From Rhodobiaceae bacterium (GTDB taxonomy: Bacteria; Pseudomonadota; Alphaproteobacteria; Parvibaculales; Parvibaculaceae), in NCBI GenBank assembly GCA_003330885.1, contig CP030277.1, positions 2,294,001 through 2,358,000 on the forward strand: a DNA stretch of 64,000 nucleotides. Reading direction: 5' to 3'. The notes beneath the pieces were generated by a model. The model was not told where the DNA came from, searched no databases, and saw nothing but the letters and a program-made list of their open reading frames with translations. The stretch's first letter is position 1. Each line of letters starts with the position of its first letter. Below are positions 1 through 64,000 of the stretch, piece after piece. Both the position numbers and the translations under genes were made by a program.

Positions 1-233
1 CCCCAGACATCAATGAGCTCTGCGTGATCAGGATGCGCCTCCTTAAGGGACGCGGCGTTCTCCTCAAACGAGGTTCCCTGATCATGAGCGAAATGCCACT
101 CCAGGGTGCAAACATCCTTCAGAAAGGTCTCAACAGCCGCCTCGTCTGGCAACAGCTTGCGATAGAGATGCCTTGGGTCCCATTGAACCAACACATTGCC
201 CACATCGAACAGAATGGCATCAATCATTGCCAT
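1..233 (-). CDS. HAD-superfamily hydrolase, N-terminal part (runs off left edge)
   Basis: About 77 N-terminal codons are visible; the rest lies outside the window. The protein begins MAMIDAILFDVGNVLVQWD, the motif I region of HAD subfamily IA enzymes of the YihX / haloacid-dehalogenase-like kind, in which the first Asp of DVGN is the nucleophile. The following segment (RHLYRKLLPDE) fits the start of the helical cap. Such enzymes usually dephosphorylate small sugar or nucleotide phosphates, but the substrate cannot be told from this fragment. The start chosen is the ATG at 233; a second in-frame ATG lies two codons later. No gene lies between it and the terminator at 290-314. Confidence 0.85.
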   Translation of the reverse strand, partial: MAMIDAILFDVGNVLVQWDPRHLYRKLLPDEAAVETFLKDVCTLEWHFAHDQGTSFEENAASLKEAHPDHAELIDVW

Positions 234-289
234 GAAGCTGGACCCCCCACTACTCACCAAGTTCTAGGACTTGAAAAAGACAAAATAAA

Positions 290-314
290 AGGCCGCCTCC
301 AAAAGGAGCGGCCT
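290..314 (-). terminator. Rho-independent terminator downstream of rpmJ
   Basis: A GC-rich hairpin (AGGCCGC(C)TCC, AAAA loop, GGAGCGGCCT, one bulged C) is followed on the minus strand by a T-rich tract (TTTTATTTTGTCTTTTT). It lies about 100 nt past the rpmJ stop codon, so it most likely ends the rpmJ transcript and separates it from the HAD gene. Confidence 0.75.
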
Positions 315-410
315 CTCAAGATTAGTTTCGGTCTTAGATCAAATTAAGGCGTAAAGAACCGAGTTCAGGCAGATACCCACCCTAGACTCAAGTTTAGCCC
401 AGGTTTTTGC

Positions 411-536
411 TCAACCCTGGCGCGCCTTGAACCGGCGGTTTGTCTTGTTAATCACGTAAAGACGACCTTTGCGACGGACCAAACGGTTATCCCGATGGCG
501 ATCCCGGAGCGATTTCAACGAGTTACGGACTTTCAT
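411..536 (-). CDS. rpmJ: 50S ribosomal protein L36
   Basis: This 41-residue protein is too short for a usual ORF cut-off. It begins [20 protein letters not shown] and continues with the basic [21 protein letters not shown] tail typical of the longer type of L36 found in alphaproteobacteria, which lacks the zinc-binding cysteines. L36 is a small component of the large ribosomal subunit. The ATG at 536 fits the family N-terminus exactly and the TGA at 411-413 gives the usual length. It stands alone, with a terminator about 100 nt downstream. Confidence 0.96.
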
Positions 537-813
537 AGTGCTCTACCTTGGGCTCGGACGGGATACGCGGGTGCCTTGCAGCCCCGGACATATCGCCGGT
601 AAATGTCTGAAATTTGGCCGGAAACTAAGCCCCTGAAGCGCCCCTGTCAACAGCCCGTTCAAAGCCCCATATGCAATCAACCATGAACCTTTGGATCACT
701 TTACAAGGACCCGTCCAGGACATAGGACTGAGCCCAACCGAAAATGACGCTGGCGCCACTTTTACCCCCTAAAAGTCGAGCCCATATACCCAGCACAACG
801 CAAGAGATCACCC
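537..813. other. Intergenic region between rpmJ and the alpha/beta hydrolase
   Basis: About 280 nt with no convincing gene. It must hold the divergent promoters of rpmJ (minus) and the hydrolase (plus). No clear operator or RNA structure was recognised. Confidence 0.6.
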
Positions 814-1833
814 ATGAGCGAAGAAGAATACGAGAATCAGGGTCCAGATATCCTGCCGCTACCGGCAGAAGACTTCATCACCCACGAGCCGCGCTGGTTT
901 CAGGATGTGTTGGCAGAAACACCCGAAACGCGCTGGGTAGACTCAGAAGATACGAAGATTCACTACCGGAAATGGGCCTCCAAGGCGGAGAATCGCCCAG
1001 GCTTATTGTTCGTCCATGGCAATGGGGCTCACGCCCGTTGGTTTGACTTCATAGCACCGCTCCTAACCGACCGCTATGAAGTTGCGTCCATTGACCTGCC
1101 CGGCATGGGCGACAGCCATTGGCGAGACGAATACACCCGCGAGACCTATGCCCATGCCATCAAGACGGTTGCCTTTGATGCGGGCCTCGGCCCTCGCCCG
1201 GTCATTGTTGGCCATAGCTTCGGCGGATTCGTGACACTCATTACAGGAGCCCTTTATGGCGCTGACCTCGGCGGTGTGATTCTTGCCGACTTTAAAGTCC
1301 GCCCGAAACACGACGCCGTTGAATGGTTCTTAGGCGATGCGCCCCGGCGCCCGACGCGCATTTATCCGGACCTGGAAACAGCACTCGGTCGTTTTCGTCT
1401 CGCGCCACTCCAGGAATGCGCCAACAAGTTCATTACAGACTATATCGGGAAGCATTCACTGAGAGAGGTTACCGTCGGCGAAAACGAAGGACGCCGCCCG
1501 GCTGAGGAAGCCGGCTGGAGTTGGAAATTCGACCCCTTCGCCTTCAACGGCTTGCGCATGGGTGGGGATGAGCATGAAGACATGTTCAAGAACCTCGCCT
1601 GCAATGTGGGCGTCATGTATGGCGACATCTCAAAAGACCATGACCTTGAGACCATGGCCTTTATGAGGGGATTGCGCCCTGAAGCACCAATCTTCACTGT
1701 TCCCTTCGCCCAGCATCACATCATGCTGGACCAACCAGTGGCCTTTGCGTCCGCAGTAGGTTCGTTGATGGCGGATTGGGAAGCCAAGGGCGCTTTGTCC
1801 GCCAGTAAGAGCAGCGCTACCGCCGCGGCCTAA
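814..1833 (+). CDS. alpha/beta-fold hydrolase
   Basis: A 339-residue alpha/beta hydrolase. The oxyanion-hole motif HGNG lies near residues 68-71 and the nucleophile elbow GHSFG at 133-137, with Ser135 as the likely nucleophile. A late His (AQHHIMLDQP, near residue 303) is the probable catalytic His. There is no signal peptide, so the enzyme is probably cytoplasmic. The ATG at 814 is preceded by AAGAGA. Family members hydrolyse esters, epoxides or C-C bonds; the substrate is not evident. It converges on the MFS gene, with the stop codons 12 nt apart. Confidence 0.88.
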   Translation: MSEEEYENQGPDILPLPAEDFITHEPRWFQDVLAETPETRWVDSEDTKIHYRKWASKAENRPGLLFVHGNGAHARWFDFIAPLLTDRYEVASIDLPGMGDSHWRDEYTRETYAHAIKTVAFDAGLGPRPVIVGHSFGGFVTLITGALYGADLGGVILADFKVRPKHDAVEWFLGDAPRRPTRIYPDLETALGRFRLAPLQECANKFITDYIGKHSLREVTVGENEGRRPAEEAGWSWKFDPFAFNGLRMGGDEHEDMFKNLACNVGVMYGDISKDHDLETMAFMRGLRPEAPIFTVPFAQHHIMLDQPVAFASAVGSLMADWEAKGALSASKSSATAAA

Positions 1834-1845
1834 CTCACCCAACAA

Positions 1846-3159
1846 TCAATGAGGATGAAGCTCTGCGTCTTCATCCTCTTCCACATTCGCCTGAATGCGC
1901 CGCACGACGGGATGGAACATCGCCATCAGCAGAATGATGACCATGAGGCCCATGGCGAGCATGAACGGCGCCTGTGGCATCACTTCTAGGAGTGGCACCC
2001 CGATGAACGGGTTGAGAATGTGGCCCGTCGCCGCCGTTGAGCCGATGAGGCCGGCTATTGCCCCCTGATCGCGCGGTGACACAGAGAGAGACGCACCCGC
2101 CATCAAGCCTGGACGCAACAGACCAAAGCCAACACCGGCCAGAGCCAGCGCGGAAACAAACATCCCATAAGAATTGGCAATGATGAGAAGACCGAACGAG
2201 CCGATCATGACAGCCGCGCCGACCCGCAACAGGAACTGAACGGACAGATCGAACCGCTGGATGAGAACCATCTGCGCAAAAATGGTTGCCATAGCCATCG
2301 CCATCAGGCCGACACTGACAAGCTGGGTTGCCTCATCCCCCTCCACGTTAAACGTGTCCATATAATAGAACGCCACCAGCTGCATGGTGATGGACTGCCC
2401 AAGGGACAGAACCACACCCAGCACCAGCCAGGGGAGCACGCGTGGGTCAGTAAGCTTCAGCCTGCGGCGTTGCTTCTGCTTTTCCGCCAGCTTTTTGCGC
2501 GGTGTCGTGCGTTCTGGAAGTAAGAGCCAGATGAAAAAGGCACCCCCAAATGCGAGCGCAGAGACAGCGAAGAAGGGCGCCAGGATATGGAAAGTCGCAA
2601 GTGCGGCCGCAAAGCCTGGCCCGACAACCGTTCCCATGCCAAAGGCCGCCCCGATGGAGGCAACACCAGATGCCCGTTCAGCACGGCTGGTCCGGTCTGC
2701 CACATAGGCTTGTGAGGCTGGCATCGTCCCGGACCCGAAGGTCCCGAATATCGCGCGAACAGAAATAAGAAGCGGAAACATGAGCGCCAAGGAGACCCAG
2801 CCCCAAAGGCCAACCATTACCACAATGGCAAAGCCGAGTGTCGAAACCCCAAAACCGATAAGTCCCATCAGGATGATGGGCTTACGGCCAACAAGGTCAG
2901 ATCGTGTTCCCCAGAAAGCGCTGGTCAATGTCCAAAGGAGTGCAGAGAGCGAGAAGATCATGGTCGTCTCGAACTCGCTCATGCCAAGTTCACGGGCGAT
3001 CGGTGGCAGCACAGCGAAAAAGAGTGACTGACCCATGCCGAGCGACAAAAGGCACACAAACAGCACCCCAAAGGCACGCTTGCGTTCTTCTGGCGTCGTT
3101 GCTTTTAGCGCAGGAAGATCGTCATCTTCTTGCATATCGCTCTCTGAATTTCCGGCCAT
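1846..3159 (-). CDS. MFS transporter
   Basis: A hydrophobic protein of about 437 residues with the twelve-helix Major Facilitator layout. The loop after helix 2 carries the family signature (WGTRSDLVGRKPIILMG, close to GxxxDRxGRRxxl). Both termini are polar and cytoplasmic, with acidic tails. A second cluster of charged residues (TTPRKKLAEKQKQRRR) marks the central loop between the two six-helix halves. It is probably an inner-membrane proton-coupled exporter, substrate unknown. The ATG at 3159 follows a GGGG stretch; a TTG 12 nt upstream is an alternative. Confidence 0.9.
   Translation of the reverse strand: MAGNSESDMQEDDDLPALKATTPEERKRAFGVLFVCLLSLGMGQSLFFAVLPPIARELGMSEFETTMIFSLSALLWTLTSAFWGTRSDLVGRKPIILMGLIGFGVSTLGFAIVVMVGLWGWVSLALMFPLLISVRAIFGTFGSGTMPASQAYVADRTSRAERASGVASIGAAFGMGTVVGPGFAAALATFHILAPFFAVSALAFGGAFFIWLLLPERTTPRKKLAEKQKQRRRLKLTDPRVLPWLVLGVVLSLGQSITMQLVAFYYMDTFNVEGDEATQLVSVGLMAMAMATIFAQMVLIQRFDLSVQFLLRVGAAVMIGSFGLLIIANSYGMFVSALALAGVGFGLLRPGLMAGASLSVSPRDQGAIAGLIGSTAATGHILNPFIGVPLLEVMPQAPFMLAMGLMVIILLMAMFHPVVRRIQANVEEDEDAELHPH
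1851..1878. terminator. Hairpin at the convergent hydrolase/MFS junction
   Basis: A perfect 10-bp inverted repeat (GAGGATGAAG ... CTTCATCCTC, 8-nt loop) overlaps the last codons of the MFS gene and lies 18 nt past the hydrolase stop. It lacks a good T tract on either side, so a terminator role is only plausible. Confidence 0.4.
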
Positions 3160-3269
3160 ACCCCAGCCCAAAAGAAAACGCGCCCACCGAGCAGAAATGC
3201 CGGGGCGCGCCCTTCATGTAAGGGAGTTTGGCGCAAACGCCAATGGGGAAGACAAAAAAACTCTTTTGC

Positions 3270-4019
3270 TTATGCTGGGCGGTGCCTTGCGTACATCTCT
3301 TTAATCCACTGGGTTCCGGGATGATCTTTCCACCGATCCATCCAGGCTCTGGTCGTTTTTGACATAGGCTCAGGCCGCTTCATATCCGGATGATCTGGAT
3401 TGGCGGTGATTGAGAGAAGCGCTGCTGCCGACAGGTCCGCGACTGAAAACCGGTCTCCCACAAGATAGCCGGTAGTCCTGGATTGCTCACCGATTAGATC
3501 CAGCCCCTCCTCTGTGGCTTTCAAAGCTGCAGATTGCTTGTCCATGGAGAGACCCATGGCAGAGCGCATAAGCGGCCGAACCAATGGCAACATCGCCCCA
3601 TAGCTCTTTCGAACAAGCCACGGCTTCCCACCGGCAAAAAGGTTGGCCATGTACGCAGCGTCGCTCATTGTATCGAGGAACAGAGCCCGGCGAACTTCCG
3701 GCCCCACTTTTTCGTCAAAATGGGCCTGGACGCGTAAGGCTTCTTCTTTCTCCACCGGGTCAGCGGGATAGAGCGGGGGTTCCGGCTGCACCTTTTCCAG
3801 GTGATCGATGACCTCCGCAGACCCTTGAATGTGGTCCCCGTCCCACTCTAGAACCGGCGTGAAGCTTTCCGGGCAGAGTTTTTTGATCTGACCGCCATGC
3901 GGCCCGGGCAGATAGTCCTTCCGCGGCAGATAGAGCCCTTTGAAGGCAAGCGCCCATCTGGCCTTTTCGTTGAAGTTTGAAAATCGAAACTGATGAAGAC
4001 AGCGTGTTGCTTTGCTCAT
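3270..4019 (-). CDS. glutathione S-transferase family protein
   Basis: About 249 residues. The N-terminal thioredoxin-like domain carries the GST pattern: HQFRFSNFNEKARWAL near the start, then SFTPVLEWDGDHIQGSAEVIDHL with the cis-Pro (TPVL) and the E-S-A/E glutathione-binding turn. The C-terminal helical domain follows (GDRFSVADLSAAALL is the conserved N-capping segment). Such enzymes conjugate or reduce electrophiles with glutathione. The gene is divergent from a TetR gene and shares a double operator with it. The ATG at 4019 is preferred because an ATG at 4031 would leave no room for a ribosome-binding site next to the operator. Confidence 0.88.
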   Translation of the reverse strand: MSKATRCLHQFRFSNFNEKARWALAFKGLYLPRKDYLPGPHGGQIKKLCPESFTPVLEWDGDHIQGSAEVIDHLEKVQPEPPLYPADPVEKEEALRVQAHFDEKVGPEVRRALFLDTMSDAAYMANLFAGGKPWLVRKSYGAMLPLVRPLMRSAMGLSMDKQSAALKATEEGLDLIGEQSRTTGYLVGDRFSVADLSAAALLSITANPDHPDMKRPEPMSKTTRAWMDRWKDHPGTQWIKEMYARHRPA

Positions 4020-4034
4020 CCTGGCATCCATCTA

Positions 4035-4079
4035 TTGCATGTCGATCAACATGCTACTTGCATGATGATCAACATGCAA
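4035..4079. promoter_or_regulatory. Double palindromic operator between GST and TetR genes
   Basis: Two copies of a 22-nt near-palindrome, TTGCATGtcGATCAACATGC(TA) at 4035-4056 and TTGCATGATGATCAACATGC(AA) at 4058-4079, repeat with a 23-nt period. The second copy is almost perfectly symmetric. They fill the space between the divergent GST and TetR start codons, so the TetR protein probably binds here and controls both its own gene and the GST gene. Confidence 0.85.
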
Positions 4080-4092
4080 TACATAAAGAGGC

Positions 4093-4686
4093 ATGCGATA
4101 CAGCTCAGACCATAAGACCAAGACCCGCTCCCGAATCCTGGAACAGGCAGGCCTGCTCTTCCGCCGCAAAGGTTTCAACAGTGTCGGCATTGATGAAATT
4201 ATGGGCGCCGCGAAGCTCACCCGCGGCGGGTTTTATGGGTACTTCAAGTCGAAGGCGGAGCTCCTTACGGAGATTGTCCGCGATGAAGCCGGTCTCGGTC
4301 GGATGATGCGACGCCGTGAGGGAACGACACCTGCCGCGCTGCACAGTGAAGCCACAGAGACATTAACCGGCTATCTCGACCCCAAGAACGCGAACGTTAT
4401 TGCGAAGGAATGCACCCTCGCCTCTTTGCCAAGCGATGTGACCCGCTCAAACGTGAAACCGGCCAAAGATGCTTACACAGAAAAAATCCTGGAACTCGCC
4501 CATGAATATGACCGGACCCGAACCGGCACCACACCAGAACCAGGTGCCCATCCGAGCCAGGAAGCATTGGCTGCCGTGGTCCTGAGCATCGGTGGCTTCT
4601 CCATCGCCCGCGCCATGAATGACGAGGACCTTTCGACAGCGTTGCTTGACGCAGCGCGCGACAAGACTCTGGAGCTGCTCAAGTAA
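4093..4686 (+). CDS. TetR/AcrR family transcriptional regulator
   Basis: A 197-residue TetR protein. The N-terminal DNA-binding domain is clear (RSRILEQAGLLFRRKGF, then IMGAAKLTRGGFYGYFKSK, the helix-turn-helix with the typical FYxYF turn). The C-terminal ligand-binding domain resembles the TetR_C family in which the effector is often an electrophile or aldehyde, consistent with the divergent GST gene. The start is supported by AGAGG just upstream. It probably represses itself and the GST gene through the two palindromes at 4035-4079, and the acyl-CoA dehydrogenase gene 87 nt downstream may be cotranscribed with it. Confidence 0.93.
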   Translation: MRYSSDHKTKTRSRILEQAGLLFRRKGFNSVGIDEIMGAAKLTRGGFYGYFKSKAELLTEIVRDEAGLGRMMRRREGTTPAALHSEATETLTGYLDPKNANVIAKECTLASLPSDVTRSNVKPAKDAYTEKILELAHEYDRTRTGTTPEPGAHPSQEALAAVVLSIGGFSIARAMNDEDLSTALLDAARDKTLELLK

Positions 4687-4773
4687 ACATAACAAAAGTG
4701 TCTGTTCCCAAGATTGACTTGGGTGCCCCCACCCCTACTCTCCTTCTCAATCAGAAATTTCGGGGAGAGACCC

Positions 4774-6006
4774 ATGGAACTGGGATTAGGAGCGAAACAT
4801 GAGGCCTTCAGACAGGAAGTCAGAAGCTTCCTCGCGGACGCTATGACGGATGATCTGAAACAGGCCGGCGCTGGCATGACCAGCGTCTATTCAGATTATG
4901 AAACCACCCTCAAATGGCACAAGAAGCTCCACGCCCAAGGCTGGGTCGCTCCTGGCTGGCCTGTCGAGCATGGCGGCACAGGCTGGGACATCGTCGAACG
5001 CTATATCTGGCAAAGCGAATGCGCCGCTGCGGAGACACCAAGCCTCTCTCCCATGGGGGTCGGCATGTGCGGACCGGTTCTCATCGGACACGGCAACCAA
5101 GAACAGAAAGACTATTTCCTGCCACGTATTCTGTCCGGTGATGATTGGTGGTGCCAGGGCTACTCGGAACCGGGCTCAGGGTCGGACCTTGCCAGCCTTC
5201 AAATGACAGCTGTCGAAGATGGCGACGATTTCATCTGCAACGGCACGAAAATCTGGACCACCCATGCCCAACATGCAAACTGGATCTTCTGTCTGGTGCG
5301 AACAGACAATTCAGACATTCCCCAGCGCGGCATAACCTTCCTGCTGATCGATATGAATACACCGGGCATCACGGTCGACCCCATCGTGATGCTCACAGGC
5401 GAACATATTCAAAACCAGATCTTCTTTGAGGACGTCCGCGTTCCAAAGAAGAATGCTGTTGGCAAGGTGGGTGACGGCTGGACGGTTGCAAAATATCTCC
5501 TGCAATTCGAACGCGGCAATGCTTATGCGCCAAAGCTGCACGGCCACCTCAACAAAGTAAGAACCATGGCCGAAACCGAAAGCGGGCGCGACGGGACCAC
5601 GCTCATCTCAAACACAGAGTTCCGGGCGAAACTGGATCAGGCAGAGATCGACATCACAGCTATTGAGTTCACCGAACACCGCATCCTGTCTGAACTCTCG
5701 CAAGGAGGCGCACCGGGTGCGGCAAGCTCCATGCTCAAAACCCGCGGCACGGAAATGAGCAACAGGATCACCGAGCTCGCTGTTGAAGCCATGCACCACT
5801 ATATCGCGCCCTTCCAACCCCACATGACAAGCCCCGGCGGACCTGTGCTGGAAGCGCCAGCGGCGAGTGCCAACGAAACGGCGATTGGGCCGGATTATGG
5901 AACGACGGTCATGCCAAAATATTTGAATGACCGCGCCGGGCCGATCTACGCCGGATCAAATGAGATTCAGCGCAACATCATGGCAAAGGCGGTTCTGGGG
6001 TTATGA
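4774..6006 (+). CDS. acyl-CoA dehydrogenase family protein
   Basis: About 410 residues with the three-domain acyl-CoA dehydrogenase fold: an N-terminal helical domain, the FAD/substrate-binding middle (QGYSEPGSGSDLASLQ and KIWTTHAQHANWIFCLVRT) and a C-terminal helical domain ending in YAGSNEIQRNIMAKAVLGL, the conserved FAD-contacting tail. It oxidises an acyl-CoA at the alpha-beta bond and passes electrons to ETF. The catalytic base position cannot be fixed from the text. Among ACAD families it looks most like the FadE/large-subunit type used for branched or cyclic acyl-CoAs. The ATG at 4774 has a strong GGGGAGAG upstream; longer upstream starts lack such a site. Confidence 0.93.
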   Translation: MELGLGAKHEAFRQEVRSFLADAMTDDLKQAGAGMTSVYSDYETTLKWHKKLHAQGWVAPGWPVEHGGTGWDIVERYIWQSECAAAETPSLSPMGVGMCGPVLIGHGNQEQKDYFLPRILSGDDWWCQGYSEPGSGSDLASLQMTAVEDGDDFICNGTKIWTTHAQHANWIFCLVRTDNSDIPQRGITFLLIDMNTPGITVDPIVMLTGEHIQNQIFFEDVRVPKKNAVGKVGDGWTVAKYLLQFERGNAYAPKLHGHLNKVRTMAETESGRDGTTLISNTEFRAKLDQAEIDITAIEFTEHRILSELSQGGAPGAASSMLKTRGTEMSNRITELAVEAMHHYIAPFQPHMTSPGGPVLEAPAASANETAIGPDYGTTVMPKYLNDRAGPIYAGSNEIQRNIMAKAVLGL

Positions 6007-6022
6007 GCATGGAGATCGGCGG

Positions 6023-7135
6023 TCAAATCAGAACGTCGATCACCCGTTCCATCAATGCGCCACCGACCCAGGAGATCACTGGGATCGCAAGATAGAACGA
6101 AAACGTACCGAGCGTCGGCAGGTCAATCGGCCATTCGGATGTTTTCTCCAAACGCGCTTCATAGGCAACCAGGCCCGTCAGGCGATGTGCCGCGTTGTTG
6201 GACGTCGTCGGGTTCGTCCCATGCAACACCTCATCGCGAAACTTGGCGATGGATGTTCGGACAGCACGGAGTTCATCCTTCTTGGCAGCGGAGATTTTCC
6301 GGTGAATGCCCGTAAGAGGGGCGATCAAAGCGAGGCACGCAACAACCATGATGGCGACGACAAATGGGAGAATGCCAGCTGGACTGACCGCGTCATTCAA
6401 AAACAGGAGTAGACAGAGGGACGTGCCCACAATCCACAAAAGAGATCGGCGCAACGCCATACGGGTGAAGGGCGCCATTCGTTCAGGGTGAAGAAGGTCA
6501 ATTTGGAGAGAGGCATTGCGTGTTTCACGGCTAAACCGATCCTCCACAATCGTGTAGTAAACCCCCTTGCCCATCAGCGCAAAGTTAAGCGGCACGAACA
6601 CCAGGAACCAACCTGCAGGAACTTGCTGGAACCAGGGATATTGTTCAGGCTCATGAAGTCCAAACAGATCAGTGGCACCAGGAATATTGTTCACAACAAT
6701 CGCGAGACCGATTGTGAAAAAGACGATAGCAAACACACGTCCTCGGAGTATTTTCGCCCGCAAGGTGGTCACCCAATCATCCATCAGATCATCCGGGTCC
6801 CGGCCAATCACCGTGGCAATTTCCCTTAAGTCTCTCACATCATGTGCAAGCGCCATCGATGAGGCACTAATGCCAAAACCAGTCAAAAGCGAAGTAACAA
6901 AAGCCGCCCAGGTATAGGGGTCCATCCCCAAAGTTCGATCCAGATCTGGAACGGCACCGCTGTAAATGAGGGAGTAAATGCCAAACCCTTGAGCAAGCCC
7001 GAGAAAAGACAGAAACGAAACCACGGCGACAATCACACCCGCGCGCCAGGGCCGTCCACCAAGCAGGCGCACCAGCTTCTGGTCCCAATAGAACAGAAAC
7101 TTCTCCGGCAAATCTGAAATTGATGATGAAGCCAT
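6023..7135 (-). CDS. predicted multi-pass membrane protein of unknown function
   Basis: About 370 residues with some six to eight hydrophobic segments. Clear ones are VIVAVVSFLSFLGLAQGF, AAFVTSLLTGFGI, VFAIVFFTIGLAIVV, GWFLVFVPLNFALMG, a long double segment after SLLWIVGTSLCLLLFLND, and one near the C-terminus (FYLAIPVISWVGGAL). Between them are charged cytoplasmic loops, including a helical stretch (HRKISAAKKDELRAVRTSI). I do not recognise the family. The start at 7135 follows a GGGGGG ribosome-binding site. It is divergent from the nitroreductase gene, with about 140 nt of shared promoter space. Confidence 0.75.
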   Translation of the reverse strand: MASSSISDLPEKFLFYWDQKLVRLLGGRPWRAGVIVAVVSFLSFLGLAQGFGIYSLIYSGAVPDLDRTLGMDPYTWAAFVTSLLTGFGISASSMALAHDVRDLREIATVIGRDPDDLMDDWVTTLRAKILRGRVFAIVFFTIGLAIVVNNIPGATDLFGLHEPEQYPWFQQVPAGWFLVFVPLNFALMGKGVYYTIVEDRFSRETRNASLQIDLLHPERMAPFTRMALRRSLLWIVGTSLCLLLFLNDAVSPAGILPFVVAIMVVACLALIAPLTGIHRKISAAKKDELRAVRTSIAKFRDEVLHGTNPTTSNNAAHRLTGLVAYEARLEKTSEWPIDLPTLGTFSFYLAIPVISWVGGALMERVIDVLI

Positions 7136-7276
7136 ACACCCCCCAAAAAGCGTTGCATCACATGGTACTGGCCCCCAGCCAATCTGTCTTGAATTTCGTG
7201 GAGGCGATATCTCCACTGTTCACGCCGGCCAGCGAGCATGCTATTTCCACTCCAACGAAATTTTGGGGGTGGTTCC

Positions 7277-7939
7277 ATGGATCTTGATATTGCGCTCGAC
7301 ACGCGGCGCTCTGCGCGCGCGTTCAAAGATACACCTGTGCCAAAAGAACTGATCGAAGAACTGTTGCTCCGGGCCTCCAGGTCGCCCTCTGGCACCAACG
7401 TTCAGCCCTGGAAGGTCTACGTCGCCATGGGCAAGACCCGCGACCGCCTATCTGAGGAGTTGCTGGCCTACCGCGAGACACACCCGGAAGACGGCGGCAA
7501 GGAATGGCCAGCGGAAGGCAAGCGTATGGAGCCCTATACCTCGCGCATGCGTAAATTGGGCAAAGACATGTACACGCTGCTCGAGATCCCAAAGGGCGAC
7601 AAGCAAGCCAATTGGAACCAGTGGGGCCGCAATTACAAATTCTTCGACGCTCCCGTCGGCCTCATCTTCACCATCGACAAAGATCTCGATCGAACAAGCT
7701 GGCTGGACATTGGAATGTTCATGCAATCCCTCATGCTCTCCGCGACCGCAAGAGGCCTCGACACATGCGCACAAGGCGCCTGGAACCAATTCTGGAAGGT
7801 CACGAAAGACGTGATGGAGATACCAGATGAAGAATATGTCGTCTGCGGCATGTCGCTTGGATATGCAGATGAAACTTCACCTGTGAACACACTAGTCGCA
7901 GAGCGCGAGCCGCTGTCCTCCTTCGCTTTCTTCAGGTAA
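7277..7939 (+). CDS. nitroreductase family protein
   Basis: About 220 residues. The N-terminus has the FMN phosphate-binding pattern of nitroreductases (DTRRSARAFKDTPVP, then ASRSPSGTNVQPWKV). The C-terminal half carries the second FMN contact region (QSLMLSATARGLDTCAQGAW) and the VVCGMSLGYADE motif before the tail. These enzymes use NAD(P)H to reduce nitro groups, quinones or enones; here the natural substrate is unknown. The ATG at 7277 follows GGGGGTGG; an earlier ATG at 7238 would add 13 atypical residues. Confidence 0.92.
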   Translation: MDLDIALDTRRSARAFKDTPVPKELIEELLLRASRSPSGTNVQPWKVYVAMGKTRDRLSEELLAYRETHPEDGGKEWPAEGKRMEPYTSRMRKLGKDMYTLLEIPKGDKQANWNQWGRNYKFFDAPVGLIFTIDKDLDRTSWLDIGMFMQSLMLSATARGLDTCAQGAWNQFWKVTKDVMEIPDEEYVVCGMSLGYADETSPVNTLVAEREPLSSFAFFR

Positions 7940-8058
7940 CGCTGCGACCCCCTGCGTCCAAGACGCGGCACAACACATCGTGTCGCTTGCCTGTTTGCCA
8001 AACACCCCCTGCCCGCTATGCTCCCGCCAACAAAAACCAGAACATAGGGAGCAGTGAC

Positions 8059-8487
8059 ATGGCTGAATTTAAACGCCCGTTGCCAGAACCAACCCCGGAG
8101 ACAGAACACTTTTGGGAAGGATGCCGTTCAGGCGAACTTCGGCTGCAATCCTGTGATGATTGCTCAAAGGCCTATTTTCCGCCGCGCCCCTTTTGCCCCG
8201 CCTGCGGCTCGCGCAAAGTGACGGTGAAATCTGCCAGCGGCAAAGCCACACTTTACTCCTACGTCATCAACCACCGACCGAGACCAGATTTTGGCGACGA
8301 ACCACATTCCATCGCTGTAGTTGAGCTCGCCGAAGGTCCACGCATGATGACCAATATTGTCGACTGCCCACAGACACCAGAAGCCCTTGTGTTGGACATG
8401 CCGTTGGAAGTCACCTTCGAGAAAGCAAGCGACACGATCAGCTTGCCGAAGTTCAAGCCCGCCAGTTCTGCCCCAACGGGAGCGTAA
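8059..8487 (+). CDS. Zn-ribbon / OB-fold (DUF35) acyl-CoA-associated protein
   Basis: A 142-residue DUF35 protein: an N-terminal zinc ribbon with two CxxC pairs (LQSCDDCSKAYFPPRPFCPACGS), then an OB-fold. DUF35 proteins partner thiolase-fold enzymes, as in the Ltp2-type steroid side-chain aldolases, where the OB-fold forms part of the substrate channel. The next gene, 3 nt on, is a thiolase-like protein, so the two probably form one complex acting on an acyl-CoA. The ATG at 8059 follows GGGAGCAG. Confidence 0.92.
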   Translation: MAEFKRPLPEPTPETEHFWEGCRSGELRLQSCDDCSKAYFPPRPFCPACGSRKVTVKSASGKATLYSYVINHRPRPDFGDEPHSIAVVELAEGPRMMTNIVDCPQTPEALVLDMPLEVTFEKASDTISLPKFKPASSAPTGA

Positions 8488-8490
8488 GAT

Positions 8491-9633
8491 ATGAAACAGA
8501 AATCAGTTGCCATCGTCGGGGCGGCAGAAACCACTCAACTCGGCAAAATTCCAGACATGTCGCAGATCGCGCTGCATGCGGATGCTGCGCTCAATGCCAT
8601 GGCGGACGCCGGCCTGAAACCATCCGATATTGATGGTGTTGCCACAGCAGGTGAAAGCCCCACCGAAACCGCCCACTACCTGGGCATCACGCCAAAATGG
8701 GTAGATGGGACGAGTGTCGGCGGCTGTTCCTTTATGCTCCATGTGCGCCACGCCGCAGCAGCCATCAATGAAGGTCTCTGCTCAACAGTGCTCATCACCC
8801 ATGCAGAGTCGGGCAGGAGCCGTGTTGGCGCCAGACGCTTTGCACGCTCCCCTCAAAGCCTGCAAGGACAATTTGAACTTCCCTATGGCGTGACGACCCC
8901 GCCCACCATGTTCACCATTCCGGTGTTGCGCTACATGAAGGAACGGGGCGTTACAGAAGAGCAGCTCGCCAATGTTGCAGTTGTTCAGCGCGAATGGGCG
9001 GCAATGAACCCGCGCGCGAGCTTTAAAGACCCCATCACTGTCGACGACGTTCTGAACAGCCGCATGATCGCGTACCCGTTCCGGCTCCTCATGTGTTGTC
9101 TCGTGACCGATGGTGGCGGCGCCCTCATCCTTACGAGCGCGGAACGCGCCAAGGACATGCCGCAAAAGCCGGTTTACATCTTGGGCACAGGTGAAAGCGT
9201 CGAAACTCCCATGATCAGCCAAATGGAAGATTTCACCTCTTCCAAGGCATTCCGTGTGTCCGGCTCACAGGCCTTTTCGGAAGCAGGCATTACCCACGAT
9301 GATGTGGATCATCTTATGATCTATGATGCCTTCGCGCACCTTCCCCTATACGGGCTTGAAGATTTGGGTTTCTGCAAACCTGGCGAAGCAGCGGACTTCA
9401 TCTGGGAGCGCAACACTGCACCGGGCGGCAAGCTGCCACTCAACACCAATGGCGGTGGCCTCTCCTATATGCATTCGGGCATGTATGGCATGTATGCACT
9501 GCAGGAGAGTGTGCGACAGATGCGGGGCGGCGCCCCCGCACAGGTAGACGGTGCAAAAATTTCTGTGTCCCACGGTGTTGGCGGCATGTTCGGCGCGTCC
9601 GGGACGATCATCTTCTCAAACGACGCCCCCTGA
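8491..9633 (+). CDS. thiolase-superfamily protein (SCP-x / Ltp-like)
   Basis: A 380-residue thiolase-fold protein of the SCP2-thiolase / Ltp type. The nucleophile loop reads TSVGGCSFMLHVRHAAAAI, with a Cys near residue 79 that may sit one position off the usual active-site Cys. The NxxGG loop is NTNGGGLSYMHSG. The C-terminal loop is SHGVGGMFGASG, where true thiolases have CxGGGxG; the second catalytic Cys is therefore missing. That suggests either an Ltp2-like retro-aldolase or an altered thiolase rather than a standard beta-ketothiolase. It is coupled to the DUF35 gene 3 nt upstream, supporting a heteromeric enzyme for acyl-CoA chain shortening. Confidence 0.88.
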   Translation: MKQKSVAIVGAAETTQLGKIPDMSQIALHADAALNAMADAGLKPSDIDGVATAGESPTETAHYLGITPKWVDGTSVGGCSFMLHVRHAAAAINEGLCSTVLITHAESGRSRVGARRFARSPQSLQGQFELPYGVTTPPTMFTIPVLRYMKERGVTEEQLANVAVVQREWAAMNPRASFKDPITVDDVLNSRMIAYPFRLLMCCLVTDGGGALILTSAERAKDMPQKPVYILGTGESVETPMISQMEDFTSSKAFRVSGSQAFSEAGITHDDVDHLMIYDAFAHLPLYGLEDLGFCKPGEAADFIWERNTAPGGKLPLNTNGGGLSYMHSGMYGMYALQESVRQMRGGAPAQVDGAKISVSHGVGGMFGASGTIIFSNDAP

Positions 9634-9651
9634 TTCCTTTAAGTACAAAAA

Positions 9652-9683
9652 AGAGGCCGCTCAGCATGTCTGACGCGGCCTCT
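9652..9683. terminator. Bidirectional terminator between thiolase and DUF1329 genes
   Basis: A long hairpin (AGAGGCCGC-TCAG, 5-nt loop, CTGA-(C)-GCGGCCTCT) lies between two convergent genes. It is flanked by AAAAA on the left and a T-rich stretch on the right, so it can end transcription from both sides. Confidence 0.75.
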
Positions 9684-9705
9684 ATTTGCTTTCAGGGCGG
9701 CAGTG

Positions 9706-11079
9706 TTATCTGCGGGTAACACGCCGGCGCAATTCTTGCGGTACGAACTGAGACTCAAGCAGGTCAGTCGCCGCGAAATCGATACCGTTTTCTTCATTCT
9801 TCAAATTTTGAACAACATAGCGACCTTCAATCAAATCGTAGACGACGTCTGAAGCGTTAAAGCAGGTTGGCACATCATAATACTGCATCAGGTGTGCCTC
9901 CTGTACACGCCAAAGACCACCACGCGCATCGTAGAGGTTGCTCGACGCAAGATTCCAGCTGTCTTCATCAAAGTAATTTGTGCGCCTTGAATAAACGTGC
10001 CGCGTTGTGGGCTTCAGCGTTGCCTCAACTGCCCAAACCCTGTGACGCTCATAGCGGACATGGTCTTGATTGAGATGTCCTGCCTGGACGATATCCCCGT
10101 AAGTCAACGTTGGCGAGCTTAGACGATAGGAATTGTAGGCAATGTATTTCTCTTCCTTGCCCAAAAGCGTCCAATCATAACGGTCCGGCGGGCCAGAGAA
10201 CATGTCAAAATTATCCGCCGTTGACATAGCATCAGAGTAGATCTGCGGATTGTCATAAGACACAGCTGTCGTGCGCTGAACATTCGGATTCGATTCCGAA
10301 CGACCGACCGTGTACTGCCACGAGATTCGCTCCGCCACGCTTGGGTCGATCGTCTCATGCACCAACAACAACTGCCCTGCGCGACGCGCGGGGCTTAGTG
10401 TCTCTTGAATATACTTAAGTGACACATTGTCCAGTTCGTCAATGGAACCCAATGTTGGGTCAGCGTAAGAAAACACCAGTTCGTCCTGAACGCGGATAGG
10501 CGTAAATGCGCCCGTCCGCGACGGCGCTGCAGACGCAAATGTACGGCGGACTTTATGTCCTCGGAAACGAAGATTGTGATTCCAGACAAGCTCTACACCA
10601 CTTTGCGGAATGGGGAACGGCACACCTAGTGCGACACCTGACAGACGGCGCCCATCATCTGAAATACTGCCATTGATTGCATTGGCTCGGGTCGCGTCAT
10701 AGACAGCTTCTGGAAACGCGCAAGTTCGGCGCGTTTCATACACATCCATTTTGTAGGACGGATATCTGTCCAGCATGGCACGCTGCCCGTCGGTCAGCAG
10801 CGAGGCATGTTCTTCGGCGTTTGCGCTCGTTATCGTCGCAATCGGAGCATCACTGGTGAAAGGATCAGGATAATGCCCCCTGACAAAGGCGACCCCGTCC
10901 GGCACTGACGTTAATCCGCCAGCCCATGCCGGAATAGATCCATCAGCATTTCCCGACATTTCAGCGCCTATCGGCGTTAGGTCCTGACCCAGCCGCGCAG
11001 CTTCAGATTCAGATACACCAGCTACAGCAGCACCTGACCAACAAAGCCCCGCGGCTAAAGAAACACTCAAAATCTTCAC
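9706..11079 (-). CDS. DUF1329 family secreted protein (LolA-like)
   Basis: A 457-residue DUF1329 protein. It has a signal peptide (MKILSVSLAAGLCWSGAAVA, cleavage after AxA) and the hallmark start GQDLTPIGAEMSGNADGSIPAW. DUF1329 proteins have a LolA/LolB-like fold and are usually encoded with DUF1302 barrels and RND/MMPL exporters, forming an envelope route for hydrophobic molecules. The gene is divergent from such an RND gene 150 nt away, which fits. The second module at 17-21.6 kb has a different LolA-like protein and a barrel, so the barrel there could serve both. Confidence 0.92.
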   Translation of the reverse strand: MKILSVSLAAGLCWSGAAVAGVSESEAARLGQDLTPIGAEMSGNADGSIPAWAGGLTSVPDGVAFVRGHYPDPFTSDAPIATITSANAEEHASLLTDGQRAMLDRYPSYKMDVYETRRTCAFPEAVYDATRANAINGSISDDGRRLSGVALGVPFPIPQSGVELVWNHNLRFRGHKVRRTFASAAPSRTGAFTPIRVQDELVFSYADPTLGSIDELDNVSLKYIQETLSPARRAGQLLLVHETIDPSVAERISWQYTVGRSESNPNVQRTTAVSYDNPQIYSDAMSTADNFDMFSGPPDRYDWTLLGKEEKYIAYNSYRLSSPTLTYGDIVQAGHLNQDHVRYERHRVWAVEATLKPTTRHVYSRRTNYFDEDSWNLASSNLYDARGGLWRVQEAHLMQYYDVPTCFNASDVVYDLIEGRYVVQNLKNEENGIDFAATDLLESQFVPQELRRRVTRR

Positions 11080-11228
11080 AACGCTCTCCCCCGAACAAAT
11101 AAATGTGCTTTACTAAGACTGCCTCAATGAGCTGAACTTGACCAGTCACAAATGGCCGATTTGCCAAGGGACGTATTGACGGTGCTGCACCCTCCTGACT
11201 ACCGCGGGGGTGCTGGGGAGGGGACCGA
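11080..11228. promoter_or_regulatory. Divergent promoter region of DUF1329 and RND genes
   Basis: About 150 nt between two start codons on opposite strands must hold both promoters. A GGGGAGGGG stretch at the right end is the ribosome-binding site for the GTG start of the RND gene. No clear palindrome was recognised. Confidence 0.6.
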
Positions 11229-13577
11229 GTGAAATTTGTTGAGTTTGCAGTCTTCAAGCTGCGATTAGTAATCTTGTTGGCTCTTGCGGCGTTCACCATC
11301 GCGATGGGCGTCTACGCGACACAGCTACGCATGGATGCCGGCTTTTTCAAGCAAGTCCCTACGGAACATCCCTATATCCAGACATTCTTTGAATATCAGG
11401 ACGAAGTGCCGGGCGCTAACCTGGTGCTCGTGGCTGTTCGCACAAAGAGTGGGGATATTTGGCAACCAGATTTCTTAAAAACACTGCACGCCGTGACGGA
11501 GGAGATCACTTTTTTGCCTGGCGTGCGACGCACAAAAGTACGCTCGCTCTGGGCGCCGACGACGCGGGTTACAGAAAACACCGAATATGGAATTGAGTCA
11601 CAGCAGGTTATTCCAAGCCGCATCACGCCGGATGGTCTGACGCCAGAGGATATTGAAGGCATAAGAGACCGCGCCATGAATGGCGGACACCAGGGCACGC
11701 TTTTCGCCAACGACAATTCTGGCGCACTGGTCATAGCTGAGCTCCAGGAGATAGATCCGCTTACCCGAGAACGTCTTGACTATCTTGATCTAGCGGCGCG
11801 TCTTGAAGCACAGGTCCGTGCCCCTTTCCAGTCGGATAATGTCCGTATCGAAATTATCGGCTTTGCGAAATTTGTTGGGGATCTGGCGGACGGAGCTGGA
11901 GATGTGTTCCTCTATTTCGGGTACGCCTTCGTTCTGACTGGCCTCGCTGTCTATGCCTATGTTCGCTCAGCATGGCTCGCCTTCTTGGCCATCTTCTGCT
12001 CACTCATCTCTGTCGTCTGGCAGTTTGGACTTCTCAACATTATGGGGTTCGGGCTCGACCCGCTTGCGGTTCTCGTGCCATTTCTGGTCTACGCCATCGG
12101 CGTGAGCCATGGTGTTCAACAGATCAATCTGATTGCCTCGGATGTCAGTGATGGCGCGTCTTCAATGGACGCCGCAAAGCTCACATTCACGAGGTTGCTG
12201 GTGCCGGGCAGCATGGCGCTGGTAACCGATCTTGTGGGCTTTTTTACGCTCTACCTCATCCCGATTGATGTGATCAGAGAACTCGCGATCATGGCGTCAC
12301 TGGGCGTCGCCCTAAAAATCATAACCAATCTCATCATGCTGCCCCTTTTGGCCAGCTACCTTCCTGCCAACCCTACTTACGCTTTCACCTATCGACGCAT
12401 TCGTGTCCGCCGCGAAGCAGCCATGCGGTTTTTAGCCCGTGTCGCAAAACCCCGGAATGCCACGCTGGTTCTGATCGCATTTGCAATGCTCCTGGGAACA
12501 GCAATCTACCAGACGCGCGAACGCCACATCGGCGACCTTGTCCCTGGTTTTTCAGAGCTTTGGCCAAACTCGCGATACAACATAGACACAGCTTCTGTGG
12601 TCACCGATTTTTCCATTTCCGTCGACGCACTCATCATCGTTGTGGAAACCCCAGTCGACGGCTGTGTCGACTACCACACCATGCGTCTGGTTGATCATTT
12701 CTCCTCGCACATGGAAAATGTGACAGGCGTTACATCCGTCCAATCCCTGCCTGTCTCAGCCCGTTCGGTTTCTGCAATTTGGCGCGAAGGGAACTTAAAA
12801 TGGCAGGACCTCCCCCGAACACAATCGGACCTCATTCGCACAACCTCACACATCGAACCAAGCTCAGGTTTGCTCAACGAGACCTGCACCATTCTACCGG
12901 TCATCGTTTACATGGATGATCATATCGCGACGACAATTGACGAAGTTATCGCCGCGGTGGAAAACTTCGTCGCAACCGATCAAGAACTTGCTGCACGCGA
13001 TGGGATCAATATCCGACTAGGGATGGGTGGTGTCGGTGTCATGGCTGCGACGAATGAGGTGATCGAGACATCTGAACTCCCCATGCTTCTTTGGGTGTAC
13101 ATCGCCATCATCTTCCTCGTCCTCATCGCTTACCGAGATTGGCGCGCGGTGATTTGTTGCTGCATGCCGCTACTACTCGCCACATTCCTTGGTTATTGGT
13201 TCATGACCTGGCTCGGCATTGGCCTGAAGGTCTCAACACTACCGGTTCTGGTGCTGGCGACAGGCATTGGCGTTGACTATGCGTTCTATATCTACAGCCG
13301 CATGAACATTTTCCTGGAACAAGGGAAAACTCTGCAGGAAGCCTATACGCTTGCACTAGAGCAGATCGGGGTGGCGGTGGTGTTCACGGCGCTCACGCTG
13401 GCAGGAGGTGTGGCGACTTGGGCTTCATCCAGCCTGAAGCTTCAAGCTGATATGGGAATATTGCTCGCCTTCATGTTTATGGCCAACATGATCTCAGCGA
13501 TCTTTGCCCTTCCTGCCTTTGCGGTAACCTTGGATCGTTTCGTACCCCGCACCAGAGTCGCACACTTGCAAGAATAG
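11229..13577 (+). CDS. RND/MMPL-family transporter, module 1
   Basis: A 782-residue RND protein of the MMPL/patched type. It has the twofold layout: one N-terminal helix, a periplasmic domain (residues about 40-220), a block of five helices, then a second helix, a second periplasmic domain (residues about 430-610) and five more helices. The first block contains VLVPFLVYAIGVSHGVQ and the second VLATGIGVDYAFYIYSRM, the helix-4 proton-relay region where an Asp is expected. Such proteins move lipids or hydrophobic metabolites out of the inner membrane using the proton gradient. The start is GTG with a strong GGGGAGGGG site. It is divergent from its likely partner DUF1329. Confidence 0.92.
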   Translation: MKFVEFAVFKLRLVILLALAAFTIAMGVYATQLRMDAGFFKQVPTEHPYIQTFFEYQDEVPGANLVLVAVRTKSGDIWQPDFLKTLHAVTEEITFLPGVRRTKVRSLWAPTTRVTENTEYGIESQQVIPSRITPDGLTPEDIEGIRDRAMNGGHQGTLFANDNSGALVIAELQEIDPLTRERLDYLDLAARLEAQVRAPFQSDNVRIEIIGFAKFVGDLADGAGDVFLYFGYAFVLTGLAVYAYVRSAWLAFLAIFCSLISVVWQFGLLNIMGFGLDPLAVLVPFLVYAIGVSHGVQQINLIASDVSDGASSMDAAKLTFTRLLVPGSMALVTDLVGFFTLYLIPIDVIRELAIMASLGVALKIITNLIMLPLLASYLPANPTYAFTYRRIRVRREAAMRFLARVAKPRNATLVLIAFAMLLGTAIYQTRERHIGDLVPGFSELWPNSRYNIDTASVVTDFSISVDALIIVVETPVDGCVDYHTMRLVDHFSSHMENVTGVTSVQSLPVSARSVSAIWREGNLKWQDLPRTQSDLIRTTSHIEPSSGLLNETCTILPVIVYMDDHIATTIDEVIAAVENFVATDQELAARDGINIRLGMGGVGVMAATNEVIETSELPMLLWVYIAIIFLVLIAYRDWRAVICCCMPLLLATFLGYWFMTWLGIGLKVSTLPVLVLATGIGVDYAFYIYSRMNIFLEQGKTLQEAYTLALEQIGVAVVFTALTLAGGVATWASSSLKLQADMGILLAFMFMANMISAIFALPAFAVTLDRFVPRTRVAHLQE

Positions 13578-13623
13578 GGTATGCTGGCCACATTTGGTGC
13601 CCAGGTGTGATAGAGGAATTCTG

Positions 13624-14112
13624 ATGATCGATGAAAGCAAGTCAGAGGAGGACGGTCTCCGGGCATTTGATATCAGCCCAAGCCATCCACTCTGGACCCA
13701 GATGGAGCGCGGCATACAGATTATTTTGGGGTTCTCGCTCGTGACCGCATTCCATTTTCTGGGCGAAAGCTGGGGCCAGCCAAATGTGCCCTATCAGCAT
13801 ATATTCCCGGCCATCGGCGCTGTCGGTCTAGCCTTTATCTACTCCATGCTACTGACGCCCATCGCCGGCTATATTGGCATGCTTCTTCGTTCTTTCACCT
13901 CACTGCCAGGATACCGGATCAACCAGATCAGGGCGGTCTTGTTTAACATTGCCCTGTTGGGCCTAGTGGTAGTCTTTTTTACCGAAGCCAGCGTCTTTAT
14001 TGCCGCCCTAGCCGATGCGGCGGGTCTTGATCCAACATCCCCAGAAATGTGGGAGCATGATTTCAGCGACCAACTGAGAGAGCGCGCAACAACACCGCAG
14101 GGAGACAAGTAA
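13624..14112 (+). CDS. small membrane protein of unknown function
   Basis: About 162 residues with three to four hydrophobic helices (IQIILGFSLVTAFHFLG, IFPAIGAVGLAFIYSMLL, VLFNIALLGLVVVFFTEASVF). I do not recognise the family. It starts 46 nt after the RND gene with an AGAGGAA ribosome-binding site, and its TAA stop overlaps the ATG of the dioxygenase gene by one base (TAATG), so it is translated together with its neighbours. A role as an accessory subunit or as a membrane anchor in the export/modification locus is possible but unproven. Confidence 0.8.
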   Translation: MIDESKSEEDGLRAFDISPSHPLWTQMERGIQIILGFSLVTAFHFLGESWGQPNVPYQHIFPAIGAVGLAFIYSMLLTPIAGYIGMLLRSFTSLPGYRINQIRAVLFNIALLGLVVVFFTEASVFIAALADAAGLDPTSPEMWEHDFSDQLRERATTPQGDK

Positions 14113-14957
14113 TGAGTTACAAAAACATCGACGTTCAGCCCGTCTCTGGTGCACTTGGCGCAGAAATTTCAGGCGCTGACCTGGATGCAGATCTCGACAA
14201 TGAAACCTTCGACGACATCCATCAGGCATTCCTGGACCATCAGGTCATTTTCTTCCGCGACCAAAACCTCTCGCCTGAAAAACACACAGCCTTTGGCCGC
14301 AGGTTTGGCTCTTTGAATGTCCATCCATATGTGAAGGGTATGCAGAACCATCCAGAAGTCATGGAGATCATCAAAGAGCCGGAAGACAAGGTGAACTTTG
14401 GCGGCGGCTGGCATTCCGATATGTCCTTCCTGGAAGAACCAGCGCTGGGCTCTATCCTCCATTCCATAGAAGTGCCCGCCTTTGGAGGCGACACCCTTTT
14501 TGCAAGCCAGTACAAGGCCTATGACGCCCTGTCTGATGGCATGAAAGAGATGCTGGACGGTATGGTCGCTATACACACCGCCGAGCGTGAATATGGGCAA
14601 GGGGGCAATTCTGCAATGAAGCGGTCATCAATGGACATAGACAATGCCAATGACGACGTGCCGAAATTCGAGCATCCCGTTGTTCGGACCCACCCGGAAA
14701 CCGGGCGCAAAGCGCTTTACGTGAACATGGCCTTCACCATGTATTTCAAAAACATGACCCGAAGGGAAAGCCGTCCGCTTCTGAACTTCCTGTTTGATCA
14801 TTGCACGCAGGAACAATTCACCTGCCGCTTCCGTTGGACACCAGGCGCTGTCGCTTTTTGGGATAACCGTGCTGTTCAGCACTTTGCGCTCAACGACTAT
14901 CACGGCCAAAGACGCCATATGCGTCGTGTGACCGTCAACGGTGACCGCCCGCATTGA
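14112..14957 (+). CDS. TauD/TfdA-family Fe(II)/2-oxoglutarate dioxygenase
   Basis: A 281-residue TauD-family enzyme. The iron ligands are visible: HxD in GGGWHSDMSF and the distal His in AVQHFALNDYHGQRRHMRRV, with the Arg that binds 2-oxoglutarate following. It hydroxylates an organic substrate with O2 and 2-oxoglutarate, releasing succinate and CO2. Family members act on taurine, 2,4-D, carnitine precursors and many natural products. The start codon overlaps the stop of the upstream membrane-protein gene, which ties it to the RND module rather than to sulphur starvation; no taurine transporter is nearby. Confidence 0.92.
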   Translation: MSYKNIDVQPVSGALGAEISGADLDADLDNETFDDIHQAFLDHQVIFFRDQNLSPEKHTAFGRRFGSLNVHPYVKGMQNHPEVMEIIKEPEDKVNFGGGWHSDMSFLEEPALGSILHSIEVPAFGGDTLFASQYKAYDALSDGMKEMLDGMVAIHTAEREYGQGGNSAMKRSSMDIDNANDDVPKFEHPVVRTHPETGRKALYVNMAFTMYFKNMTRRESRPLLNFLFDHCTQEQFTCRFRWTPGAVAFWDNRAVQHFALNDYHGQRRHMRRVTVNGDRPH

Positions 14958-15041
14958 TCGTGCCTCTCTCGCATTTGTGAAGAGACAAGGCGCCACGCAA
15001 GGTTAGGCTCTCCCCTGGAGATATCTGAGGAGCCTGCGCCA

Positions 15042-16103
15042 ATGGAATCGATCTACTACGTCCTGACATGGGCCTGCCACCGCCGGTGCAAGCATTGCTA
15101 TGACACGCGTTTCCGCCCCTATGTGCGAGATGCCCTTGAGGACGTGCTGGTGGAGAGCGACACCCATTTCGAGCGGGTGATTGCCAATCTGCCCAGCACG
15201 ATGATTTACCAGGACCCAAAAAACCTCACGCCAGAAGGAAAACCAGAGGAACGCATCGGCCGCATCATTCTGGCTGGTGGCGAAGTCCTGATTGATCCGG
15301 TCCGCGAACGCATCTTCTACCCTGCCCTTGACGCGCTGAACGCCAAGTACGGGAAAGGGGGCGTCAACATTTCCATCCAAACAACGGGCGATCTTGTTAC
15401 GCCTAAAATTCTGGATGAGATGCTGGAACGCAATGTCTGGATGATCGCTATCGCAGGCATGGATGACTTCCATGTCGGAATGGAGGGCGACAAGCGCCTG
15501 CCACTGATGGAGAAACTGACGGACATGTTTGAGGAAGCCGGCATGCAACCGGTCCCTGACGCTTCAACAGGCCGGGACTATCTGACCGAAAAAGGGCCTT
15601 TCTACTTTTTCTTCGGAGCTCAGCCTGATCAATGGATCGGCGAACTTTGGCCACGAGGGCGAGCCTGGGAAAACTCCCTCACCAAAGCCGACATGGACAC
15701 GAATTTCTGTGCCCGTCATTCAGGAGGTCGCAACTTCCTCAACCATGGAATGGCGGGTTCCGAAGTTGCCATCGAGCCCGACGGATCGGTGTTTCCATGC
15801 TGCCTCAAAACAAAGGTCCCCATCGGCAATGTGGCTGATGAACCCCTGATCGACATTCTCGAGAGCCTCAAAGGGCATCCTGTCTTTGAGGCGCTGAATG
15901 AGGGCGCCCCTGACAAAATGGGCCTCACCCAGGGGTGGTCTGAGGAGAAGTTCCACCGGGCCTCCCACACAGAACTCCCAAACGGCACGCTTTTCGCCAA
16001 TCTCTGCATCGGCTGCGATAAGTTCCATGAGGAAGTCATGGAGCCCGTCATCCGTGATCTGACTGAAAAACGGCGCGCAGGCAGGAAGCTGCTCGCAAGC
16101 TAA
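15042..16103 (+). CDS. radical SAM protein with C-terminal Cys-rich (SPASM/Twitch-like) domain
   Basis: A 353-residue radical SAM enzyme. The N-terminus has the cluster motif CxxxCxxC (ACHRRCKHCYD) and a GGE loop (ILAGGEVLI) that binds SAM. The C-terminal part has further cysteines (FCARHSGG, VFPCCLKTKVPIGN and LCIGCDKFHEE) that could bind auxiliary iron-sulphur clusters as in SPASM or Twitch domains. Substrate unknown. No small peptide gene that would make it a RiPP maturase was found in the flanks. It lies 84 nt after the TauD gene on the same strand and probably belongs to the same transcript. Confidence 0.9.
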   Translation: MESIYYVLTWACHRRCKHCYDTRFRPYVRDALEDVLVESDTHFERVIANLPSTMIYQDPKNLTPEGKPEERIGRIILAGGEVLIDPVRERIFYPALDALNAKYGKGGVNISIQTTGDLVTPKILDEMLERNVWMIAIAGMDDFHVGMEGDKRLPLMEKLTDMFEEAGMQPVPDASTGRDYLTEKGPFYFFFGAQPDQWIGELWPRGRAWENSLTKADMDTNFCARHSGGRNFLNHGMAGSEVAIEPDGSVFPCCLKTKVPIGNVADEPLIDILESLKGHPVFEALNEGAPDKMGLTQGWSEEKFHRASHTELPNGTLFANLCIGCDKFHEEVMEPVIRDLTEKRRAGRKLLAS

Positions 16104-16273
16104 GCCCATTTTCTTCAAAAAATGCCTGAGGTGCCTGGCAAAACACACCCAGTCTGCGTGTCTGGTCGCAGAACGATCTCTAGCGCCCCTTCGTAACAAT
16201 ACGAAACTGTCCCGAAATCCCCGCGACACAATAATCCCCGATATTTTACCCAGTCATTTTTGAACACGCACTC

Positions 16274-16320
16274 TTGACGGGTTCGTGAGGGACACCTAGA
16301 TACTAGACCAACCGGTCGGT
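16274..16320 (+). promoter_or_regulatory. Promoter and operator of the TetR-RND operon
   Basis: A -35 box TTGACG (16274-16279), 17-nt spacer and -10 box TAGATA (16297-16302) are followed at once by the near-palindrome ACCAACCGGTCGGT (16307-16320, centred on ACCGGT). An ACC...GGT palindrome just past the -10 box is typical of TetR-family autoregulation, and the next gene is a TetR gene. Confidence 0.78.
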
Positions 16321-16338
16321 TTGTGGGAATGAGGGGCA

Positions 16339-17025
16339 ATGCCAGAGACTTTGAAGCCAATCCAGGCAGAAAAAAGCGAGGATGCGCGCCAAATTCGTGG
16401 AGAGCGGACCCGCCAGGCGCTGCTCGAAGCCGCTTTTGATGAAATTCACCAGCATGGGTACCGCTCAGCCAGCCTTAACGACATTTTGAAGGCGGCTGGT
16501 TGCACCAAAGGCTCCCTCTATCATCATTTCCCGGACAAACATGCCCTTGGTCTCGCGGCCATCGTCGACAATGTTGACCGTTTCATGAGCACAACCTGGC
16601 TTACTCCCCTCACGGAGACAAATGATCCGGTCTCCACCCTTCTCGACATTCTCCAGCGACACGTCGACGGCGAAATTTTCACCGATGTCCGCCTGGGCTG
16701 CCCCCTCCAGAACCTCAGCCAGGAAATGTCCGGGCTGGACGAAGACTTCCGCACCTATCTGAACGGAATCCACGAACAGTGGCGCTCAGCCATTGCCGAT
16801 GCGCTTAGAAAAGGTCAGGACACCGGCCAGGTTCGCAAAGACATCTCAGCTGAAGCTGCAGCCACGATGATCATTGCAACCCACCAGGGAACGGTCGGAC
16901 TTATCAAAACAGCTCAGAGCACCGACATCGGCGCATCGAGCTTTGAAGCATTTTACCAATATCTCAACAGTCTGCGGACCACCGGCAATTGTACGCCTGG
17001 CCCCAAAGAAGGACTTACATCATGA
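16339..17025 (+). CDS. TetR/AcrR family transcriptional regulator of the RND operon
   Basis: A 228-residue TetR protein. The helix-turn-helix region is typical (RQALLEAAFDEIHQHGYRSA, then ILKAAGCTKGSLYHHFPDK) and the C-terminal domain matches the TetR_C type that follows a YHHFPDK turn. A palindromic operator sits between its -10 box and start codon, so it most likely represses its own operon. Its TGA overlaps the ATG of the RND gene (ATGA), so regulator and transporter are made together and the effector is probably the exported molecule. GAGGGG precedes the ATG. Confidence 0.94.
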   Translation: MPETLKPIQAEKSEDARQIRGERTRQALLEAAFDEIHQHGYRSASLNDILKAAGCTKGSLYHHFPDKHALGLAAIVDNVDRFMSTTWLTPLTETNDPVSTLLDILQRHVDGEIFTDVRLGCPLQNLSQEMSGLDEDFRTYLNGIHEQWRSAIADALRKGQDTGQVRKDISAEAAATMIIATHQGTVGLIKTAQSTDIGASSFEAFYQYLNSLRTTGNCTPGPKEGLTS

Positions 17026-19385
17026 ATAACGGATGGGTCACGACCTACGCCAATTGGATCATCAAACTCCGCTGGCTCGTTGTGCTGGTCACAGCCGCTG
17101 GCGCCCTTGCTATGGCATCTGGCGGTCAGTACATCAAGTTTTCAAACGATTACCGCTATTTCTTTACGGATGAAAATCCAAACCTCAAAGCCTTCGAACA
17201 GTTAGAGCGCACCTATACAAGTCCAGACACACTTCTCTGGGTACTGCGCCCTGATGAAGGTAAAGCGACCGATCCTGAGATCCTGGCAATTGTGAAGGAA
17301 ATCACAGAACGTGCCTGGCAAACCCCCTACTCCATTAGGGTCGACAGCCTCACCAACTATCAGCATACGACCGCGTTGGATGATGATCTGTATGTCCGCG
17401 ACCTGGTTATTGACCCTGCAGAGGCTGATCCTGCGGAAGTCCTTCGGATTGGTACAACGGAACCAGCAATCGCCAAACGCATCATCTCTGATGATGGAAC
17501 CACCACCGCAATTTTCGCGACCCTCAAGATTCCCCGCGACGACATCACCGCGACTGCCGCGCCGGTTGCCCATGCGCGCGCAATTGTTGCGGACATTCGC
17601 GAACGGTTCCCGGATCTGCGGATCGAGCTAACCGGTTCGGTCATGCTGTCCACGTCTTTCTCTGAAGCCGCGACCCGAGATCTTTCGACACTCACGCCTG
17701 GCATGTATGTCGTCCTTGCTCTCACCGTCTGGTTTCTCATTCGCTCAATCAGCGGCACAATCGCGACCCTCATCGTGGTTGGCCTCTCCGCGGCGGCGGC
17801 CATGGGCTTTGTGATGGGTTGGATGGGCGTCAAGCTGACGCCACCCTCCTCCGGCGCCCCCACCATCATTCTGACCGTCGCCGTCGCGGACTCAATCCAC
17901 ATATTGGTCACCGCCCTTGTCTCCATGCAGAAAGGCATGACCAAACGCGAGGCAATCGTCGAAAGCCTTCGGGTCAATTTCCAGCCTGTGTTCCTGACGT
18001 CGGTGACGACGGCAATCGGTTTTGCAAGCCTGAACTTCTCAGATGCTCCTCCCTTCCGCGACCTCGGCAACACCTCAGCTGTTGGTGCGTTAGTAGCATG
18101 GGTACTCTCCGTGTCCTTCCTGCCTGCTCTGATGGCCATTTTGCCCATTACGGCCAAAGGGTCGCTCAGCAAACAGTCTGAGTACATGGAGAGATTCGGC
18201 GAGATGGTCATCGGCAACCGTCGCAAGATCCTGGTCGGTATGACAGCGGTCCTCATCGGCTTTGCATCGCTCCTTCCGCAATTCACATTCAATGACCGGT
18301 TTGTTGAATATTTCGATGAGCGGATGGAGTTCCGTGTTGCCAGCGACTGGGCATCCGACAATCTGACGGGCATCTACCAGATCAGCTATTCGCTCTATTC
18401 TGGGGACACGGGTGGCATCTCAGATCCGGAATACCTGGAACGACTGGAAGCCTTCGCCAACTGGTTCCGCGAGCAGCCGGAAGTTGTCCATGTTGGGACA
18501 TTCTCTGATGTCATCAAGCGTGTGAACAAAAGCATGCATGGCGATGATGACGCGTATTACCGCGTGCCTGATGACCGACAAAGCGCGGCACAGTTCCTGT
18601 TGCTCTATGAAATGTCACTTCCCTATGGTTTGGATCTGAACGACCAGATCAATGTCGACAAGTCGGCGACGAAACTAACCATCACCTTGACGGATGTTTC
18701 GACCGAACAAATGAAAAGCGTTATTGACCGGGCCGAAAACTGGCTGCGGACCAATGCGCCGGACAGCATGTACGCCTACCCAGCCGGTCAGGCCGTCATG
18801 TTCTCTTTCATCGGCATCAGCAACTTCGAAGCCATGACCGTGGGAACGGGCATCGCGCTCCTCCTCATCTCCGGCTGCCTGATGCTGGCACTTCGGGATT
18901 TGAAACTGGGGATCATTTCCCTCGTGCCAAACCTGACACCACCTATCGCAGCTTTTGGCATCTTGGCTCTGTTCAGCACTGAAGTAGGATTCTGGTCCAC
19001 CTTCGTGATAGCGACCGCCTTGGGGCTGATCGTGGATGCCACTGTCCACTTCCTGTCCAAATACCAGCGGGCGCGCTCAGAGCAAGGCAAATCAGCGGAG
19101 GATGCCGTGCGCTACGCCTTCTCAACTGTTGGCACCGCACTCTGGGTATCTACCTTTGTGCTGATAATTGGGTTCGCGCTTCTCGCCTACTCGCCGTTCC
19201 GCGTAAATGCGATGCTGGGCATCATGGTGGCCATCACCGTGGCCTGCGCTTTGGTCATCGACTTCCTGCTGTTGCCGGCCCTGCTTATCGCACTCGACGG
19301 CAAGCGGAAATCGGACAAAACAAACCAGGTGGAGGCTGATAGCGGACCTGTTGACGCTCCGCCTGCTGCCTCGGCACCTGCATAG
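17022..19385 (+). CDS. RND/MMPL-family transporter, module 2
   Basis: About 787 residues with the same twofold RND/MMPL layout as the transporter of module 1: a first helix (LRWLVVLVTAAGALAMA), a periplasmic domain, five helices, then the same again. The relay region of half 1 reads TIILTVAVADSIHILV and of half 2 ATALGLIVDATVHFLSK, each with the conserved Asp in the middle of a helix. It is predicted to export a lipid or hydrophobic compound across the inner membrane. The ATG overlaps the TetR stop codon. The downstream LolA-like protein and barrel would continue the route to the outer membrane. Confidence 0.93.
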   Translation: MNNGWVTTYANWIIKLRWLVVLVTAAGALAMASGGQYIKFSNDYRYFFTDENPNLKAFEQLERTYTSPDTLLWVLRPDEGKATDPEILAIVKEITERAWQTPYSIRVDSLTNYQHTTALDDDLYVRDLVIDPAEADPAEVLRIGTTEPAIAKRIISDDGTTTAIFATLKIPRDDITATAAPVAHARAIVADIRERFPDLRIELTGSVMLSTSFSEAATRDLSTLTPGMYVVLALTVWFLIRSISGTIATLIVVGLSAAAAMGFVMGWMGVKLTPPSSGAPTIILTVAVADSIHILVTALVSMQKGMTKREAIVESLRVNFQPVFLTSVTTAIGFASLNFSDAPPFRDLGNTSAVGALVAWVLSVSFLPALMAILPITAKGSLSKQSEYMERFGEMVIGNRRKILVGMTAVLIGFASLLPQFTFNDRFVEYFDERMEFRVASDWASDNLTGIYQISYSLYSGDTGGISDPEYLERLEAFANWFREQPEVVHVGTFSDVIKRVNKSMHGDDDAYYRVPDDRQSAAQFLLLYEMSLPYGLDLNDQINVDKSATKLTITLTDVSTEQMKSVIDRAENWLRTNAPDSMYAYPAGQAVMFSFIGISNFEAMTVGTGIALLLISGCLMLALRDLKLGIISLVPNLTPPIAAFGILALFSTEVGFWSTFVIATALGLIVDATVHFLSKYQRARSEQGKSAEDAVRYAFSTVGTALWVSTFVLIIGFALLAYSPFRVNAMLGIMVAITVACALVIDFLLLPALLIALDGKRKSDKTNQVEADSGPVDAPPAASAPA

Positions 19386-19474
19386 AGGGAGATCAAACCA
19401 TGACTCGCTTTTCAATTCCCGACGCTAACCCTATCGTGCGTCTCACGGTAAACCTGAGAGAGGAAAATCAGCCC

Positions 19475-20338
19475 ATGCGTATGAACGCGCTGAACCTACA
19501 CAACCTGACACTGGCTTGGATAATTGCCGCCATGCTGGTCATTGTCCCCGTTGGCATCTCCACCGCGATCGCAGAAGAGCTGGCGGGGCTTGATACCCTG
19601 CCTGGTGCTGATGACCCTGCGGCAAGAGGTCTTGCCATCGCCCAGGAAACGGAGCGGCGAGACGTTGGATTCAACAACACGTCTGCCAACATGCAGATGA
19701 TCCTCACCAATGCTTATGGCGAGACCAGTGAGCGGGAACTACGTAACCTGGTTCTGGAAATCACCGAGGAGAATGAAGGTGACTGGAGCTTGATCGTCTT
19801 CGACAAACCCCGCGATGTTGACGGCACAGCACTGCTCTCCTATGCCCACATTCTCGATCCCGATGATCAGTGGATGTACCTGCCAGCAGTAAAACGCGTT
19901 AAGCGCATTTCATCGGTCAACAAGTCTGGCCCGTTCATGGGTTCCGAGTTTGCCTTTGAAGATTTCTCAGCTCAGGAAGTCGGCAAATACTCCTACAACT
20001 GGCTGCGCGATGAGCCCTGCGGCGAGCGCATATGCCACGTGACAGAGCGAACGCCGCTTTACGAGCACTCCGGCTACACACGCCAGATCGCCTGGACGGA
20101 TACGACCGACTATCAGCCACGAAAAGTCGAGTATTACGACCGCAAGGACCAGCTGCTAAAAACCCTCACCATGACCGACTATCGGCTATATGAGGACAAA
20201 CACTGGCGCGCCCACGATTTGTTCATGGAAAACCATCAGACTGGCAAAAACACGCGCCTTGTCTGGAGCGACTTCGTTTTTCAGGCTGGTCTCACGGAAT
20301 CCGACTTCACCACCAATGCGCTAAAGCGCGCTCGGTAA
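19475..20338 (+). CDS. outer membrane lipoprotein-sorting (LolA-like) protein
   Basis: About 287 residues. After a signal peptide (LTLAWIIAAMLVIVPVGISTAIA) the mature part matches the LolA-like family paired with MMPL exporters: LVLEITEENEGDWSLIVFDKPRDV, DPDDQWMYLPAVKRVKRIS and SFEDFS-type segments forming a lipid-binding half-barrel. It would pick up the substrate of the RND pump in the periplasm. The start at 19475 is chosen because it puts the hydrophobic segment close to the N-terminus; an ATG at 19400 with GAGGGAGA upstream would add 25 polar residues and remains possible. It is followed by a strong terminator. Confidence 0.88.
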   Translation: MRMNALNLHNLTLAWIIAAMLVIVPVGISTAIAEELAGLDTLPGADDPAARGLAIAQETERRDVGFNNTSANMQMILTNAYGETSERELRNLVLEITEENEGDWSLIVFDKPRDVDGTALLSYAHILDPDDQWMYLPAVKRVKRISSVNKSGPFMGSEFAFEDFSAQEVGKYSYNWLRDEPCGERICHVTERTPLYEHSGYTRQIAWTDTTDYQPRKVEYYDRKDQLLKTLTMTDYRLYEDKHWRAHDLFMENHQTGKNTRLVWSDFVFQAGLTESDFTTNALKRAR

Positions 20339-20357
20339 AGATTCCAAAGGCATTTGA

Positions 20358-20388
20358 AGGCGGGCGCGAAAACGCCCGCCTCTTTTTT
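20358..20388 (+). terminator. Rho-independent terminator after the LolA-like gene
   Basis: A perfect hairpin (AGGCGGGCG, CGAAAA, CGCCCGCCT) runs into TCTTTTTT. It lies 20 nt past the stop and before the barrel gene, so the barrel may be read through or have its own promoter. Confidence 0.88.
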
Positions 20389-20412
20389 GGGTCGCCCTGC
20401 TGGGAGGGGTAA

Positions 20413-21621
20413 ATGAGAAAGTTACAAACAACATGCGTCGCCAGCGCATTTTTATGCGGCATGGCAATGACGACGCCATCTCTGGCCACAGAGTTTGAGT
20501 TTACCGGGTTTGTAGAGCCTGAGCTTCAGGTGTTTCCAAATCGCGGCAATGTAGCCGGACAAAAACGGTTCAACAGCTCCGTCGCCATAGAGGTGACAGC
20601 AGAAGCCTTCTGGGACAATGGCGATCAGTTTGTTGTGTTCACGCCCTTTGCACGCCTGGACCAGAATGACGGAAACCGCACCCACGCGGACATACGTGAA
20701 CTGAAATACGCCTACGTGACGGGCGATTGGGAGTTCCGGGTCGGCATCGACAAAGTCTTCTGGGGTGTCACCGAAGTTGCGCACTTGGTCGACATCATCA
20801 ACCAGACAGACCAGGTCGAAAGCCTGGATGGTGAGGAGAAGTTGGGGCAGCCTATGGTCGCCGTTTCCACGGTGCAGGACTTTGGCGTCTTTGACTTCTA
20901 CCTGCTGCCCTATTTCCGGGAACGCACATTCCCCAGCATGGGTGGTCGGCCCGCCTTCGATATCCCAGTCGATGAAACCCAGACCATGTATGGCAGCAAT
21001 GACAAGCGGCAGCATCTGGATTTCGCAACCCGTTACTCAAACACCTTTGAAGACTGGGATGTAGGTGTTGCATATTTTCAGGGCACTGGTCGTGATCCTG
21101 TCCTGACGCCCGGCTTCGACACTGGCGGCAATCTGGTTCTCATTCCCCTCTACGCACAAATCAAACAGGCCTCGATCGATGTGCAGGCCACAAAGGATGC
21201 GTGGCTCTACAAGTTTGAAGGGTTCTGGAGGCGCGAATTGGGCGAAGAATACATCCAGGCCACCGGCGGCATTGAGTACACATTCTATCAGATTTTCAGC
21301 AGCGCCAGCGACCTGGGCATTGTTGCGGAATATATCTGGGATGACAGAGGCGCCACCAACGCAAACGCTTTCGCCAACGATGCTGTCGCAGGCTTGCGCT
21401 GGACGCCAAACGATGAGGCGTCTACTGCTGTTCTTCTGGCATCGGTGGTCGACTTGGACACCCAGGCTGTAAGCATCTCACTCGAAGCAGAACGCCGTTT
21501 CGGTGACGACTATTTCGTCTCCCTGGAAGCCCGGGTCTTTGAAAACGTACAGCGCACAGATCCACTCTTCTCGTTTGCGGACGATGATTTCGTTCAACTA
21601 AGAGTAGCTCGTTACTTCTGA
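20413..21621 (+). CDS. outer-membrane beta-barrel protein (DUF1302-like)
   Basis: A 402-residue protein with a signal peptide (MRKLQTTCVASAFLCGMAMTT, then SLA|TE). The mature part is rich in alternating aromatic and polar residues and ends in LRVARYF, the terminal Phe typical of beta-barrels. The stretch FRVGIDKVFWGVTEVAHLVD and LGQPMVAVST resembles the DUF1302 barrel family that accompanies DUF1329 and RND exporters. It would form the outer-membrane exit or entry of the hydrophobic-substrate route. A terminator separates it from the upstream LolA-like gene. Family assignment is moderately sure; the barrel nature is well supported. Confidence 0.82.
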   Translation: MRKLQTTCVASAFLCGMAMTTPSLATEFEFTGFVEPELQVFPNRGNVAGQKRFNSSVAIEVTAEAFWDNGDQFVVFTPFARLDQNDGNRTHADIRELKYAYVTGDWEFRVGIDKVFWGVTEVAHLVDIINQTDQVESLDGEEKLGQPMVAVSTVQDFGVFDFYLLPYFRERTFPSMGGRPAFDIPVDETQTMYGSNDKRQHLDFATRYSNTFEDWDVGVAYFQGTGRDPVLTPGFDTGGNLVLIPLYAQIKQASIDVQATKDAWLYKFEGFWRRELGEEYIQATGGIEYTFYQIFSSASDLGIVAEYIWDDRGATNANAFANDAVAGLRWTPNDEASTAVLLASVVDLDTQAVSISLEAERRFGDDYFVSLEARVFENVQRTDPLFSFADDDFVQLRVARYF

Positions 21622-21642
21622 TCTGATTGTTCTCAGGCAATC

Positions 21643-21675
21643 AAAAAAAAGGCGGCTATAGAAGCCGCCTTTTTT
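21643..21675. terminator. Bidirectional terminator between barrel and PPOX genes
   Basis: A hairpin GGCGGCT-ATAGA-AGCCGCC is flanked by eight A on the left and six T on the right, so it can stop transcription from both convergent genes. Confidence 0.87.
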
Positions 21676-21676
21676 G

Positions 21677-22297
21677 TTAGTAAATGTCGTTCTTCTCACT
21701 CTCATCCAACGCCTGGTCGATCACCTCTGGCGGGACTTTGTCGAGCGATAATTGATCGCGGTACATCGTGCCCGTCGACGGAAGCGCCGAGCGTTCGACC
21801 TGTTTCTCCGCATTCCAGAGTTCCGAGCGAACGAGCGCTTTGGTGCAGTGGAGGTAAACCTCCTCAACATGGATGACCATCACGCTGCGTGGGTTGCGGC
21901 CGCGCATTTCAAACTGACCCGTATGCGAAGGGTCAACCGACACTTCCGCACGCCCGTTAATCCGCAACATGTCGTTTATTCCCGGGATGAAGAACAAAAG
22001 CCCCACGCTTCCCGAGGACACGATATTTGTAAGCGTATCCAGCCGGTTATTGCCTGGCCAGTCAGGCAACAAAAGCGTCTTCGGGTCTTGAATTTTCACA
22101 AACCCTGGCTCTCCACCCTTTGGAGAGACGTCTGGCAGCGCGCCATCGCGCGAGGTACCAATACAGACGAACGGTGAGAGCCCAATGAAGGAAGCGCAAT
22201 GCTTCTCCACATGATCGAGCTGTTTATCGATCACACCCGCCATCGGCGTTGCGTAATGCTCTCTTAGATCCGCCTCAGATGTCAGGACATTGCTCAT
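21677..22297 (-). CDS. pyridoxamine 5'-phosphate oxidase family (split-barrel flavin-binding) protein
   Basis: A 206-residue split-barrel protein of the PPOX family, of the type annotated MSMEG_1061-like. Recognisable segments are CIGTSRDGALPDVSPKGG, LLLPDWPGNNRLDTLTNI and LLFFIPGINDMLRINGRA, which carry the flavin or heme contacts in this fold. Family members bind FMN, F420 or heme, and the cofactor here is unknown. It is divergent from the VOC/FAH/monooxygenase genes. Its upstream region holds a TGTCAG/CTGACA repeat array and a Fur-like box, so it may be iron-regulated. Confidence 0.88.
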   Translation of the reverse strand: MSNVLTSEADLREHYATPMAGVIDKQLDHVEKHCASFIGLSPFVCIGTSRDGALPDVSPKGGEPGFVKIQDPKTLLLPDWPGNNRLDTLTNIVSSGSVGLLFFIPGINDMLRINGRAEVSVDPSHTGQFEMRGRNPRSVMVIHVEEVYLHCTKALVRSELWNAEKQVERSALPSTGTMYRDQLSLDKVPPEVIDQALDESEKNDIY

Positions 22298-22322
22298 CTT
22301 CGTTCTCCTCTGCGTTTCCCAA

Positions 22323-22364
22323 TGTCAGCACATTACTGACACACTCCTGACAGCATTGCGTCAG
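22323..22364. promoter_or_regulatory. TGTCAG/CTGACA repeat array upstream of the PPOX gene
   Basis: Four TCAG-type half-sites occur in 42 nt: TGTCAG (22323), CTGACA (22336), CTGACA (22347) and GCGTCAG (22358). The first two form an inverted repeat with a 7-nt spacer, and the second and third are 11 nt apart, one helical turn. This looks like a cooperative binding site, 26-67 nt before the PPOX start codon. Confidence 0.6.
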
Positions 22365-22379
22365 CAGCGCTCACATTTA

Positions 22380-22394
22380 TGAGAATAATTATCA
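22380..22394. promoter_or_regulatory. Fur-like box
   Basis: TGAGAATAATTATCA matches the 7-1-7 Fur consensus TGATAATNATTATCA at all but one fixed position. It sits in an AT-rich stretch between the divergent PPOX and extradiol-type genes. A weaker half-site (TGATAAT) lies about 35 nt to the right. Whether Fur or another iron regulator is present in this organism is not visible here. Confidence 0.5.
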
Positions 22395-22499
22395 ATATTA
22401 CAATATCTCATTTTCTGATAATATCATCACTATTGACTTACTCCTCATAATGACTACGTTCCTACACAGGTGGTCCCCACATGCTCAGGAGCCAACGAC

Positions 22500-23612
22500 A
22501 TGGATTTCTCTCTGGAAGAAACACTTCCCGTTGATCCCCGCAAGGTAGACAGAGTCGCCTCCCCCGTCACCAAAGCATGGGATCTGGCCTATCTACGTTT
22601 TGGGAAGCCCGATCTGAACGAGCAGGCTGCTTTCTTCAGGGATTTCGGTTTTGTCATTGCAGAACAGACTGATGACCGACTTTATGTGCGCGGCGCCGGG
22701 CCAAGTCCGTACTTCATCGTCGTCGAGAAAGCGCCTAAGGCAGCCTATCTTGGGTTGGGTGTCGAGATGAAAAACCACGAAGACCTGGAGGCGCTTGCCG
22801 CAAACGATAAGCTGACCATAGACACTGCTGACGGACCTGGTGGCGGAGAGCGGGTACGGCTGACCGACCCCAATGGCTTCACGGTTGACGCCGTCTTCAA
22901 TCGCACTCTTCAGGCAGAACAAGCTATGAGAAAGGCGCAGGCACTCAATACGCCGGAGGAAAAAGTCCGCATCAATCAGGGACAGCGCGCGCCATTGACG
23001 CCACCCGACATCGCACGCCTTGGCCATGTGGCAGTTATGACGCCCGACTTCGAGACGTCAATGGAATGGTACAAATCCCGGCTCGGGCTTATCTCTACTG
23101 ACGTTCTCTGTCTGGATGACGGGACACCAGCCCTCGCCTTCAACAGGTTTGATCGCGGAGAACATCCTGCAGATCACCATTCCATTGTCCTGGGAACCTA
23201 TCCCGTCAAAGGCTATGAACATTCGGCTTTCGAGGTCCACGATCTGGATGCGGTTGGCCTCGGCCAACAAGTGTTGAGACAAAAGGGCCATAAACACGAA
23301 TGGGGCATCGGACGCCACATCTTGGGCAGTCAGGTCTTCGACTATTGGTCAGATCAAGACGGCTTCAAATTCGAGCATTATGCAGACGGGGACGTTTACA
23401 CGTCTGACTATGAAACTGGATATCACCCGCTCAGCACCCAAGGTCTGTACCAGTGGGGCCAGGACTTCCCCACAACGTTTACAAAGCCGCATCTCAGCCT
23501 CGGCTTCATCTTGGAAACACTCCACAATCTCCGAACGATCCCAAACTTCACGTTCAAGAAAGTGAAGCTGATGATGGCAATGATGGGCCGCAAAGCCCGT
23601 CCGTGGCTCTAA
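22500..23612 (+). CDS. two-domain VOC / extradiol dioxygenase-like protein
   Basis: About 370 residues with two vicinal-oxygen-chelate modules, the layout of type I extradiol dioxygenases (2,3-dihydroxybiphenyl dioxygenase-like). The catalytic C-terminal half shows the expected metal ligands: His in LGHVAVMTPDFE, His in the GYEHSAFEVHD region, and Glu in FKFEHYADGD. It would cleave a catechol-type ring next to its hydroxyls, using Fe(II). The start at 22500 follows AGGAG. It heads a three-gene set with an FAH-family hydrolase and a flavin monooxygenase, a complete ring-opening module. A Fur-like box lies about 105 nt upstream. Confidence 0.9.
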   Translation: MDFSLEETLPVDPRKVDRVASPVTKAWDLAYLRFGKPDLNEQAAFFRDFGFVIAEQTDDRLYVRGAGPSPYFIVVEKAPKAAYLGLGVEMKNHEDLEALAANDKLTIDTADGPGGGERVRLTDPNGFTVDAVFNRTLQAEQAMRKAQALNTPEEKVRINQGQRAPLTPPDIARLGHVAVMTPDFETSMEWYKSRLGLISTDVLCLDDGTPALAFNRFDRGEHPADHHSIVLGTYPVKGYEHSAFEVHDLDAVGLGQQVLRQKGHKHEWGIGRHILGSQVFDYWSDQDGFKFEHYADGDVYTSDYETGYHPLSTQGLYQWGQDFPTTFTKPHLSLGFILETLHNLRTIPNFTFKKVKLMMAMMGRKARPWL

Positions 23613-23646
23613 CGATCGTCAAATCCAAAGAAAAGAGAAATGCACC

Positions 23647-24609
23647 ATGGCAATCAATGTTGCGCGCTATGAATTGAATGGAAACATCGGATGGGGTGTG
23701 GTCGCCGACGGCGGACTCACACCACTCGTTGGCACCTATGAGACAACAGGTGATTTCATTCGCGACGGCCGAGAAGAAGCACGCAGCATTGCTGCTTCAG
23801 GGACAGAGAACAACATCCCGCTTGATCATGTCACGCTTCTCTCACCCGTCACCCAGAACCAGCAATATGTCTGCCAGGGCACGAACTACGTCTCTCACCT
23901 GGTGGAGAGCGGCATTGATCCTGAGCAGCAGACATTCAACATGATCTTCCGCAAAGCATCCTCCTGCATTGCGCCACCCAACACGGATGTCATTCGGCCT
24001 GCCCACGTAAAACTGCTCGACTATGAGCTTGAACTTGGTCTCATATTTGGCAGAAAAATTGATGGTCCAGTCGAGGTAACCTGGGACAATCTCGCAGACT
24101 ATGTGGCTGCCCTCGTCGTCAACAACGATATTTCTGCCCGCGATGTGCAACTCCCGCAATGGCAGTTCTACAAAGGAAAATCCTATCGCACATTTGGCCC
24201 AACCGGGCCATGGCTCACCCTCATTGATCAGGGCGACGTCGAACACATCCCGGAACTGCGTTTACAGCTCTTCGTAAACGGCAAAAGCCGACAGGATGCT
24301 CTCGCTGATGATCTGTTCTTTCAGCCTCCTGAAACGCTGACGGAACTATCTGGCGTTCAGGATTTTGCGGAAGGCGATCTGCTAGCAACCGGCACACCCG
24401 GCGGCGTTGCCATGCAAGCCCCGAAAAGCAAATTGCTGATGTTCATTTCCAAGCTGATACCTGAAGCAAAAAAGTGGGAAATATTCATCAACAAAAACGT
24501 AAGCAACCCCGACTTCCTAAAGCCTGACGATGTCATTCAATCTCGCATCGCAACAGCGGATTGCTCTTTGGACCTCGGCACACAAACCAACAAAATCGTC
24601 CAAGGATAA
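23647..24609 (+). CDS. fumarylacetoacetate hydrolase family protein
   Basis: A 320-residue FAH-family enzyme. The metal site is clear (LDYELELGLIFG, the DxExxE-type motif), with VVNNDISARDVQLPQWQFYKGK and FGPTGPWL as the other conserved blocks. The C-terminal LLATGTPGGVA motif closes the active site. Such enzymes hydrolyse C-C bonds of 1,3-dicarbonyl ring-cleavage products or act as hydratase/decarboxylase. It lies 34 nt after the extradiol gene and 14 nt before the monooxygenase gene, fitting the step after ring opening. A paralogue is at 29971-30852. Confidence 0.92.
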   Translation: MAINVARYELNGNIGWGVVADGGLTPLVGTYETTGDFIRDGREEARSIAASGTENNIPLDHVTLLSPVTQNQQYVCQGTNYVSHLVESGIDPEQQTFNMIFRKASSCIAPPNTDVIRPAHVKLLDYELELGLIFGRKIDGPVEVTWDNLADYVAALVVNNDISARDVQLPQWQFYKGKSYRTFGPTGPWLTLIDQGDVEHIPELRLQLFVNGKSRQDALADDLFFQPPETLTELSGVQDFAEGDLLATGTPGGVAMQAPKSKLLMFISKLIPEAKKWEIFINKNVSNPDFLKPDDVIQSRIATADCSLDLGTQTNKIVQG

Positions 24610-24623
24610 AGCAGGGGGCTGTC

Positions 24624-26192
24624 ATGGTGCGTCGACTTGAAGCTGACATCATCATAAAAGGGGCTGGCCCCGTTGGGCTGTCCATGGCTAACCTTCTCGG
24701 CGTCTATGGCATTCGCACCCTCGTGCTTGAGCAAAACCCGACAACCGTTGAAGAGCCCCGCGCTATTGGCCTTGATGTTGAAAGCGGGCGTGCACTGCAA
24801 TCCATGGGCCTGGAAGAGATAGCATCGGCAGAAATGATGCAGGGGTTTCACCTCGATTATCTGAACGCCAAGGGCCACACCATCATGGATGTTGAGGTAG
24901 GCGAGTCGCCGTATGGCAAAGCGCAAATGTCCAGCTTCATTCAACCGGTCCTTGAGCAGCAACTGCTTAACGGCACAGAGCGCTTCGATCAGGTAACGGT
25001 GCTTTTTAACCACCAGGTTGAAGAGGTTTCGCAAACCGAAAGCCATGCAACGGCGCGGGGCATCACGAAAGATGGCGAGGCTTTTGAGGCGCGCGCGCAG
25101 TATCTTGTGGGATGTGGTGGTGGCCGATCACTGGTCCGCCGGAGCTCAAACATCCAGATGGAAGGATTTTCAAACCCTGAAGCCTGGCTAGTGATAGATA
25201 CAATCGACCCACTCCTTGATGACTGGGTCGACTGCCGTTTTTTCTGCGACCCTGAGCGCCCAGCCATGACGATGAAAAAGAAGCAGAAGCACCGTCGGTG
25301 GGAATGGATGCTACATGAGGGAGAAACCGAAGAGGAGTTTCTCGACCCGGGCCGTATCAACGAACTGCTGGCGCCACACACCGACCCGTCGCAGGTCACC
25401 ATGCTGCGAAAATGCGTCTACAACTTCAACTCAATCGTTGCAGAAGAGTATCGTGACGGGCGTCTGTTTATCGCCGGGGATGCAGCACACATGATGCCGC
25501 CCTTCGCGGGTCAGGGGATGAATTCCGGCATTCGGGACGCTGTGAACCTGAGCTGGAAGTTGGCTTCTGTCGTAAAAGGTGATGCCAACACAGCCATTCT
25601 TGATACCTACAAGACAGAACGCCGCGATCATGTTGTCAAACTCACCAAGGTCGCAAACCGCCTGGGCGCTATCATTATGCCTACCTCAAACGTGAAGGCC
25701 TGGCTCAGGGACGTGGTGCTCACGGTCGCCAACTCCTTCGAATTCACCCGGGAAGCGCTGAGGCGTTCATTCTTTGTGATCCCAAAACTGGACGAAGGCT
25801 TGTTCGTTTGGGATGGACCAGGTGCATCCTCCCGCAGCGGCGAAATGATCGTCCAGCCGAAGGTTGAAGATGCAAACGGCGAAAAAGCTTACCTGGATGA
25901 ATTCCTGCCCGAAGGGTTCGTCCTGATGGGCATTGGCGCCGACCCAAACGTAGACCTCAACAGCGAGGCAAAATCACTATGTGCAGAGCTCGGAGCCGAG
26001 TTCGTGTCCATCACTTCAAAGATAGGATCACCGGGATCAGCTCTGAAAGACGTAACGGGCGCGTTGACAGAATGGAGGGGAACCCGCCCACCATTTATTC
26101 TTCTGCGCCCGGACAGATTTACGGCCGCAATGTTTAACTCAGACGACGCAGTCGCATCGCTCAAGAACTTTATGGCGCACTATCAATCTTGA
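24624..26192 (+). CDS. FAD-dependent aromatic monooxygenase (MhpA/UbiH-like)
   Basis: About 522 residues. It has the ADP-binding GxGxxG motif at the N-terminus (IIKGAGPVGLSMANLLG), then LEQNPTTVEEPRAIGLD, the DG-type middle region, and the second FAD motif GRLFIAGDAAHMMPPFAGQGMNSG. This is the class A flavoprotein hydroxylase architecture, most like 3-(3-hydroxyphenyl)propionate hydroxylase, with a thioredoxin-like C-terminal domain. It would hydroxylate an aromatic acid or phenol with NAD(P)H before ring cleavage. The ATG at 24624 follows AGGGGG. It is the third gene of aromatic module A. Confidence 0.93.
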   Translation: MVRRLEADIIIKGAGPVGLSMANLLGVYGIRTLVLEQNPTTVEEPRAIGLDVESGRALQSMGLEEIASAEMMQGFHLDYLNAKGHTIMDVEVGESPYGKAQMSSFIQPVLEQQLLNGTERFDQVTVLFNHQVEEVSQTESHATARGITKDGEAFEARAQYLVGCGGGRSLVRRSSNIQMEGFSNPEAWLVIDTIDPLLDDWVDCRFFCDPERPAMTMKKKQKHRRWEWMLHEGETEEEFLDPGRINELLAPHTDPSQVTMLRKCVYNFNSIVAEEYRDGRLFIAGDAAHMMPPFAGQGMNSGIRDAVNLSWKLASVVKGDANTAILDTYKTERRDHVVKLTKVANRLGAIIMPTSNVKAWLRDVVLTVANSFEFTREALRRSFFVIPKLDEGLFVWDGPGASSRSGEMIVQPKVEDANGEKAYLDEFLPEGFVLMGIGADPNVDLNSEAKSLCAELGAEFVSITSKIGSPGSALKDVTGALTEWRGTRPPFILLRPDRFTAAMFNSDDAVASLKNFMAHYQS

Positions 26193-26195
26193 AGA

Positions 26196-26843
26196 TCAGA
26201 GGGATGGGATCGGCTTGGCGATGAGCTTTCTGGCCTTCTCAGGCGTAATGCCAAGATGGGTCACCAGAAGCGCAAGCCCTTCAGATACCTGTGCATCATC
26301 GATCACACCGGACAAACGGGCATTCACAAGCGATAGAACACCGCCGCCTACCAGGTTCGCAACGACATCAATATCGCTGACGACAAAATCGCCAGCCTCG
26401 ATGGCTTTTTCGACATCACGACGAAAACGAACCATCAACCCCTCGTTCAGCATGTTCAGCGTCTTCGACGACCGAAGAACAAACCATCCCCAAATTGGTT
26501 CAGAAACCGCCAGGCTCACGACCTGATGCCAGGCCACGATCTGCGCAAAGAAGGGGTCGTCAATCGGCGCAATCAGCTCATCGATCTCATCGCCCAAGCG
26601 CTCCACCATATCTTCCATGGCAGCGTCAACGATCTCGTCTTTGGATTTGAAATGATTGTAGAAGGTGCCAAAGCCCAGATCAGCAGCTTCTGTGATGTCC
26701 GCAATTGTGGTCGCATCGACACCCTTCACACTCATCATCTCGCGGGCCGCGAGGATCAAAGATGCCCGGCTCTTCTCACGCCGCCGCGAGCTTCGGTTGG
26801 GTGTTTTGGAAGCAGTTTCGGCAGCCATTAGAAGCCCGTTCAT
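26196..26843 (-). CDS. TetR/AcrR family transcriptional regulator, module A
   Basis: A TetR protein of about 210-215 residues: RASLILAAREMMSVKGVDATTI, then ADLGFGTFYNHFKSKDEIVD is the DNA-binding domain, followed by an all-helical effector domain. The start could be 26843 or an in-frame ATG at 26828; neither has a strong ribosome-binding site. It converges on the module A monooxygenase gene (3 nt between the stops) and is divergent from module B, so it may control either aromatic module. An exact inverted repeat ATCCCA-N7-TGGGAT at 26919-26937 is a possible operator. Confidence 0.92.
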   Translation of the reverse strand: MNGLLMAAETASKTPNRSSRRREKSRASLILAAREMMSVKGVDATTIADITEAADLGFGTFYNHFKSKDEIVDAAMEDMVERLGDEIDELIAPIDDPFFAQIVAWHQVVSLAVSEPIWGWFVLRSSKTLNMLNEGLMVRFRRDVEKAIEAGDFVVSDIDVVANLVGGGVLSLVNARLSGVIDDAQVSEGLALLVTHLGITPEKARKLIAKPIPSL

Positions 26844-26918
26844 GGTGTAACAACGGCCCAGCGCACGAAATTGGGGCCAGAATCATATTTGATAATTACA
26901 TCACCTTAACGCAGTTGT

Positions 26919-27000
26919 ATCCCAGAACCGATGGGATTGTTTGTCGCAGAGAAATAACAAACGATACGATTTGACACTTTTGTTTCGAATTGACTATCCT
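26919..27000 (+). promoter_or_regulatory. Promoter and operators before aromatic module B
   Basis: Two inverted repeats, ATCCCA-N7-TGGGAT (26919-26937) and GTTTGT-N12-ACAAAC (26939-26962), are followed by a -35 box TTGACA (26971-26976), an 18-nt spacer and TATCCT (26995-27000). The promoter points to the VOC gene at 27033. With one TetR gene on each side, the two repeats could be separate operators. Confidence 0.68.
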
Positions 27001-27032
27001 GAGGTCACAGAGCCAAAAAGCAGGACAAACAG

Positions 27033-27608
27033 ATGACCGCCGACACCAAACCAGTGACCCCCGCCTTCTTCGCCCATGCAGTTCTCAAGACCGGACGCTT
27101 CGAAGAAATGGTCGCCCATTGGAAAACACTGTTGAATGCCACCGTCGCATTCCAGAATCCCATGCTCTGCTTCATGACCTTCGATGAAGAACATCATCGC
27201 CTCGCCATTGCAGGCCTGCCCGGCCTCCAAGATATCGAGGATCAAGCCGCAGGACTGGATCACTTAGCCTATACCTACGCTTCCGCCGACGATCTCATCG
27301 CGACCTACGACCGGCTGAAGAGTGAGGGGATTACGCCATCCTGGTGCATCAATCACGGACCAACCCTGTCTCTTTATTACAAGGATCCAGACGGCAATCG
27401 GGCTGAACTGCAGATAGATCTGTTTTCAACACCCGAGGAAACAAATGCCTTCCTGACGTCTGAGGGATTCGCGGAGAACCCAATCGGTATCAAATTCGAC
27501 CCCGAAGAACTCTTCGGGCGATACAAAGTCGGTGAGCCACTTAAAGAACTCACCGACCGCCGTCGATTAAAAGAAGGCGAGTCCTTTCTGGAGCATCTCG
27601 ACCTATGA
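27033..27608 (+). CDS. single-domain VOC / extradiol dioxygenase-like protein
   Basis: A 191-residue vicinal-oxygen-chelate protein. Three putative metal ligands sit at the expected places: His in FFAHAVLKTGRFEE, His in AGLDHLAYTYAS and Glu in DGNRAELQIDLF. It resembles single-domain extradiol dioxygenases or glyoxalase-like proteins. It is the first gene of module B: its TGA overlaps the ATG of a TetR gene, which in turn overlaps a flavin monooxygenase gene, so the three are translated as one unit. A 60-residue C-terminal extension is rich in charge and unassigned. Confidence 0.87.
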   Translation: MTADTKPVTPAFFAHAVLKTGRFEEMVAHWKTLLNATVAFQNPMLCFMTFDEEHHRLAIAGLPGLQDIEDQAAGLDHLAYTYASADDLIATYDRLKSEGITPSWCINHGPTLSLYYKDPDGNRAELQIDLFSTPEETNAFLTSEGFAENPIGIKFDPEELFGRYKVGEPLKELTDRRRLKEGESFLEHLDL

Positions 27609-28207
27609 CCGGACCGGACACCATGCCGCAGCCAGAGCGGGACGAGAAAAAGCGCATTCAGATATTGGACTCTGCAGCTGACCTGTTTTCACGTCGCGGT
27701 TTCGATAAGACGTCGATCCGTGGTTTGGCTTCAGAAGCGCGGGTATCCACTTCAACCATCTACGCCCATTTTGCAGACAAAGATGATCTCCTTCTCCAAT
27801 CTATTGATCGGCGCCTGTCAGTGGTCGAACAGAAGGTCACGAGGATCGCGGAACATGATCCTGATCCACTTCAACAACTCAAAACAATATTGTCTGTCAT
27901 CCACAACTCGCTGAAGGACGACCCGTTCCTCCGCAAGATCCTGATATTTGATAGCCAGGTTGTGGATCACCGCCTGCATCAACGTGCCGACCTTGCGCGG
28001 AACCGCATCAAGGCTTTGGCACTTCAGGGATTGCGAAATGCAGTAACGAGTGGCGTCCTGGACTGTGATGACGTCGATGCGCTCGAAACAGTACTGCGTG
28101 TCTCTTTTCAGGGATGGGTACTAAGCGTTGAAAACGGGACAGACGAAATATCTGAAGAACGCCTGACCAAAATGCTGATCCATCTTGTGGAAGGAAGACG
28201 CAAGTGA
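27605..28207 (+). CDS. TetR/AcrR family transcriptional regulator, module B
   Basis: A 200-residue TetR protein with a clear helix-turn-helix (IQILDSAADLFSRRGFDKTS, then LASEARVSTSTIYAHFADKDD). It lies inside the module B operon, with ATGA overlap with the VOC gene and GTGA overlap with the monooxygenase gene. Regulators placed inside their operon often sense the pathway substrate or an intermediate. A second in-frame ATG six codons on (MPQPERDEKK) could be the true start, but the overlap favours 27605. Confidence 0.93.
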   Translation: MTGPDTMPQPERDEKKRIQILDSAADLFSRRGFDKTSIRGLASEARVSTSTIYAHFADKDDLLLQSIDRRLSVVEQKVTRIAEHDPDPLQQLKTILSVIHNSLKDDPFLRKILIFDSQVVDHRLHQRADLARNRIKALALQGLRNAVTSGVLDCDDVDALETVLRVSFQGWVLSVENGTDEISEERLTKMLIHLVEGRRK

Positions 28208-29961
28208 CTGTAGCCACACAAGGTACCGAAAAAACGCCTGTGCTAATCGTGGGCGGTGGCCCAACCGGCCTCCTCGCATCGCTTCTCCTGTCACGGCTCC
28301 AGGTTGACCATATTCTGGTCGAACGACGGCAGGCGCCCCAACCTGCGCCGGCAGCCCATGTTGTGAACACCCGGACGATGGAAATTCTTCGGGCAGTAGG
28401 TCTCAACACAGGAGAGTTTTACGCGCTCGACCGACATAGAGATGCCCGGTTTATCAGCTGGGTTAGCAGCCCCAGAGACAAGGCGATGGGCCAACTGTCA
28501 CTGCAGGGCGATACAGAGAGTGCAGACGATCTACGAAGGCTTTCTGAGCGGGCAGCTGCTTCCCCTGAGCACATCACCAATATTTCGCAAAACCTGTTCG
28601 AAGAAGCTCTGTTGAGCCATGCAGTAAACATGGATCATCAAGACATTCGTCTTGGGCATAGCTGGCAAGGGTTCGTCAATGGCGACACCCATCGCGTCCA
28701 AGTGACCGACCCCGATGGCACCCCCTACGAAGTTACCGCCGACTATGTTCTCGCTGCTGACGGCGCCTCAAGTGGGATCGCACGGGCTTTGGGTGTTGAT
28801 AAATCGGGACCCACATCGCTTGCAACCTTTCTCAATCTGAGCTGCGAAGTCGACCTCACCCAAATCGTCGCGGAACAACAGTCCCTTCTTTACTGGTGCC
28901 TCAGCCCCGAGACACCAGGAATCCTTATTGTTCATGACCCGAAGTCGCTGACGGTATACATGCGGCCGGTGTTTGAGCCCTATGAAACAGCGGAAGATTA
29001 TTCAGACGAACGCTGCGAGACCTTGATCAAAGAGATATTTGGATCTGATGTCCCCGTCCGCATCACCTACAAAGGTGTTTGGAACATGTCAGCTCAGGTC
29101 GCCGAGCGTTTCGCCGTCGATAACGTCTTCTTAGTTGGAGATGCCGCGCATCGTTTCCCGCCAACAGGCGGTCTGGGCTTAAACTCCGGAGCAGGCGACA
29201 TTCACAATCTGGTTTGGAAGCTGGCTGCAGTTCTCAAACACAATGCCCCATCCTACCTCCTCTCCAGCTATGAAGCCGAACGGAAACCAGTTGCCGAACG
29301 CAACTGTGCCACCAGCGTCAACAATTTCCTCAAAATGAAAGAAGTGACCGATACGCTGGGGCTAGATGCAGACAAAGCCCATCTGCCAGCCATGCTTAGA
29401 GCATCACCCTTTGCTAGATGGCTGCCATCTTCCTTAATCGACTGGTTGCTCAAGCTGCTAAGCCGCCCCGCGCTGCGAAAACTCCAAACCGCCATGTCAA
29501 ACACCAGCGATGGCGAAATGCAGCGCCAGCGACTACAGAAATCCATCGACAACCAGGCAGAGCATTTCGACATGCTGGGTGCAGAGCTTGGATATATTTA
29601 TTCGGAGGGGTGCGCGGTTGATCCGAGCTCAAGCGCAACACCAACAAGCACCACTCGGGATTATACGCCGACTTCCGGCGCTGGCGCACGCCTGCCCCAC
29701 ATCTCCCTGGAAGAGAACGGCACGATCAAATCAAGTCTGGACCTGGTTTCTTATGACGGGTTTCGCCTCTTCACAAATGGGACAGCGAGCAATCCGCCGA
29801 ACACATCTTGGACGCAAGGGCTCCCCTGCCAGACGGTAAATCTCGAAGACTTCAATAACCACACAACAGCTGCTGCTGCCTTTGACCTGGAGCCAGGATC
29901 CTGGGTCCTGGTGCGGCCCGACGGGCACGTGGCCACGCGCTCGTCACCCACCCTCACATAG
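28204..29961 (+). CDS. FAD-dependent aromatic monooxygenase, module B
   Basis: A 585-residue class A flavoprotein hydroxylase. The N-terminus has VLIVGGGPTGLLASLLLSRL, then VERRQAPQPAPAAHVVNTRT, a DG motif (LAADGASSGIARALG), and the FAD motif VFLVGDAAHRFPPTGGLGLN. The C-terminal domain is of the phenol-hydroxylase/TcmG-like thioredoxin type. It would add a hydroxyl to an aromatic ring using NAD(P)H. The GTG start overlaps the TetR TGA. It differs from the module A enzyme in length and motifs, so the two modules probably take different substrates. Confidence 0.93.
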   Translation: MTVATQGTEKTPVLIVGGGPTGLLASLLLSRLQVDHILVERRQAPQPAPAAHVVNTRTMEILRAVGLNTGEFYALDRHRDARFISWVSSPRDKAMGQLSLQGDTESADDLRRLSERAAASPEHITNISQNLFEEALLSHAVNMDHQDIRLGHSWQGFVNGDTHRVQVTDPDGTPYEVTADYVLAADGASSGIARALGVDKSGPTSLATFLNLSCEVDLTQIVAEQQSLLYWCLSPETPGILIVHDPKSLTVYMRPVFEPYETAEDYSDERCETLIKEIFGSDVPVRITYKGVWNMSAQVAERFAVDNVFLVGDAAHRFPPTGGLGLNSGAGDIHNLVWKLAAVLKHNAPSYLLSSYEAERKPVAERNCATSVNNFLKMKEVTDTLGLDADKAHLPAMLRASPFARWLPSSLIDWLLKLLSRPALRKLQTAMSNTSDGEMQRQRLQKSIDNQAEHFDMLGAELGYIYSEGCAVDPSSSATPTSTTRDYTPTSGAGARLPHISLEENGTIKSSLDLVSYDGFRLFTNGTASNPPNTSWTQGLPCQTVNLEDFNNHTTAAAAFDLEPGSWVLVRPDGHVATRSSPTLT

Positions 29962-29970
29962 GAATATTTC

Positions 29971-30852
29971 ATGCGCCTTTACACAACCGATCGCGGTATT
30001 GCCAAACAGGTGGATGAAGACACTCTTGCTGTCCTCGATCTCCCACACGCAGACCTCGGCTCTCTCCTCACCATAGACCCCTACCTCTCAACGATTGCGG
30101 ACGCACCCGTACGAGAGACGGTGCCAATCTCTGAGGCAACATTGCGGGCACCTATCCCACGCCCCTCAAAAGTTTTTTGCATGAGCGCAAACTATCACAG
30201 TCATTTAGACGATGAAGTTGCCGGCGTCTTAAAGATGCTAAATCCAGAGGGTGGTGACGACCAGATCAAGGCTCTAAAATCCACACCCACCTTCTTTGGC
30301 GTCCCGTCCAGTGCCGTGACCGGACCGAATGACTCAATCAAGCTCCCCGTCATAGCACCCGACCAGGTGGATTATGAAGTCGAGGTGGCCGCTGTCATCG
30401 GAAAGGGAGGGCGCGATATAAAGCCCGCGGACGCATGGGACCATATCGCGGGATTTACACTATCCAACGATGTCTCAGCCCGTGATCTGCAACAACAAGC
30501 AATGAGCGCACCTTTTTTTGAGTTGGGTCATGCGAAAGGACTCGACACGTTCAAGCCTCTGGGTCCGTGCCTTGTGACACGCGATGTGTTTTCGCAGCCC
30601 TTTGACATTGCTATCGAAACAAAGATCAACGGAGAAATAAGGCAAGCTGCCCGCACCACCGACATGGTCCACTCGGTCGAAGCCTCAATTGCGGAAATTT
30701 CGCGCTACTTCACCCTCAATCCGGGCGACGTCATTTTAACCGGCTCTCCATCCGGCGTCGGCTTCTTTCAGGGCAAATTCCTGAAGCCCGGTGACACTAT
30801 TGAAATGACAGCAGAGGGCATAGGTACGCTGTGCAACAAAGTTGTTGGCTGA
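29971..30852 (+). CDS. fumarylacetoacetate hydrolase family protein, module B
   Basis: A 293-residue FAH-family enzyme. Conserved blocks are VFCMSANYHSHL (start of the catalytic domain), VDYEVEVAAVIGKGGRDI (metal-binding DxExxE type), FTLSNDVSARDLQ and ILTGSPSGVGFF. It probably hydrolyses the ring-cleavage product made by the upstream enzymes. It begins 9 nt after the monooxygenase stop with AGGAA as ribosome-binding site and is the last gene of module B. Confidence 0.92.
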   Translation: MRLYTTDRGIAKQVDEDTLAVLDLPHADLGSLLTIDPYLSTIADAPVRETVPISEATLRAPIPRPSKVFCMSANYHSHLDDEVAGVLKMLNPEGGDDQIKALKSTPTFFGVPSSAVTGPNDSIKLPVIAPDQVDYEVEVAAVIGKGGRDIKPADAWDHIAGFTLSNDVSARDLQQQAMSAPFFELGHAKGLDTFKPLGPCLVTRDVFSQPFDIAIETKINGEIRQAARTTDMVHSVEASIAEISRYFTLNPGDVILTGSPSGVGFFQGKFLKPGDTIEMTAEGIGTLCNKVVG

Positions 30853-31485
30853 CGATCCCGGAATAGTTTTTAGGGGAAATGATGCGCAAAATCGGGCGGC
30901 CGCCCCACCGCTCAAATCCCATGATCTAAGCGATTTTCCACTACCGTACGCAATCTCTGTGTACCGGTTAAAAGCTCAGCTTATTCGCTACGTCCGGGGC
31001 CCCACCCCACCTTTTGGCTCAAAAACAGAAGAGCCGAAAATATCCTGTTTTGTCCCGCTCCACCATGAAGATCCCTCTAAACGCGCGCACTATCCCAGTA
31101 TATGTGCTACAAGAGCAAATCTAGCGATTGAACATGCGCGTCTGCCCTTGCGCTGATGGGGCCAATGACGTCATTTTTCGAACGGATGAAGCCTGCGTTT
31201 GGGGTTTGAACTCGATTTCAGACCCACAGGACCTTGAGCTCACCGCAACAATTGCTGCCAAGAAGCGCGAATAGCGGCGTTGATCAATACCGGAGATGCA
31301 ACAACCGCATTCTCTCGGGAAGAGTCGTCACGTGCTCCTCCTGCAATTCTGTCGAATGCAAGGCCTGTGGCGACGACCACAATGTGTAGCCGCTCATCGC
31401 ATTTTTCAGCACCACATTCAGAAACCGTCATAAAACCGCCAACGCGCTCCTGCTGTTGGCGCACGATCCTATTTAAGGAAACCAA
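30853..31485. other. 633-nt region without a convincing gene
   Basis: Two weak open frames occur here (plus 30842-31156, minus 31240-31485). Neither matches a family I know, and neither has a good ribosome-binding site and start together. An inverted repeat AAAACAG-N16-CTGTTTT lies near 31020-31050. The region must contain the promoter of the DUF1611 gene. Confidence 0.55.
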
Positions 31486-32685
31486 ATGTCTTTGACCAAC
31501 GGCCCCAAACTAGTCCATTCAACTGGCAACGGGAACAGGCCCACTAGCGCAGGCGACGACAAAAAAATTGTCGAGTTTCCGACACCCGTCAAAGCAGAGA
31601 AAATTCCCACTGCAATCGTATATTGTGAAGGAAATTTCGGCGCCTTAGATGGAAAGACTGCCAACGGCCTGGTTCGGCATTCAGAGAAATACAAAATCCT
31701 GTCTGTTATCGACAGCGAGAAAGCGGGCATGGATAGCGGTGTTGTCCTTGACGACCAACCCAATGACATTCCCATCAATCGCGATCTAACGGATGCGCTG
31801 ACACAGTTGAGAGAAACACCTGACTATTTCATCTTCGGAATGGCACCTTTGAGCGGCATGTTGTCGACACACGAGCGGAAGGTGATGATCGATGCCATGA
31901 ACCGGGGCATGAACCTCGTGAACGGCTTGCATGAATTTCTGAACGAGGATCCAGCTTTCGCAGCAGCGTCCGCGGCCAACAATGTCAAGATCATTGATAT
32001 TCGCAGACCTCGCGCCAAGAAAGATCTGCGCATGTTCAGTGGGAGCATTGCGAAGGTAAAATGCCCGCGGATTGCAATCCTTGGAACCGATAGCGCCATC
32101 GGCAAGCGAACAACAGCAACCATTCTAACCCAGGCTCTGAAAGACCGAGGTATCAACGCCGTGATGGTTGGCACAGGCCAAACCGGGTTGATCCAAGGTG
32201 CCCGCTACGGTATCGCTCTCGACGCTATTCCCTCGCAGTTTTGCTCAGGGGAGATGGAAGCAACAATGGTGGAGGCATTTGAGGGAGAGAAGCCCGACGT
32301 GATCATCGTTGAAGGCCAGGGCGCCTTGAGCCATCCAGCCTACCTTACCTCGACCTTTATTCTGCGCGGAAGCCAGCCTGATGGTGTCGTATTGCAGCAC
32401 GCACCAGCTCGCACCCATCTCGGTGACTTTCCAGATACATTGATGCCAACCCCAGAGAGCGAGATCAAACTCATCGAGACCTTTGCAAAAACCAAAGTGA
32501 TTGGTGTTACCATCAACCATGAGAACATGACCGATGCCGATGTCAGTGACGCGATCAAACTCTATGAGCACGACCTAGGCATTCCTGCCACCGATGCGCT
32601 GACACGGTCGCCGGACTTTCTGGTAGAAATGGTTCTCGCGTCTTTCCCTCAGCTCAAGCAGAAGCTGCCAGTCAGTGTTCATTGA
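31486..32685 (+). CDS. DUF1611 family protein (DgcN-like N-acyltransferase candidate)
   Basis: A 399-residue DUF1611 protein. The N-terminal Rossmann-like domain carries AIVYCEGNFGALDGKTANGLVRH. The C-terminal half has a P-loop (ILGTDSAIGKRTTA) with VMVGTGQTGLIQGARYG and IIVEGQGALSHPA, as in dethiobiotin-synthetase-like NTPases. A DUF1611 member, DgcN, has been described as a D-glutamate N-acetyltransferase in a D-amino-acid pathway. Here the next gene is a PLP-dependent racemase overlapping by TTGA, which supports an amino-acid stereochemistry role. AAGGAA precedes the ATG. The exact substrate is not shown. Confidence 0.85.
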   Translation: MSLTNGPKLVHSTGNGNRPTSAGDDKKIVEFPTPVKAEKIPTAIVYCEGNFGALDGKTANGLVRHSEKYKILSVIDSEKAGMDSGVVLDDQPNDIPINRDLTDALTQLRETPDYFIFGMAPLSGMLSTHERKVMIDAMNRGMNLVNGLHEFLNEDPAFAAASAANNVKIIDIRRPRAKKDLRMFSGSIAKVKCPRIAILGTDSAIGKRTTATILTQALKDRGINAVMVGTGQTGLIQGARYGIALDAIPSQFCSGEMEATMVEAFEGEKPDVIIVEGQGALSHPAYLTSTFILRGSQPDGVVLQHAPARTHLGDFPDTLMPTPESEIKLIETFAKTKVIGVTINHENMTDADVSDAIKLYEHDLGIPATDALTRSPDFLVEMVLASFPQLKQKLPVSVH

Positions 32686-33755
32686 CCGCCCCTCGGCTAG
32701 AGATAGATCTCGAAAAAATCCAACACAATGCTCGCACGCTTGTTGAAAGGCTCAACAAGCGTGGCATCACTGTTTGGGGAGTGACCAAAGCGGCGCTAGG
32801 CATGCCTGCGATTGCCAGGACATTAAGAGCTGCGGGAGTGGGAGGTCTGGCTGACTCGCGGATAGAAAACATCCAAACCATGCGCCGCACAGCGATAGCA
32901 GCACCCATGGTGCTCATTCGCTCCCCAATGCTCAGTCAGGCGGAACTTGTAATCACGAACGCCGACATAAGCCTCAACACTGAGCTCGAGGTTATCTCGG
33001 AACTCTCAAAAGCAGCCTATGCAGCTGGGCGCGAGCACGGTGTCTTATTGATGGTGGAGCTAGGTGATCTGCGGGAAGGCATCCTGCCAGCCGACCTTGA
33101 AGAAACAGTGCGCAAAACGCTTTGCCTAACCAACATAAAATTCAAAGGCATAGGCACCAATCTGGCCTGTCGCAGTGGCGTTGCACCAGATGAAAGAAAT
33201 ATGCGGGAATTGTCATCGCTCGCCGACGCAATAGACGCAACTTTTGGTCCCATCACCTCAATCGTATCTGGCGGCAATTCAAGCAATCTCGGGTGGGCGC
33301 TTAGCGCTGCTGATCCCGGACGGATCAACAATCTACGGCTAGGGGAGGCAATTTTGCTCGGGTGCGAACCACTCCACCGGCAGCCCATCGAAGGACTGTT
33401 TACAGATGCGATCACTCTCGTCGCCGAAGTGATCGAAGCGAAGGTGAAACCATCCCAGCCTTGGGGTGAGATAGCAGAAACTGCGTTTGGCGCAGCACCA
33501 CTCCCCGCAGACCGCGGACCTATTTTTCAGGCCATCCTCGCACTGGGCCATATGGATACAGATCCAAAAGGCCTCACCGCGCCCTCAGACATCACCATTT
33601 TGGGGTCAAGCAGCGACCACCTCGTCGTTGAATGCAGCAAAACACGGCCCGCGGTCGGTGACGAGATGACGTTCGGACTCAATTACAGCGCGTTGGTCCG
33701 CGCCATGGGATCGCCACTGGTTGCCAAGAAAACGCTAGCCCATCCATTGAGATGA
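32682..33755 (+). CDS. PLP-dependent alanine/ornithine racemase family protein
   Basis: A 357-residue fold type III PLP enzyme of the alanine/ornithine racemase family. The lysine that holds PLP is expected in VWGVTKAALGMP near residue 30. Other conserved parts are NTELEVISELSKAA, VELGDLREGI, GTNLACRSGV and VSGGNSSNLGWAL. The start is TTG, overlapping the TGA of the DUF1611 gene by four bases, so the two proteins are made together. It probably interconverts D- and L-forms of an amino acid or of its N-acyl derivative. The tRNA-Val gene follows on the opposite strand. Confidence 0.87.
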   Translation: MTAPRLEIDLEKIQHNARTLVERLNKRGITVWGVTKAALGMPAIARTLRAAGVGGLADSRIENIQTMRRTAIAAPMVLIRSPMLSQAELVITNADISLNTELEVISELSKAAYAAGREHGVLLMVELGDLREGILPADLEETVRKTLCLTNIKFKGIGTNLACRSGVAPDERNMRELSSLADAIDATFGPITSIVSGGNSSNLGWALSAADPGRINNLRLGEAILLGCEPLHRQPIEGLFTDAITLVAEVIEAKVKPSQPWGEIAETAFGAAPLPADRGPIFQAILALGHMDTDPKGLTAPSDITILGSSSDHLVVECSKTRPAVGDEMTFGLNYSALVRAMGSPLVAKKTLAHPLR

Positions 33756-33781
33756 AACTGGCTCTTCGGTTTGAGAGAAAA

Positions 33782-33856
33782 TGGTGGGCGATACTGGGAT
33801 TGAACCAGTGACCTCCTCGATGTCAACGAGGCGCTCTCCCGCTGAGCTAATCGCCC
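33782..33856 (-). tRNA. tRNA-Val (GAC anticodon)
   Basis: Read on the minus strand, the 75-nt gene begins GGGCGATTAGCTCAGCGGG (acceptor and D arm), has the anticodon arm CCTCG-TTGACAT-CGAGG with anticodon GAC, a T arm with GGTTCAATCC, and ends with an encoded CCA. The acceptor stem GGGCGAT pairs with ATCGCCC. It sits between the racemase and cpdR genes. Confidence 0.97.
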
Positions 33857-33989
33857 TTCCATGTCCGCAGCGCCAAAAATTGGCGGAATAACTACCTTCA
33901 GCGAAGCTGACCGGACGGCACGTAATATCGGGAATAGGATGTGGACGCAAGCCGTCCAGACGATTTCCGTGAAGAAATCTGCAATAGCA

Positions 33990-34349
33990 CTAGGCCGCCA
34001 TCAAGCGATCAACTTCATCGACCAGATCCCGCAGATGGAAGGGCTTGGAAAGCACTTTCGCGTCCTTGGGTGTTTCTGACTCTGGATTGAGCGCAACCGC
34101 AGCAAAGCCGGTAATGAACATAATCTTGAGCGTTGGATCGAGTTCAGCCGCACGACGGGCCAGCTCAATGCCATCCATCTCTGGCATCACAATATCTGTC
34201 AGCAGAATGTCAAACACATCGTGCTGAAGCGTTGCATAGGCCAGATCGCCCTGTCCGAAGGACAAGACCTCATGACCGGCCGAATCCAGCGCTTTAGCAA
34301 GGAAACGCCGCATTGATTCGTCGTCTTCTGCGAGGATTATCCGTGCCAT
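33990..34349 (-). CDS. cpdR: CpdR-type response regulator
   Basis: A 119-residue single-domain receiver. It begins MARIILAEDDESMRRFLAKA with the acidic pocket (EDD) near residues 8-10, the phosphoacceptor Asp52 in LLTDIVMPEMDG, the Thr in MFITGFAAVAL and the Lys in VLSKPFHL. The sequence and length are those of CpdR, which in Caulobacter and relatives brings substrates such as PdeA to ClpXP when unphosphorylated and so controls the cell cycle. It is divergent from an N-formylglutamate amidohydrolase gene, a neighbourhood seen in many alphaproteobacteria. The start at 34349 fits the family; an upstream extension in frame is not used. Confidence 0.93.
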   Translation of the reverse strand: MARIILAEDDESMRRFLAKALDSAGHEVLSFGQGDLAYATLQHDVFDILLTDIVMPEMDGIELARRAAELDPTLKIMFITGFAAVALNPESETPKDAKVLSKPFHLRDLVDEVDRLMAA

Positions 34350-34621
34350 GTGCCAATTCCCGTCTGTCTGGGTCTCTGTCCGTCCCCTATTTATAAGCGG
34401 CAAAGAGTAAACGAGATGTAAAGGTGGGATTGGTGCGGCTGCCGTTGGAAGCCAGACCCAGCGCCAAATTTCAAAGAAAATGCCACACCTCATGGTTAAA
34501 AAAGCGTGATCTACACCGGAAAGGCGGCAACAGCCGCCAGAATCGCCTAAGCTGACGACGCGCCTTCAAAACCGGCCATAGAAGTCGGAAACGCCCCTGT
34601 TTCAGCTGTTCGGCCTTTTTC

Positions 34622-35596
34622 ATGGATCTCAACCAAACCCATTCGTTATCTGATCAGGAGATTGAGGGCTTCAGCAATAATGAGGCTGTTGACGATCGCT
34701 CGCCTGCGAAAGCGGACTTTCAGGAGCCCTTCGAAGTCCTGGAACCCCGGAAACAGACGCTACCATTTGTCCTGAATTCACCACACTCAGGCCGCATATA
34801 TCCACCCAGATTTTTGGCATCATCAAATCTCGATCCCCTAACGCTGCGGCGTTCAGAAGACAGTTTTGTCGATGAGATTTTCGCAGGTGCGGTTGAACTC
34901 GGCGCCCCTTTGCTGCGTGCCCATTTTCCGCGCGCCTATCTGGATGTAAACCGCGAGCCCTATGAACTCGACCCGGCAATGTTTGCGGACCCTCTCCCAC
35001 CGCACGTGAACACACGTTCAATCAGAGTAGCAGGTGGTCTGGGCACCATTGCGAGGATCGTGGCCGAGGCAACAGAGATATACAAAACACCACTCCCCTA
35101 TTCAGAGGCTGAGACACGCATTCGCGACATCTACATGCCCTTTCACGAAACACTCAGGGGCTTGCTGGAGACAACACACCGGCAGTTTGGCCAGGCCGTG
35201 CTAATCGATTGCCACTCCATGCCCTCAACAGGCGGCCCCTTCGACGATGAAATAGAGGCTAATCGCCCCGACATTGTCCTCGGCGATCGATACGGAACGT
35301 CTTGCGCACAAGAACTAGTAGAGTCCGCGGAGCGTATCCTAAAGTCTATGGGGTACAGAGTGACCCGCAACAATCCCTATGCAGGTGGCTTCAACACTGA
35401 GCACTATGGTGCGCCCTCTCAGGGTCTTCATGCGATACAGGTTGAAATCAACCGAACGCTCTACATGGACGAGCAAAAGGTTCAACGTCGCGCTGGCATT
35501 ACACGCTTGTCTAAAGACATGACCCGTTTGGTCCGCAAACTGGGTCGTGAAATGCGCCGGGGATCCTGGACTGCATCCCAAAGAAAAGCGTCCTGA
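34622..35596 (+). CDS. N-formylglutamate amidohydrolase family protein
   Basis: A 324-residue protein of the N-formylglutamate amidohydrolase family. Typical segments are VLNSPHSGRIYPPRFL (with the HSG metal-binding motif), RSEDSFVDEIFAGAVELGAPLL, ARIVAEATEIYKTPL, VLIDCHSMPSTGG and FNTEHYGAPSQGLHAIQVEINR. In histidine breakdown this enzyme makes formate and L-glutamate, but no hut genes are near, so another acyl-glutamate may be its substrate. The DUF1611 and racemase genes about 1 kb upstream are interesting in that light. The family start is uncertain by up to about 25 residues. Confidence 0.9.
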   Translation: MDLNQTHSLSDQEIEGFSNNEAVDDRSPAKADFQEPFEVLEPRKQTLPFVLNSPHSGRIYPPRFLASSNLDPLTLRRSEDSFVDEIFAGAVELGAPLLRAHFPRAYLDVNREPYELDPAMFADPLPPHVNTRSIRVAGGLGTIARIVAEATEIYKTPLPYSEAETRIRDIYMPFHETLRGLLETTHRQFGQAVLIDCHSMPSTGGPFDDEIEANRPDIVLGDRYGTSCAQELVESAERILKSMGYRVTRNNPYAGGFNTEHYGAPSQGLHAIQVEINRTLYMDEQKVQRRAGITRLSKDMTRLVRKLGREMRRGSWTASQRKAS

Positions 35597-35632
35597 GCCC
35601 AATCCTCACCGACAGCCGCTGAGCCCTGCACC

Positions 35633-35730
35633 AAAAAAAGGGGCCATACTGTTGCCAGCATGGCCCAAGTCTAGGGAGGAAACGCCCAAGAAGGGCTGCT
35701 ATCAGGGAGCTTAAACTCACGCCTGATCGC
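35633..35730 (-). ncRNA. Candidate suhB/mmgR-like small RNA
   Basis: On the minus strand, a -35 TTGATT (35760-35765), 17-nt spacer and -10 CATATC (35737-35742) predict a start near 35730. The transcript would have a 5' stem (ATCAG ... CTGAT), a hairpin with GCCC/GGGC, an unpaired GGGCGTTTCCTCCCTAG stretch complementary to Shine-Dalgarno sequences, and a terminator hairpin (GGGCCAT/ATGGCCCC, 35640-35666) followed by TTTTTTT. A TTTCCTCCC loop and this order match what I recall of the alphaproteobacterial suhB/mmgR (alpha-r8) sRNA family. Size about 98 nt. Confidence 0.72.
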
Positions 35731-36001
35731 CTTTGAGATATGCGCGTGCAGTGCACAAAAATCAAGGACAAACACCTGCGACACTTTGGAAAATACTGGA
35801 AAAATCGCTTAATATTTGGGCATTTTTGGATTTTTCCCTGAAATTTCGCAGATTGCGTTGCAACAATTCAACATGGCCCATGCCTTGGCCACAGAACCCA
35901 CACGTAAGCGTTCATTAACTCTTTCAGCGCACCATAAGGCTGTTGAAAGACGCAAAGGGACCAAGCGCGCTACCAAATGTCTGGCGCGCGGGAAAAGGCA
36001 C

Positions 36002-36730
36002 ATGAAGGCTTGGACACCATCACAGATACTGATTTGGGCTACTGCCCTGTTCGGCATCGCCTTGACTGGTGCGCCAGCTAGTGCTGACGATTGGGACGTC
36101 TGTCGAAATGCAGCTGCCCGTATGGAGCAGCAACACAACATGCCCACAGGCATGATGACATCCATCGCCCTGGTTGAATCTGGACGCCGTTCCCCCAAAG
36201 GGGATGTCAAATCCTGGCCTTGGACAATCAATGCGGAGGGCCGCGCCTACTATTTTGCCACTCGCAACGATGCCGTAGACGCTGTCCGTCGGCTAATGTC
36301 TGAGGGCATGCGCACAATCGACATCGGGTGCATGCAGATAAACCTGCGCTTCCACCCAAGAGCATTCACAAGCGTTGAAGAAGCATTTGATCCTATGTCG
36401 AATGTCGCCTATGCAGCCTATTTTCTGAGAGACTTGGAAACACGCAGCGACAGCTGGGACCAGGCAATCGGGCGTTACCACTCATTCTCGCCAGCGTTAA
36501 ACGCACGCTATTCTGCCCGTGTTCAAGCTGTATGGGGAAAAGAGCGGGAAACAGCACGCGCAAATCCGGACCAGCATCCTTCGACAGACGAGGCGACCGC
36601 AGCTGAACATGCAGGATTGCGCCTCTCATCCTATAGCGATGATTTGCAACGCTATTCAGACGATTTTTCAGAAGCGAGCGTGATCCCAGGTCCAATCACA
36701 TTGACCGAAACAGCCAGCCTTTCACGCTAG
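36002..36730 (+). CDS. lytic transglycosylase domain protein
   Basis: About 242 residues. A signal peptide (ILIWATALFGIALTGAPASA|DD) is followed by an SLT-type lysozyme-like domain. The catalytic Glu lies in SIALVESGR, and the family motif IDIGCMQINLRFHP and YAAYFLRDLETRS, AIGRYHSFSP follow. It would cleave peptidoglycan glycan strands in the periplasm, making room for envelope machines. A Ser- and Thr-rich tail of about 60 residues is unassigned. The ATG at 36002 is chosen because it places the signal peptide right at the N-terminus. Confidence 0.88.
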   Translation: MKAWTPSQILIWATALFGIALTGAPASADDWDVCRNAAARMEQQHNMPTGMMTSIALVESGRRSPKGDVKSWPWTINAEGRAYYFATRNDAVDAVRRLMSEGMRTIDIGCMQINLRFHPRAFTSVEEAFDPMSNVAYAAYFLRDLETRSDSWDQAIGRYHSFSPALNARYSARVQAVWGKERETARANPDQHPSTDEATAAEHAGLRLSSYSDDLQRYSDDFSEASVIPGPITLTETASLSR

Positions 36731-36888
36731 CGCCGTAAACTCCTGGCCATCCCTGGCCAACCAAAAATCCCCACATTTCTGTGACTCAAATTGATAAGCC
36801 TAAAGTTGCATCAAGGCTTAACTGTTTGTGTGCATAATCGATAAAACTTGTTCGTATGCGTTCAACCCTTTGACCGTGAAAGACCAAC

Positions 36889-38445
36889 ATGGAAACGACT
36901 GCTGCGCAAGGAGCCACACCTTCGATGGTTCTCACCTTCATTGATGCGATGTCCGCTCTTTTCCTATTTGGCATTGGCCTGATTGTCCTTGGCCTTGTTG
37001 TCGCCTACATCGTCGATCGCACACAAACAACCCACGCTATCCGCCGCAACTATCCAATCATCGGACGCTTTCGCTATTTCTTTGAAAGTCTCGGCGAATA
37101 TTTTCGTCAGTATTTCTTTGCCATGGATCGCGAGGAAATGCCGTTCAACCGGGCTCAACGCGCCTGGGTATACAGAGCCGCCAAAGGCGCTGATACGACC
37201 GTTGCTTTCGGTTCAACCCGCGATTTAAAACCAAACGGGACCATCTTCTTCGTCAATTGCCCCTTTCCGACCCTGGACGAAGATTCTGTTTCTCCGAGCC
37301 AGATTGAAATCGGCCCCTTTTGCGACAAGCCTTACAAAACGTCCTCCATCTTCAACATCTCAGGCATGAGCTATGGAGCTATTTCCAAACCTGCTGTGCG
37401 TGCCTTGTCCAAAGGCGCGGCAAAGGCAGGATGCTGGCTGAATACCGGAGAAGGCGCCCTGTCCCCCTACCACTTGGAAGGCGGCGCTGACATTGTCTTT
37501 CAGATTGGTACAGCGAAATATGGCGTCCGGGACAGAGCGGGTAGCCTCTCAGATAAGAGGCTCCGTGAAATAGCGGCGCACGACCAAGTCAAAATGTTTG
37601 AGATCAAGTTGAGCCAGGGAGCCAAGCCGGGCAAAGGCGGCATCTTGCCAGCCGCCAAGGTGAGCAAAGAAATCGCTCAGATCAGAGGCATCGAACGGGG
37701 CAAAGACTCAATCAGTCCCAATCGCCATCCGGAAATCAACAGCCCTGAACAACTCCTCCAGTACATCGAGCGGGTGCGCTCTGTCACAGGTAAGCCTGTC
37801 GGCATTAAGTTTGTTCTGGGGGCGCACGGTTTCCTAGATGATCTCTTCTCAATGCTGGAGCACAATCCGGAACTGGCACCTGACTTCATCACGCTGGACA
37901 GCGCAGACGGCGGAACAGGCGCCTCTCCGCAGCCCCTGATCGACTTCGTTGGGATGCCGATCTGGGAGAGCCTCCCAATCCTGATCGATAAGCTTGATCA
38001 ATATGGCCTGCGCCCACGCATCAGAGTGAACGCTGGGGGAAAACTCATCAATCCAGGCGACGTCGCATGGGCCTTATCTGTAGGTGCCGACTTCGTCACC
38101 AGCGCACGAGGCTTCATGTTTTCGCTTGGATGCATTCAAGCCCTGCAGTGCAATCAAAATTCCTGTCCAACGGGCATCGCAACACACCAGAAAAAGCTTC
38201 AACGCGGACTCGATCCAAAAGACAAGGCAGAGCGCGTCCGACGCTATCAGGAACGCATCACAGGCGAAGTCTGCATGATCGCCAGATCATGTGGTGTGAG
38301 CGAACCGCGCCTGCTTCAGCGCAAGCACGCACGGATCAACACCCCCACAGGCTTCTCCGTAGACCTTGACGAATACTACCGGCGTGTCATGAATGGCGAA
38401 CTGCAAGCAATTGATGCCCGCCCAAGCGTTGCCGCCGTCGGCTAG
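36889..38445 (+). CDS. FMN-binding glutamate synthase family protein
   Basis: A 518-residue protein made of one N-terminal membrane helix (ALFLFGIGLIVLGLVVAYIV) and the FMN/3Fe-4S domain of glutamate synthase large subunits (NISGMSYGAISKPAVRAL, ITLDSADGGTGASPQPLIDF). A Cys cluster for 3Fe-4S is visible (GCIQALQCNQNSCPTG). It lacks the glutaminase domain, so it cannot use glutamine alone as GltB does. Members of this family are often called GltB-like or archaeal-type glutamate synthases; the true role is unclear. A second, genuine gltB starts at 63107. Confidence 0.9.
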   Translation: METTAAQGATPSMVLTFIDAMSALFLFGIGLIVLGLVVAYIVDRTQTTHAIRRNYPIIGRFRYFFESLGEYFRQYFFAMDREEMPFNRAQRAWVYRAAKGADTTVAFGSTRDLKPNGTIFFVNCPFPTLDEDSVSPSQIEIGPFCDKPYKTSSIFNISGMSYGAISKPAVRALSKGAAKAGCWLNTGEGALSPYHLEGGADIVFQIGTAKYGVRDRAGSLSDKRLREIAAHDQVKMFEIKLSQGAKPGKGGILPAAKVSKEIAQIRGIERGKDSISPNRHPEINSPEQLLQYIERVRSVTGKPVGIKFVLGAHGFLDDLFSMLEHNPELAPDFITLDSADGGTGASPQPLIDFVGMPIWESLPILIDKLDQYGLRPRIRVNAGGKLINPGDVAWALSVGADFVTSARGFMFSLGCIQALQCNQNSCPTGIATHQKKLQRGLDPKDKAERVRRYQERITGEVCMIARSCGVSEPRLLQRKHARINTPTGFSVDLDEYYRRVMNGELQAIDARPSVAAVG

Positions 38446-38484
38446 GAAAAAGACAATCGGGCGTCTTAAATCAGGGAACGCCAC

Positions 38485-39237
38485 TTGTCCAAATCACTTC
38501 CACCGCTGCCAACCGCCATCCTCTTTGACCTGGATGACACACTCATCTCCGCCTATGGCCAACCCCGTGCAGCCTGGGAAACAGTGGTCACTGAATTTAC
38601 CGATGCGTTGAGCCCTCTTGGCCAAACCGAGGCAGTAGACGCCATCAGCGCCTTCGCATTGGAGTTCTGGACAGGCACCCAGGCACACCACAAAAAATGG
38701 CGCTTGCGCCTGAAAGATGCCCGCCGGGAAATCGTCCGCGAAGCATTATTGCGGACAGGAAAATTCGGCGCCGACGGTCCAGATGTCGACTTTGTTCATA
38801 AACTCGCAGATAGGTTCTCTGACTTGCGCGAGGAAGAATTAGAGCCTTTCCCCGGCGCCCTTGAGACAATTGATCAGTTGAAAGACCTTGGGGTCAAACT
38901 CGCACTTATCACCAACGGAGGAACCGAAACACAGCGCCCCAAGGTTACCCGGTTCGCCCTGGAGCACCGCTTTGATCATATCCAGATTGAGGGAGAGCAT
39001 GGTTTCGGAAAACCAGAAGAAGAAGCCTACAAGCATGCGCTGAGCGTATTGAAGGTATCGCCTGAAGAAACCTGGATGGTCGGCGATAACCTGGAATGGG
39101 AAATTGCGGCACCACAGCGTTTGGGGATTTATGCCATTTGGCATGATGCATACAGGCACGGCCTACCAGAAAATTCTGATATCCAACCTGACTGGATCAT
39201 TCACGGCATTCCCGAACTGCTTCCAGACAAAAACTAG
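38485..39237 (+). CDS. HAD-superfamily hydrolase
   Basis: A 250-residue HAD hydrolase with all four motifs: ILFDLDDTLI (motif I, Asp nucleophile and DxD), LALITNGGT (motif II), an invariant Lys in GFGKPEEEAY (motif III), and MVGDNLEWEI (motif IV). The helical insert after motif I is of the C1-cap type. It probably dephosphorylates a small metabolite. The start is TTG with AGGGAA upstream. It overlaps the convergent lipid kinase gene by four bases (CTAG). Confidence 0.9.
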   Translation: MSKSLPPLPTAILFDLDDTLISAYGQPRAAWETVVTEFTDALSPLGQTEAVDAISAFALEFWTGTQAHHKKWRLRLKDARREIVREALLRTGKFGADGPDVDFVHKLADRFSDLREEELEPFPGALETIDQLKDLGVKLALITNGGTETQRPKVTRFALEHRFDHIQIEGEHGFGKPEEEAYKHALSVLKVSPEETWMVGDNLEWEIAAPQRLGIYAIWHDAYRHGLPENSDIQPDWIIHGIPELLPDKN

Positions 39238-40118
39238 GCTTGCGGAACAACCAAGCGCAGAAATTGCGTACCCTGGCTGATGGTCAGTGGAAGATTCTGA
39301 AAGGCATCTCCATCCACTTCCACCGGCACAGGCCCAGCACTCGACAAATCGAGCTCCTGGAAACGAGAGACGTGCACACCAGGCATGCGGGCGACATGCC
39401 CCAACGCTAGCCCCAGGAAGTAGCCCGCAAATGCCAGACGGGAATGCTTCTGAAAAATGAAGGCCTGCAGGTGAGGGTCGGCAATATCCGCTGTAGGCGC
39501 GAGTACAAAGGGACCTGCATAGTGTCGTGCATTCGTCACAACAACCCATGCCGCCTCATCGACCATTCCGTCAATTTCGACTGAGATAGGGTATCTCGGG
39601 CCTTTGAGCCATGTCTTTAGCCCTTCAAAAACAAAAGCTAGCTTTCCCAAGCGCCGTTTCATTGATGGTTGAATCGCACTGACGACGGCGCCATCAAAAC
39701 CTGCGCCCACCATGAGCAGGAACATCTCTCCGTTCACGAGGCCAGTACCGATAAGCTTGGCGTCACCGTGAAGAAGCGTGTCGGCTACTGATCGCGCCCG
39801 GAGCTTCTGCCCTAACTCAACTGCAAGCACATTTGCCGTACCGAGCGGCAGCACGCCGAGGGGCGTCGGAGACCCAAGAAGCCCACGGGCCACCTCATTG
39901 ATCGTACCGTCACCACCCGCAGCAACAATGACATCTGCATAAGCCTCCTGCGCGCACCTAGCCGCGAGCTCGGTCGCGTGACCTGCCCCCTCCGTCTCAA
40001 AACACCTGACCACAGCCCCTTCGTCATGAAGCTGTTGCACAACGGCATCAAAGAGTCCGCCATTTCTGGACCCGGCAGCAGGGTTCACGATGACATCAAT
40101 GATTTTTCTACCACTCAT
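39234..40118 (-). CDS. diacylglycerol/lipid kinase family protein
   Basis: A 294-residue DAGK-catalytic-domain protein (YegS/DgkB type). The nucleotide-binding parts are clear: VNPAAGS near residue 11, GGDGTINEV at residues 68-76 and PLGTANVLA at 91. The C-terminal beta-rich domain of this family follows. It may phosphorylate diacylglycerol or a related lipid, or act on an isoprenoid. Its position next to the metallophosphoesterase and glycosyltransferase genes points to a part in recycling the diacylglycerol they make or use. Transcription is divergent from these genes. Confidence 0.9.
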   Translation of the reverse strand: MSGRKIIDVIVNPAAGSRNGGLFDAVVQQLHDEGAVVRCFETEGAGHATELAARCAQEAYADVIVAAGGDGTINEVARGLLGSPTPLGVLPLGTANVLAVELGQKLRARSVADTLLHGDAKLIGTGLVNGEMFLLMVGAGFDGAVVSAIQPSMKRRLGKLAFVFEGLKTWLKGPRYPISVEIDGMVDEAAWVVVTNARHYAGPFVLAPTADIADPHLQAFIFQKHSRLAFAGYFLGLALGHVARMPGVHVSRFQELDLSSAGPVPVEVDGDAFQNLPLTISQGTQFLRLVVPQA

Positions 40119-40147
40119 GATCCGTCCTCGGAATTAACCCTACACAA

Positions 40148-40203
40148 ATGTCTAACCGTTTAGACATCAAACGGTCATAGGACAGACGGATTCTCCGTCT
40201 GTC
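40148..40203. promoter_or_regulatory. Stacked palindromes between lipid kinase and metallophosphoesterase genes
   Basis: Three inverted repeats occur in 56 nt: ATGTCTAA-CCGT-TTAGACAT (40148-40167), an overlapping ACCGTTT-N7-AAACGGT, and GACAGACGGA-TTC-TCCGTCTGTC (40181-40203). The first two are mutually exclusive as RNA stems. None is followed by a T tract, so these are more likely operators or an mRNA leader switch than terminators. Confidence 0.6.
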
Positions 40204-40272
40204 GAACAGAGCCCAACGCGATTCGATACAAACCAAATGCAGTGGGCCCATGTTTCTAATAGTTTGGAAAGT

Positions 40273-40290
40273 GTGACGGCGGCATGACAT
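40273..40290 (-). promoter_or_regulatory. Possible Pho box
   Basis: On the minus strand ATGTCAT-GCCG-CCGTCAC is a 7-4-7 tandem repeat close to the PhoB consensus CTGTCAT-N4-CTGTCAT (6 and 5 of 7 matches). It lies between the divergent lipid kinase and PlcP-like genes, about 160 nt before each start. Two chance matches of this quality are not rare. Confidence 0.35.
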
Positions 40291-40451
40291 ATCTCGAAAC
40301 CGGCCTTCAAAAAGACGCAGGACAAAAGCAACCTTGGTCAAAACCCAAACTGCTTGCATTCCTAAGGGATCGAAAGACAACGTCAGAAGAAAATCACCCA
40401 ACCAAAAAACAGGCACCCTCCCGCCGTCGACAGACACCCTTCGACAGGATC

Positions 40452-41291
40452 ATGAAGACGCCTCGCCCCACCTCTCCCATTCGTCACCGCACTCTTTTCC
40501 TGTCTGACATTCACCTGGGCACCCCCGGCTGCAAAGCAGATCTGCTGCTGGACTTTCTTCGAAACAATGAGGCTCAGACTATCTACCTGGTGGGCGACAT
40601 TATCGATGGCTGGCGCATCAAACGATCCTGGTTCTGGCACGAGAGCCACAATGCAGTGGTTCAGGAGATCCTCCATAAAGTGCGACATGGCACGAATGTT
40701 ATCTATGTACCCGGCAATCACGATGAAGCCTTGAGAGACTATACAGGCCTCGACTTTGCTGGCATCGACATTACCGATGAAGTTGTTCATCGCACAGCCG
40801 ACGGGCGCGACCTTCTGGTACTCCACGGTGACCAGTTTGACAGCGTAGTCCGCTATGCAAGCTGGCTTGCTCATCTGGGAGACCGCGCCTACGGGATAGC
40901 CCTTGCACTCAACAACGGCCTGCACAAGGCGCGACGTTTTCTCGGGATGCCCTATTGGTCCCTATCGTCTTACCTGAAGCTGAAAGTGAAGAATGCTGTC
41001 GAATACATCTCAAGCTTCGAAACCGCTGTCGCACGGGCAGCGCGGGAGCGGGGCGTTGACGGTGTGGTCTGTGGTCACATCCACCACGCTGAGATGCGCG
41101 AAATAGACAACATCCTCTACTGCAACGATGGCGATTGGGTCGAAAGCTGCACAGCTCTCGCAGAAGACATGGCAGGGCAGCTCACCATCGTGAGTTGGCA
41201 CAATTTCTCCTGGGAGAACGATGGAACGGCGCCAACGGCTCTCTCTCAATCATCGACGGTTCCAGAAAATCCGTCTGAAAGAGCTGCGTAA
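40452..41291 (+). CDS. plcP: PlcP-like metallophosphoesterase (LpxH family fold)
   Basis: About 279 residues. It has the binuclear metal site of calcineurin-like phosphoesterases: DIHLG (Asp19, His21), VGDIIDG (Asp49), GNHDE (88-92), LHGDQFD (125-130) and CGHIHHAE. Such genes are often annotated as UDP-2,3-diacylglucosamine hydrolase. In marine alphaproteobacteria a relative, PlcP, is a phospholipase C that strips head groups from phospholipids under phosphate limitation and lies next to a glycosyltransferase gene, exactly as here. That neighbour and the kinase favour PlcP over LpxH. An in-frame ATG at 40284 would add 56 residues without family support. Confidence 0.78.
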   Translation: MKTPRPTSPIRHRTLFLSDIHLGTPGCKADLLLDFLRNNEAQTIYLVGDIIDGWRIKRSWFWHESHNAVVQEILHKVRHGTNVIYVPGNHDEALRDYTGLDFAGIDITDEVVHRTADGRDLLVLHGDQFDSVVRYASWLAHLGDRAYGIALALNNGLHKARRFLGMPYWSLSSYLKLKVKNAVEYISSFETAVARAARERGVDGVVCGHIHHAEMREIDNILYCNDGDWVESCTALAEDMAGQLTIVSWHNFSWENDGTAPTALSQSSTVPENPSERAA

Positions 41292-41337
41292 GAGCCACTA
41301 CAGACCATTGCGTCGCAGCCCACCAAATGGAACGCCT

Positions 41338-42441
41338 ATGACACAAACATCCGCTCAGGAGACACAGAGCGCTCCTGAAAAGCTCCGCATTGCGCTTGTC
41401 ACTGACGCCGCCCCACCGCAGGTGAATGGCGTTGTTCGCACGCTCAAACAACTGGGGAAAGAGCTGGAACAGCTCGGTCACAAAGTCACCTACATCACGC
41501 CAGACCTGTTCCGAACCGTACCCCTCCCCACCTACAAGGAAATCCGCATTGCGCTGGGCGCAAAACGCCGCGTTGCGCAGCTTCTGGAAGAATTCAGACC
41601 AGACGCCATTCACATAGCGACAGAAGGACCGCTTGGCCTTGCCGCAAGACGGTATTGCCTGAACAGCGGACTATCTTTCACAACTTCTTTTCACACCCGC
41701 TTCCCGGAATATTTGCATGCACGTTTCCGGGTGCCGGAAAGATGGACCTATGCTCTTGTCAGACGCTTTCACGCTCCTGCAAGAGCGGTTATGGCCGCAA
41801 CGCCGCTATTGATCAGCGAACTCGAAGGACGCGGTTTCAAAAACCTTCGCCTCTGGTCAAGAGGTGTTGACACCAACCTGTTCAAACCAAGACCGGCGGC
41901 GGCAACGAAAACCACCGGAAGGGAGCCGCTCTGGCTCTATGTCGGCCGCGTGGCGATTGAAAAGAACATTGATGCCTTCCTCGATCTCGATCTGCCAGGG
42001 ACAAAGAAGGTGGTCGGCGACGGTCCTCGCCTCGACTTTCTGCAGAGAAAATATCCAACCGCGGAGTTTGCTGGCTCTCTGTTTGGCGAGGAACTGGCTG
42101 AGGCCTACGCCGAGGCGGATTGCTTTGTATTTCCAAGCAAAACGGACACATTCGGGCTTGTTCTTATCGAAGCGCTCGCTAGCGGCACCCCAGTAGCCGC
42201 TTACCCGGTCCAGGGACCTCTAGACGTCATTGCCGACGCACCTGTTGGCCGCCTAGACAACGACCTGAAAACAGCCTGCCTGGCCGCATTGGAGGCGGAT
42301 CCTGAGACCTGCCGCGCCTATGCGATGAACTTCTCCTGGGAAGCCTGTAGCCGACAATTTCTGTCAAATCTCTCCATAAGAAGTGGGGAGATTGACGCAA
42401 AAACGTCAAAAGAGCCCACGCCAGCCGTCATTGCTCCCTAA
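41338..42441 (+). CDS. GT4-family glycosyltransferase (Agt-like glycolipid synthase candidate)
   Basis: About 367 residues of the GT-B fold, GT4 family. N-terminal donor-loop region RIALVTDAAPPQVNGVVRTL is typical of glycolipid and mannosyl transferases of the SqdX/PimB/MgtA group. The C-terminal donor site includes RGVDTNLFKPRP and LWLYVGRVAIEKNIDAFLDL and the ExxxxE-type FVFPSKTDTFGLVLIEALASG. Together with PlcP-like protein it would glycosylate the released diacylglycerol, replacing phospholipids by glycolipids. It starts 46 nt after the metallophosphoesterase stop. Donor sugar cannot be predicted. Confidence 0.85.
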   Translation: MTQTSAQETQSAPEKLRIALVTDAAPPQVNGVVRTLKQLGKELEQLGHKVTYITPDLFRTVPLPTYKEIRIALGAKRRVAQLLEEFRPDAIHIATEGPLGLAARRYCLNSGLSFTTSFHTRFPEYLHARFRVPERWTYALVRRFHAPARAVMAATPLLISELEGRGFKNLRLWSRGVDTNLFKPRPAAATKTTGREPLWLYVGRVAIEKNIDAFLDLDLPGTKKVVGDGPRLDFLQRKYPTAEFAGSLFGEELAEAYAEADCFVFPSKTDTFGLVLIEALASGTPVAAYPVQGPLDVIADAPVGRLDNDLKTACLAALEADPETCRAYAMNFSWEACSRQFLSNLSIRSGEIDAKTSKEPTPAVIAP

Positions 42442-42522
42442 GAGGTTTCTCGCAGCCTTGTGATCGCAATATTAAGCCACAATGTTACAGTCATTGTGAG
42501 TTCACATAGGGAGAGCAGGACA

Positions 42523-43101
42523 ATGAAATCAACACTCGTCGCCGCCGCGTTGAGCGCGGCCCTCACAGCGGCCCCAATGGCCGCTTTGGCAGCAAGCTAT
42601 ACAATCGACGAAACCCACGCCCATGCGGCCTTCAGGGTTTCCCATCTTGGATTTTCTCACACACTGGGCCAATTCAAGGAAATTACCGGCACCCTTGAGT
42701 TTGATGAAGCTGATCCAGCCGCGAGCAGCGTTTCGGTCACCATCAACACCGCAAGCGTGGATTCCGCCAACGAAGCGCGCGACGAGCACCTGCGCAAAGC
42801 AGATTTCTTCAATGTGGAAGCGTTCCCAACCATGACTTTCACATCAACGGCGGTCGAAGTGACTGGTGAAAAAACAGGAAAACTGACTGGAGACCTGACA
42901 CTTTTGGGCGTCACCAAGCCGGTAACCCTGGACGTCACCTTTAACCAAGAAGGACCTCATCCGTTCGATCCGAGCAAAATCGTGGCCGGATTCTCCGCTT
43001 CTGGCGAGATTAACCGTACCGATTTTGGCATGGCCTATGCCGCGCCTGCGATTGGCGAAACCGTCGAACTTATGATCGAAGTTGAGGCCCGCAAAGACTG
43101 A
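42523..43101 (+). CDS. YceI family periplasmic lipocalin-like protein
   Basis: About 192 residues. A signal peptide (AALSAALTAAPMAALA|AS) precedes a YceI beta-barrel: YTIDETHAHAAFRVSHLGFSH at the start, VDSANEARDEHLRKADFFN, FTSTAVEVTGE and GDLTLLGVTKPVTLDVTF. YceI proteins bind isoprenoid quinones or similar long lipids in the periplasm and are often linked to stress or electron transfer. The ATG at 42523 follows GGGAGAGCAGG. No partner cytochrome b561 gene is adjacent. Confidence 0.93.
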   Translation: MKSTLVAAALSAALTAAPMAALAASYTIDETHAHAAFRVSHLGFSHTLGQFKEITGTLEFDEADPAASSVSVTINTASVDSANEARDEHLRKADFFNVEAFPTMTFTSTAVEVTGEKTGKLTGDLTLLGVTKPVTLDVTFNQEGPHPFDPSKIVAGFSASGEINRTDFGMAYAAPAIGETVELMIEVEARKD

Positions 43102-43189
43102 TAACCTAACAAACAGCTTTCGCTTGAGCCCTCCTCCTTTCTCTTGAGGTCAGGCGGACAGCAGCGTATAAGGCGGCAAATGTGATCGA

Positions 43190-43222
43190 CAGCCCGTAGG
43201 CCTCTCTAAGGCCCGCGGGCTG
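43190..43222 (+). terminator. Hairpin between yceI and typA
   Basis: CAGCCCG-TA-GGCC, TCTCTAA loop, GGCC-CG-CGGGCTG followed by CTTCTTTT. It is 90 nt past the yceI stop and 37 nt before typA, so it may end yceI or act in the typA leader. Confidence 0.5.
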
Positions 43223-43258
43223 CTTCTTTTGAGCCATGAGTGCTCTGACAGGACCGAC

Positions 43259-45112
43259 ATGCCGCTTCGTAATATCGCCATCATCGCCCACGTTGACCAC
43301 GGGAAAACCACCCTTGTTGACGAACTTCTCAAGCAATCCGGGGCTTTTCGGGCCAACCAGGACGTTGCCGAACGAGTTATGGACTCCAACGATCTGGAGC
43401 GGGAGCGTGGCATCACGATCCTCGCGAAAACAACCAGCGTTGCTTGGACCCCACCAGAAGGTGGAGACGAAACCCGCATCAATATCGTCGACACCCCCGG
43501 TCACGCCGATTTTGGCGGCGAGGTCGAACGTATTCTTTCCATGGTGGACGGCGTTGTTCTGCTGGTGGATGCGGCTGAAGGCCCAATGCCCCAGACCAAG
43601 TTTGTACTCTCCAAGGCTCTCGCTCTTGGGTTGAAGCCATTGGTGGTGATCAACAAGGCTGACAAGCCTGATGCGCGCCCCGATTGGGTTCACGACGAAA
43701 TTTTTGATCTCTTTGCAGCTCTGGATGCCTCAGACGAGCAGCTCGATTTCCCGATCATCTACGCCTCCGCCAAACAGGGCTGGGCGACAGAAGATCTTGA
43801 TGCCGCAGATGCGAAGGATCAGGGTCTACTACCCCTGTTCCGGAAGATTCTGACCCATGTGCAGCAGCCAACGGCTCTCTCCGACGGCTCGAGCGACGAA
43901 CCGTTCGCGATGCTGGTCACCACCATTCAGAAGGACCCCTATCTTGGCCGTATTCTGACTGGCCGGATTGAAAAGGGCGTTGCCCGTCCAAACATGCCCG
44001 TTTATGCGCTGCGCAATGGCTCAGGCATTGTGGAGAAGGGCCGCATCACACGGGTCCTCGCTGTGCGCGGCCTCAACCGCGAGCCTGTAGAAGAAGCAAG
44101 AGCAGGCGACATTGTCGCGATCTCGGGCATGGAAGAAGCAACTGTGGCCGACACGATTGCTGATCCCGCCATGACTGTGCCGCTCAACGCACTGCCAATC
44201 GACCCACCCACTTTGTCTGTACTCTTTGGCATCAATGACAGCCCGCTTGCAGGCCGCGAAGGATCAAAAGTCCAATCGCGGGTTATTCGCGAGCGCCTGA
44301 TGTCAGAAGCAGAAGGCAATGTCGCCATTGAGGTCAGGGACACAGAATCCAAAGATTCCTTTGATGTGGCGGGACGTGGCGAGCTTCAGCTCGGCGTCTT
44401 GATAGAGACCATGCGCCGCGAGGGCTACGAGCTCTCCATCAGCCGACCACAGGTGATTTTTCGTGACGGGCCCAACGGCGAACGCCAGGAACCCATCGAA
44501 GAGGTCACCGTCGACGTAGACGACGATTATGCCGGCGTCGTGATCGAAAAGCTCGCGGAACGCAAGGGCGAAATGACCGACATGCGCCCAACCGGCGGTG
44601 GCAAGACACGCATTCTGTTTGATGCGCCTTCCCGCGGCCTTATCGGGTATCACGGCGAGTTTCTCACCGATACCCGCGGCACAGGCATCATGTACCGCGT
44701 CTTCAAAGAATATGGTGCCTATCGGGGGCCGGTCGAAGGCCGCCGAAATGGTGTGCTTGTCTCTAACGGAGCTGGCGACGCCGTTCCCTTCGCACTCTGG
44801 AACCTTGAGGACCGAGGTTTTCTCTTCATTACCTCCGGCGAAAAAGTCTATGAAGGCATGGTAATCGGCGAAAATGCCCGCCCAGACGATCTGATCGTCA
44901 ACCCACTGAAGGCGAAACAGCTCACCAATATGCGGGCCTCCGGCAAAGACGAGTCAGTCAAACTCACAACGCCCCGACGTCTCACACTCGAACAGGCGAT
45001 CGCCTATATCGATACAGACGAGCTTGTCGAGGTCACACCGGAATCGATCCGCATTCGCAAACGCCATCTCGACCCCAATGAGCGGAAAAAGGCAGAGCGC
45101 GCCGCAGGTTAA
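43259..45112 (+). CDS. typA: translational GTPase TypA/BipA
   Basis: A 617-residue translational GTPase. G1 is [11 protein letters not shown]2 region RGITI, G3 [13 protein letters not shown]4 [10 protein letters not shown] and G5 SAKQGWA. Domain 2, an EF-G-like domain 3, and the BipA-specific C-terminal domain ([18 protein letters not shown]) follow. BipA binds ribosomes and helps assemble the large subunit and respond to cold and stress. The ATG at 43259 follows AGGACCG. The length is normal for the family. Confidence 0.97.
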
Positions 45113-45178
45113 GCTGCGCTCTTGCCCTACCCTCAAGCCTGGCGTAAGTCATGATCACCTGTTTGCAGAGGATCGCCC

Positions 45179-46000
45179 ATGACCAACGCACCTAGTTCTT
45201 TGGCCGAAGAAGAAGCGATCACGTTCGCTAATTTCGCCTGCACCTTGGCTGATGCCGCAGCAGACGTGACACTCAAGCATTTCCGTTCAGAGCTGGGTGT
45301 GGACAACAAGCTAGCCGGAAACGCATTTGATCCGGTGACCATCGCCGACCGCGATGCGGAAACGGCAATCCGCACACTTATCGAAGAACACTACCCAGAC
45401 CATGGAATTCTCGGCGAAGAGCACGGGACAAAGCCAGGCACCTCAACGTTTAAGTGGGTATTGGATCCTATCGACGGTACCCGGAGTTTCATTTCTGGCG
45501 TGCCTTTATGGGGAACCCTGATTGCCTTCAACGATGGCAAATATCCAGCAGTTGGCGTTATGGATCAGCCCTATACCGGTGAGCGGTTCGTTGGGCGACC
45601 AGGACATGCAGAGTTTCTTCGTGACGGCCAAGCCAAGAAACTGTCTACACGAGCCTGCCCGGGTCTCTCCGAAGCGATTCTTGGCTGCACCGATCCTGCT
45701 ATGTTCACAGACGCTGGAGAGCTGGAAGCCTTCTCTGATGTGAGTTCAAAAACGCGCCTCACACGCTACGGAACAGATTGTTATTTCTACTGCCTGATTG
45801 CTGCCGGGCATGCCGACCTGGTCATCGAAGCCTCTATGCAGCCCTATGACATTCAGGCTCTCATCCCCATTGTCGAAGGCGCCGGAGGCATTGTCACAAA
45901 CTGGCATGGAGAGGATGCTCAGAATGGCGGACGTATCATCGCTGCGGGTGACAAGCGCGTGCACGCTGAAGCACTCGACATCCTCTCACGCGTGGGCTGA
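45179..46000 (+). CDS. inositol monophosphatase family protein (histidinol-phosphatase-like)
   Basis: A 273-residue member of the lithium-sensitive phosphatase family. Metal-binding motifs are GEEHG (ILGEEHGTK) and LDPIDGTRSFISG, with DIQALIPIVEGAGG near the C-terminus. This subgroup includes HisN histidinol-phosphate phosphatases of actinobacteria and proteobacteria, so a histidine-biosynthetic role is likely but inositol or PAP phosphatase cannot be ruled out. It converges on the alpha/beta hydrolase gene, overlapping its 3' end by 15 nt. Confidence 0.9.
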   Translation: MTNAPSSLAEEEAITFANFACTLADAAADVTLKHFRSELGVDNKLAGNAFDPVTIADRDAETAIRTLIEEHYPDHGILGEEHGTKPGTSTFKWVLDPIDGTRSFISGVPLWGTLIAFNDGKYPAVGVMDQPYTGERFVGRPGHAEFLRDGQAKKLSTRACPGLSEAILGCTDPAMFTDAGELEAFSDVSSKTRLTRYGTDCYFYCLIAAGHADLVIEASMQPYDIQALIPIVEGAGGIVTNWHGEDAQNGGRIIAAGDKRVHAEALDILSRVG

Positions 46001-46975
46001 CATTTTTGCTTCGGAAGATGATGTCACCTGCGTTGCAAATGCGTCAAACGCTGTCCAGAAAACCTGTTGATATTCGTCCCGCTCCATAAGGATTTCGTGC
46101 TCAGCACCGTCGACAAGCACATATTGTCCATTTGGCAATCCATCAGCGACTTGTCGAATGGAACCGCCACGGACCAATTTGTCGGCGCCCGCCTCAAATA
46201 GAAGCACAGGCGTGGTGATCTCCGTGAGATAGGCAGGATCGGCAATTTCATCGACGGACTTGAACGCCTGATGGACCCACCCTACCGTCGGACCACCCAG
46301 CCCAAGACTAGGCGCTTGTGCAACGACAGCCTTTTGCCGGGCATGCCGGACCGGGTCTGAGGTAACTACATTATCCTCAAACGCCTCTTCATCCACCGCG
46401 CTAGGCCCATTTCCTGGTGCAAAGCTGGCATGTTTGCCGAGCAGGTTCAGAAAAGACAAAAGCCACCGCGTGACTTTTTCTTGGAACGCACTGCCAACAT
46501 TGAGCCCCAGCATTGGCGCACTGAGAACAATTCCCGCAAACCTGTTGGGGAGGTTATGTCCTGCCCTGAGCATCAGATTGCCGCCCATAGAATGCCCAAC
46601 ACCGATATAGGGCTCAGGCATAAGAGGTTCGACGACCTCTTTCATGAATGCGATAAAATCCTCATCAAAGGTCGAGAACTCATCCACATGTCCTTTGCGG
46701 CGATCATCCAACATGCGCTCTGACAATCCCTGTCCCCTCCAATCAAAGGTCGCCACGGCAAAACCCCGCTCAAGGAACGAGGCGATGACTTCGAAATATT
46801 TTTCGATGAATTCCGTCCGCCCACTGGCAAGCACAATCGTCCCACGGCAGGGCGCAGAGGCATGATCAGGTGACCACACCATTGTCCGCATCCGAGACCC
46901 ATCTGGACAGACGAACCAGCCAGGAACCCCGCCCGGCGGACAGGGAAGATCAGCCGTCTCAACAAAAACTCCCAT
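45986..46975 (-). CDS. alpha/beta hydrolase, lysophospholipase/monoacylglycerol-lipase-like
   Basis: A 329-residue serine hydrolase of the PldB/monoacylglycerol-lipase group. After GTIVLASGRTEFIEKYFE, the oxyanion region, comes FDWRGQGLSERM, the nucleophile elbow GVGHSMGGNL (Ser near residue 129), an Asp (EAGADKLV) and the terminal His (LVDGAEHEILME). It probably cleaves lysophospholipids or monoacylglycerols. The start codon overlaps the stop of the SCP2 gene (TAATG), so lipid-binding protein and hydrolase are coupled. Confidence 0.9.
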   Translation of the reverse strand: MGVFVETADLPCPPGGVPGWFVCPDGSRMRTMVWSPDHASAPCRGTIVLASGRTEFIEKYFEVIASFLERGFAVATFDWRGQGLSERMLDDRRKGHVDEFSTFDEDFIAFMKEVVEPLMPEPYIGVGHSMGGNLMLRAGHNLPNRFAGIVLSAPMLGLNVGSAFQEKVTRWLLSFLNLLGKHASFAPGNGPSAVDEEAFEDNVVTSDPVRHARQKAVVAQAPSLGLGGPTVGWVHQAFKSVDEIADPAYLTEITTPVLLFEAGADKLVRGGSIRQVADGLPNGQYVLVDGAEHEILMERDEYQQVFWTAFDAFATQVTSSSEAKMSAHA

Positions 46976-47331
46976 TAGGCGTCCTCCCCCGGAATACGAA
47001 ATGCGGTCGAGACCAACGGTCCCAACTTGAGCGCCACAGCAATATTCCCCTTAATGCGCATGCGCCCCTCTCGAAAAGCTGTCGTCTGATCAAGCTCAAA
47101 ACGAAGCATCTGAGCGTGGGTCTCAAGTGGAAGAGACACGACACAGTCTGCATCTTCGTTTTTCTGGGAAATCCGGTTGGCACTCCCGGTCCCATCAATG
47201 ACCAGGCATCCACCGTCTGGATACTCAAACTTCAGGACAGCGCCAATTGGCGGCGCACCGGAAACCTCTTTTTCAAGGTAGGTCACCAGAGCAGACAGGA
47301 GCTGTTGTGGGGATAAATCTTCAAAAGTCAT
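46975..47331 (-). CDS. SCP2 sterol-binding domain protein
   Basis: A 118-residue single SCP2 domain. It shows the family pattern: GAVLKFEYPDGGCLVIDG, DADCVVSLPLETHAQML and MRIKGNIAVALKLGPLV, the last being the typical G(D/N)xxxAxxL segment. SCP2 proteins hold long acyl chains or acyl-CoAs in a hydrophobic tunnel and often feed a lipase or a thiolase. The downstream, coupled lipase fits this. The start at 47331 is chosen because the upstream extension is atypical. Confidence 0.9.
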   Translation of the reverse strand: MTFEDLSPQQLLSALVTYLEKEVSGAPPIGAVLKFEYPDGGCLVIDGTGSANRISQKNEDADCVVSLPLETHAQMLRFELDQTTAFREGRMRIKGNIAVALKLGPLVSTAFRIPGEDA

Positions 47332-47462
47332 ACGCCGATCATTTCTTATTGATGACCGAAAGACCAGCCCGGAGGCACCTGCCCCGTAGATTTTTGGCCG
47401 ATTTCGGTTAGGGTTTGCCACTCTAGAAGATTGAAGAAATCTCAGGAAGGAAGAACCCGCCC

Positions 47463-49019
47463 ATGAGTTGGGAAAAAGAAGCCGAAGAAATCAAGGCCCG
47501 CCGCAACTTTGCGAAGCAGCAGGGAGGCCCAGAGGGCGTCAAGCGTCAGCATGACAAGGGTCGCCTCACCGTCCGTGAGCGCATCTCCCAGCTGGCTGAT
47601 GACGGCAGCTTTAAAGAGCTGGGTGAAGGCGCCGGTGTTCCTGAATTCAACGACGATGGCAGCCTGAAAGACCTTCAGCCTGCCAACTATGTCCTGGGCT
47701 TCGCCAAAGTAAACGGACGCCGCGTCATCATTGGCGGTGAAGACTTTACACTCAAAGGCGGATCGCCAAATCCGGCGGGTCTGCGCAAAAGCGTCTACGC
47801 AGAAGACGTCGCGATTGACTATAAGGTGCCCCTGATACGCCTGCACGAAGGTGGCGGCGGCTCCGTTGCAGGCTCCGGTGGGAACAAGCCCTCCCGTCCT
47901 GTCGGCGATCCGGTTTTTTCCAGGTCCAGATTTCAGTCTATTGCACAAGTCATCGGCACCGTTCCCGTCGCCACGGCAGCGCTCGGGCCGGTCGCTGGCA
48001 TGCCGGCCGCCAGGCTTGTTGGCGCACACTTCACGGTGATGACGCGCAACGCCCAGGTCCTGATTGCTGGGCCGCAGGTGGTGAAACGTGCTCTCAATGA
48101 AGACCTGACCAAGGAAGAACTTGGCGGCCCGGACGTGCACACAAAAAGCGGCGTCGTGGACAATGTGGCAAAAGACGAGGAGGCAGCCCTCAACGAAATC
48201 GCCAGATTCTTGTCCTACATGCCCGACAATGTCTGGCAGCTGCCGCCTTACGTCGAGCCGCAAGATGATGCGGAACGTATGGAAGAGAGCCTGATAGACA
48301 TTGTGCCACGTGACCGGCGCAAACCATTCCAGATGCGCAAGATCCTCAAAGCCGTCGTCGACGATGGCAGTTTCTTTGAAATGACAAAGAAATATGGCCC
48401 ATCCCTCATCACGGGGCTCGCTCGGCTTAACGGACATGCCGTTGGCATTATCGGCAATGACTGCATGTATTACGCCGGTGCTATGACCGCAGAAGCGGCA
48501 CAAAAGCTCAGGCGCTTTGTCGACATGTGCAACACATTCAACTTGCCTGTGCTCTCATTCGTCGATGAGCCAGGCTTCATGATCGGGTCAGCCTCAGAAA
48601 AAGCCGGCACAATAAGGTACGGCACGGAAGCAATCGCCGCCGTGATGCAAAGCCGTGTCCCATGGGCGTCCGTCATCGTTCACAAAGTCTTTGGTGTCGC
48701 AGGCGCCGCTCATTTTGCACCAGACGGCTTTGTCCTCTCCTGGCCATCGGCCGCGACAGGGGCCCTGCCAGTGGAAGGGGGCGTCGCCGTGGCCTTTGCC
48801 CGCCAGATTGCCGAAGCAGAAGATCCAGATGCTCTACGGGCAGAGCTAGAAGAAAAGCTTGCTGCCTCTCAATCCCCTTTCCCTCGAGCCGAAGGCTTCT
48901 CCGTCCATGAGCTCATCGACCCAAGGGAAACACGGCCGCGGCTTATCGACTGGCTGGAATGGGCCCAAAATGGCCGTGAACTTACCCTTGGACCCTACCT
49001 CACCACGATGAGGCCATGA
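47463..49019 (+). CDS. acyl-CoA carboxylase, carboxyltransferase subunit
   Basis: A 518-residue carboxyltransferase (AccD/PccB/MccB family), with the crotonase-like N and C domains: KGRLTVRERISQLADDGSFKEL at the start, then RLHEGGGGSVAGSGG, MTAEAAQKLRRFVDMCNTFNLPVLSFVDEPGF and TGALPVEGGVAVAFARQI. It would carry carboxybiotin to an acyl-CoA such as propionyl-, methylcrotonyl- or geranyl-CoA. No biotin carboxylase gene is visible nearby. A 353-residue open frame on the opposite strand is its shadow. It is 1 nt upstream of the SRPBCC-Rieske gene, so the two are coupled. Confidence 0.93.
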   Translation: MSWEKEAEEIKARRNFAKQQGGPEGVKRQHDKGRLTVRERISQLADDGSFKELGEGAGVPEFNDDGSLKDLQPANYVLGFAKVNGRRVIIGGEDFTLKGGSPNPAGLRKSVYAEDVAIDYKVPLIRLHEGGGGSVAGSGGNKPSRPVGDPVFSRSRFQSIAQVIGTVPVATAALGPVAGMPAARLVGAHFTVMTRNAQVLIAGPQVVKRALNEDLTKEELGGPDVHTKSGVVDNVAKDEEAALNEIARFLSYMPDNVWQLPPYVEPQDDAERMEESLIDIVPRDRRKPFQMRKILKAVVDDGSFFEMTKKYGPSLITGLARLNGHAVGIIGNDCMYYAGAMTAEAAQKLRRFVDMCNTFNLPVLSFVDEPGFMIGSASEKAGTIRYGTEAIAAVMQSRVPWASVIVHKVFGVAGAAHFAPDGFVLSWPSAATGALPVEGGVAVAFARQIAEAEDPDALRAELEEKLAASQSPFPRAEGFSVHELIDPRETRPRLIDWLEWAQNGRELTLGPYLTTMRP

Positions 49020-49020
49020 G

Positions 49021-49872
49021 ATGACCCCGACCGGACCTGTTCAGGAAAACGCGCAAGACCACAATCCAAACAACCTGCCCATGCGCGTCGCTGCCGTTTA
49101 TGAGCGCGTAATCGATGCAAGCCTCGCCCGCGCCTGGGAAAATGTTCTTGATTGGGAGCATCTCCCCCACCTTCATGATTCAAGCTTCTCATCGCTTGAA
49201 TTGGAAGACGCAGGCCAATGGGGCTGGCGCGCACGCACAAAAGGCGTACCAGAAGAGACAAGCCCGGAAACGCTTATCGAACTTGTCGTCGATCGGCCCA
49301 ACAGCCGGTACGTATCCCGGACCCTAGCAGGCGGCCTACCCGGCATGGAGATCTGGACGCATTTCGCAAAATCCGACGAACGCAAAACCGACATCAAGGT
49401 CGAGTTTCATATTCCAAATGTTGACGAAAATGGCGCAGCAAAGTTGGGCGAGATCATGCTCGGCCTCTATGAAACATTGTGGGATGAAGATGAGCGCATG
49501 ATGAGGGAGCGGCAGGAAGCACTCGATGCCAGATCAAATTCCAGCAACTCCGATCAACCGCAGAAAATCGACCTGGGCATGGCCGATGCTCTCGCCGACA
49601 AACTGCCTCTTACCATCGAGCTGGAAGGAAAACCGGTCAATATCGTCAAAATCGACGACAGGTTTCATGCCTACAGCGCTGAATGCCCGCATATGCTCGC
49701 GCCCTTGTCGGACGTACCCGTTGATCACGAGGGATGCATTACCTGCCCCTGGCATGGATATCGGTTTGATATCAGGACCGGAAAAGCAACAAACGGCAAG
49801 GACCTGACCCTCGCACCCGGTTTCAAAGTGACACTCACCGAGCAGCACCATGTTATTGTGAGCAGACAATAA
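49021..49872 (+). CDS. SRPBCC-Rieske 2Fe-2S fusion protein
   Basis: About 283 residues. Residues 1-150 look like an SRPBCC/polyketide-cyclase-type cavity domain (VYERVIDASLARAWENVLDWE, ETLIELVVDRP). Residues 180-283 are a Rieske domain with CxH-x15-CxxH (ECPHMLAPL ... CITCPWHGYRFD). Coupled to the carboxyltransferase gene by one base, it probably serves as a redox partner or a specificity factor in an acyl-CoA or aromatic pathway. The reverse order to ring-hydroxylating oxygenases (Rieske first, then SRPBCC-like catalytic domain) is notable, and no mononuclear-iron facial triad is evident. Confidence 0.88.
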   Translation: MTPTGPVQENAQDHNPNNLPMRVAAVYERVIDASLARAWENVLDWEHLPHLHDSSFSSLELEDAGQWGWRARTKGVPEETSPETLIELVVDRPNSRYVSRTLAGGLPGMEIWTHFAKSDERKTDIKVEFHIPNVDENGAAKLGEIMLGLYETLWDEDERMMRERQEALDARSNSSNSDQPQKIDLGMADALADKLPLTIELEGKPVNIVKIDDRFHAYSAECPHMLAPLSDVPVDHEGCITCPWHGYRFDIRTGKATNGKDLTLAPGFKVTLTEQHHVIVSRQ

Positions 49873-49876
49873 AAAA

Positions 49877-49901
49877 CCCCGCTCTTTCGAGCGGGGTTTT
49901 T
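49877..49901. terminator. Bidirectional terminator
   Basis: CCCCGCTC-TTTC-GAGCGGGG with AAAAAA before and TTTTT after, between the Rieske fusion gene and a convergent secreted-protein gene. Confidence 0.9.
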
Positions 49902-49916
49902 GTTGGGCGCATTGCC

Positions 49917-50708
49917 TCACCGATACGCGGTGTGGAGAACCCGGCCTGTGCGTGCACAGACATTGAGCGTTACGTCTCTTCCGCGACGGTCACGGGCACC
50001 CACTTGGTAGTAGTCGTCGTGACGGGTGGCGTTACCAAAGTGGCTGTAACGCTGCTGTTGCAGACCTGACCGCCAATGATCAAAACCACGAACCTGGTGA
50101 CGCAGGTGGTTAGGTCCATTGTAGTTACGCGCCTGATTGACGGACAGAACCCGGCCATTTCGCGCATTGGCGACGATCCGAACGGGATTGCCACGGCGGT
50201 TCAAACCCCGAACGATATAGGTTCGACCATCACGAATGACCCTATCAAAAGCATGGAAGCCACGGTCGCGAAGACCTTTCAGCAGACGAGGAATGGGTTT
50301 TCCGTTTGTGGCCACATGTCCACCGCCACGGAGCCGTTGAACATCGAACACTTCGCCGGTTCGAGCATTGGCTTTCGCAGTGACATAGCGCCCGCCGCGG
50401 CCAACACCTTCAATTGCATATACACGGCCATTCCGCTTCAACCTGACCGAGGTTACTCGACCTCCGGTGTCACGCTGGATCTGGCGAACAAGGCGGGCAA
50501 TCGGAATAACCCGGCGCTCATTCTGCCATCCATTATCCTGACGGTGGTGACGGGCGCCTGATCGATATGACACATCCGTATGTGTGATTACGAGCTGACG
50601 CAGCACGTCTTCAAAGGACAGCCCACGAGCTGACTCGTGCCCGGCCTGGGCAGGAGCGGCAAGAAGGAGGGGGGCTGTAAGGCCGGCAATAACAAGGAAC
50701 TTTTTCAT
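49917..50708 (-). CDS. secreted protein with three PepSY-like repeats
   Basis: About 263 residues. A signal peptide (MKKFLVIAGLTAPLLLAAPAQA|GH) is followed by three similar units, each reading roughly F/V-x-V-x-R-x-G-x-x-Y-x-V-x-...-A-x-x-G-x-V: VTSVRLKRNGRVYAIEGVGR with ANARTGEVFDV, FDRVIRDGRTYIVRGLN with ANARNGRVLSV, and YYQVGARDRRGRDVTL with CARTGRVLHTAYR. This is a PepSY-like repeat pattern. It is rich in Arg and His. A shorter paralogue lies 180 nt upstream. The start at 50708 follows AGGAG-like bases. Confidence 0.82.
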   Translation of the reverse strand: MKKFLVIAGLTAPLLLAAPAQAGHESARGLSFEDVLRQLVITHTDVSYRSGARHHRQDNGWQNERRVIPIARLVRQIQRDTGGRVTSVRLKRNGRVYAIEGVGRGGRYVTAKANARTGEVFDVQRLRGGGHVATNGKPIPRLLKGLRDRGFHAFDRVIRDGRTYIVRGLNRRGNPVRIVANARNGRVLSVNQARNYNGPNHLRHQVRGFDHWRSGLQQQRYSHFGNATRHDDYYQVGARDRRGRDVTLNVCARTGRVLHTAYR

Positions 50709-50836
50709 GAGACTTCTCCAGAACAGAAAGAACAGAACCAAACGGTGAAGCCCATTCTGCAGATCAGCGCTGAACCAAGTCTGGGAGAAAGATTCATCTG
50801 AGGTTTATGTATTGTTCACCTGGCGCTCATAAAGAA

Positions 50837-50857
50837 AGGCCCCGAAAATCGGGGCCT
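50837..50857 (-). terminator. Terminator after the 113-residue paralogue gene
   Basis: AGGCCCCGA-AAA-TCGGGGCCT followed on the minus strand by TTTCTTTAT. It separates the two paralogous genes. Confidence 0.8.
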
Positions 50858-50887
50858 ATCCCATTTTTTGCCGAAATTTCTGAAGCC

Positions 50888-51229
50888 TCAGTACGGGCGT
50901 TGATGGAACCGTACGAATTTTCCGGTGTTTGCGTTTACCCGAAGCCAGTGAAATGAACCCGATACATGTCGTGCTCGGACTACATAAAACCCGTTGCGCA
51001 AAACCGGGTTTCCGAATTGGGAGTAACTTGATCGCACCAGTGCTCGGCGCCAATGAGCGAATTCGCGCACAGGTGAATGATAATGCCGTGCATGGCCGCG
51101 ACGATGAACATAGACAATTGGTGCCTGAGCAACCGCAGCACCATGTAAAGGTGACGCAAGCCTAGCTTCAGCAGGCACGATGGTCAGCAGTGGAAGTGCG
51201 ACAGCCCCCAGGGCCATAAACTTTTTCAT
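50888..51229 (-). CDS. small secreted PepSY-like protein, paralogue of the upstream-strand neighbour
   Basis: A 113-residue protein with a signal peptide (MKKFMALGAVALPLLTIVPAEA|RL). Its mature C-terminal half matches the last repeat of the larger protein: FAHWRRALVRSSYSQFGNPV here versus FDHWRSGLQQQRYSHFGNAT there, followed by a YYV/YQV strand and an NANTG/CARTG turn. The two genes look like a duplication followed by growth or loss of repeats. Function unknown; no cofactor-binding motif is visible. Confidence 0.8.
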   Translation of the reverse strand: MKKFMALGAVALPLLTIVPAEARLASPLHGAAVAQAPIVYVHRRGHARHYHSPVREFAHWRRALVRSSYSQFGNPVLRNGFYVVRARHVSGSFHWLRVNANTGKFVRFHQRPY

Positions 51230-51342
51230 GATCTCAATCCTTAGATTTCAATCACCCCTATAATGCTGAATATAGGTTCATTCGGCTAAACTTAAGCTGA
51301 CCCATTCATTCATCCACCGTTCATATGGATAGCGCCGATCAC

Positions 51343-52203
51343 CTACCCACCAAGGAAAAGGCGCCCGACATCAGGGTTTTCCAAGAGCGCGGGCCCTTGA
51401 TCTGCCATCGCAACCCGACCAGAGACGAGCACATATCCAACATCTGCGAAGGCCAGCCCCTTCTTAGCGTTCTGTTCGACCATGATGATGGTCTTCCCAT
51501 CCCGGTCTTTAAGATCACCCAGAATTTCAAAGACCATATCAATGTAACGTGGCTCAAGGCCGATAGAAGGCTCGTCTACAAGCAGCACTTTGGGATCCAT
51601 GATGAGCGCACGGCTAATTTCGAGAAGTCGACGCTCACCACCTGATAGCACACCGGCTTTGTCGGTGCGCCGTTGTGCAAGCCGGTCATAGCGCTCAAAC
51701 ACACGCTCTGCAGCCTCCTTGGCCAAACTCGGATTGGGAAGTAAATAGCCACCCATCAGGAGGTTTTCCTCGACGCTCATGTCCGGAAAGACCGAGTTGT
51801 CCTGCAAAATGTAAGCAATCCCTGCATCCCGCAGACGCTCGCTTGGACTGCTCTTGGTCACCTCAAACCCATCAACCGTGATGCTGCCGCCAAAAATGTC
51901 CGTAAATCCGAAGATTGAATGCAGGATCGTCGATTTGCCAGCACCATTTGGGCCCACAAGACAAAGGCTTTGACCGGCACCCACGGCGAGATCCACCTCA
52001 TGGAGGATTTCCATTCTCCCATAACCCGCCGTCAGCCCTTGGATCTGCACAAACGGCCTCTCACCAGCAAGCTGCAGGATCTTATCTCCAGAAACCTCGA
52101 GCCCGAGCGCCTGCGCTTCCTCAGCCACTGCATCAACCGAAAGAACTGTGTCGGTTGTGCCATCGCCATACCCGCTGACAGATGGTGTTTCGTTGTCGCT
52201 CAC
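51343..52203 (-). CDS. livF: ABC transporter ATP-binding protein, LivF type
   Basis: A 286-residue ABC ATPase. It carries Walker A (LVGPNGAGKST), the Q-loop region AYILQDNSVFPDMSVEENLLMGGY, the signature LSGGERRLLEISRALI and Walker B (VLLVDEPSIGL), the pattern of LivF. An N-terminal extension of about 45 residues (rich in Asp and Glu) is unusual. It overlaps the LivG gene by four bases. With LivG it would form the nucleotide-binding pair of a branched-chain-amino-acid/amide (HAAT) importer; the substrate cannot be told from the sequence. Confidence 0.94.
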   Translation of the reverse strand: MSDNETPSVSGYGDGTTDTVLSVDAVAEEAQALGLEVSGDKILQLAGERPFVQIQGLTAGYGRMEILHEVDLAVGAGQSLCLVGPNGAGKSTILHSIFGFTDIFGGSITVDGFEVTKSSPSERLRDAGIAYILQDNSVFPDMSVEENLLMGGYLLPNPSLAKEAAERVFERYDRLAQRRTDKAGVLSGGERRLLEISRALIMDPKVLLVDEPSIGLEPRYIDMVFEILGDLKDRDGKTIIMVEQNAKKGLAFADVGYVLVSGRVAMADQGPALLENPDVGRLFLGG

Positions 52204-52946
52204 GCGCTTGCCCCCAAATAGGCTTCGACAACAATCGGATTGTCCCGTACCTCCTGAGGACTTCCTTGAGCCAGGACCTCGCCATGCGCCAAACAGGTAA
52301 TATGTTCTGCGAGGTTCATGATCACACGCATGTTGTGCTCAATCACAAGCAGCGTCACACCAAGTTCCTTGTTTGCTCGGACCAGACGGTCAATCAACCC
52401 ATTGATGAGGGTGGGATTTACGCCCGCCGTTGGCTCATCCAGCAGGAGAAGCTTTGGCTCGCTCATCAGCGCCATAGCAAACTCTAAAAGCTTCTGCTGA
52501 CCAAAACTCAATGACCCCGCACGCAGGAAACGTTTCGATGCAAGCCCCACGAAATCAAGCAGCTCTTCAGCACGAACATCGACCTGACTTGAGAAACCAG
52601 ACAGCAATGACAGAACAGAACTGCGGGCGTCTGGTGCACTGATCCGCATATTCTCTACGCAATTCATCTCTGCATATATGCGGGTCTGCTGAAACGTCCG
52701 GACAAGTCCGCGCCGGGCAATGACGGGCACAGTGAGTTTAGAGATCTCCTGTCCCTCGAACTGAACAGACCCAGAGTCGATTGGATGCGCGCCTACAATA
52801 GAGTTAAAGAGCGTCGTCTTACCCGATCCATTCGGCCCGATAAGCCCGGCAATATCGCCCTCATTCACCTCCAGCGAAACATTGCGGTTTGCGACCACAC
52901 CACCGAAGGTCTTGGTGGCATTCTCAACCTTGAGAAGCACGCTCAT
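52200..52946 (-). CDS. livG: ABC transporter ATP-binding protein, LivG type
   Basis: About 248 residues. Walker A is LIGPNGSGKTT; LVRTFQQTRIYAEMNCVENMRI is the LivG-type Q-loop region; SLSFGQQKLLEFAMALM is the (degenerate) signature, and LLLLDEPTAGVNPTL Walker B. The C-terminal LVIEHNMRVIMNLAEHITCLAHG region is typical. The start MSVLLKVEN at 52946 overlaps the upstream LivM gene by four bases; upstream in-frame residues are not part of the protein. Confidence 0.94.
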   Translation of the reverse strand: MSVLLKVENATKTFGGVVANRNVSLEVNEGDIAGLIGPNGSGKTTLFNSIVGAHPIDSGSVQFEGQEISKLTVPVIARRGLVRTFQQTRIYAEMNCVENMRISAPDARSSVLSLLSGFSSQVDVRAEELLDFVGLASKRFLRAGSLSFGQQKLLEFAMALMSEPKLLLLDEPTAGVNPTLINGLIDRLVRANKELGVTLLVIEHNMRVIMNLAEHITCLAHGEVLAQGSPQEVRDNPIVVEAYLGASA

Positions 52947-53911
52947 GCCCGCTCCTCCACTTTCTCGCCAAACCATTCCGGCCGCCGTTCGCGCAGCGTG
53001 CCCAAAATGCCGTTGGGAAAGAAGACAACAATCCCAACAATCAGGAGACCAAGCGCCACACGCTGCCAACCCAGCAGGTAGGTCCAGAACAGTTCCTGGG
53101 TGATGTGAAAGACAACCGCACCGATGACCGGACCCCAAAGGGTGCCCTTACCGCCCAGAATGGCCATCAGCACCATCCAGACGCCGAAGGTGGCCCCTGC
53201 AAACGCAACATCGCGAGGGTCAATGAACCCCAACAGATTTCCTGCCAACCCGCCACCAATCCCCAGAAACAGCGCCGACACTGCCCAGGCGAAAGATTTG
53301 ATCTGGGTCGTTTGCAAACCCATCGCCTCTGCTTTGTCTTCATCATCGCGAATGGCATTGAGAGCGAGACCAAACTTTGTGGCGTAAAGCGCGCGCAGCA
53401 CAAAAAATGTCGCCAGCGCCAACGCAAACATCAGGAAATAGAAGAAGAGTTCGCGGCCCGCCAGATCGGTCGGATAGAGCGGAGGCACCATTCCCGAGCC
53501 AGCACCGACATAATCCCAACCACCTGCAATTTCCCCAGCTGCGATACCAAGACCCAGAGTGCCAATCGCAAAATAATGCCCCCGCAACCCCAGCATGCCG
53601 AACCCGAGGACTATGGCGATAAGAGACGACAAGACAGCAGCAAAGAGGAGCCCCACCGCAAGACCTGCAAAATAGTCCAAGCCTAGATCGCGCTGAAGCA
53701 CCGCACAGGCATAAGCGCCAATGCCGAAAAACAGAATATTGCCAAATGAGTTGTAGCCCATCTGTCCGCCGAGCGTGTCCCAGGTCAATGCGAAGACAAC
53801 CATCAGCCAGAGCATGGTGAGCTGCGTCGCAAATTGAGGCATCAGGAAAGGAGCAACAAGGCAGAGGAAAAACCCCCCACCGATGAGGGAAGCTTTTTGT
53901 ACGTTCGTCAT
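52943..53911 (-). CDS. livM: branched-chain amino-acid-type ABC transporter permease, LivM
   Basis: A 322-residue inner-membrane permease with about eight to ten helices of the LivM kind. The conserved region GLRGHYFAIGTLGLGIAAGEI and the cytoplasmic coupling loop ALYATKFGLALNAIRDDEDKAEAMGL are visible. It pairs with LivH to form the translocation channel. Overlaps of four bases with livG and livH tie the genes to one transcript. Confidence 0.94.
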   Translation of the reverse strand: MTNVQKASLIGGGFFLCLVAPFLMPQFATQLTMLWLMVVFALTWDTLGGQMGYNSFGNILFFGIGAYACAVLQRDLGLDYFAGLAVGLLFAAVLSSLIAIVLGFGMLGLRGHYFAIGTLGLGIAAGEIAGGWDYVGAGSGMVPPLYPTDLAGRELFFYFLMFALALATFFVLRALYATKFGLALNAIRDDEDKAEAMGLQTTQIKSFAWAVSALFLGIGGGLAGNLLGFIDPRDVAFAGATFGVWMVLMAILGGKGTLWGPVIGAVVFHITQELFWTYLLGWQRVALGLLIVGIVVFFPNGILGTLRERRPEWFGEKVEERA

Positions 53912-54810
53912 TCCAGATACTCCCGCTTGCGCCGGAGCCAGAAATTACGCCCCACCAGGAGGATCACCATGAGGACGAAGACAAAGGCTATCTGATATTC
54001 AGCGCCGAGAATAAAGCCCGCCAGGTTTTCAAGCGCGCCTAGGCCAAGCCCCGCCGTGATTACAGCGACAATATTGCCAAGCCCCGCCACAATCACCACC
54101 AAGAACGAGCGCACTGTGTAAGGGAGCCCAATATAGGGATGAATGGTCCAGGCCATGACGACCAAACTACCAGCCGCCCCACACAAGGCAGCATTGAGTG
54201 CATAGGTCGCCGCATAAACCCTATCGGTATCAATCCCCAGGATCCGTGCCGCCCGCGCATTTTGTGCCGTCGCGCGAATTGCCTGTCCCAAACGAGCTCT
54301 CTTCAAAAATGCCCAGAGAACGAGACCGACCGTCAGCGCCGTCACGAAGGACACGAGTTTGATTTCTGCAAGGACGATCTGACCGTCAAACAGGACCATC
54401 GTTCCAAGACCTGTTTCGAGAGTGCGAACATCTGCCCCAAATATCTCATTGGAAAGCTGTTGCAGAATGATCGAGAGACCAAACGTCGCCAAAAGCGACA
54501 CAAACAAGTCTCGGTCAACCACCCGAAAGATGACCAGGCGATAGAGGCTCCACCCAAGAATAAACAGCGCAATAGCCGCAAGTGGAATAGTCAGGAGCGG
54601 CGGCACACCCAGCCCTGCCGCAGTCAGCGCAACAAAACCGCCAAGCATCACAAACTCGCCCTGAGCAATATTGATGATGCCAAGAACACCCCAAACCAAG
54701 GCCATGCCAAAAGCGGCGAGCGCAAAGATGGCTCCGATCATGAGACCGTTAGCAATGAGGTCCACCCCAAGTGACGGGTAATCAATAAGAAGCTGGAGAT
54801 TTTCAAACAT
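53908..54810 (-). CDS. livH: branched-chain amino-acid-type ABC transporter permease, LivH
   Basis: A 300-residue permease. The start of the protein is LIANGLMIGAIFALAAFGMALVW, typical of LivH, and the coupling loop AFLKRARLGQAIRATAQNARAARILGI is present. About eight membrane helices are predicted. It is the second gene of the importer operon, 9 nt after the binding-protein gene and overlapping livM by four bases. Confidence 0.94.
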   Translation of the reverse strand: MFENLQLLIDYPSLGVDLIANGLMIGAIFALAAFGMALVWGVLGIINIAQGEFVMLGGFVALTAAGLGVPPLLTIPLAAIALFILGWSLYRLVIFRVVDRDLFVSLLATFGLSIILQQLSNEIFGADVRTLETGLGTMVLFDGQIVLAEIKLVSFVTALTVGLVLWAFLKRARLGQAIRATAQNARAARILGIDTDRVYAATYALNAALCGAAGSLVVMAWTIHPYIGLPYTVRSFLVVIVAGLGNIVAVITAGLGLGALENLAGFILGAEYQIAFVFVLMVILLVGRNFWLRRKREYLE

Positions 54811-54819
54811 GGGGGTTAA

Positions 54820-56055
54820 TCAGCGCTCCGACCAGCGAGGCGTCGGGTGGCGCAACTCAGCTTCAGATGCTTCTGAGGGATAGACAACCCGGTATTCGCC
54901 GTCCTGTATCTGAAAGAGAACCATGGGCTTAGCGATGTTACGCCCCGCATCATCAAAATTGATGCCGCCATAAAACGTCATCATATCTGTTGCCGCGAGC
55001 GCGTCTCGAACAGCTGCCGGATCAAAAGACCCCGCCCGTTCAAAAGCATCTGCAAACACCATCACCGCCGCCGCTGACTCCGCAGATTGATAGGGTGGCG
55101 CATAGTCGAACGTCGCCTCAAACAGATCAGCAAAGTCACGTGCAGAACCAAACAACTCATCAGAATAGGAAAGGCCCGGCGCCCATTGAGAGGCACAGAG
55201 CGCAAACTCCGCCTTCTCAGCAAACTTTTCTATCACCTGTGCCGCATCGCAATGGGTCAAGGCAAGCATCGGAATATCAATCCGGCTGTCCGCGATTTGC
55301 CTGATCGCCAGCGCCGCACCCTTCGCGTGACCGGAGACCACCAGTAGGTCTGGTCTAAGTGCGCGCACCTTTGCAAGCGTCGCTGACATGTCATTCAGCT
55401 CAGGTGGCAGCTTGTCATCTATGACAATCCGCATCCCCAGCCTTTCCGCATCAGCAATAACGCCGGCCCGTACGTCCTGGGAAAAGGGGTCATTCTCCAT
55501 AGCCAACCCAACGCGCAGAGTCTGGCCTTCACCAGCGGTCTCTGCGGCAAGGGCAACTGCCCCTTGTAGATATTGTTCAGTCGTCGACAAAACGGCGAAG
55601 AGATACTTGTATCCCTCCTGAAAAAGCGAGATCGAAGCGCCGTTCGCCTCAACCATGGGAATGCCGTACTTTTCTGTGATGGGGGCCATAGCTCTGGTGA
55701 GGCCGGACGAATAAGGGCCCAGGATGAACTGTACGCCATCTTGCTGGATTAGGCGTTCTGCCAGTTGGGCGCCACGGGCCGGAGTGGACTCATCGTCGTA
55801 ATAGACAATGCCCAGTTTGTAGGCCACCCCGTCGACTGTGACCCCACCGGCTGCGTTGATCTGCTCTACAGCCAGGTCATATCCCTTGCGTGTGTGCGCA
55901 CCATTGGTCGAATATTTGCCCGTCAGCGAGATAGCAGCGCCCAAATACACTGTGTCACCCTCGACTTTCGCGGACGCACCGACGGCCGTCACCGTGGCGA
56001 CAGCGGCTGCCATCAGAACCACACCCAGTTTCCTCAACACATTCTCCAAAATCAT
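54820..56055 (-). CDS. ABC transporter substrate-binding protein, LivK/HAAT type
   Basis: About 411 residues. A signal peptide (LGVVLMAAAVATVTAVGASA) precedes a type I periplasmic binding fold: VYLGAAISLTGKYSTNGAHTR near the start, DESTPARGAQLAERLIQQDGV, FILGPYSSGLTRAMAPITEKY and AVLSTTEQYLQGAVALAAE. The ligand may be a branched-chain amino acid, an amide, urea or an aromatic acid; the sequence does not say. The start at 56055 follows GGAG. It is the first gene of the operon and so sets the direction of transport: import. Confidence 0.93.
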   Translation of the reverse strand: MILENVLRKLGVVLMAAAVATVTAVGASAKVEGDTVYLGAAISLTGKYSTNGAHTRKGYDLAVEQINAAGGVTVDGVAYKLGIVYYDDESTPARGAQLAERLIQQDGVQFILGPYSSGLTRAMAPITEKYGIPMVEANGASISLFQEGYKYLFAVLSTTEQYLQGAVALAAETAGEGQTLRVGLAMENDPFSQDVRAGVIADAERLGMRIVIDDKLPPELNDMSATLAKVRALRPDLLVVSGHAKGAALAIRQIADSRIDIPMLALTHCDAAQVIEKFAEKAEFALCASQWAPGLSYSDELFGSARDFADLFEATFDYAPPYQSAESAAAVMVFADAFERAGSFDPAAVRDALAATDMMTFYGGINFDDAGRNIAKPMVLFQIQDGEYRVVYPSEASEAELRHPTPRWSER

Positions 56056-56251
56056 TGTGTGGATCTCCAAAAACACATGCGCCAGGTGACATATTAGCTC
56101 CCCCCCTCAGAGCATCAATCGTGCCTTTTTTCAAGCCGCCAGAGGGTTGAAAGGCGGAAAATCAGCTCCTATGTCAATGAGACCGGGATGCCACGGTTTG
56201 GGTTCCGGACCAATGTTAACTGGCGGGCTGCCACTGAAAATGGAGCCGCTA

Positions 56252-56300
56252 GGGCACGAGATGCCCAACCACAACATCGCTTATGAAAGGATGTGCAGAC
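56252..56300 (+). promoter_or_regulatory. ROSE-type RNA thermometer before hsp20
   Basis: A hairpin GGGCA-CGAGA-TGCCC (56252-56266) is followed by ACATCGCT-TATGAA-AGGATGT (56274-56294). In the latter, UCGCU pairs with the Shine-Dalgarno AGGA (56288-56291) around a bulged G, which is the hallmark of ROSE elements. Heating would melt this weak stem and expose the site, nine nt before the hsp20 ATG. More hairpins may lie further upstream (TGGCGGGCTGCCA near 56221). Confidence 0.78.
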
Positions 56301-56771
56301 ATGCGTACGTTTGATTTCTCCCCTCTTTATCGCTCAACAGTAGGTTTTGACCGGATGGCCTCTCTTCTTGATGCCGCTGCGAGTGACAATAGTAATGGCT
56401 ATCCGCCATACAACATTGAGCGCACGGGCGATGCGTCCTATCGCATCAGTATGGCCATCGCTGGCTTTGGTGAGGATGAAATATCCATCGAAGCCCAGCA
56501 AAACAAACTCACCATCACAGGAAAAAAGGAAGCTGTCGACGACGACCAGGTGAAATACCTTCATCGCGGAATCGCAACGCGCAGCTTCCAGCGTCAGTTT
56601 GAACTTGCCGACTATGTCGAAGTGAAGGGTGCCGCGCTCGAAAACGGACTCCTGCACGTAGATCTCGCACGAGAAATTCCAGAGGCCATGAAGCCGCGGA
56701 CAATAGCGATTAAGCAACCGTCATCAGGTCAGCGTTCAATCGAAGGCAAGGTTGAGCCTGAAGCAGCATAG
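56301..56771 (+). CDS. Hsp20/IbpA-type small heat shock protein
   Basis: A 156-residue small heat shock protein of the IbpA class. N-terminal MRTFDFSPLYRSTVGFDRM, alpha-crystallin core YRISMAIAGFGEDEISIEAQ to LEDG-like ALENGLLHVDLAREIPEAMK, and the C-terminal IxI-type segment PRTIAIKQ. It would hold unfolding proteins during heat stress. The start at 56301 is fixed by the SD AGGA of the RNA thermometer, nine nt upstream; an in-frame ATG at 56283 is inside the thermometer hairpin. Confidence 0.96.
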   Translation: MRTFDFSPLYRSTVGFDRMASLLDAAASDNSNGYPPYNIERTGDASYRISMAIAGFGEDEISIEAQQNKLTITGKKEAVDDDQVKYLHRGIATRSFQRQFELADYVEVKGAALENGLLHVDLAREIPEAMKPRTIAIKQPSSGQRSIEGKVEPEAA

Positions 56772-56804
56772 GCCCCGCTTAAAACAATGCTCCGCTAAAC
56801 ATCT

Positions 56805-56830
56805 AGGCGCCCTCATCAGGGCGCCTTTTT
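56805..56830 (+). terminator. Rho-independent terminator of hsp20
   Basis: AGGCGCCC-TCATCA-GGGCGCCT followed by TTTT, 34 nt past the stop. Confidence 0.88.
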
Positions 56831-56871
56831 GTGTCTTCACACCCCAGCCTAATGAAACCGACCTTCCAACG

Positions 56872-56933
56872 TTAACAACATCCTAACACTTGACGAACCA
56901 GCAGGCACGCCGTCAAAAAATTGTAGGCTACAA
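56872..56933 (+). promoter_or_regulatory. Putative CtrA site and palindrome before the hybrid kinase gene
   Basis: TTAA-CAACATC-CTAAC (56872-56887) fits the CtrA consensus TTAA-N7-TTAAC except for one base. TTGACG (56890) may be a -35 box, and TTGTAG-G-CTACAA (56921-56933) is a perfect 13-nt palindrome. All are upstream of the kinase ATG at 56992. Confidence 0.4.
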
Positions 56934-56991
56934 GTCCTGTTTTAAGACATATTTCACAGGCGCTACCTAGTCTCAGGAAAGTTTGAGATAA

Positions 56992-59217
56992 ATGCGGTGG
57001 TGGCAGTTTTCTATGGGTGAAACAAGAAAAGCGCAATTTGCGCCACGCACTCTGTTGCTGGCGTTCGCAGGCATCGCTTTCTCCGCTGTCCTGCTGCTAA
57101 CTCTCACGCCTCTCGCAGCCATCCATATGCTTGAAAATCACGTTGTGCCAGGCAATCATGATGATGCGTCTGCAGCATACTACTTGAATGCCCTTATTGC
57201 TGTAGCTAGCTTCACGCTGGCGCTCACAGTCGTGAGCTTTCTAATCCACTATTGGAAGAAGAGTCTTCTCGCCCCTATTCGCGAGATAAACCGGCTCCTG
57301 ATCAAAAACGGGAACCTTGGAGAGGCAGAGATCGCCTCCCTTGCCAAGGGCAATCTCACAACGACAGCCCGCACCTTGGCAGACGCATTTGCCCAGGCAA
57401 AATGCGCGCAAAACGAGGCCGACCGATTCCGATTGGTTGCAGAAGCTATCGACTACTCTGTCCTCATGGCCGACGCAGAGGGATATCTAGTCTGGGCGAA
57501 TCCGAGCTTTACCCGAATGACTGGGTATACACTTGAAGACGTCATCGGCCGGAAGCCAGGTCATTTCTTGCGTGCGCCAGAGAGCGAACCCTCAACGACG
57601 GCTGCGATCGAGCGACACATTCGCGATTACAAAGCCTTGGACACTGAAGTCCTGAACATGACCAAAGACGGTCGCCGTTTTTGGGCTCACCTGGAAATCA
57701 GGCCCGTTTTCGGTGCGGACGGTGCTCCAACGAACTTCATCGGGATCGAACGTGATATCACCGAGGACAAGCGGACTGAAGCCGCTCTTGAAGCGAACCG
57801 TGTCGAGCTACAACAACGCATCATCGACCTACAGAATGCCAAAGGCGAACTCGAGGCTGAGCGAGCAAAATTGGCGTCCTCCGCCGACGAGCTTTCCTCG
57901 GCCAAAGATGCAGCAGAACAAGCAAATAGAGCAAAGTCAGAGTTCCTGGCGACGGTAAGCCATGAGCTTCGCACGCCTATGAATGGTGTTCTGGGGATGG
58001 CCGAGCTTCTAATCGATAGTGACCTTGATCCAGAACAGCGCGACCATGCGTCAGCCATCAAAGACTCAGGTGAAAGTCTGCTCGTTCTATTGAACGACAT
58101 TCTTGATCTCTCGCGCCTGGAAGCTCAGGGCCTTGAGCTGGAAACCGTACCGATACGCCTCGCAGACATCGTCGCGGCAGTGACAGATGTTATGCGCGCA
58201 AATGCAAGTGATCGAGGACTGGAGTTAAAAACAGAAATATCTCCAGACGCCCCCGAGATCGTTATGGGCGACCCGACCCGGCTGCGGCAGGTCCTCTTTA
58301 ATCTCACGAGCAATGCAATAAAATTTACAGATCACGGAAGCGTAGAAGTTTTTGTAAGCCCTGACCCGATCAAGGGTGGAAATTTCATCCGGATTGATGT
58401 GACAGACACGGGGATTGGTATATCGCAAGAAGCACAGGCCCGCCTGTTCGAACGCTTTTCACAAGCAGACAGTTCAATCTCCCGAACACATGGAGGCACA
58501 GGCCTTGGCCTCGCGATCTGCCGTGAGCTTGCACGGCTCATGGACGGAGAAATTTCGGTCGAAAGCACACCCGGGAAAGGCAGCAAATTTTCAATCTCAG
58601 TCCCACTTGCCCGACCAAACGAAGACGCAACTTGTCTTACAGTCAATAGACTGCCTCGTGAACTCCCGTCCACGGGAGAAGCAGCGGATAGCTGGCGCAT
58701 TCTGGTAGCCGAAGACCAGCCCATAAATGCCAAACTGATGACTGCCATCATGGGGCGCCTGAACCATACTTTAACGATCGCGCCAAACGGCGTTGAAGTC
58801 ATCAAAGAGCTGCGCGCCGGCGAATTCGACCTGATCCTTATGGATATACAAATGCCGGAAATGGACGGCATTCTGGCAACGAAGGTTATTCGAAGCTCAG
58901 ACGAACCATGGCATGACATTCCCATCATTGCGCTCACGGCCCATGCAATGGCTGGAACACGCGACACCTATCTTCAGGCAGGGATGAACGGATTTGTCTC
59001 AAAGCCGATCAGCATTGATGCACTGGTTCACGAGATCAATATCGTGATGAACCCCTCTGGCTCCAGTACGCTGGACACTCAAGACCTGAAACAAGAAGAA
59101 CAAGCAGCAGAGCACCAGCCGGGAGCACCAGGCGAGCCACCGAGCGAAGACGAAGAAGCATTCCTTGAGGACATGCTAAGCGATCTGGTCGAAGATGACG
59201 ACCAGTCTGCCGCTTAG
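56992..59217 (+). CDS. PAS-containing hybrid sensor histidine kinase
   Basis: A 741-residue hybrid kinase. It has two membrane helices (near residues 20-45 and 65-90), a PAS domain (about 145-260, with [22 protein letters not shown]), a coiled coil (about 262-310), HisKA ([20 protein letters not shown], His near residue 325), HATPase_c ([29 protein letters not shown]) and a receiver domain ([27 protein letters not shown]) with a C-terminal acidic tail. The small periplasmic part between the helices could sense an envelope or redox signal. It is followed by a convergent Hpt gene that would take the phosphate from the receiver. Confidence 0.95.
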
Positions 59218-59242
59218 CCTCTATCAAAAATCTGATGGAAGT

Positions 59243-59668
59243 CTAGGATTTCGAGTGCAGGTCACGCAGGGATTGAACGATCTTCTGACCTGTCTCACCA
59301 CCGTCGCCAACAATGCCCTTGGAGACGACACGTTCCAACACCTGCACGTGCTGCCCGACAATTTTTACATCATGCGAACTGAAATGCTCTGCCTGCTGTC
59401 GAAGCAAATCACAGAGTGAGGCCGCAATGGATGTAACAAGGTCATACCCAAATGACCCCGCCTGGCCTTTAAGGTTGTGCGCAATACCGAAAAGATCTTC
59501 CAGAACCGTGGCATCTGGATCTTTGGGAGTCACCAACGCAAAGATCTTGGCGAGCTGATCCACATCAGTGCGCAACTGTTGGGAATACTCACCTTTGAGT
59601 GCGTTGATCGCCGCCTCGGCCTGAGCCAATCGGTCTGCTCGTGAATCTGTTGTATTGGCGTCCGCCAT
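59243..59668 (-). CDS. Hpt domain protein
   Basis: A 141-residue histidine phosphotransfer protein. The phosphoaccepting His is His64 in FGIAHNLKGQAGSFGYDLV. The N-terminus is a helical, charged segment. Hpt domains shuttle phosphate from a hybrid kinase receiver to another response regulator. The gene lies convergent to the hybrid kinase, with 25 nt between the stops, so the two are likely partners. No output regulator is in the neighbourhood, so the final target is unknown. Confidence 0.92.
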   Translation of the reverse strand: MADANTTDSRADRLAQAEAAINALKGEYSQQLRTDVDQLAKIFALVTPKDPDATVLEDLFGIAHNLKGQAGSFGYDLVTSIAASLCDLLRQQAEHFSSHDVKIVGQHVQVLERVVSKGIVGDGGETGQKIVQSLRDLHSKS

Positions 59669-59767
59669 ATATCCACCGCTTCAAGCCGAATTTAATTGAA
59701 ACGCCAGTTTAAGCGGGTGCCCTTAAAAAGCTCTGAACACCAGATATGGCCGAAAAGAAGGAAAAAT

Positions 59768-59795
59768 GGGCATTGGAGAGACTAATCCAATGCCC
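59768..59795 (-). terminator. Terminator of the bufferin operon
   Basis: A 10-bp hairpin (GGGCATTGGA ... TCCAATGCCC) followed on the minus strand by ATTTTTCCTTCTTTT, 9 nt past the DoxX-like stop. Confidence 0.85.
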
Positions 59796-59803
59796 AGAAA
59801 CAT

Positions 59804-60277
59804 CTAGGACAACTTCTGCTTAATCAGATGGTCAATCGAGACCACACCAGCGCCCCGAGCCATGAGGTAAATAAGAATGCTCGCCCAAAGCAGGTGGAGT
59901 GACCAAGCACCCGGATAGACAAAAATCTGGATGACCAGGGTCATTGCCAACAGAGCCGCAGCCCCGAAACGGGTAGCAAATCCCAGCACGATCAAAATCG
60001 GGAAGAAATGCTCCGCATAGGTCGCCATATAGGCCGCGATATTATGTGGGATAAGCGGCAGAGCATATTCATACTCGAAGAGGAAGAACGTGCTCGGTTT
60101 CAAAGTGAGAAATCCCTCAACCTTTGTCCGTGCCGATGTCCAAAACACCATCGCAATGCTCACCCGCATTGCGAGTTCAAAAACGAAAGAAGGAATACGG
60201 TCAAAGAGACCGACGGCCCACCCAACCAGCGATGTGATTTGTCCTACGGGACCGGCATTGATCTGTGTTTCACTCAT
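59804..60277 (-). CDS. DoxX family membrane protein of the bufferin operon
   Basis: A 157-residue inner-membrane protein with four hydrophobic helices of the DoxX type ([41 protein letters not shown]). DoxX proteins often sit at the end of bufferin/MNIO operons and are thought to be an electron-linked accessory. Here it is 16 nt after the DUF2063 gene and is followed by a terminator, so it is the last gene. The start at 60277 is chosen because it leaves a normal-length N-terminus. Confidence 0.88.
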
Positions 60278-60293
60278 TTTTTCATTCCATGCG

Positions 60294-61061
60294 TTAAGAG
60301 CGGATGAGACGGGTAAAACCGCCACCGCTGAGAAGAAGATGTAGAATTTGGCTAAGGTCAAAATCGCTCTGCACATTCAGAGCAGCTGCAGCAGCAACGC
60401 CAAAGGGCTCACCAGACCTGAGGGCATCAACAAACGAAACGGCCCCCGCATCCACCTTGTGCACAACCACTGAGAGGTGGGATCTGAGAAGAAGCACGGC
60501 TTCTCCACCCTCGCCAATATGAGTCGACTCCGGCTTTTCGCCTGGCTGATGCGCCTGCCAAATCGATGAAATCGGATAGGCTGATTGGAACGCCTGCAGG
60601 GTCGGGTGAAGAATAAATTTCACATCTGGTAGGTCTTCCTGCGGAACACTCGAAATTTCGTCAGGAGAAAGAACAATATCATCAGCCGCATGATAACTGC
60701 GAAGCCACAAAAGCTCGAGCCGCGCCACATCGCTCAGATATGGCAACGATGACACCGGTGGAAAGGCATCTAGGAAATCTGGCAGGCCATCGCCAAACCC
60801 GACCAGCGTTCCACGGATGGGCATATGATCCCGCAGGTACTCCCGCGCCATCGCACGGAAAAATTCTTTCCCCACCAATTGCAAGATGACGGGGAATGCC
60901 TGTTCCAGGCCGTCAATCAGACTGGAATGAACATTGTTTCGGTAAACGTCCAGTCGGCGTTCAAGCGGAATCGGATCGGCCCCATAGGCGCCAGTGGGAA
61001 CAGCTGGCGCGCCACGCACTGCAGATCCAAAACTATTCTGAAAATCACGCAGGGATGACAT
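60294..61061 (-). CDS. bufC1: DUF2063-type partner of the MNIO enzyme (BufC-like)
   Basis: About 255 residues. The N-terminal DUF2063/putative-DNA-binding-domain begins [17 protein letters not shown] and contains [22 protein letters not shown]. In bufferin operons this protein is the partner (HvfC/BufC) that binds the precursor and the MNIO enzyme. The start MSSLRDF is preferred because AGGAGG sits seven nt upstream; the gene overlaps the MNIO gene by 17 nt. Confidence 0.88.
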
Positions 61062-61962
61062 CATCATGCCTCCTGCCAAGCACCATGTTGGTTTGCCTCA
61101 ACAGAGCGTCAGCCTTGTCCGCTTCAGCTTTTAGCACGCCCCACGCGGGCACATTGGTGTCCCATTCAACGAGCGTGGGCTTTGGCCCGACACGATCAAT
61201 CAAACGCCCAAACAATTTCCAGACATCATCGACGACAGCGGATCCATGATCATCAATGCGAAGCTCTGCGCCATTAATTTCTTCTACTGCATGACCCGCT
61301 ATATGAACTTCGCCGATCAATTCAGCAGGAATCGCGTCAACATAGGACACAGGATCAAACCCATGATTGCAGGCGGAAACAAAAACATTGTTCACATCAA
61401 GAAGCAGCCCGCATCCCGTTCGGTCAGCAAGAGAAACCAGGAACTCCGGCTCCTCCATCACCTCTGCCTCAAAACTCAGATAGGTTGAGGGATTTTCGAC
61501 AAGAACCTGCCGTTTCAGCGCGGATTGCATTTGATCAACATGTTCGGCCATAACGTCCAGCGCTTCTTGCGTGAGCGGCAGCGGCAGAAGGTCATTCAGA
61601 AAGTCGCCCTGATGTGTCGCCCAGGCAAGATGCTCTGACACCAATGCCGGCTGGTAGCGCTCAATGAGTGCCGAAAACCGTGAGAGATGATCGTCATCAA
61701 GGGGGTCAACACCGCCGAGAGACATACCGACTCCGTGCAGAGACAATGGGTAGTCTTGTCTGATTGCGCTGAGGTAAGCGTGGGGACTGCCCCCATCACC
61801 CATGTAATTTTCAGGGTGGACCTCGAACCAGCCAATATCGGGCTTTGCGTCGAGGATCGTCTTGTAGTGGTCAGCCTTCAACCCGACCCCGGCGCGGGCC
61901 AGGATCGGGTCGGGCTGATATGCCGGATGATTGGTCATTGGGGACGTTACCGGGAGGGGCAC
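61045..61962 (-). CDS. bufB1: DUF692 multinuclear non-heme iron oxidative enzyme (BufB-like)
   Basis: A 305-residue MNIO enzyme (DUF692, HvfB/BufB type, TIM-barrel). Conserved metal-ligand regions are GWFEVHPENYMGDG, YPLSLHGVGMSLGG, LVSEHLAWATHQGDF, VLVENPSTYL, LLLDVNNVFVSACNHGFD, IAGHAVEE and VEWDTN. MNIO enzymes oxidise cysteines of a ribosomal peptide into oxazolone-thioamide or thiooxazole groups that bind copper. The start is GTG at 61962 with AAAGG upstream; an ATG at 61938 has no such site. The precursor gene is just upstream. Confidence 0.94.
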   Translation of the reverse strand: MPLPVTSPMTNHPAYQPDPILARAGVGLKADHYKTILDAKPDIGWFEVHPENYMGDGGSPHAYLSAIRQDYPLSLHGVGMSLGGVDPLDDDHLSRFSALIERYQPALVSEHLAWATHQGDFLNDLLPLPLTQEALDVMAEHVDQMQSALKRQVLVENPSTYLSFEAEVMEEPEFLVSLADRTGCGLLLDVNNVFVSACNHGFDPVSYVDAIPAELIGEVHIAGHAVEEINGAELRIDDHGSAVVDDVWKLFGRLIDRVGPKPTLVEWDTNVPAWGVLKAEADKADALLRQTNMVLGRRHDDVIPA

Positions 61963-61987
61963 CCGGCACCTTTCATCCAGCCAGCAC

Positions 61988-62275
61988 TTAAGGACGTTCT
62001 ACTTCGGCAAGGCTGCCCTTACCGTGAGGTGTATCGATGGTAGTGCAGGTACCTGCAGGAACCAGCTTCCATGCATTTCCTTGATAATCGATAGTGGAGG
62101 TTCCAGCGCACGACGTGCCCGGACCAGCTGCGCAATCATTCGCGCCAGCAAGTGAGATGCCGTAGCATTTTTCCATGCCCGATGGCGTTGCTGCGGAAAC
62201 AGGTGCAGTGGCAAGCGTCAAAGCAGCGCTCATAGCACCAGCGAGGACGAGGGCTGAGGTAGCAGACTTTTTCAT
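61988..62275 (-). CDS. bufA1: DUF2282 bufferin precursor (BufA-like)
   Basis: A 95-residue secreted precursor (DUF2282). A signal peptide ([18 protein letters not shown], cleavage near ATA or VSA) is followed by a core with four cysteines: Cys37, Cys48, Cys56 and Cys77 in [22 protein letters not shown] and VPAGTC, matching bufferin 1. The MNIO and partner encoded downstream would modify one or more Cys, giving a copper-binding peptide that protects the cell from copper. It is the first gene of the operon; the ATG at 62275 follows AGAATACTC. Confidence 0.94.
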
Positions 62276-62700
62276 GAGTATTCTCCAGATGGGTTTGCAA
62301 TATCAGTTCAAAACATTTCCCCGGCCCGAGCGACAAATGCCACTCGGCCTTGTGGCTAAGAGAATGGGTATGGAACCTCTCAACTGGAAATCACGAATGC
62401 GCGTCTCCAGTCACATTCTCGTTCACTGTCTTGTGAACCTAAAACTGGCGGAAAGCCTCATCCGATAGACCCCGCTCCAGAACAGACCGTGCTCTCAGTT
62501 GAGCTGCCATCACGCCGGTCAGTGAGGTGTCATTGCCTGCGTGTCACATAGGGGGCGCCAGGACATGCAAACGCTGCGCGCACGTTCGAGGATTCGCTTC
62601 GGAGCGCCAAAAAGGCTGATCTCACCTGCATTTGAGCACCCGCAACTCGGCGGTATCTTCAACTATTTGCGGTTTAGACCGCGAGATTCGGCTAAGTCAT
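62276..62700. other. Region upstream of the bufferin operon
   Basis: About 425 nt with no convincing gene on either strand. The left end must hold the bufferin promoter; no CueR-type palindrome or extracytoplasmic-sigma motif that I know was recognised. Confidence 0.55.
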
Positions 62701-63106
62701 TGAAATAATTGTAATTTTTATAGGTCAACAAGACTGACTTACTCTCTTGATCCACCCCCCCCTTATCTGGCAATATCCCCTCCGCTCTGGACCTGCGGAC
62801 AGAGCTTCCAAGCGCTCAGTCTAGCGGCGGCGCGCAAAGGGAAAGCGCCTGGCCCAGGCGCAATTAAGTATAGGGCGTCCAGCAGAAAGGCCCGCCATTT
62901 GGCGGCACTGCACCGGACACGTGGCAGAGCGTTGTGATCCAACCCCCTGCCGCGCGTTTCTCGCGGGATGTACGCCGTAGAACGGCAATTAGGTTAAGCC
63001 TCTAAGCGCAGTCAGCGCGAAGAAGCTCGACAGTAGATCGTGAAAATGCCCGCCGGGTCACGCTCGTGACCTAGCAAGCAGGATCAGAAGACGAATTTAG
63101 GTTGGG
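62700..63106 (+). other. Structured leader region upstream of gltB
   Basis: The region starts AT-rich (near 62700-62735) and then holds a chain of short hairpins: GCGCCTG-GCC-CAGGCGC (62845-62861), GCCGT-AGA-ACGGC, CCGCG-N7-CGCGG and GGTCACG-CT-CGTGACC. These lie between the likely promoter and the gltB start, so gltB may have a long structured leader or an independent small RNA. No known riboswitch class is recognised. Confidence 0.5.
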
Positions 63107-64000
63107 ATGGCAAAGCGTATGAAAAAGAACCAGACAAGCACAGGTTCAGAAGCACTGACGGACGACGAACGGATCAAAACCGTGCGCCCTGCAGGCCTTC
63201 CGGCTGCGCAAGGTCTTTATGACCCCGCGAACGAGCATGATGCATGCGGCATCGGCTTTGTGGCGAACATCCACAATCGCAAAAGCCACGACATGATTGC
63301 CAATGGGCTCAAAATTCTTGAGAACCTGGAGCATCGCGGCGCTGTGGGTGCAGACCCAAAGGCAGGCGACGGCGCGGGCATTCTCATTCAGATGCCCGAT
63401 GCGTTCATGCGCAAAGCTGCGAAAGCTGAACAGATCGATCTTCCCGAAGAAGGTGCTTATGGCGTCGGCTTCTTCTTTCTGCCCAAGGATGCTGCGGGTC
63501 GCGCAAAGATCGAAGCCCTCATCGAAGATATGATCGCCGCGGAAGGTCAGACACTTCTCGGCTGGCGCGACGTGCCGGTGGACAATTCAGATCTTGGTTA
63601 TTCCGTGCTGCCAACTGAGCCTTTCCATCGTCAGGTTTTTGTTGCCCGGGGCACTGAGACAGCCGACCAGGATGCATTCGAACGGAAACTCTATGTTATT
63701 CGCAAACGCGTCGAACTGGGCGTGGGCGCAATGGGCGATGACGAAGCCGCAAGCTTCTTCTACGTACCGTCGTTTTCGTCGCGGACGGTGAACTATAAAG
63801 GCATGCTGCTCGCCGCGCAGGTCGGGGAATATTACAAAGACCTGCAAGATAAAGAGATGGTCTCGGCCCTCGCCCTCGTCCATCAGCGCTTCTCAACAAA
63901 CACCTTCCCTACATGGAGCCTCGCGCATCCATTCCGCCTGATCTGTCACAATGGCGAGATCAACACCAAGCGTGGGAATGAAAATTGGATGTTTGCGCGC
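63107..64000 (+). CDS. gltB: glutamate synthase [NADPH] large subunit, N-terminal part (runs off right edge)
   Basis: About 298 N-terminal residues of GltB are visible. After a propeptide of about 40 residues comes the catalytic Cys of the glutaminase domain in NEHDACGIGFVAN, then VDPKAGDGAGILIQMP-like GADPKAGDGAG, VHQRFSTNTFPTWSLAHPFR and HNGEINTKRGNENWM, all typical of class II amidotransferases. GltB with GltD makes two glutamates from glutamine and 2-oxoglutarate, the main route of ammonia assimilation. The ATG at 63107 follows AGGTTGGG; another ATG lies 12 nt on. Confidence 0.96.
   Translation, partial: MAKRMKKNQTSTGSEALTDDERIKTVRPAGLPAAQGLYDPANEHDACGIGFVANIHNRKSHDMIANGLKILENLEHRGAVGADPKAGDGAGILIQMPDAFMRKAAKAEQIDLPEEGAYGVGFFFLPKDAAGRAKIEALIEDMIAAEGQTLLGWRDVPVDNSDLGYSVLPTEPFHRQVFVARGTETADQDAFERKLYVIRKRVELGVGAMGDDEAASFFYVPSFSSRTVNYKGMLLAAQVGEYYKDLQDKEMVSALALVHQRFSTNTFPTWSLAHPFRLICHNGEINTKRGNENWMFAR

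Follow-up and report, generated by a model that had tools for sequence, protein, structure and literature searches.

A DUF1611 gene and a PLP racemase gene form a mobile pair separate from DgcN-DgcA

What a DUF1611 protein and a PLP racemase do side by side is the question raised by a locus in the 64,000-nucleotide stretch of Rhodobiaceae bacterium DNA analysed here (the window; CP030277.1, positions 2,294,001 to 2,358,000). DgcN, a DUF1611 protein, is reportedly a D-glutamate N-acetyltransferase that uses acetyl-CoA and works with an enolase-type racemase, DgcA. The original prediction read the locus as this D-glutamate route with another class of racemase in the DgcA role and a nearby amidohydrolase releasing glutamate.

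The DUF1611 gene (31486..32685, plus strand) encodes 399 amino acids with a Rossmann-like N domain (DUF1611_N) and a P-loop C domain, and the racemase gene (32682..33755, plus strand) encodes a 357-amino-acid PLP fold type III protein of the Orr-like family that starts at TTG. ORF coordinates and domain matches bear out the predicted TTGA stop-start overlap, read from the sequence at 32682..32685 on the plus strand, in which the racemase TTG occupies 32682-32684 and the DUF1611 TGA 32683-32685. The genes had been described as fused by this overlap; they lie in separate frames and merely overlap, which rules out a single fused protein. The same 4-nt overlap occurs in each of the 10 genomes, the window's own included, that carry this DUF1611 class in a phylum sample of 398 genomes, and is therefore not a matter of chance. 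Among the best 80 of at least 574 confirmed DUF1611 relatives in the genome collection, it is found in 68 loci if the racemase start nearest to the DUF1611 stop is taken and in 56 if the furthest upstream is taken, the nearest-start rule being one that favours calling an overlap. Translational coupling of the two genes is likely.

The pairing itself is real and conserved in this DUF1611 clade, as the proposed survey of co-occurrence shows. The same racemase lies directly downstream of DUF1611 in 76 of the best 80 loci, and adjoins it in 10/10 phylum-sample genomes with this DUF1611 class, in searches that scored the first 4 or 5 candidates per genome. Complete pairs with a named phylum number 70 within the same 80 loci and span 13 phyla, although many of these loci are metagenome bins and single phylum labels may be wrong. 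Distance matrices for the two proteins correlate at r 0.90 (n=88; maximum 0.30 in 1000 permutations), though two linked genes that simply share their descent would yield such co-variation as well. These 88 rows remain from 98 DUF1611 loci after removal of 10: 5 have no racemase, 3 are truncated at a contig end, and L136 and L157 lack a usable start. L014 duplicates the position of L067 and entered alignments A1 and A2 only, and L071 (38.6% identity, no racemase) stands outside the 98. DUF1611 has no adjoining racemase in 4 of the 80 loci (L125, L129, L141 and L152), and searches of these four genomes found no Orr-like racemase in three. Whether the two genes sit apart in most relatives depends on the relatives chosen: within this clade they do not, while across the wider DUF1611 family they do.

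Beyond the pair itself, every gene family is limited to 13 or fewer of the 89 loci, and for this reason we take the pair to be the unit. Gene-family clustering of the 89 loci found no recurring dehydrogenase, transporter or catabolic regulator. (There are two 89-locus sets, both including L071: the clustering set holds the window and not L077, and the set searched for DgcA, amidohydrolase and M81 genes the reverse.) The pair is patchily distributed and plasmid-borne in several records, and it is held by 2/40 genomes of the window's order and 2/7 of the genus. In the phylum of G440 (Verrucomicrobiota, going by the title of L152), DUF1611 matches occur in 9/194 genomes, and only the central genome, G440, reaches pair-type identity (69%). 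In the window, the pair sits in a 2.9-kb block (30854..33777) that is absent from the congener G002, which has 20 bases in its place; window positions 24001-30853 and 33778-38444 align with neighbouring stretches of L167, with the block missing between them. No long direct repeat was found at the block edges, where the best matches are 10 bases. Base composition was rejected as proof of transfer, GC content being 0.52 for DUF1611 and 0.55 for the racemase against 0.54 for the window. The pair is a mobile two-gene module found in many bacterial phyla, inherited together yet patchily spread, and separate from both DgcN-DgcA and Orr.

Many of the organisms that hold the pair are marine or from sediment, judging from record names. 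Stress genes such as groEL, hflKC and nhaA lie near several plasmid copies; clustering finds groEL at 4 loci and hflK/hflC at 3, and annotation adds hflK/hflC in L077. The stress genes were rejected as general partners.

The DUF1611 protein belongs to the DgcN family by domain, as had been proposed, but not by the curated DgcN rule. It passes both Pfam domains (PF07755, 229.5 bits against a gathering threshold of 25; PF17396, 88.7 against 22.6), whereas the DgcN model NF041892 scores 165.7 bits, far below its cut-off of 480. It has 43 conserved columns in common with DgcN-type rows, including EGQG-L-H and the P-loop motif GTDSAIGKRTT (residues 200-210; 32083..32115, plus strand), in which G200, T201, D202, G206, K207 and T210 occur in the DgcN-type rows too and do not vary across the 51 rows of alignment A3. 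Another 26 conserved columns are switched (4 being gaps in DgcN), among them R294/H, Q304/C, D314/G and H345/T. Judged from these residues, the two proteins perhaps have the same core and different substrates. The AlphaFold2 model (pLDDT 88.0, pTM 0.82) has 2obn, 2g0t and 7xrj (DgcN) as its best solved Foldseek matches, at TM 0.80-0.91 by target length. Identity to 50 aligned rows drawn from many phyla is 62-73%, and GTD-x(3)-GKRTT and EGQG are conserved across the pair clade; structure alignments took 50 of the 71 usable loci. In a tree that also holds DgcN rows, the clade of the pair, made up of 88 rows and the four lone DUF1611 proteins, is weakly supported, at 51; L025 was omitted from the rows. 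A second widespread DUF1611 class is now separated, nearly always found with a PLP racemase, and surveys that equate DUF1611 genes with D-glutamate users may over-count.

The racemase matches PF01168 (91.8 bits) and no other Pfam domain, and its model (pLDDT 93.3, pTM 0.91) is closest to alanine racemases (query TM 0.70-0.79 among the rows listed), so that it lacks the enolase-superfamily fold of the DgcA role. The alanine racemase model TIGR00492 gives 32.2 bits against a cut-off of 168, and the best NCBIfam model is that for ornithine racemase, Orr (NF040742), at 340.1 bits with a cut-off of 480. The protein shares 38% identity with an Orr-annotated Ilyobacter protein and keeps the Orr residues K36, R131, C163, R219, D312-H313 and Y335. 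K36, the presumed PLP lysine (codon 32787..32789, plus strand), is present in 88/88 pair racemases and 10/10 comparison rows, and R131, R219, D312, H313 and Y335 are likewise conserved in all rows. Unlike Orr, the 88 pair racemases carry E126 and W205, residues replaced by D and by L or A in the comparison rows, and they form one clade with FastTree support of 100 to which no comparison row (of 10) belongs; of the tree's two Orr rows, one bears that name by our own label only. To annotate these genes as DgcN or as ornithine racemase would exceed the curated rules. The closest relatives identified are Orr-like racemases and presumed arginine racemases, and D-glutamate is not indicated as the substrate. 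The nearest pair-less racemases in the phylum sample (43-45% identity) differ from the pair racemase in being fused to an arginase-family domain, as seen in both of those scanned (L046 and L048), and the phylum-sample genomes that hold these fusions gave no DUF1611 match.

Could this racemase nevertheless fill the DgcA role? PMC8142540 describes PLP racemases as acting via an external aldimine with the substrate alpha-amine, and N-acyl amino acid racemases as enolase enzymes. Because PLP racemases need a free alpha-amine, the racemase cannot replace DgcA on an alpha-N-acetylated substrate, and racemisation has to precede any alpha-N-acylation; if it is the alpha-amine that is capped, the order of chemistry must differ from that of DgcN-DgcA. 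The gene arrangement is alike, since dgcN is followed by an overlapping dgcA in Pseudoalteromonas sp. CF6-2, but a DgcA-type racemase adjoins 22 of 23 DgcN-like loci and 0/89 loci of the pair-type search. Six phylum-sample genomes hold a DgcN-like DUF1611 and the pair together, and the two are therefore not substitutes. An unlinked DgcA-like gene (47%) is present in the window's genome and in 4/4 congeners searched.

The amidohydrolase seems to be a neighbour with no link to the pair. A gene with an N-formylglutamate-amidohydrolase (FGase) domain does lie about 0.9 kb downstream as predicted (34622-35596, plus strand; PF05013, 258 bits), starting 866 bases past the end of the racemase gene; between them lie a cpdR gene on the minus strand (NF046022, 197.5 bits; cut-off 180) and a tRNA-Val adjoining the 2.9-kb block (33782-33856, minus strand). 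We rejected it as a partner because it has no match in the 89 loci of the pair-type search and is present in 7/7 genomes of the genus, only two of which have the pair. These counts, together with a HutG deformylase (TIGR02017) score of 108.4 bits against a cut-off of 278.75, speak against its releasing glutamate for the pair.

The recurrent third gene is instead an MlrC-type M81 metallopeptidase, found in 13/89 loci and absent from the window, which carries the two-gene core alone. It overlaps by 4 nt in L113 and L126; both M81 domains were found in the 6 copies scanned, and the motifs HE-N, D-H-N and Y-H-D, as in MlrC microcystinase, in 13/13. The window's genome has one unlinked 32% relative of the L126 protein, shared by 7/7 genus genomes, and 8 of 11 pair-holding genomes searched have no match. 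In the remainder, G000 and G003 have relatives of only 32-33% that are common to pair-less congeners, and G222 has an unlinked one of 60%; G247 has a 60% relative and lacks the pair. A background count gave 18 matches in 37 genomes of our choosing, at a looser threshold than the 13/89 locus count. The MlrC link to the pair is not general. MlrC itself cuts an amide to Glu (PMC9506587), and PMC5852478 reports that MlrC is not what hydrolyses simple amides and esters of amino acids in strain B-9.

Our tentative reading is that the locus is a self-contained, mobile, probably coupled two-enzyme module in which the racemase would provide a D-amino acid for DUF1611 to cap at its amine; we infer the sequence of reactions, the acylation and which amino acid is involved. 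A free amino acid would be switched between L and D by the racemase. DUF1611 would then cap the amine of the D enantiomer, most likely through N-acetylation or some other N-acylation, giving an N-acyl-D-amino acid and pulling racemisation one way. Where an MlrC-type M81 protein is encoded alongside, it would reverse the capping by hydrolysing the amide, or else provide the D-amino acid. Several points count against this reading. The case for acyl transfer comes from one characterised relative, at about 25-33% identity, and the DUF1611 fold also resembles the ATP-dependent BioD and MurD; there are also the lone DUF1611 genes in 4/80 loci, the limited MlrC link and the absence of any recurring transporter, regulator or pathway gene that would name a product. 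It is doubtful that the genes, two or, with the MlrC-type amidase of some lineages, three, form a cassette that has spread as one unit over at least 13 phyla and makes an undescribed N-capped D-amino acid serving as solute, store or signal. With just two proteins, the pair is small enough a system for in vitro assays, which might bring a novel D-amino acid product to light.

That DUF1611 is instead an ATP-dependent ligase- or carboxylase-like enzyme joining the D-amino acid to another group, with MlrC, where present, as the matching hydrolase, seems rather unlikely. The conserved P-loop and EGQG, a weak match to TIGR00347 (bioD; E 0.00087) over residues 198-235, the place of MurD and BioD after the DUF1611 structures in the Foldseek list and the amide cleavage by MlrC-type enzymes would fit it, but the MurD and BioD matches are partial (TM by query 0.17-0.34) and the sole DUF1611 function named in the libraries searched is the N-acetyltransferase DgcN (NF041892; PDB 7xrj title). 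Unlikely, too, is a catabolic or protective pair that racemises toxic or refractory D-amino acids to L and caps the unusable ones: no dehydrogenase, transporter or catabolic regulator recurs, and a plain racemase would need no partner kept in overlap across 13 phyla, even though a plasmid-borne Orr-like relative adjoins genes for a D-amino acid dehydrogenase and a 5-guanidino-2-oxopentanoate decarboxylase, two racemase relatives are arginase-family fusions and several plasmid copies lie near stress genes. The D-glutamate route with a swapped racemase draws on the domain family, the dgcN/dgcA overlap, the unlinked DgcA-like gene and, in some loci, an MlrC neighbour whose family's named member releases a Glu amine (PMC9506587); it is improbable given the DgcN score, the PLP chemistry, the missing amidohydrolase and the six genomes with both systems. 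Patchiness and plasmid carriage would also suit genes that are neighbours by chance or through shared mobile DNA with no common function, but adjacency and order are constant over 13 phyla while other neighbours change, and the two proteins co-vary; this we consider very improbable.

A final observation about the pair concerns its leader. A predicted hairpin, CGCCAAC-11 nt-GTTGGCG, seen by eye, lies upstream of the DUF1611 start (31437..31461, plus strand), and 30850-31700 gave no Rfam match at E up to 5. A hairpin stands in the same place in L003, with the same arms and a different loop, and in L093 and L094, with different arms that still pair. Among the 98 loci, the loop pattern matches only in the window, L003, L093 and L094, and twice in L098.

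The window encodes a 399-aa DUF1611 protein (31486-32685, forward strand), which matches both DUF1611 Pfam domains, and a 357-aa racemase (PF01168; 32682-33755, forward strand) with a TTG start, the two genes sharing a TTGA just as the original prediction had placed them. The racemase gene is followed by a tRNA-Val gene, cpdR, and a gene for a protein with an N-formylglutamate amidohydrolase (FGase) domain. The nearest NCBIfam models are DgcN, a D-glutamate N-acetyltransferase, for the DUF1611 protein (165.7 bits against a cut-off of 480) and the ornithine racemase Orr for the racemase (340.1 bits against 480). Since both scores fall below the curated cut-offs, the proteins are not DgcN and Orr by the curated rule. 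AlphaFold2 models were good (pLDDT 88.0 for DUF1611 and 93.3 for the racemase), and in Foldseek searches the DUF1611 model matched 2obn and 2g0t first and DgcN (7xrj) next, with partial matches further down to P-loop proteins such as MurD and BioD, while the racemase model matched alanine racemases.

DUF1611 matches were found in 72 of the 398 genomes of a phylum sample. Ten of these, the window's own among them, carry one DUF1611 class (at least 57% identity over the match), and in all 10 the racemase lies directly 3' with a 4-nt overlap; 6 of the 10 also contain a second, distant DUF1611. In the remaining 62 the relatives reach only 28-36% identity, one being a short fragment match. A racemase match better than E 1e-40 was obtained in 14 genomes, and these include none of the 62. 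An alignment of this class, used to scan the genome collection, recovered at least 574 relatives; the 80 best of them (65-76% identity) were retained. In 76 of these best 80 loci the racemase gene comes next on the 3' side in the same orientation, 3 of the 76 being cut by a contig end. Taking the start nearest the junction, the overlap is 4 nt in 68 of the 76 and 1 nt in 6, with ambiguous starts in 2; with the furthest racemase start, it is 4 nt in 56. DUF1611 lacks an adjacent racemase in the other 4 (L125, L129, L141, and L152), and 1 of these 4 genomes has an Orr-like racemase elsewhere. The predicted pairing with this PLP racemase class thus holds for this DUF1611 class in both searches, and the two genes are a conserved unit. 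We found no description of it in the literature searched. The DUF1611 and racemase distance matrices correlate at r 0.90 across 88 complete pairs (maximum of 0.30 in 1000 permutations), but since co-variation is also expected from joint inheritance of linked genes, this points to a common history and not alone to a common function.

The original prediction further cast the racemase in the role of DgcA, the enolase-type racemase that accompanies DgcN, and this was not supported. A DgcA relative is present in 22 of 23 DgcN-like loci, with 1.5 kb examined per side, but in none of the 89 that the pair-type search covers (83 having the racemase and 6 lacking it). Pair-type and DgcN-type DUF1611 have 43 conserved columns in common, including K57, the P-loop, EGQG-L-H, H305, R309, and N344, yet another 26 are conserved in each type but switched (e.g., Q251/D, R294/H, Q304/C, D314/G, and H345/T, pair-type first), of which 4 are gaps in DgcN and some others mild changes. 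According to PMC8142540, PLP racemases bind the substrate alpha-amino group as an external aldimine, and racemization of N-acyl amino acids is the work of metal-dependent enzymes of the enolase type. Any acylation of the alpha-amine by DUF1611 would therefore have to follow the racemase step, and known chemistry excludes simply exchanging DgcA for this racemase on an alpha-N-acetylated substrate. The pair is distinct from DgcN-DgcA. A third DUF1611 arrangement was seen on a Haladaptatus plasmid (L072:8719-12081), where the DUF1611 gene is flanked by two dipeptide epimerase genes with a D-aminoacylase gene ahead.

The 88 pair racemases form a single clade with support of 100. They retain K36, R131, C163, R219, D312, H313, and Y335, and all 88 have E126 and W205, positions at which ten comparison rows carry D and L or A. 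The pair racemase is not Orr. Outside the pair, the nearest racemases of the phylum sample are 43-45% identical, and the two of these that were scanned (L046 and L048) are Orr-like and carry a fused arginase-family domain. A Shinella plasmid relative of 595 aa (L074:8001-9788), of the same build judged by its length, adjoins genes for a D-amino acid dehydrogenase and a 5-guanidino-2-oxopentanoate decarboxylase. These neighbors suggest arginine as the probable substrate of the Shinella protein, and with the fused racemases they point to a likely arginine racemase route. For the pair racemase, basic amino acids are candidate substrates as a first guess.

Most likely, the pair racemase would supply a D-amino acid whose amine would be capped by DUF1611, with an MlrC-type enzyme (M81-family metallopeptidase), where present, as a possible reverse or supply step. 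The main alternative is that the DUF1611 step is an ATP-dependent ligation, for which the P-loop and the likeness of DUF1611 to BioD and MurD speak. In neighbor clustering no family beyond the pair exceeds 13 of 89 loci, and M81/MlrC is the most frequent, at 13. The six that were scanned all contain PF07364 and PF07171, all 13 retain the metal-ligand motifs, and the other 12 have 70-82% identity to the L126 copy. The gene follows the pair in the same orientation at L113:9279-10769 and L126:3484-4992, both with a 4-nt overlap with the racemase, and at L088:9263-10879; it is divergent and upstream in eight related loci and nearby in L083 and L156. A rough background of 18 M81 matches in 37 genomes (~141 Mb) gives ~0.15 expected in 1.15 Mb, although these genomes are a non-random draw and the eight related loci are one event. 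An M81 match is absent from 8 of 11 pair-holding genomes searched; two others (G000 and G003) have only a distant genus-wide relative, G222 has an unlinked copy at 60%, and in G247, which lacks the pair, there is a copy of this kind. This counts against a general role, and MlrC is a recurrent guest of the pair. MlrC cleaves the Adda-Glu amide of linear microcystin (PMC9506587 and PMC9603262), but for strain B-9 the cleavage of simple amino acid amides and esters was reported not to be due to MlrC (PMC5852478).

Upstream of the pair, 11 loci from two phyla (L067:8853-9692, L068, L069, L091, L097, L109, L117, L118, L121, L132, and L146) contain a gene for a Cys-rich repeat protein, on the same strand in 10. 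These proteins are about 210-300 aa with repeated YG-GW-C-GF-C units and, by eye, a signal-peptide-like start; the three copies on plasmids match EGF_MSP1_1 (28-49 bits, cut-off 27), and the L091 protein has no Pfam match. In the window, neither M81/MlrC nor a Cys-rich repeat protein adjoins the pair. The amidohydrolase, which had been proposed as a partner, is a bystander: none of the 89 loci (1.15 Mb) contains a match to the FGase protein, whereas 21 of 25 genomes related to that of the window carry its gene, including 7 of 7 of the genus.

The complete pairs that have a named phylum number 70 and represent 13 phyla, and the window DUF1611 has 62-73% identity to the 50 other sequences of a 51-row alignment (A3). 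Phyla cluster on the pair tree with some crossings, requiring 17 label changes where 12 is the minimum and shuffled labels average 36.0 (FastTree only, and foreign contigs are possible in metagenome bins). The pair moves, being found on plasmids of Vibrio, Phaeobacter, Ruegeria, and Aliiroseovarius. It also decays, with DUF1611 lacking the racemase on one Vibrio coralliilyticus plasmid and Roseibium plasmid matches spanning only racemase residues 219-349. Two of 40 genomes of the window's order contain the pair. In the congener G002, flanks 24001-30853 and 33778-38444 are separated by 20 bases, so the pair occupies a clean block of 2.9 kb next to tRNA-Val. It is at the same place in G003, and the G002/G003 comparison alone is compatible with gain as well as loss of the block. 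No repeats were found at the block edges, and the GC content of the pair is not distinctive.

A hairpin (CGCCAAC-11 nt-GTTGGCG, 31437-31461) stops 24 bases short of the DUF1611 start. Its arms are identical in L003 with a different loop, while L093 and L094 have different arms at the same place with pairing kept. It has no Rfam match and is possibly an operator or leader element.

Adjoining the pair site is a variable catabolic island (26897-31263) with genes for a VOC-like protein and a TetR-like regulator (both by eye), a FAD monooxygenase, and an FAA hydrolase, which is missing from G001 and G003 and mostly there in G002. At several plasmid and genome loci (L066, L067, L069, L070, L077, L101, L103, and L109), groEL/groES or hflK/hflC lie within 12 kb of the pair-class DUF1611, as if it were riding on stress islands.
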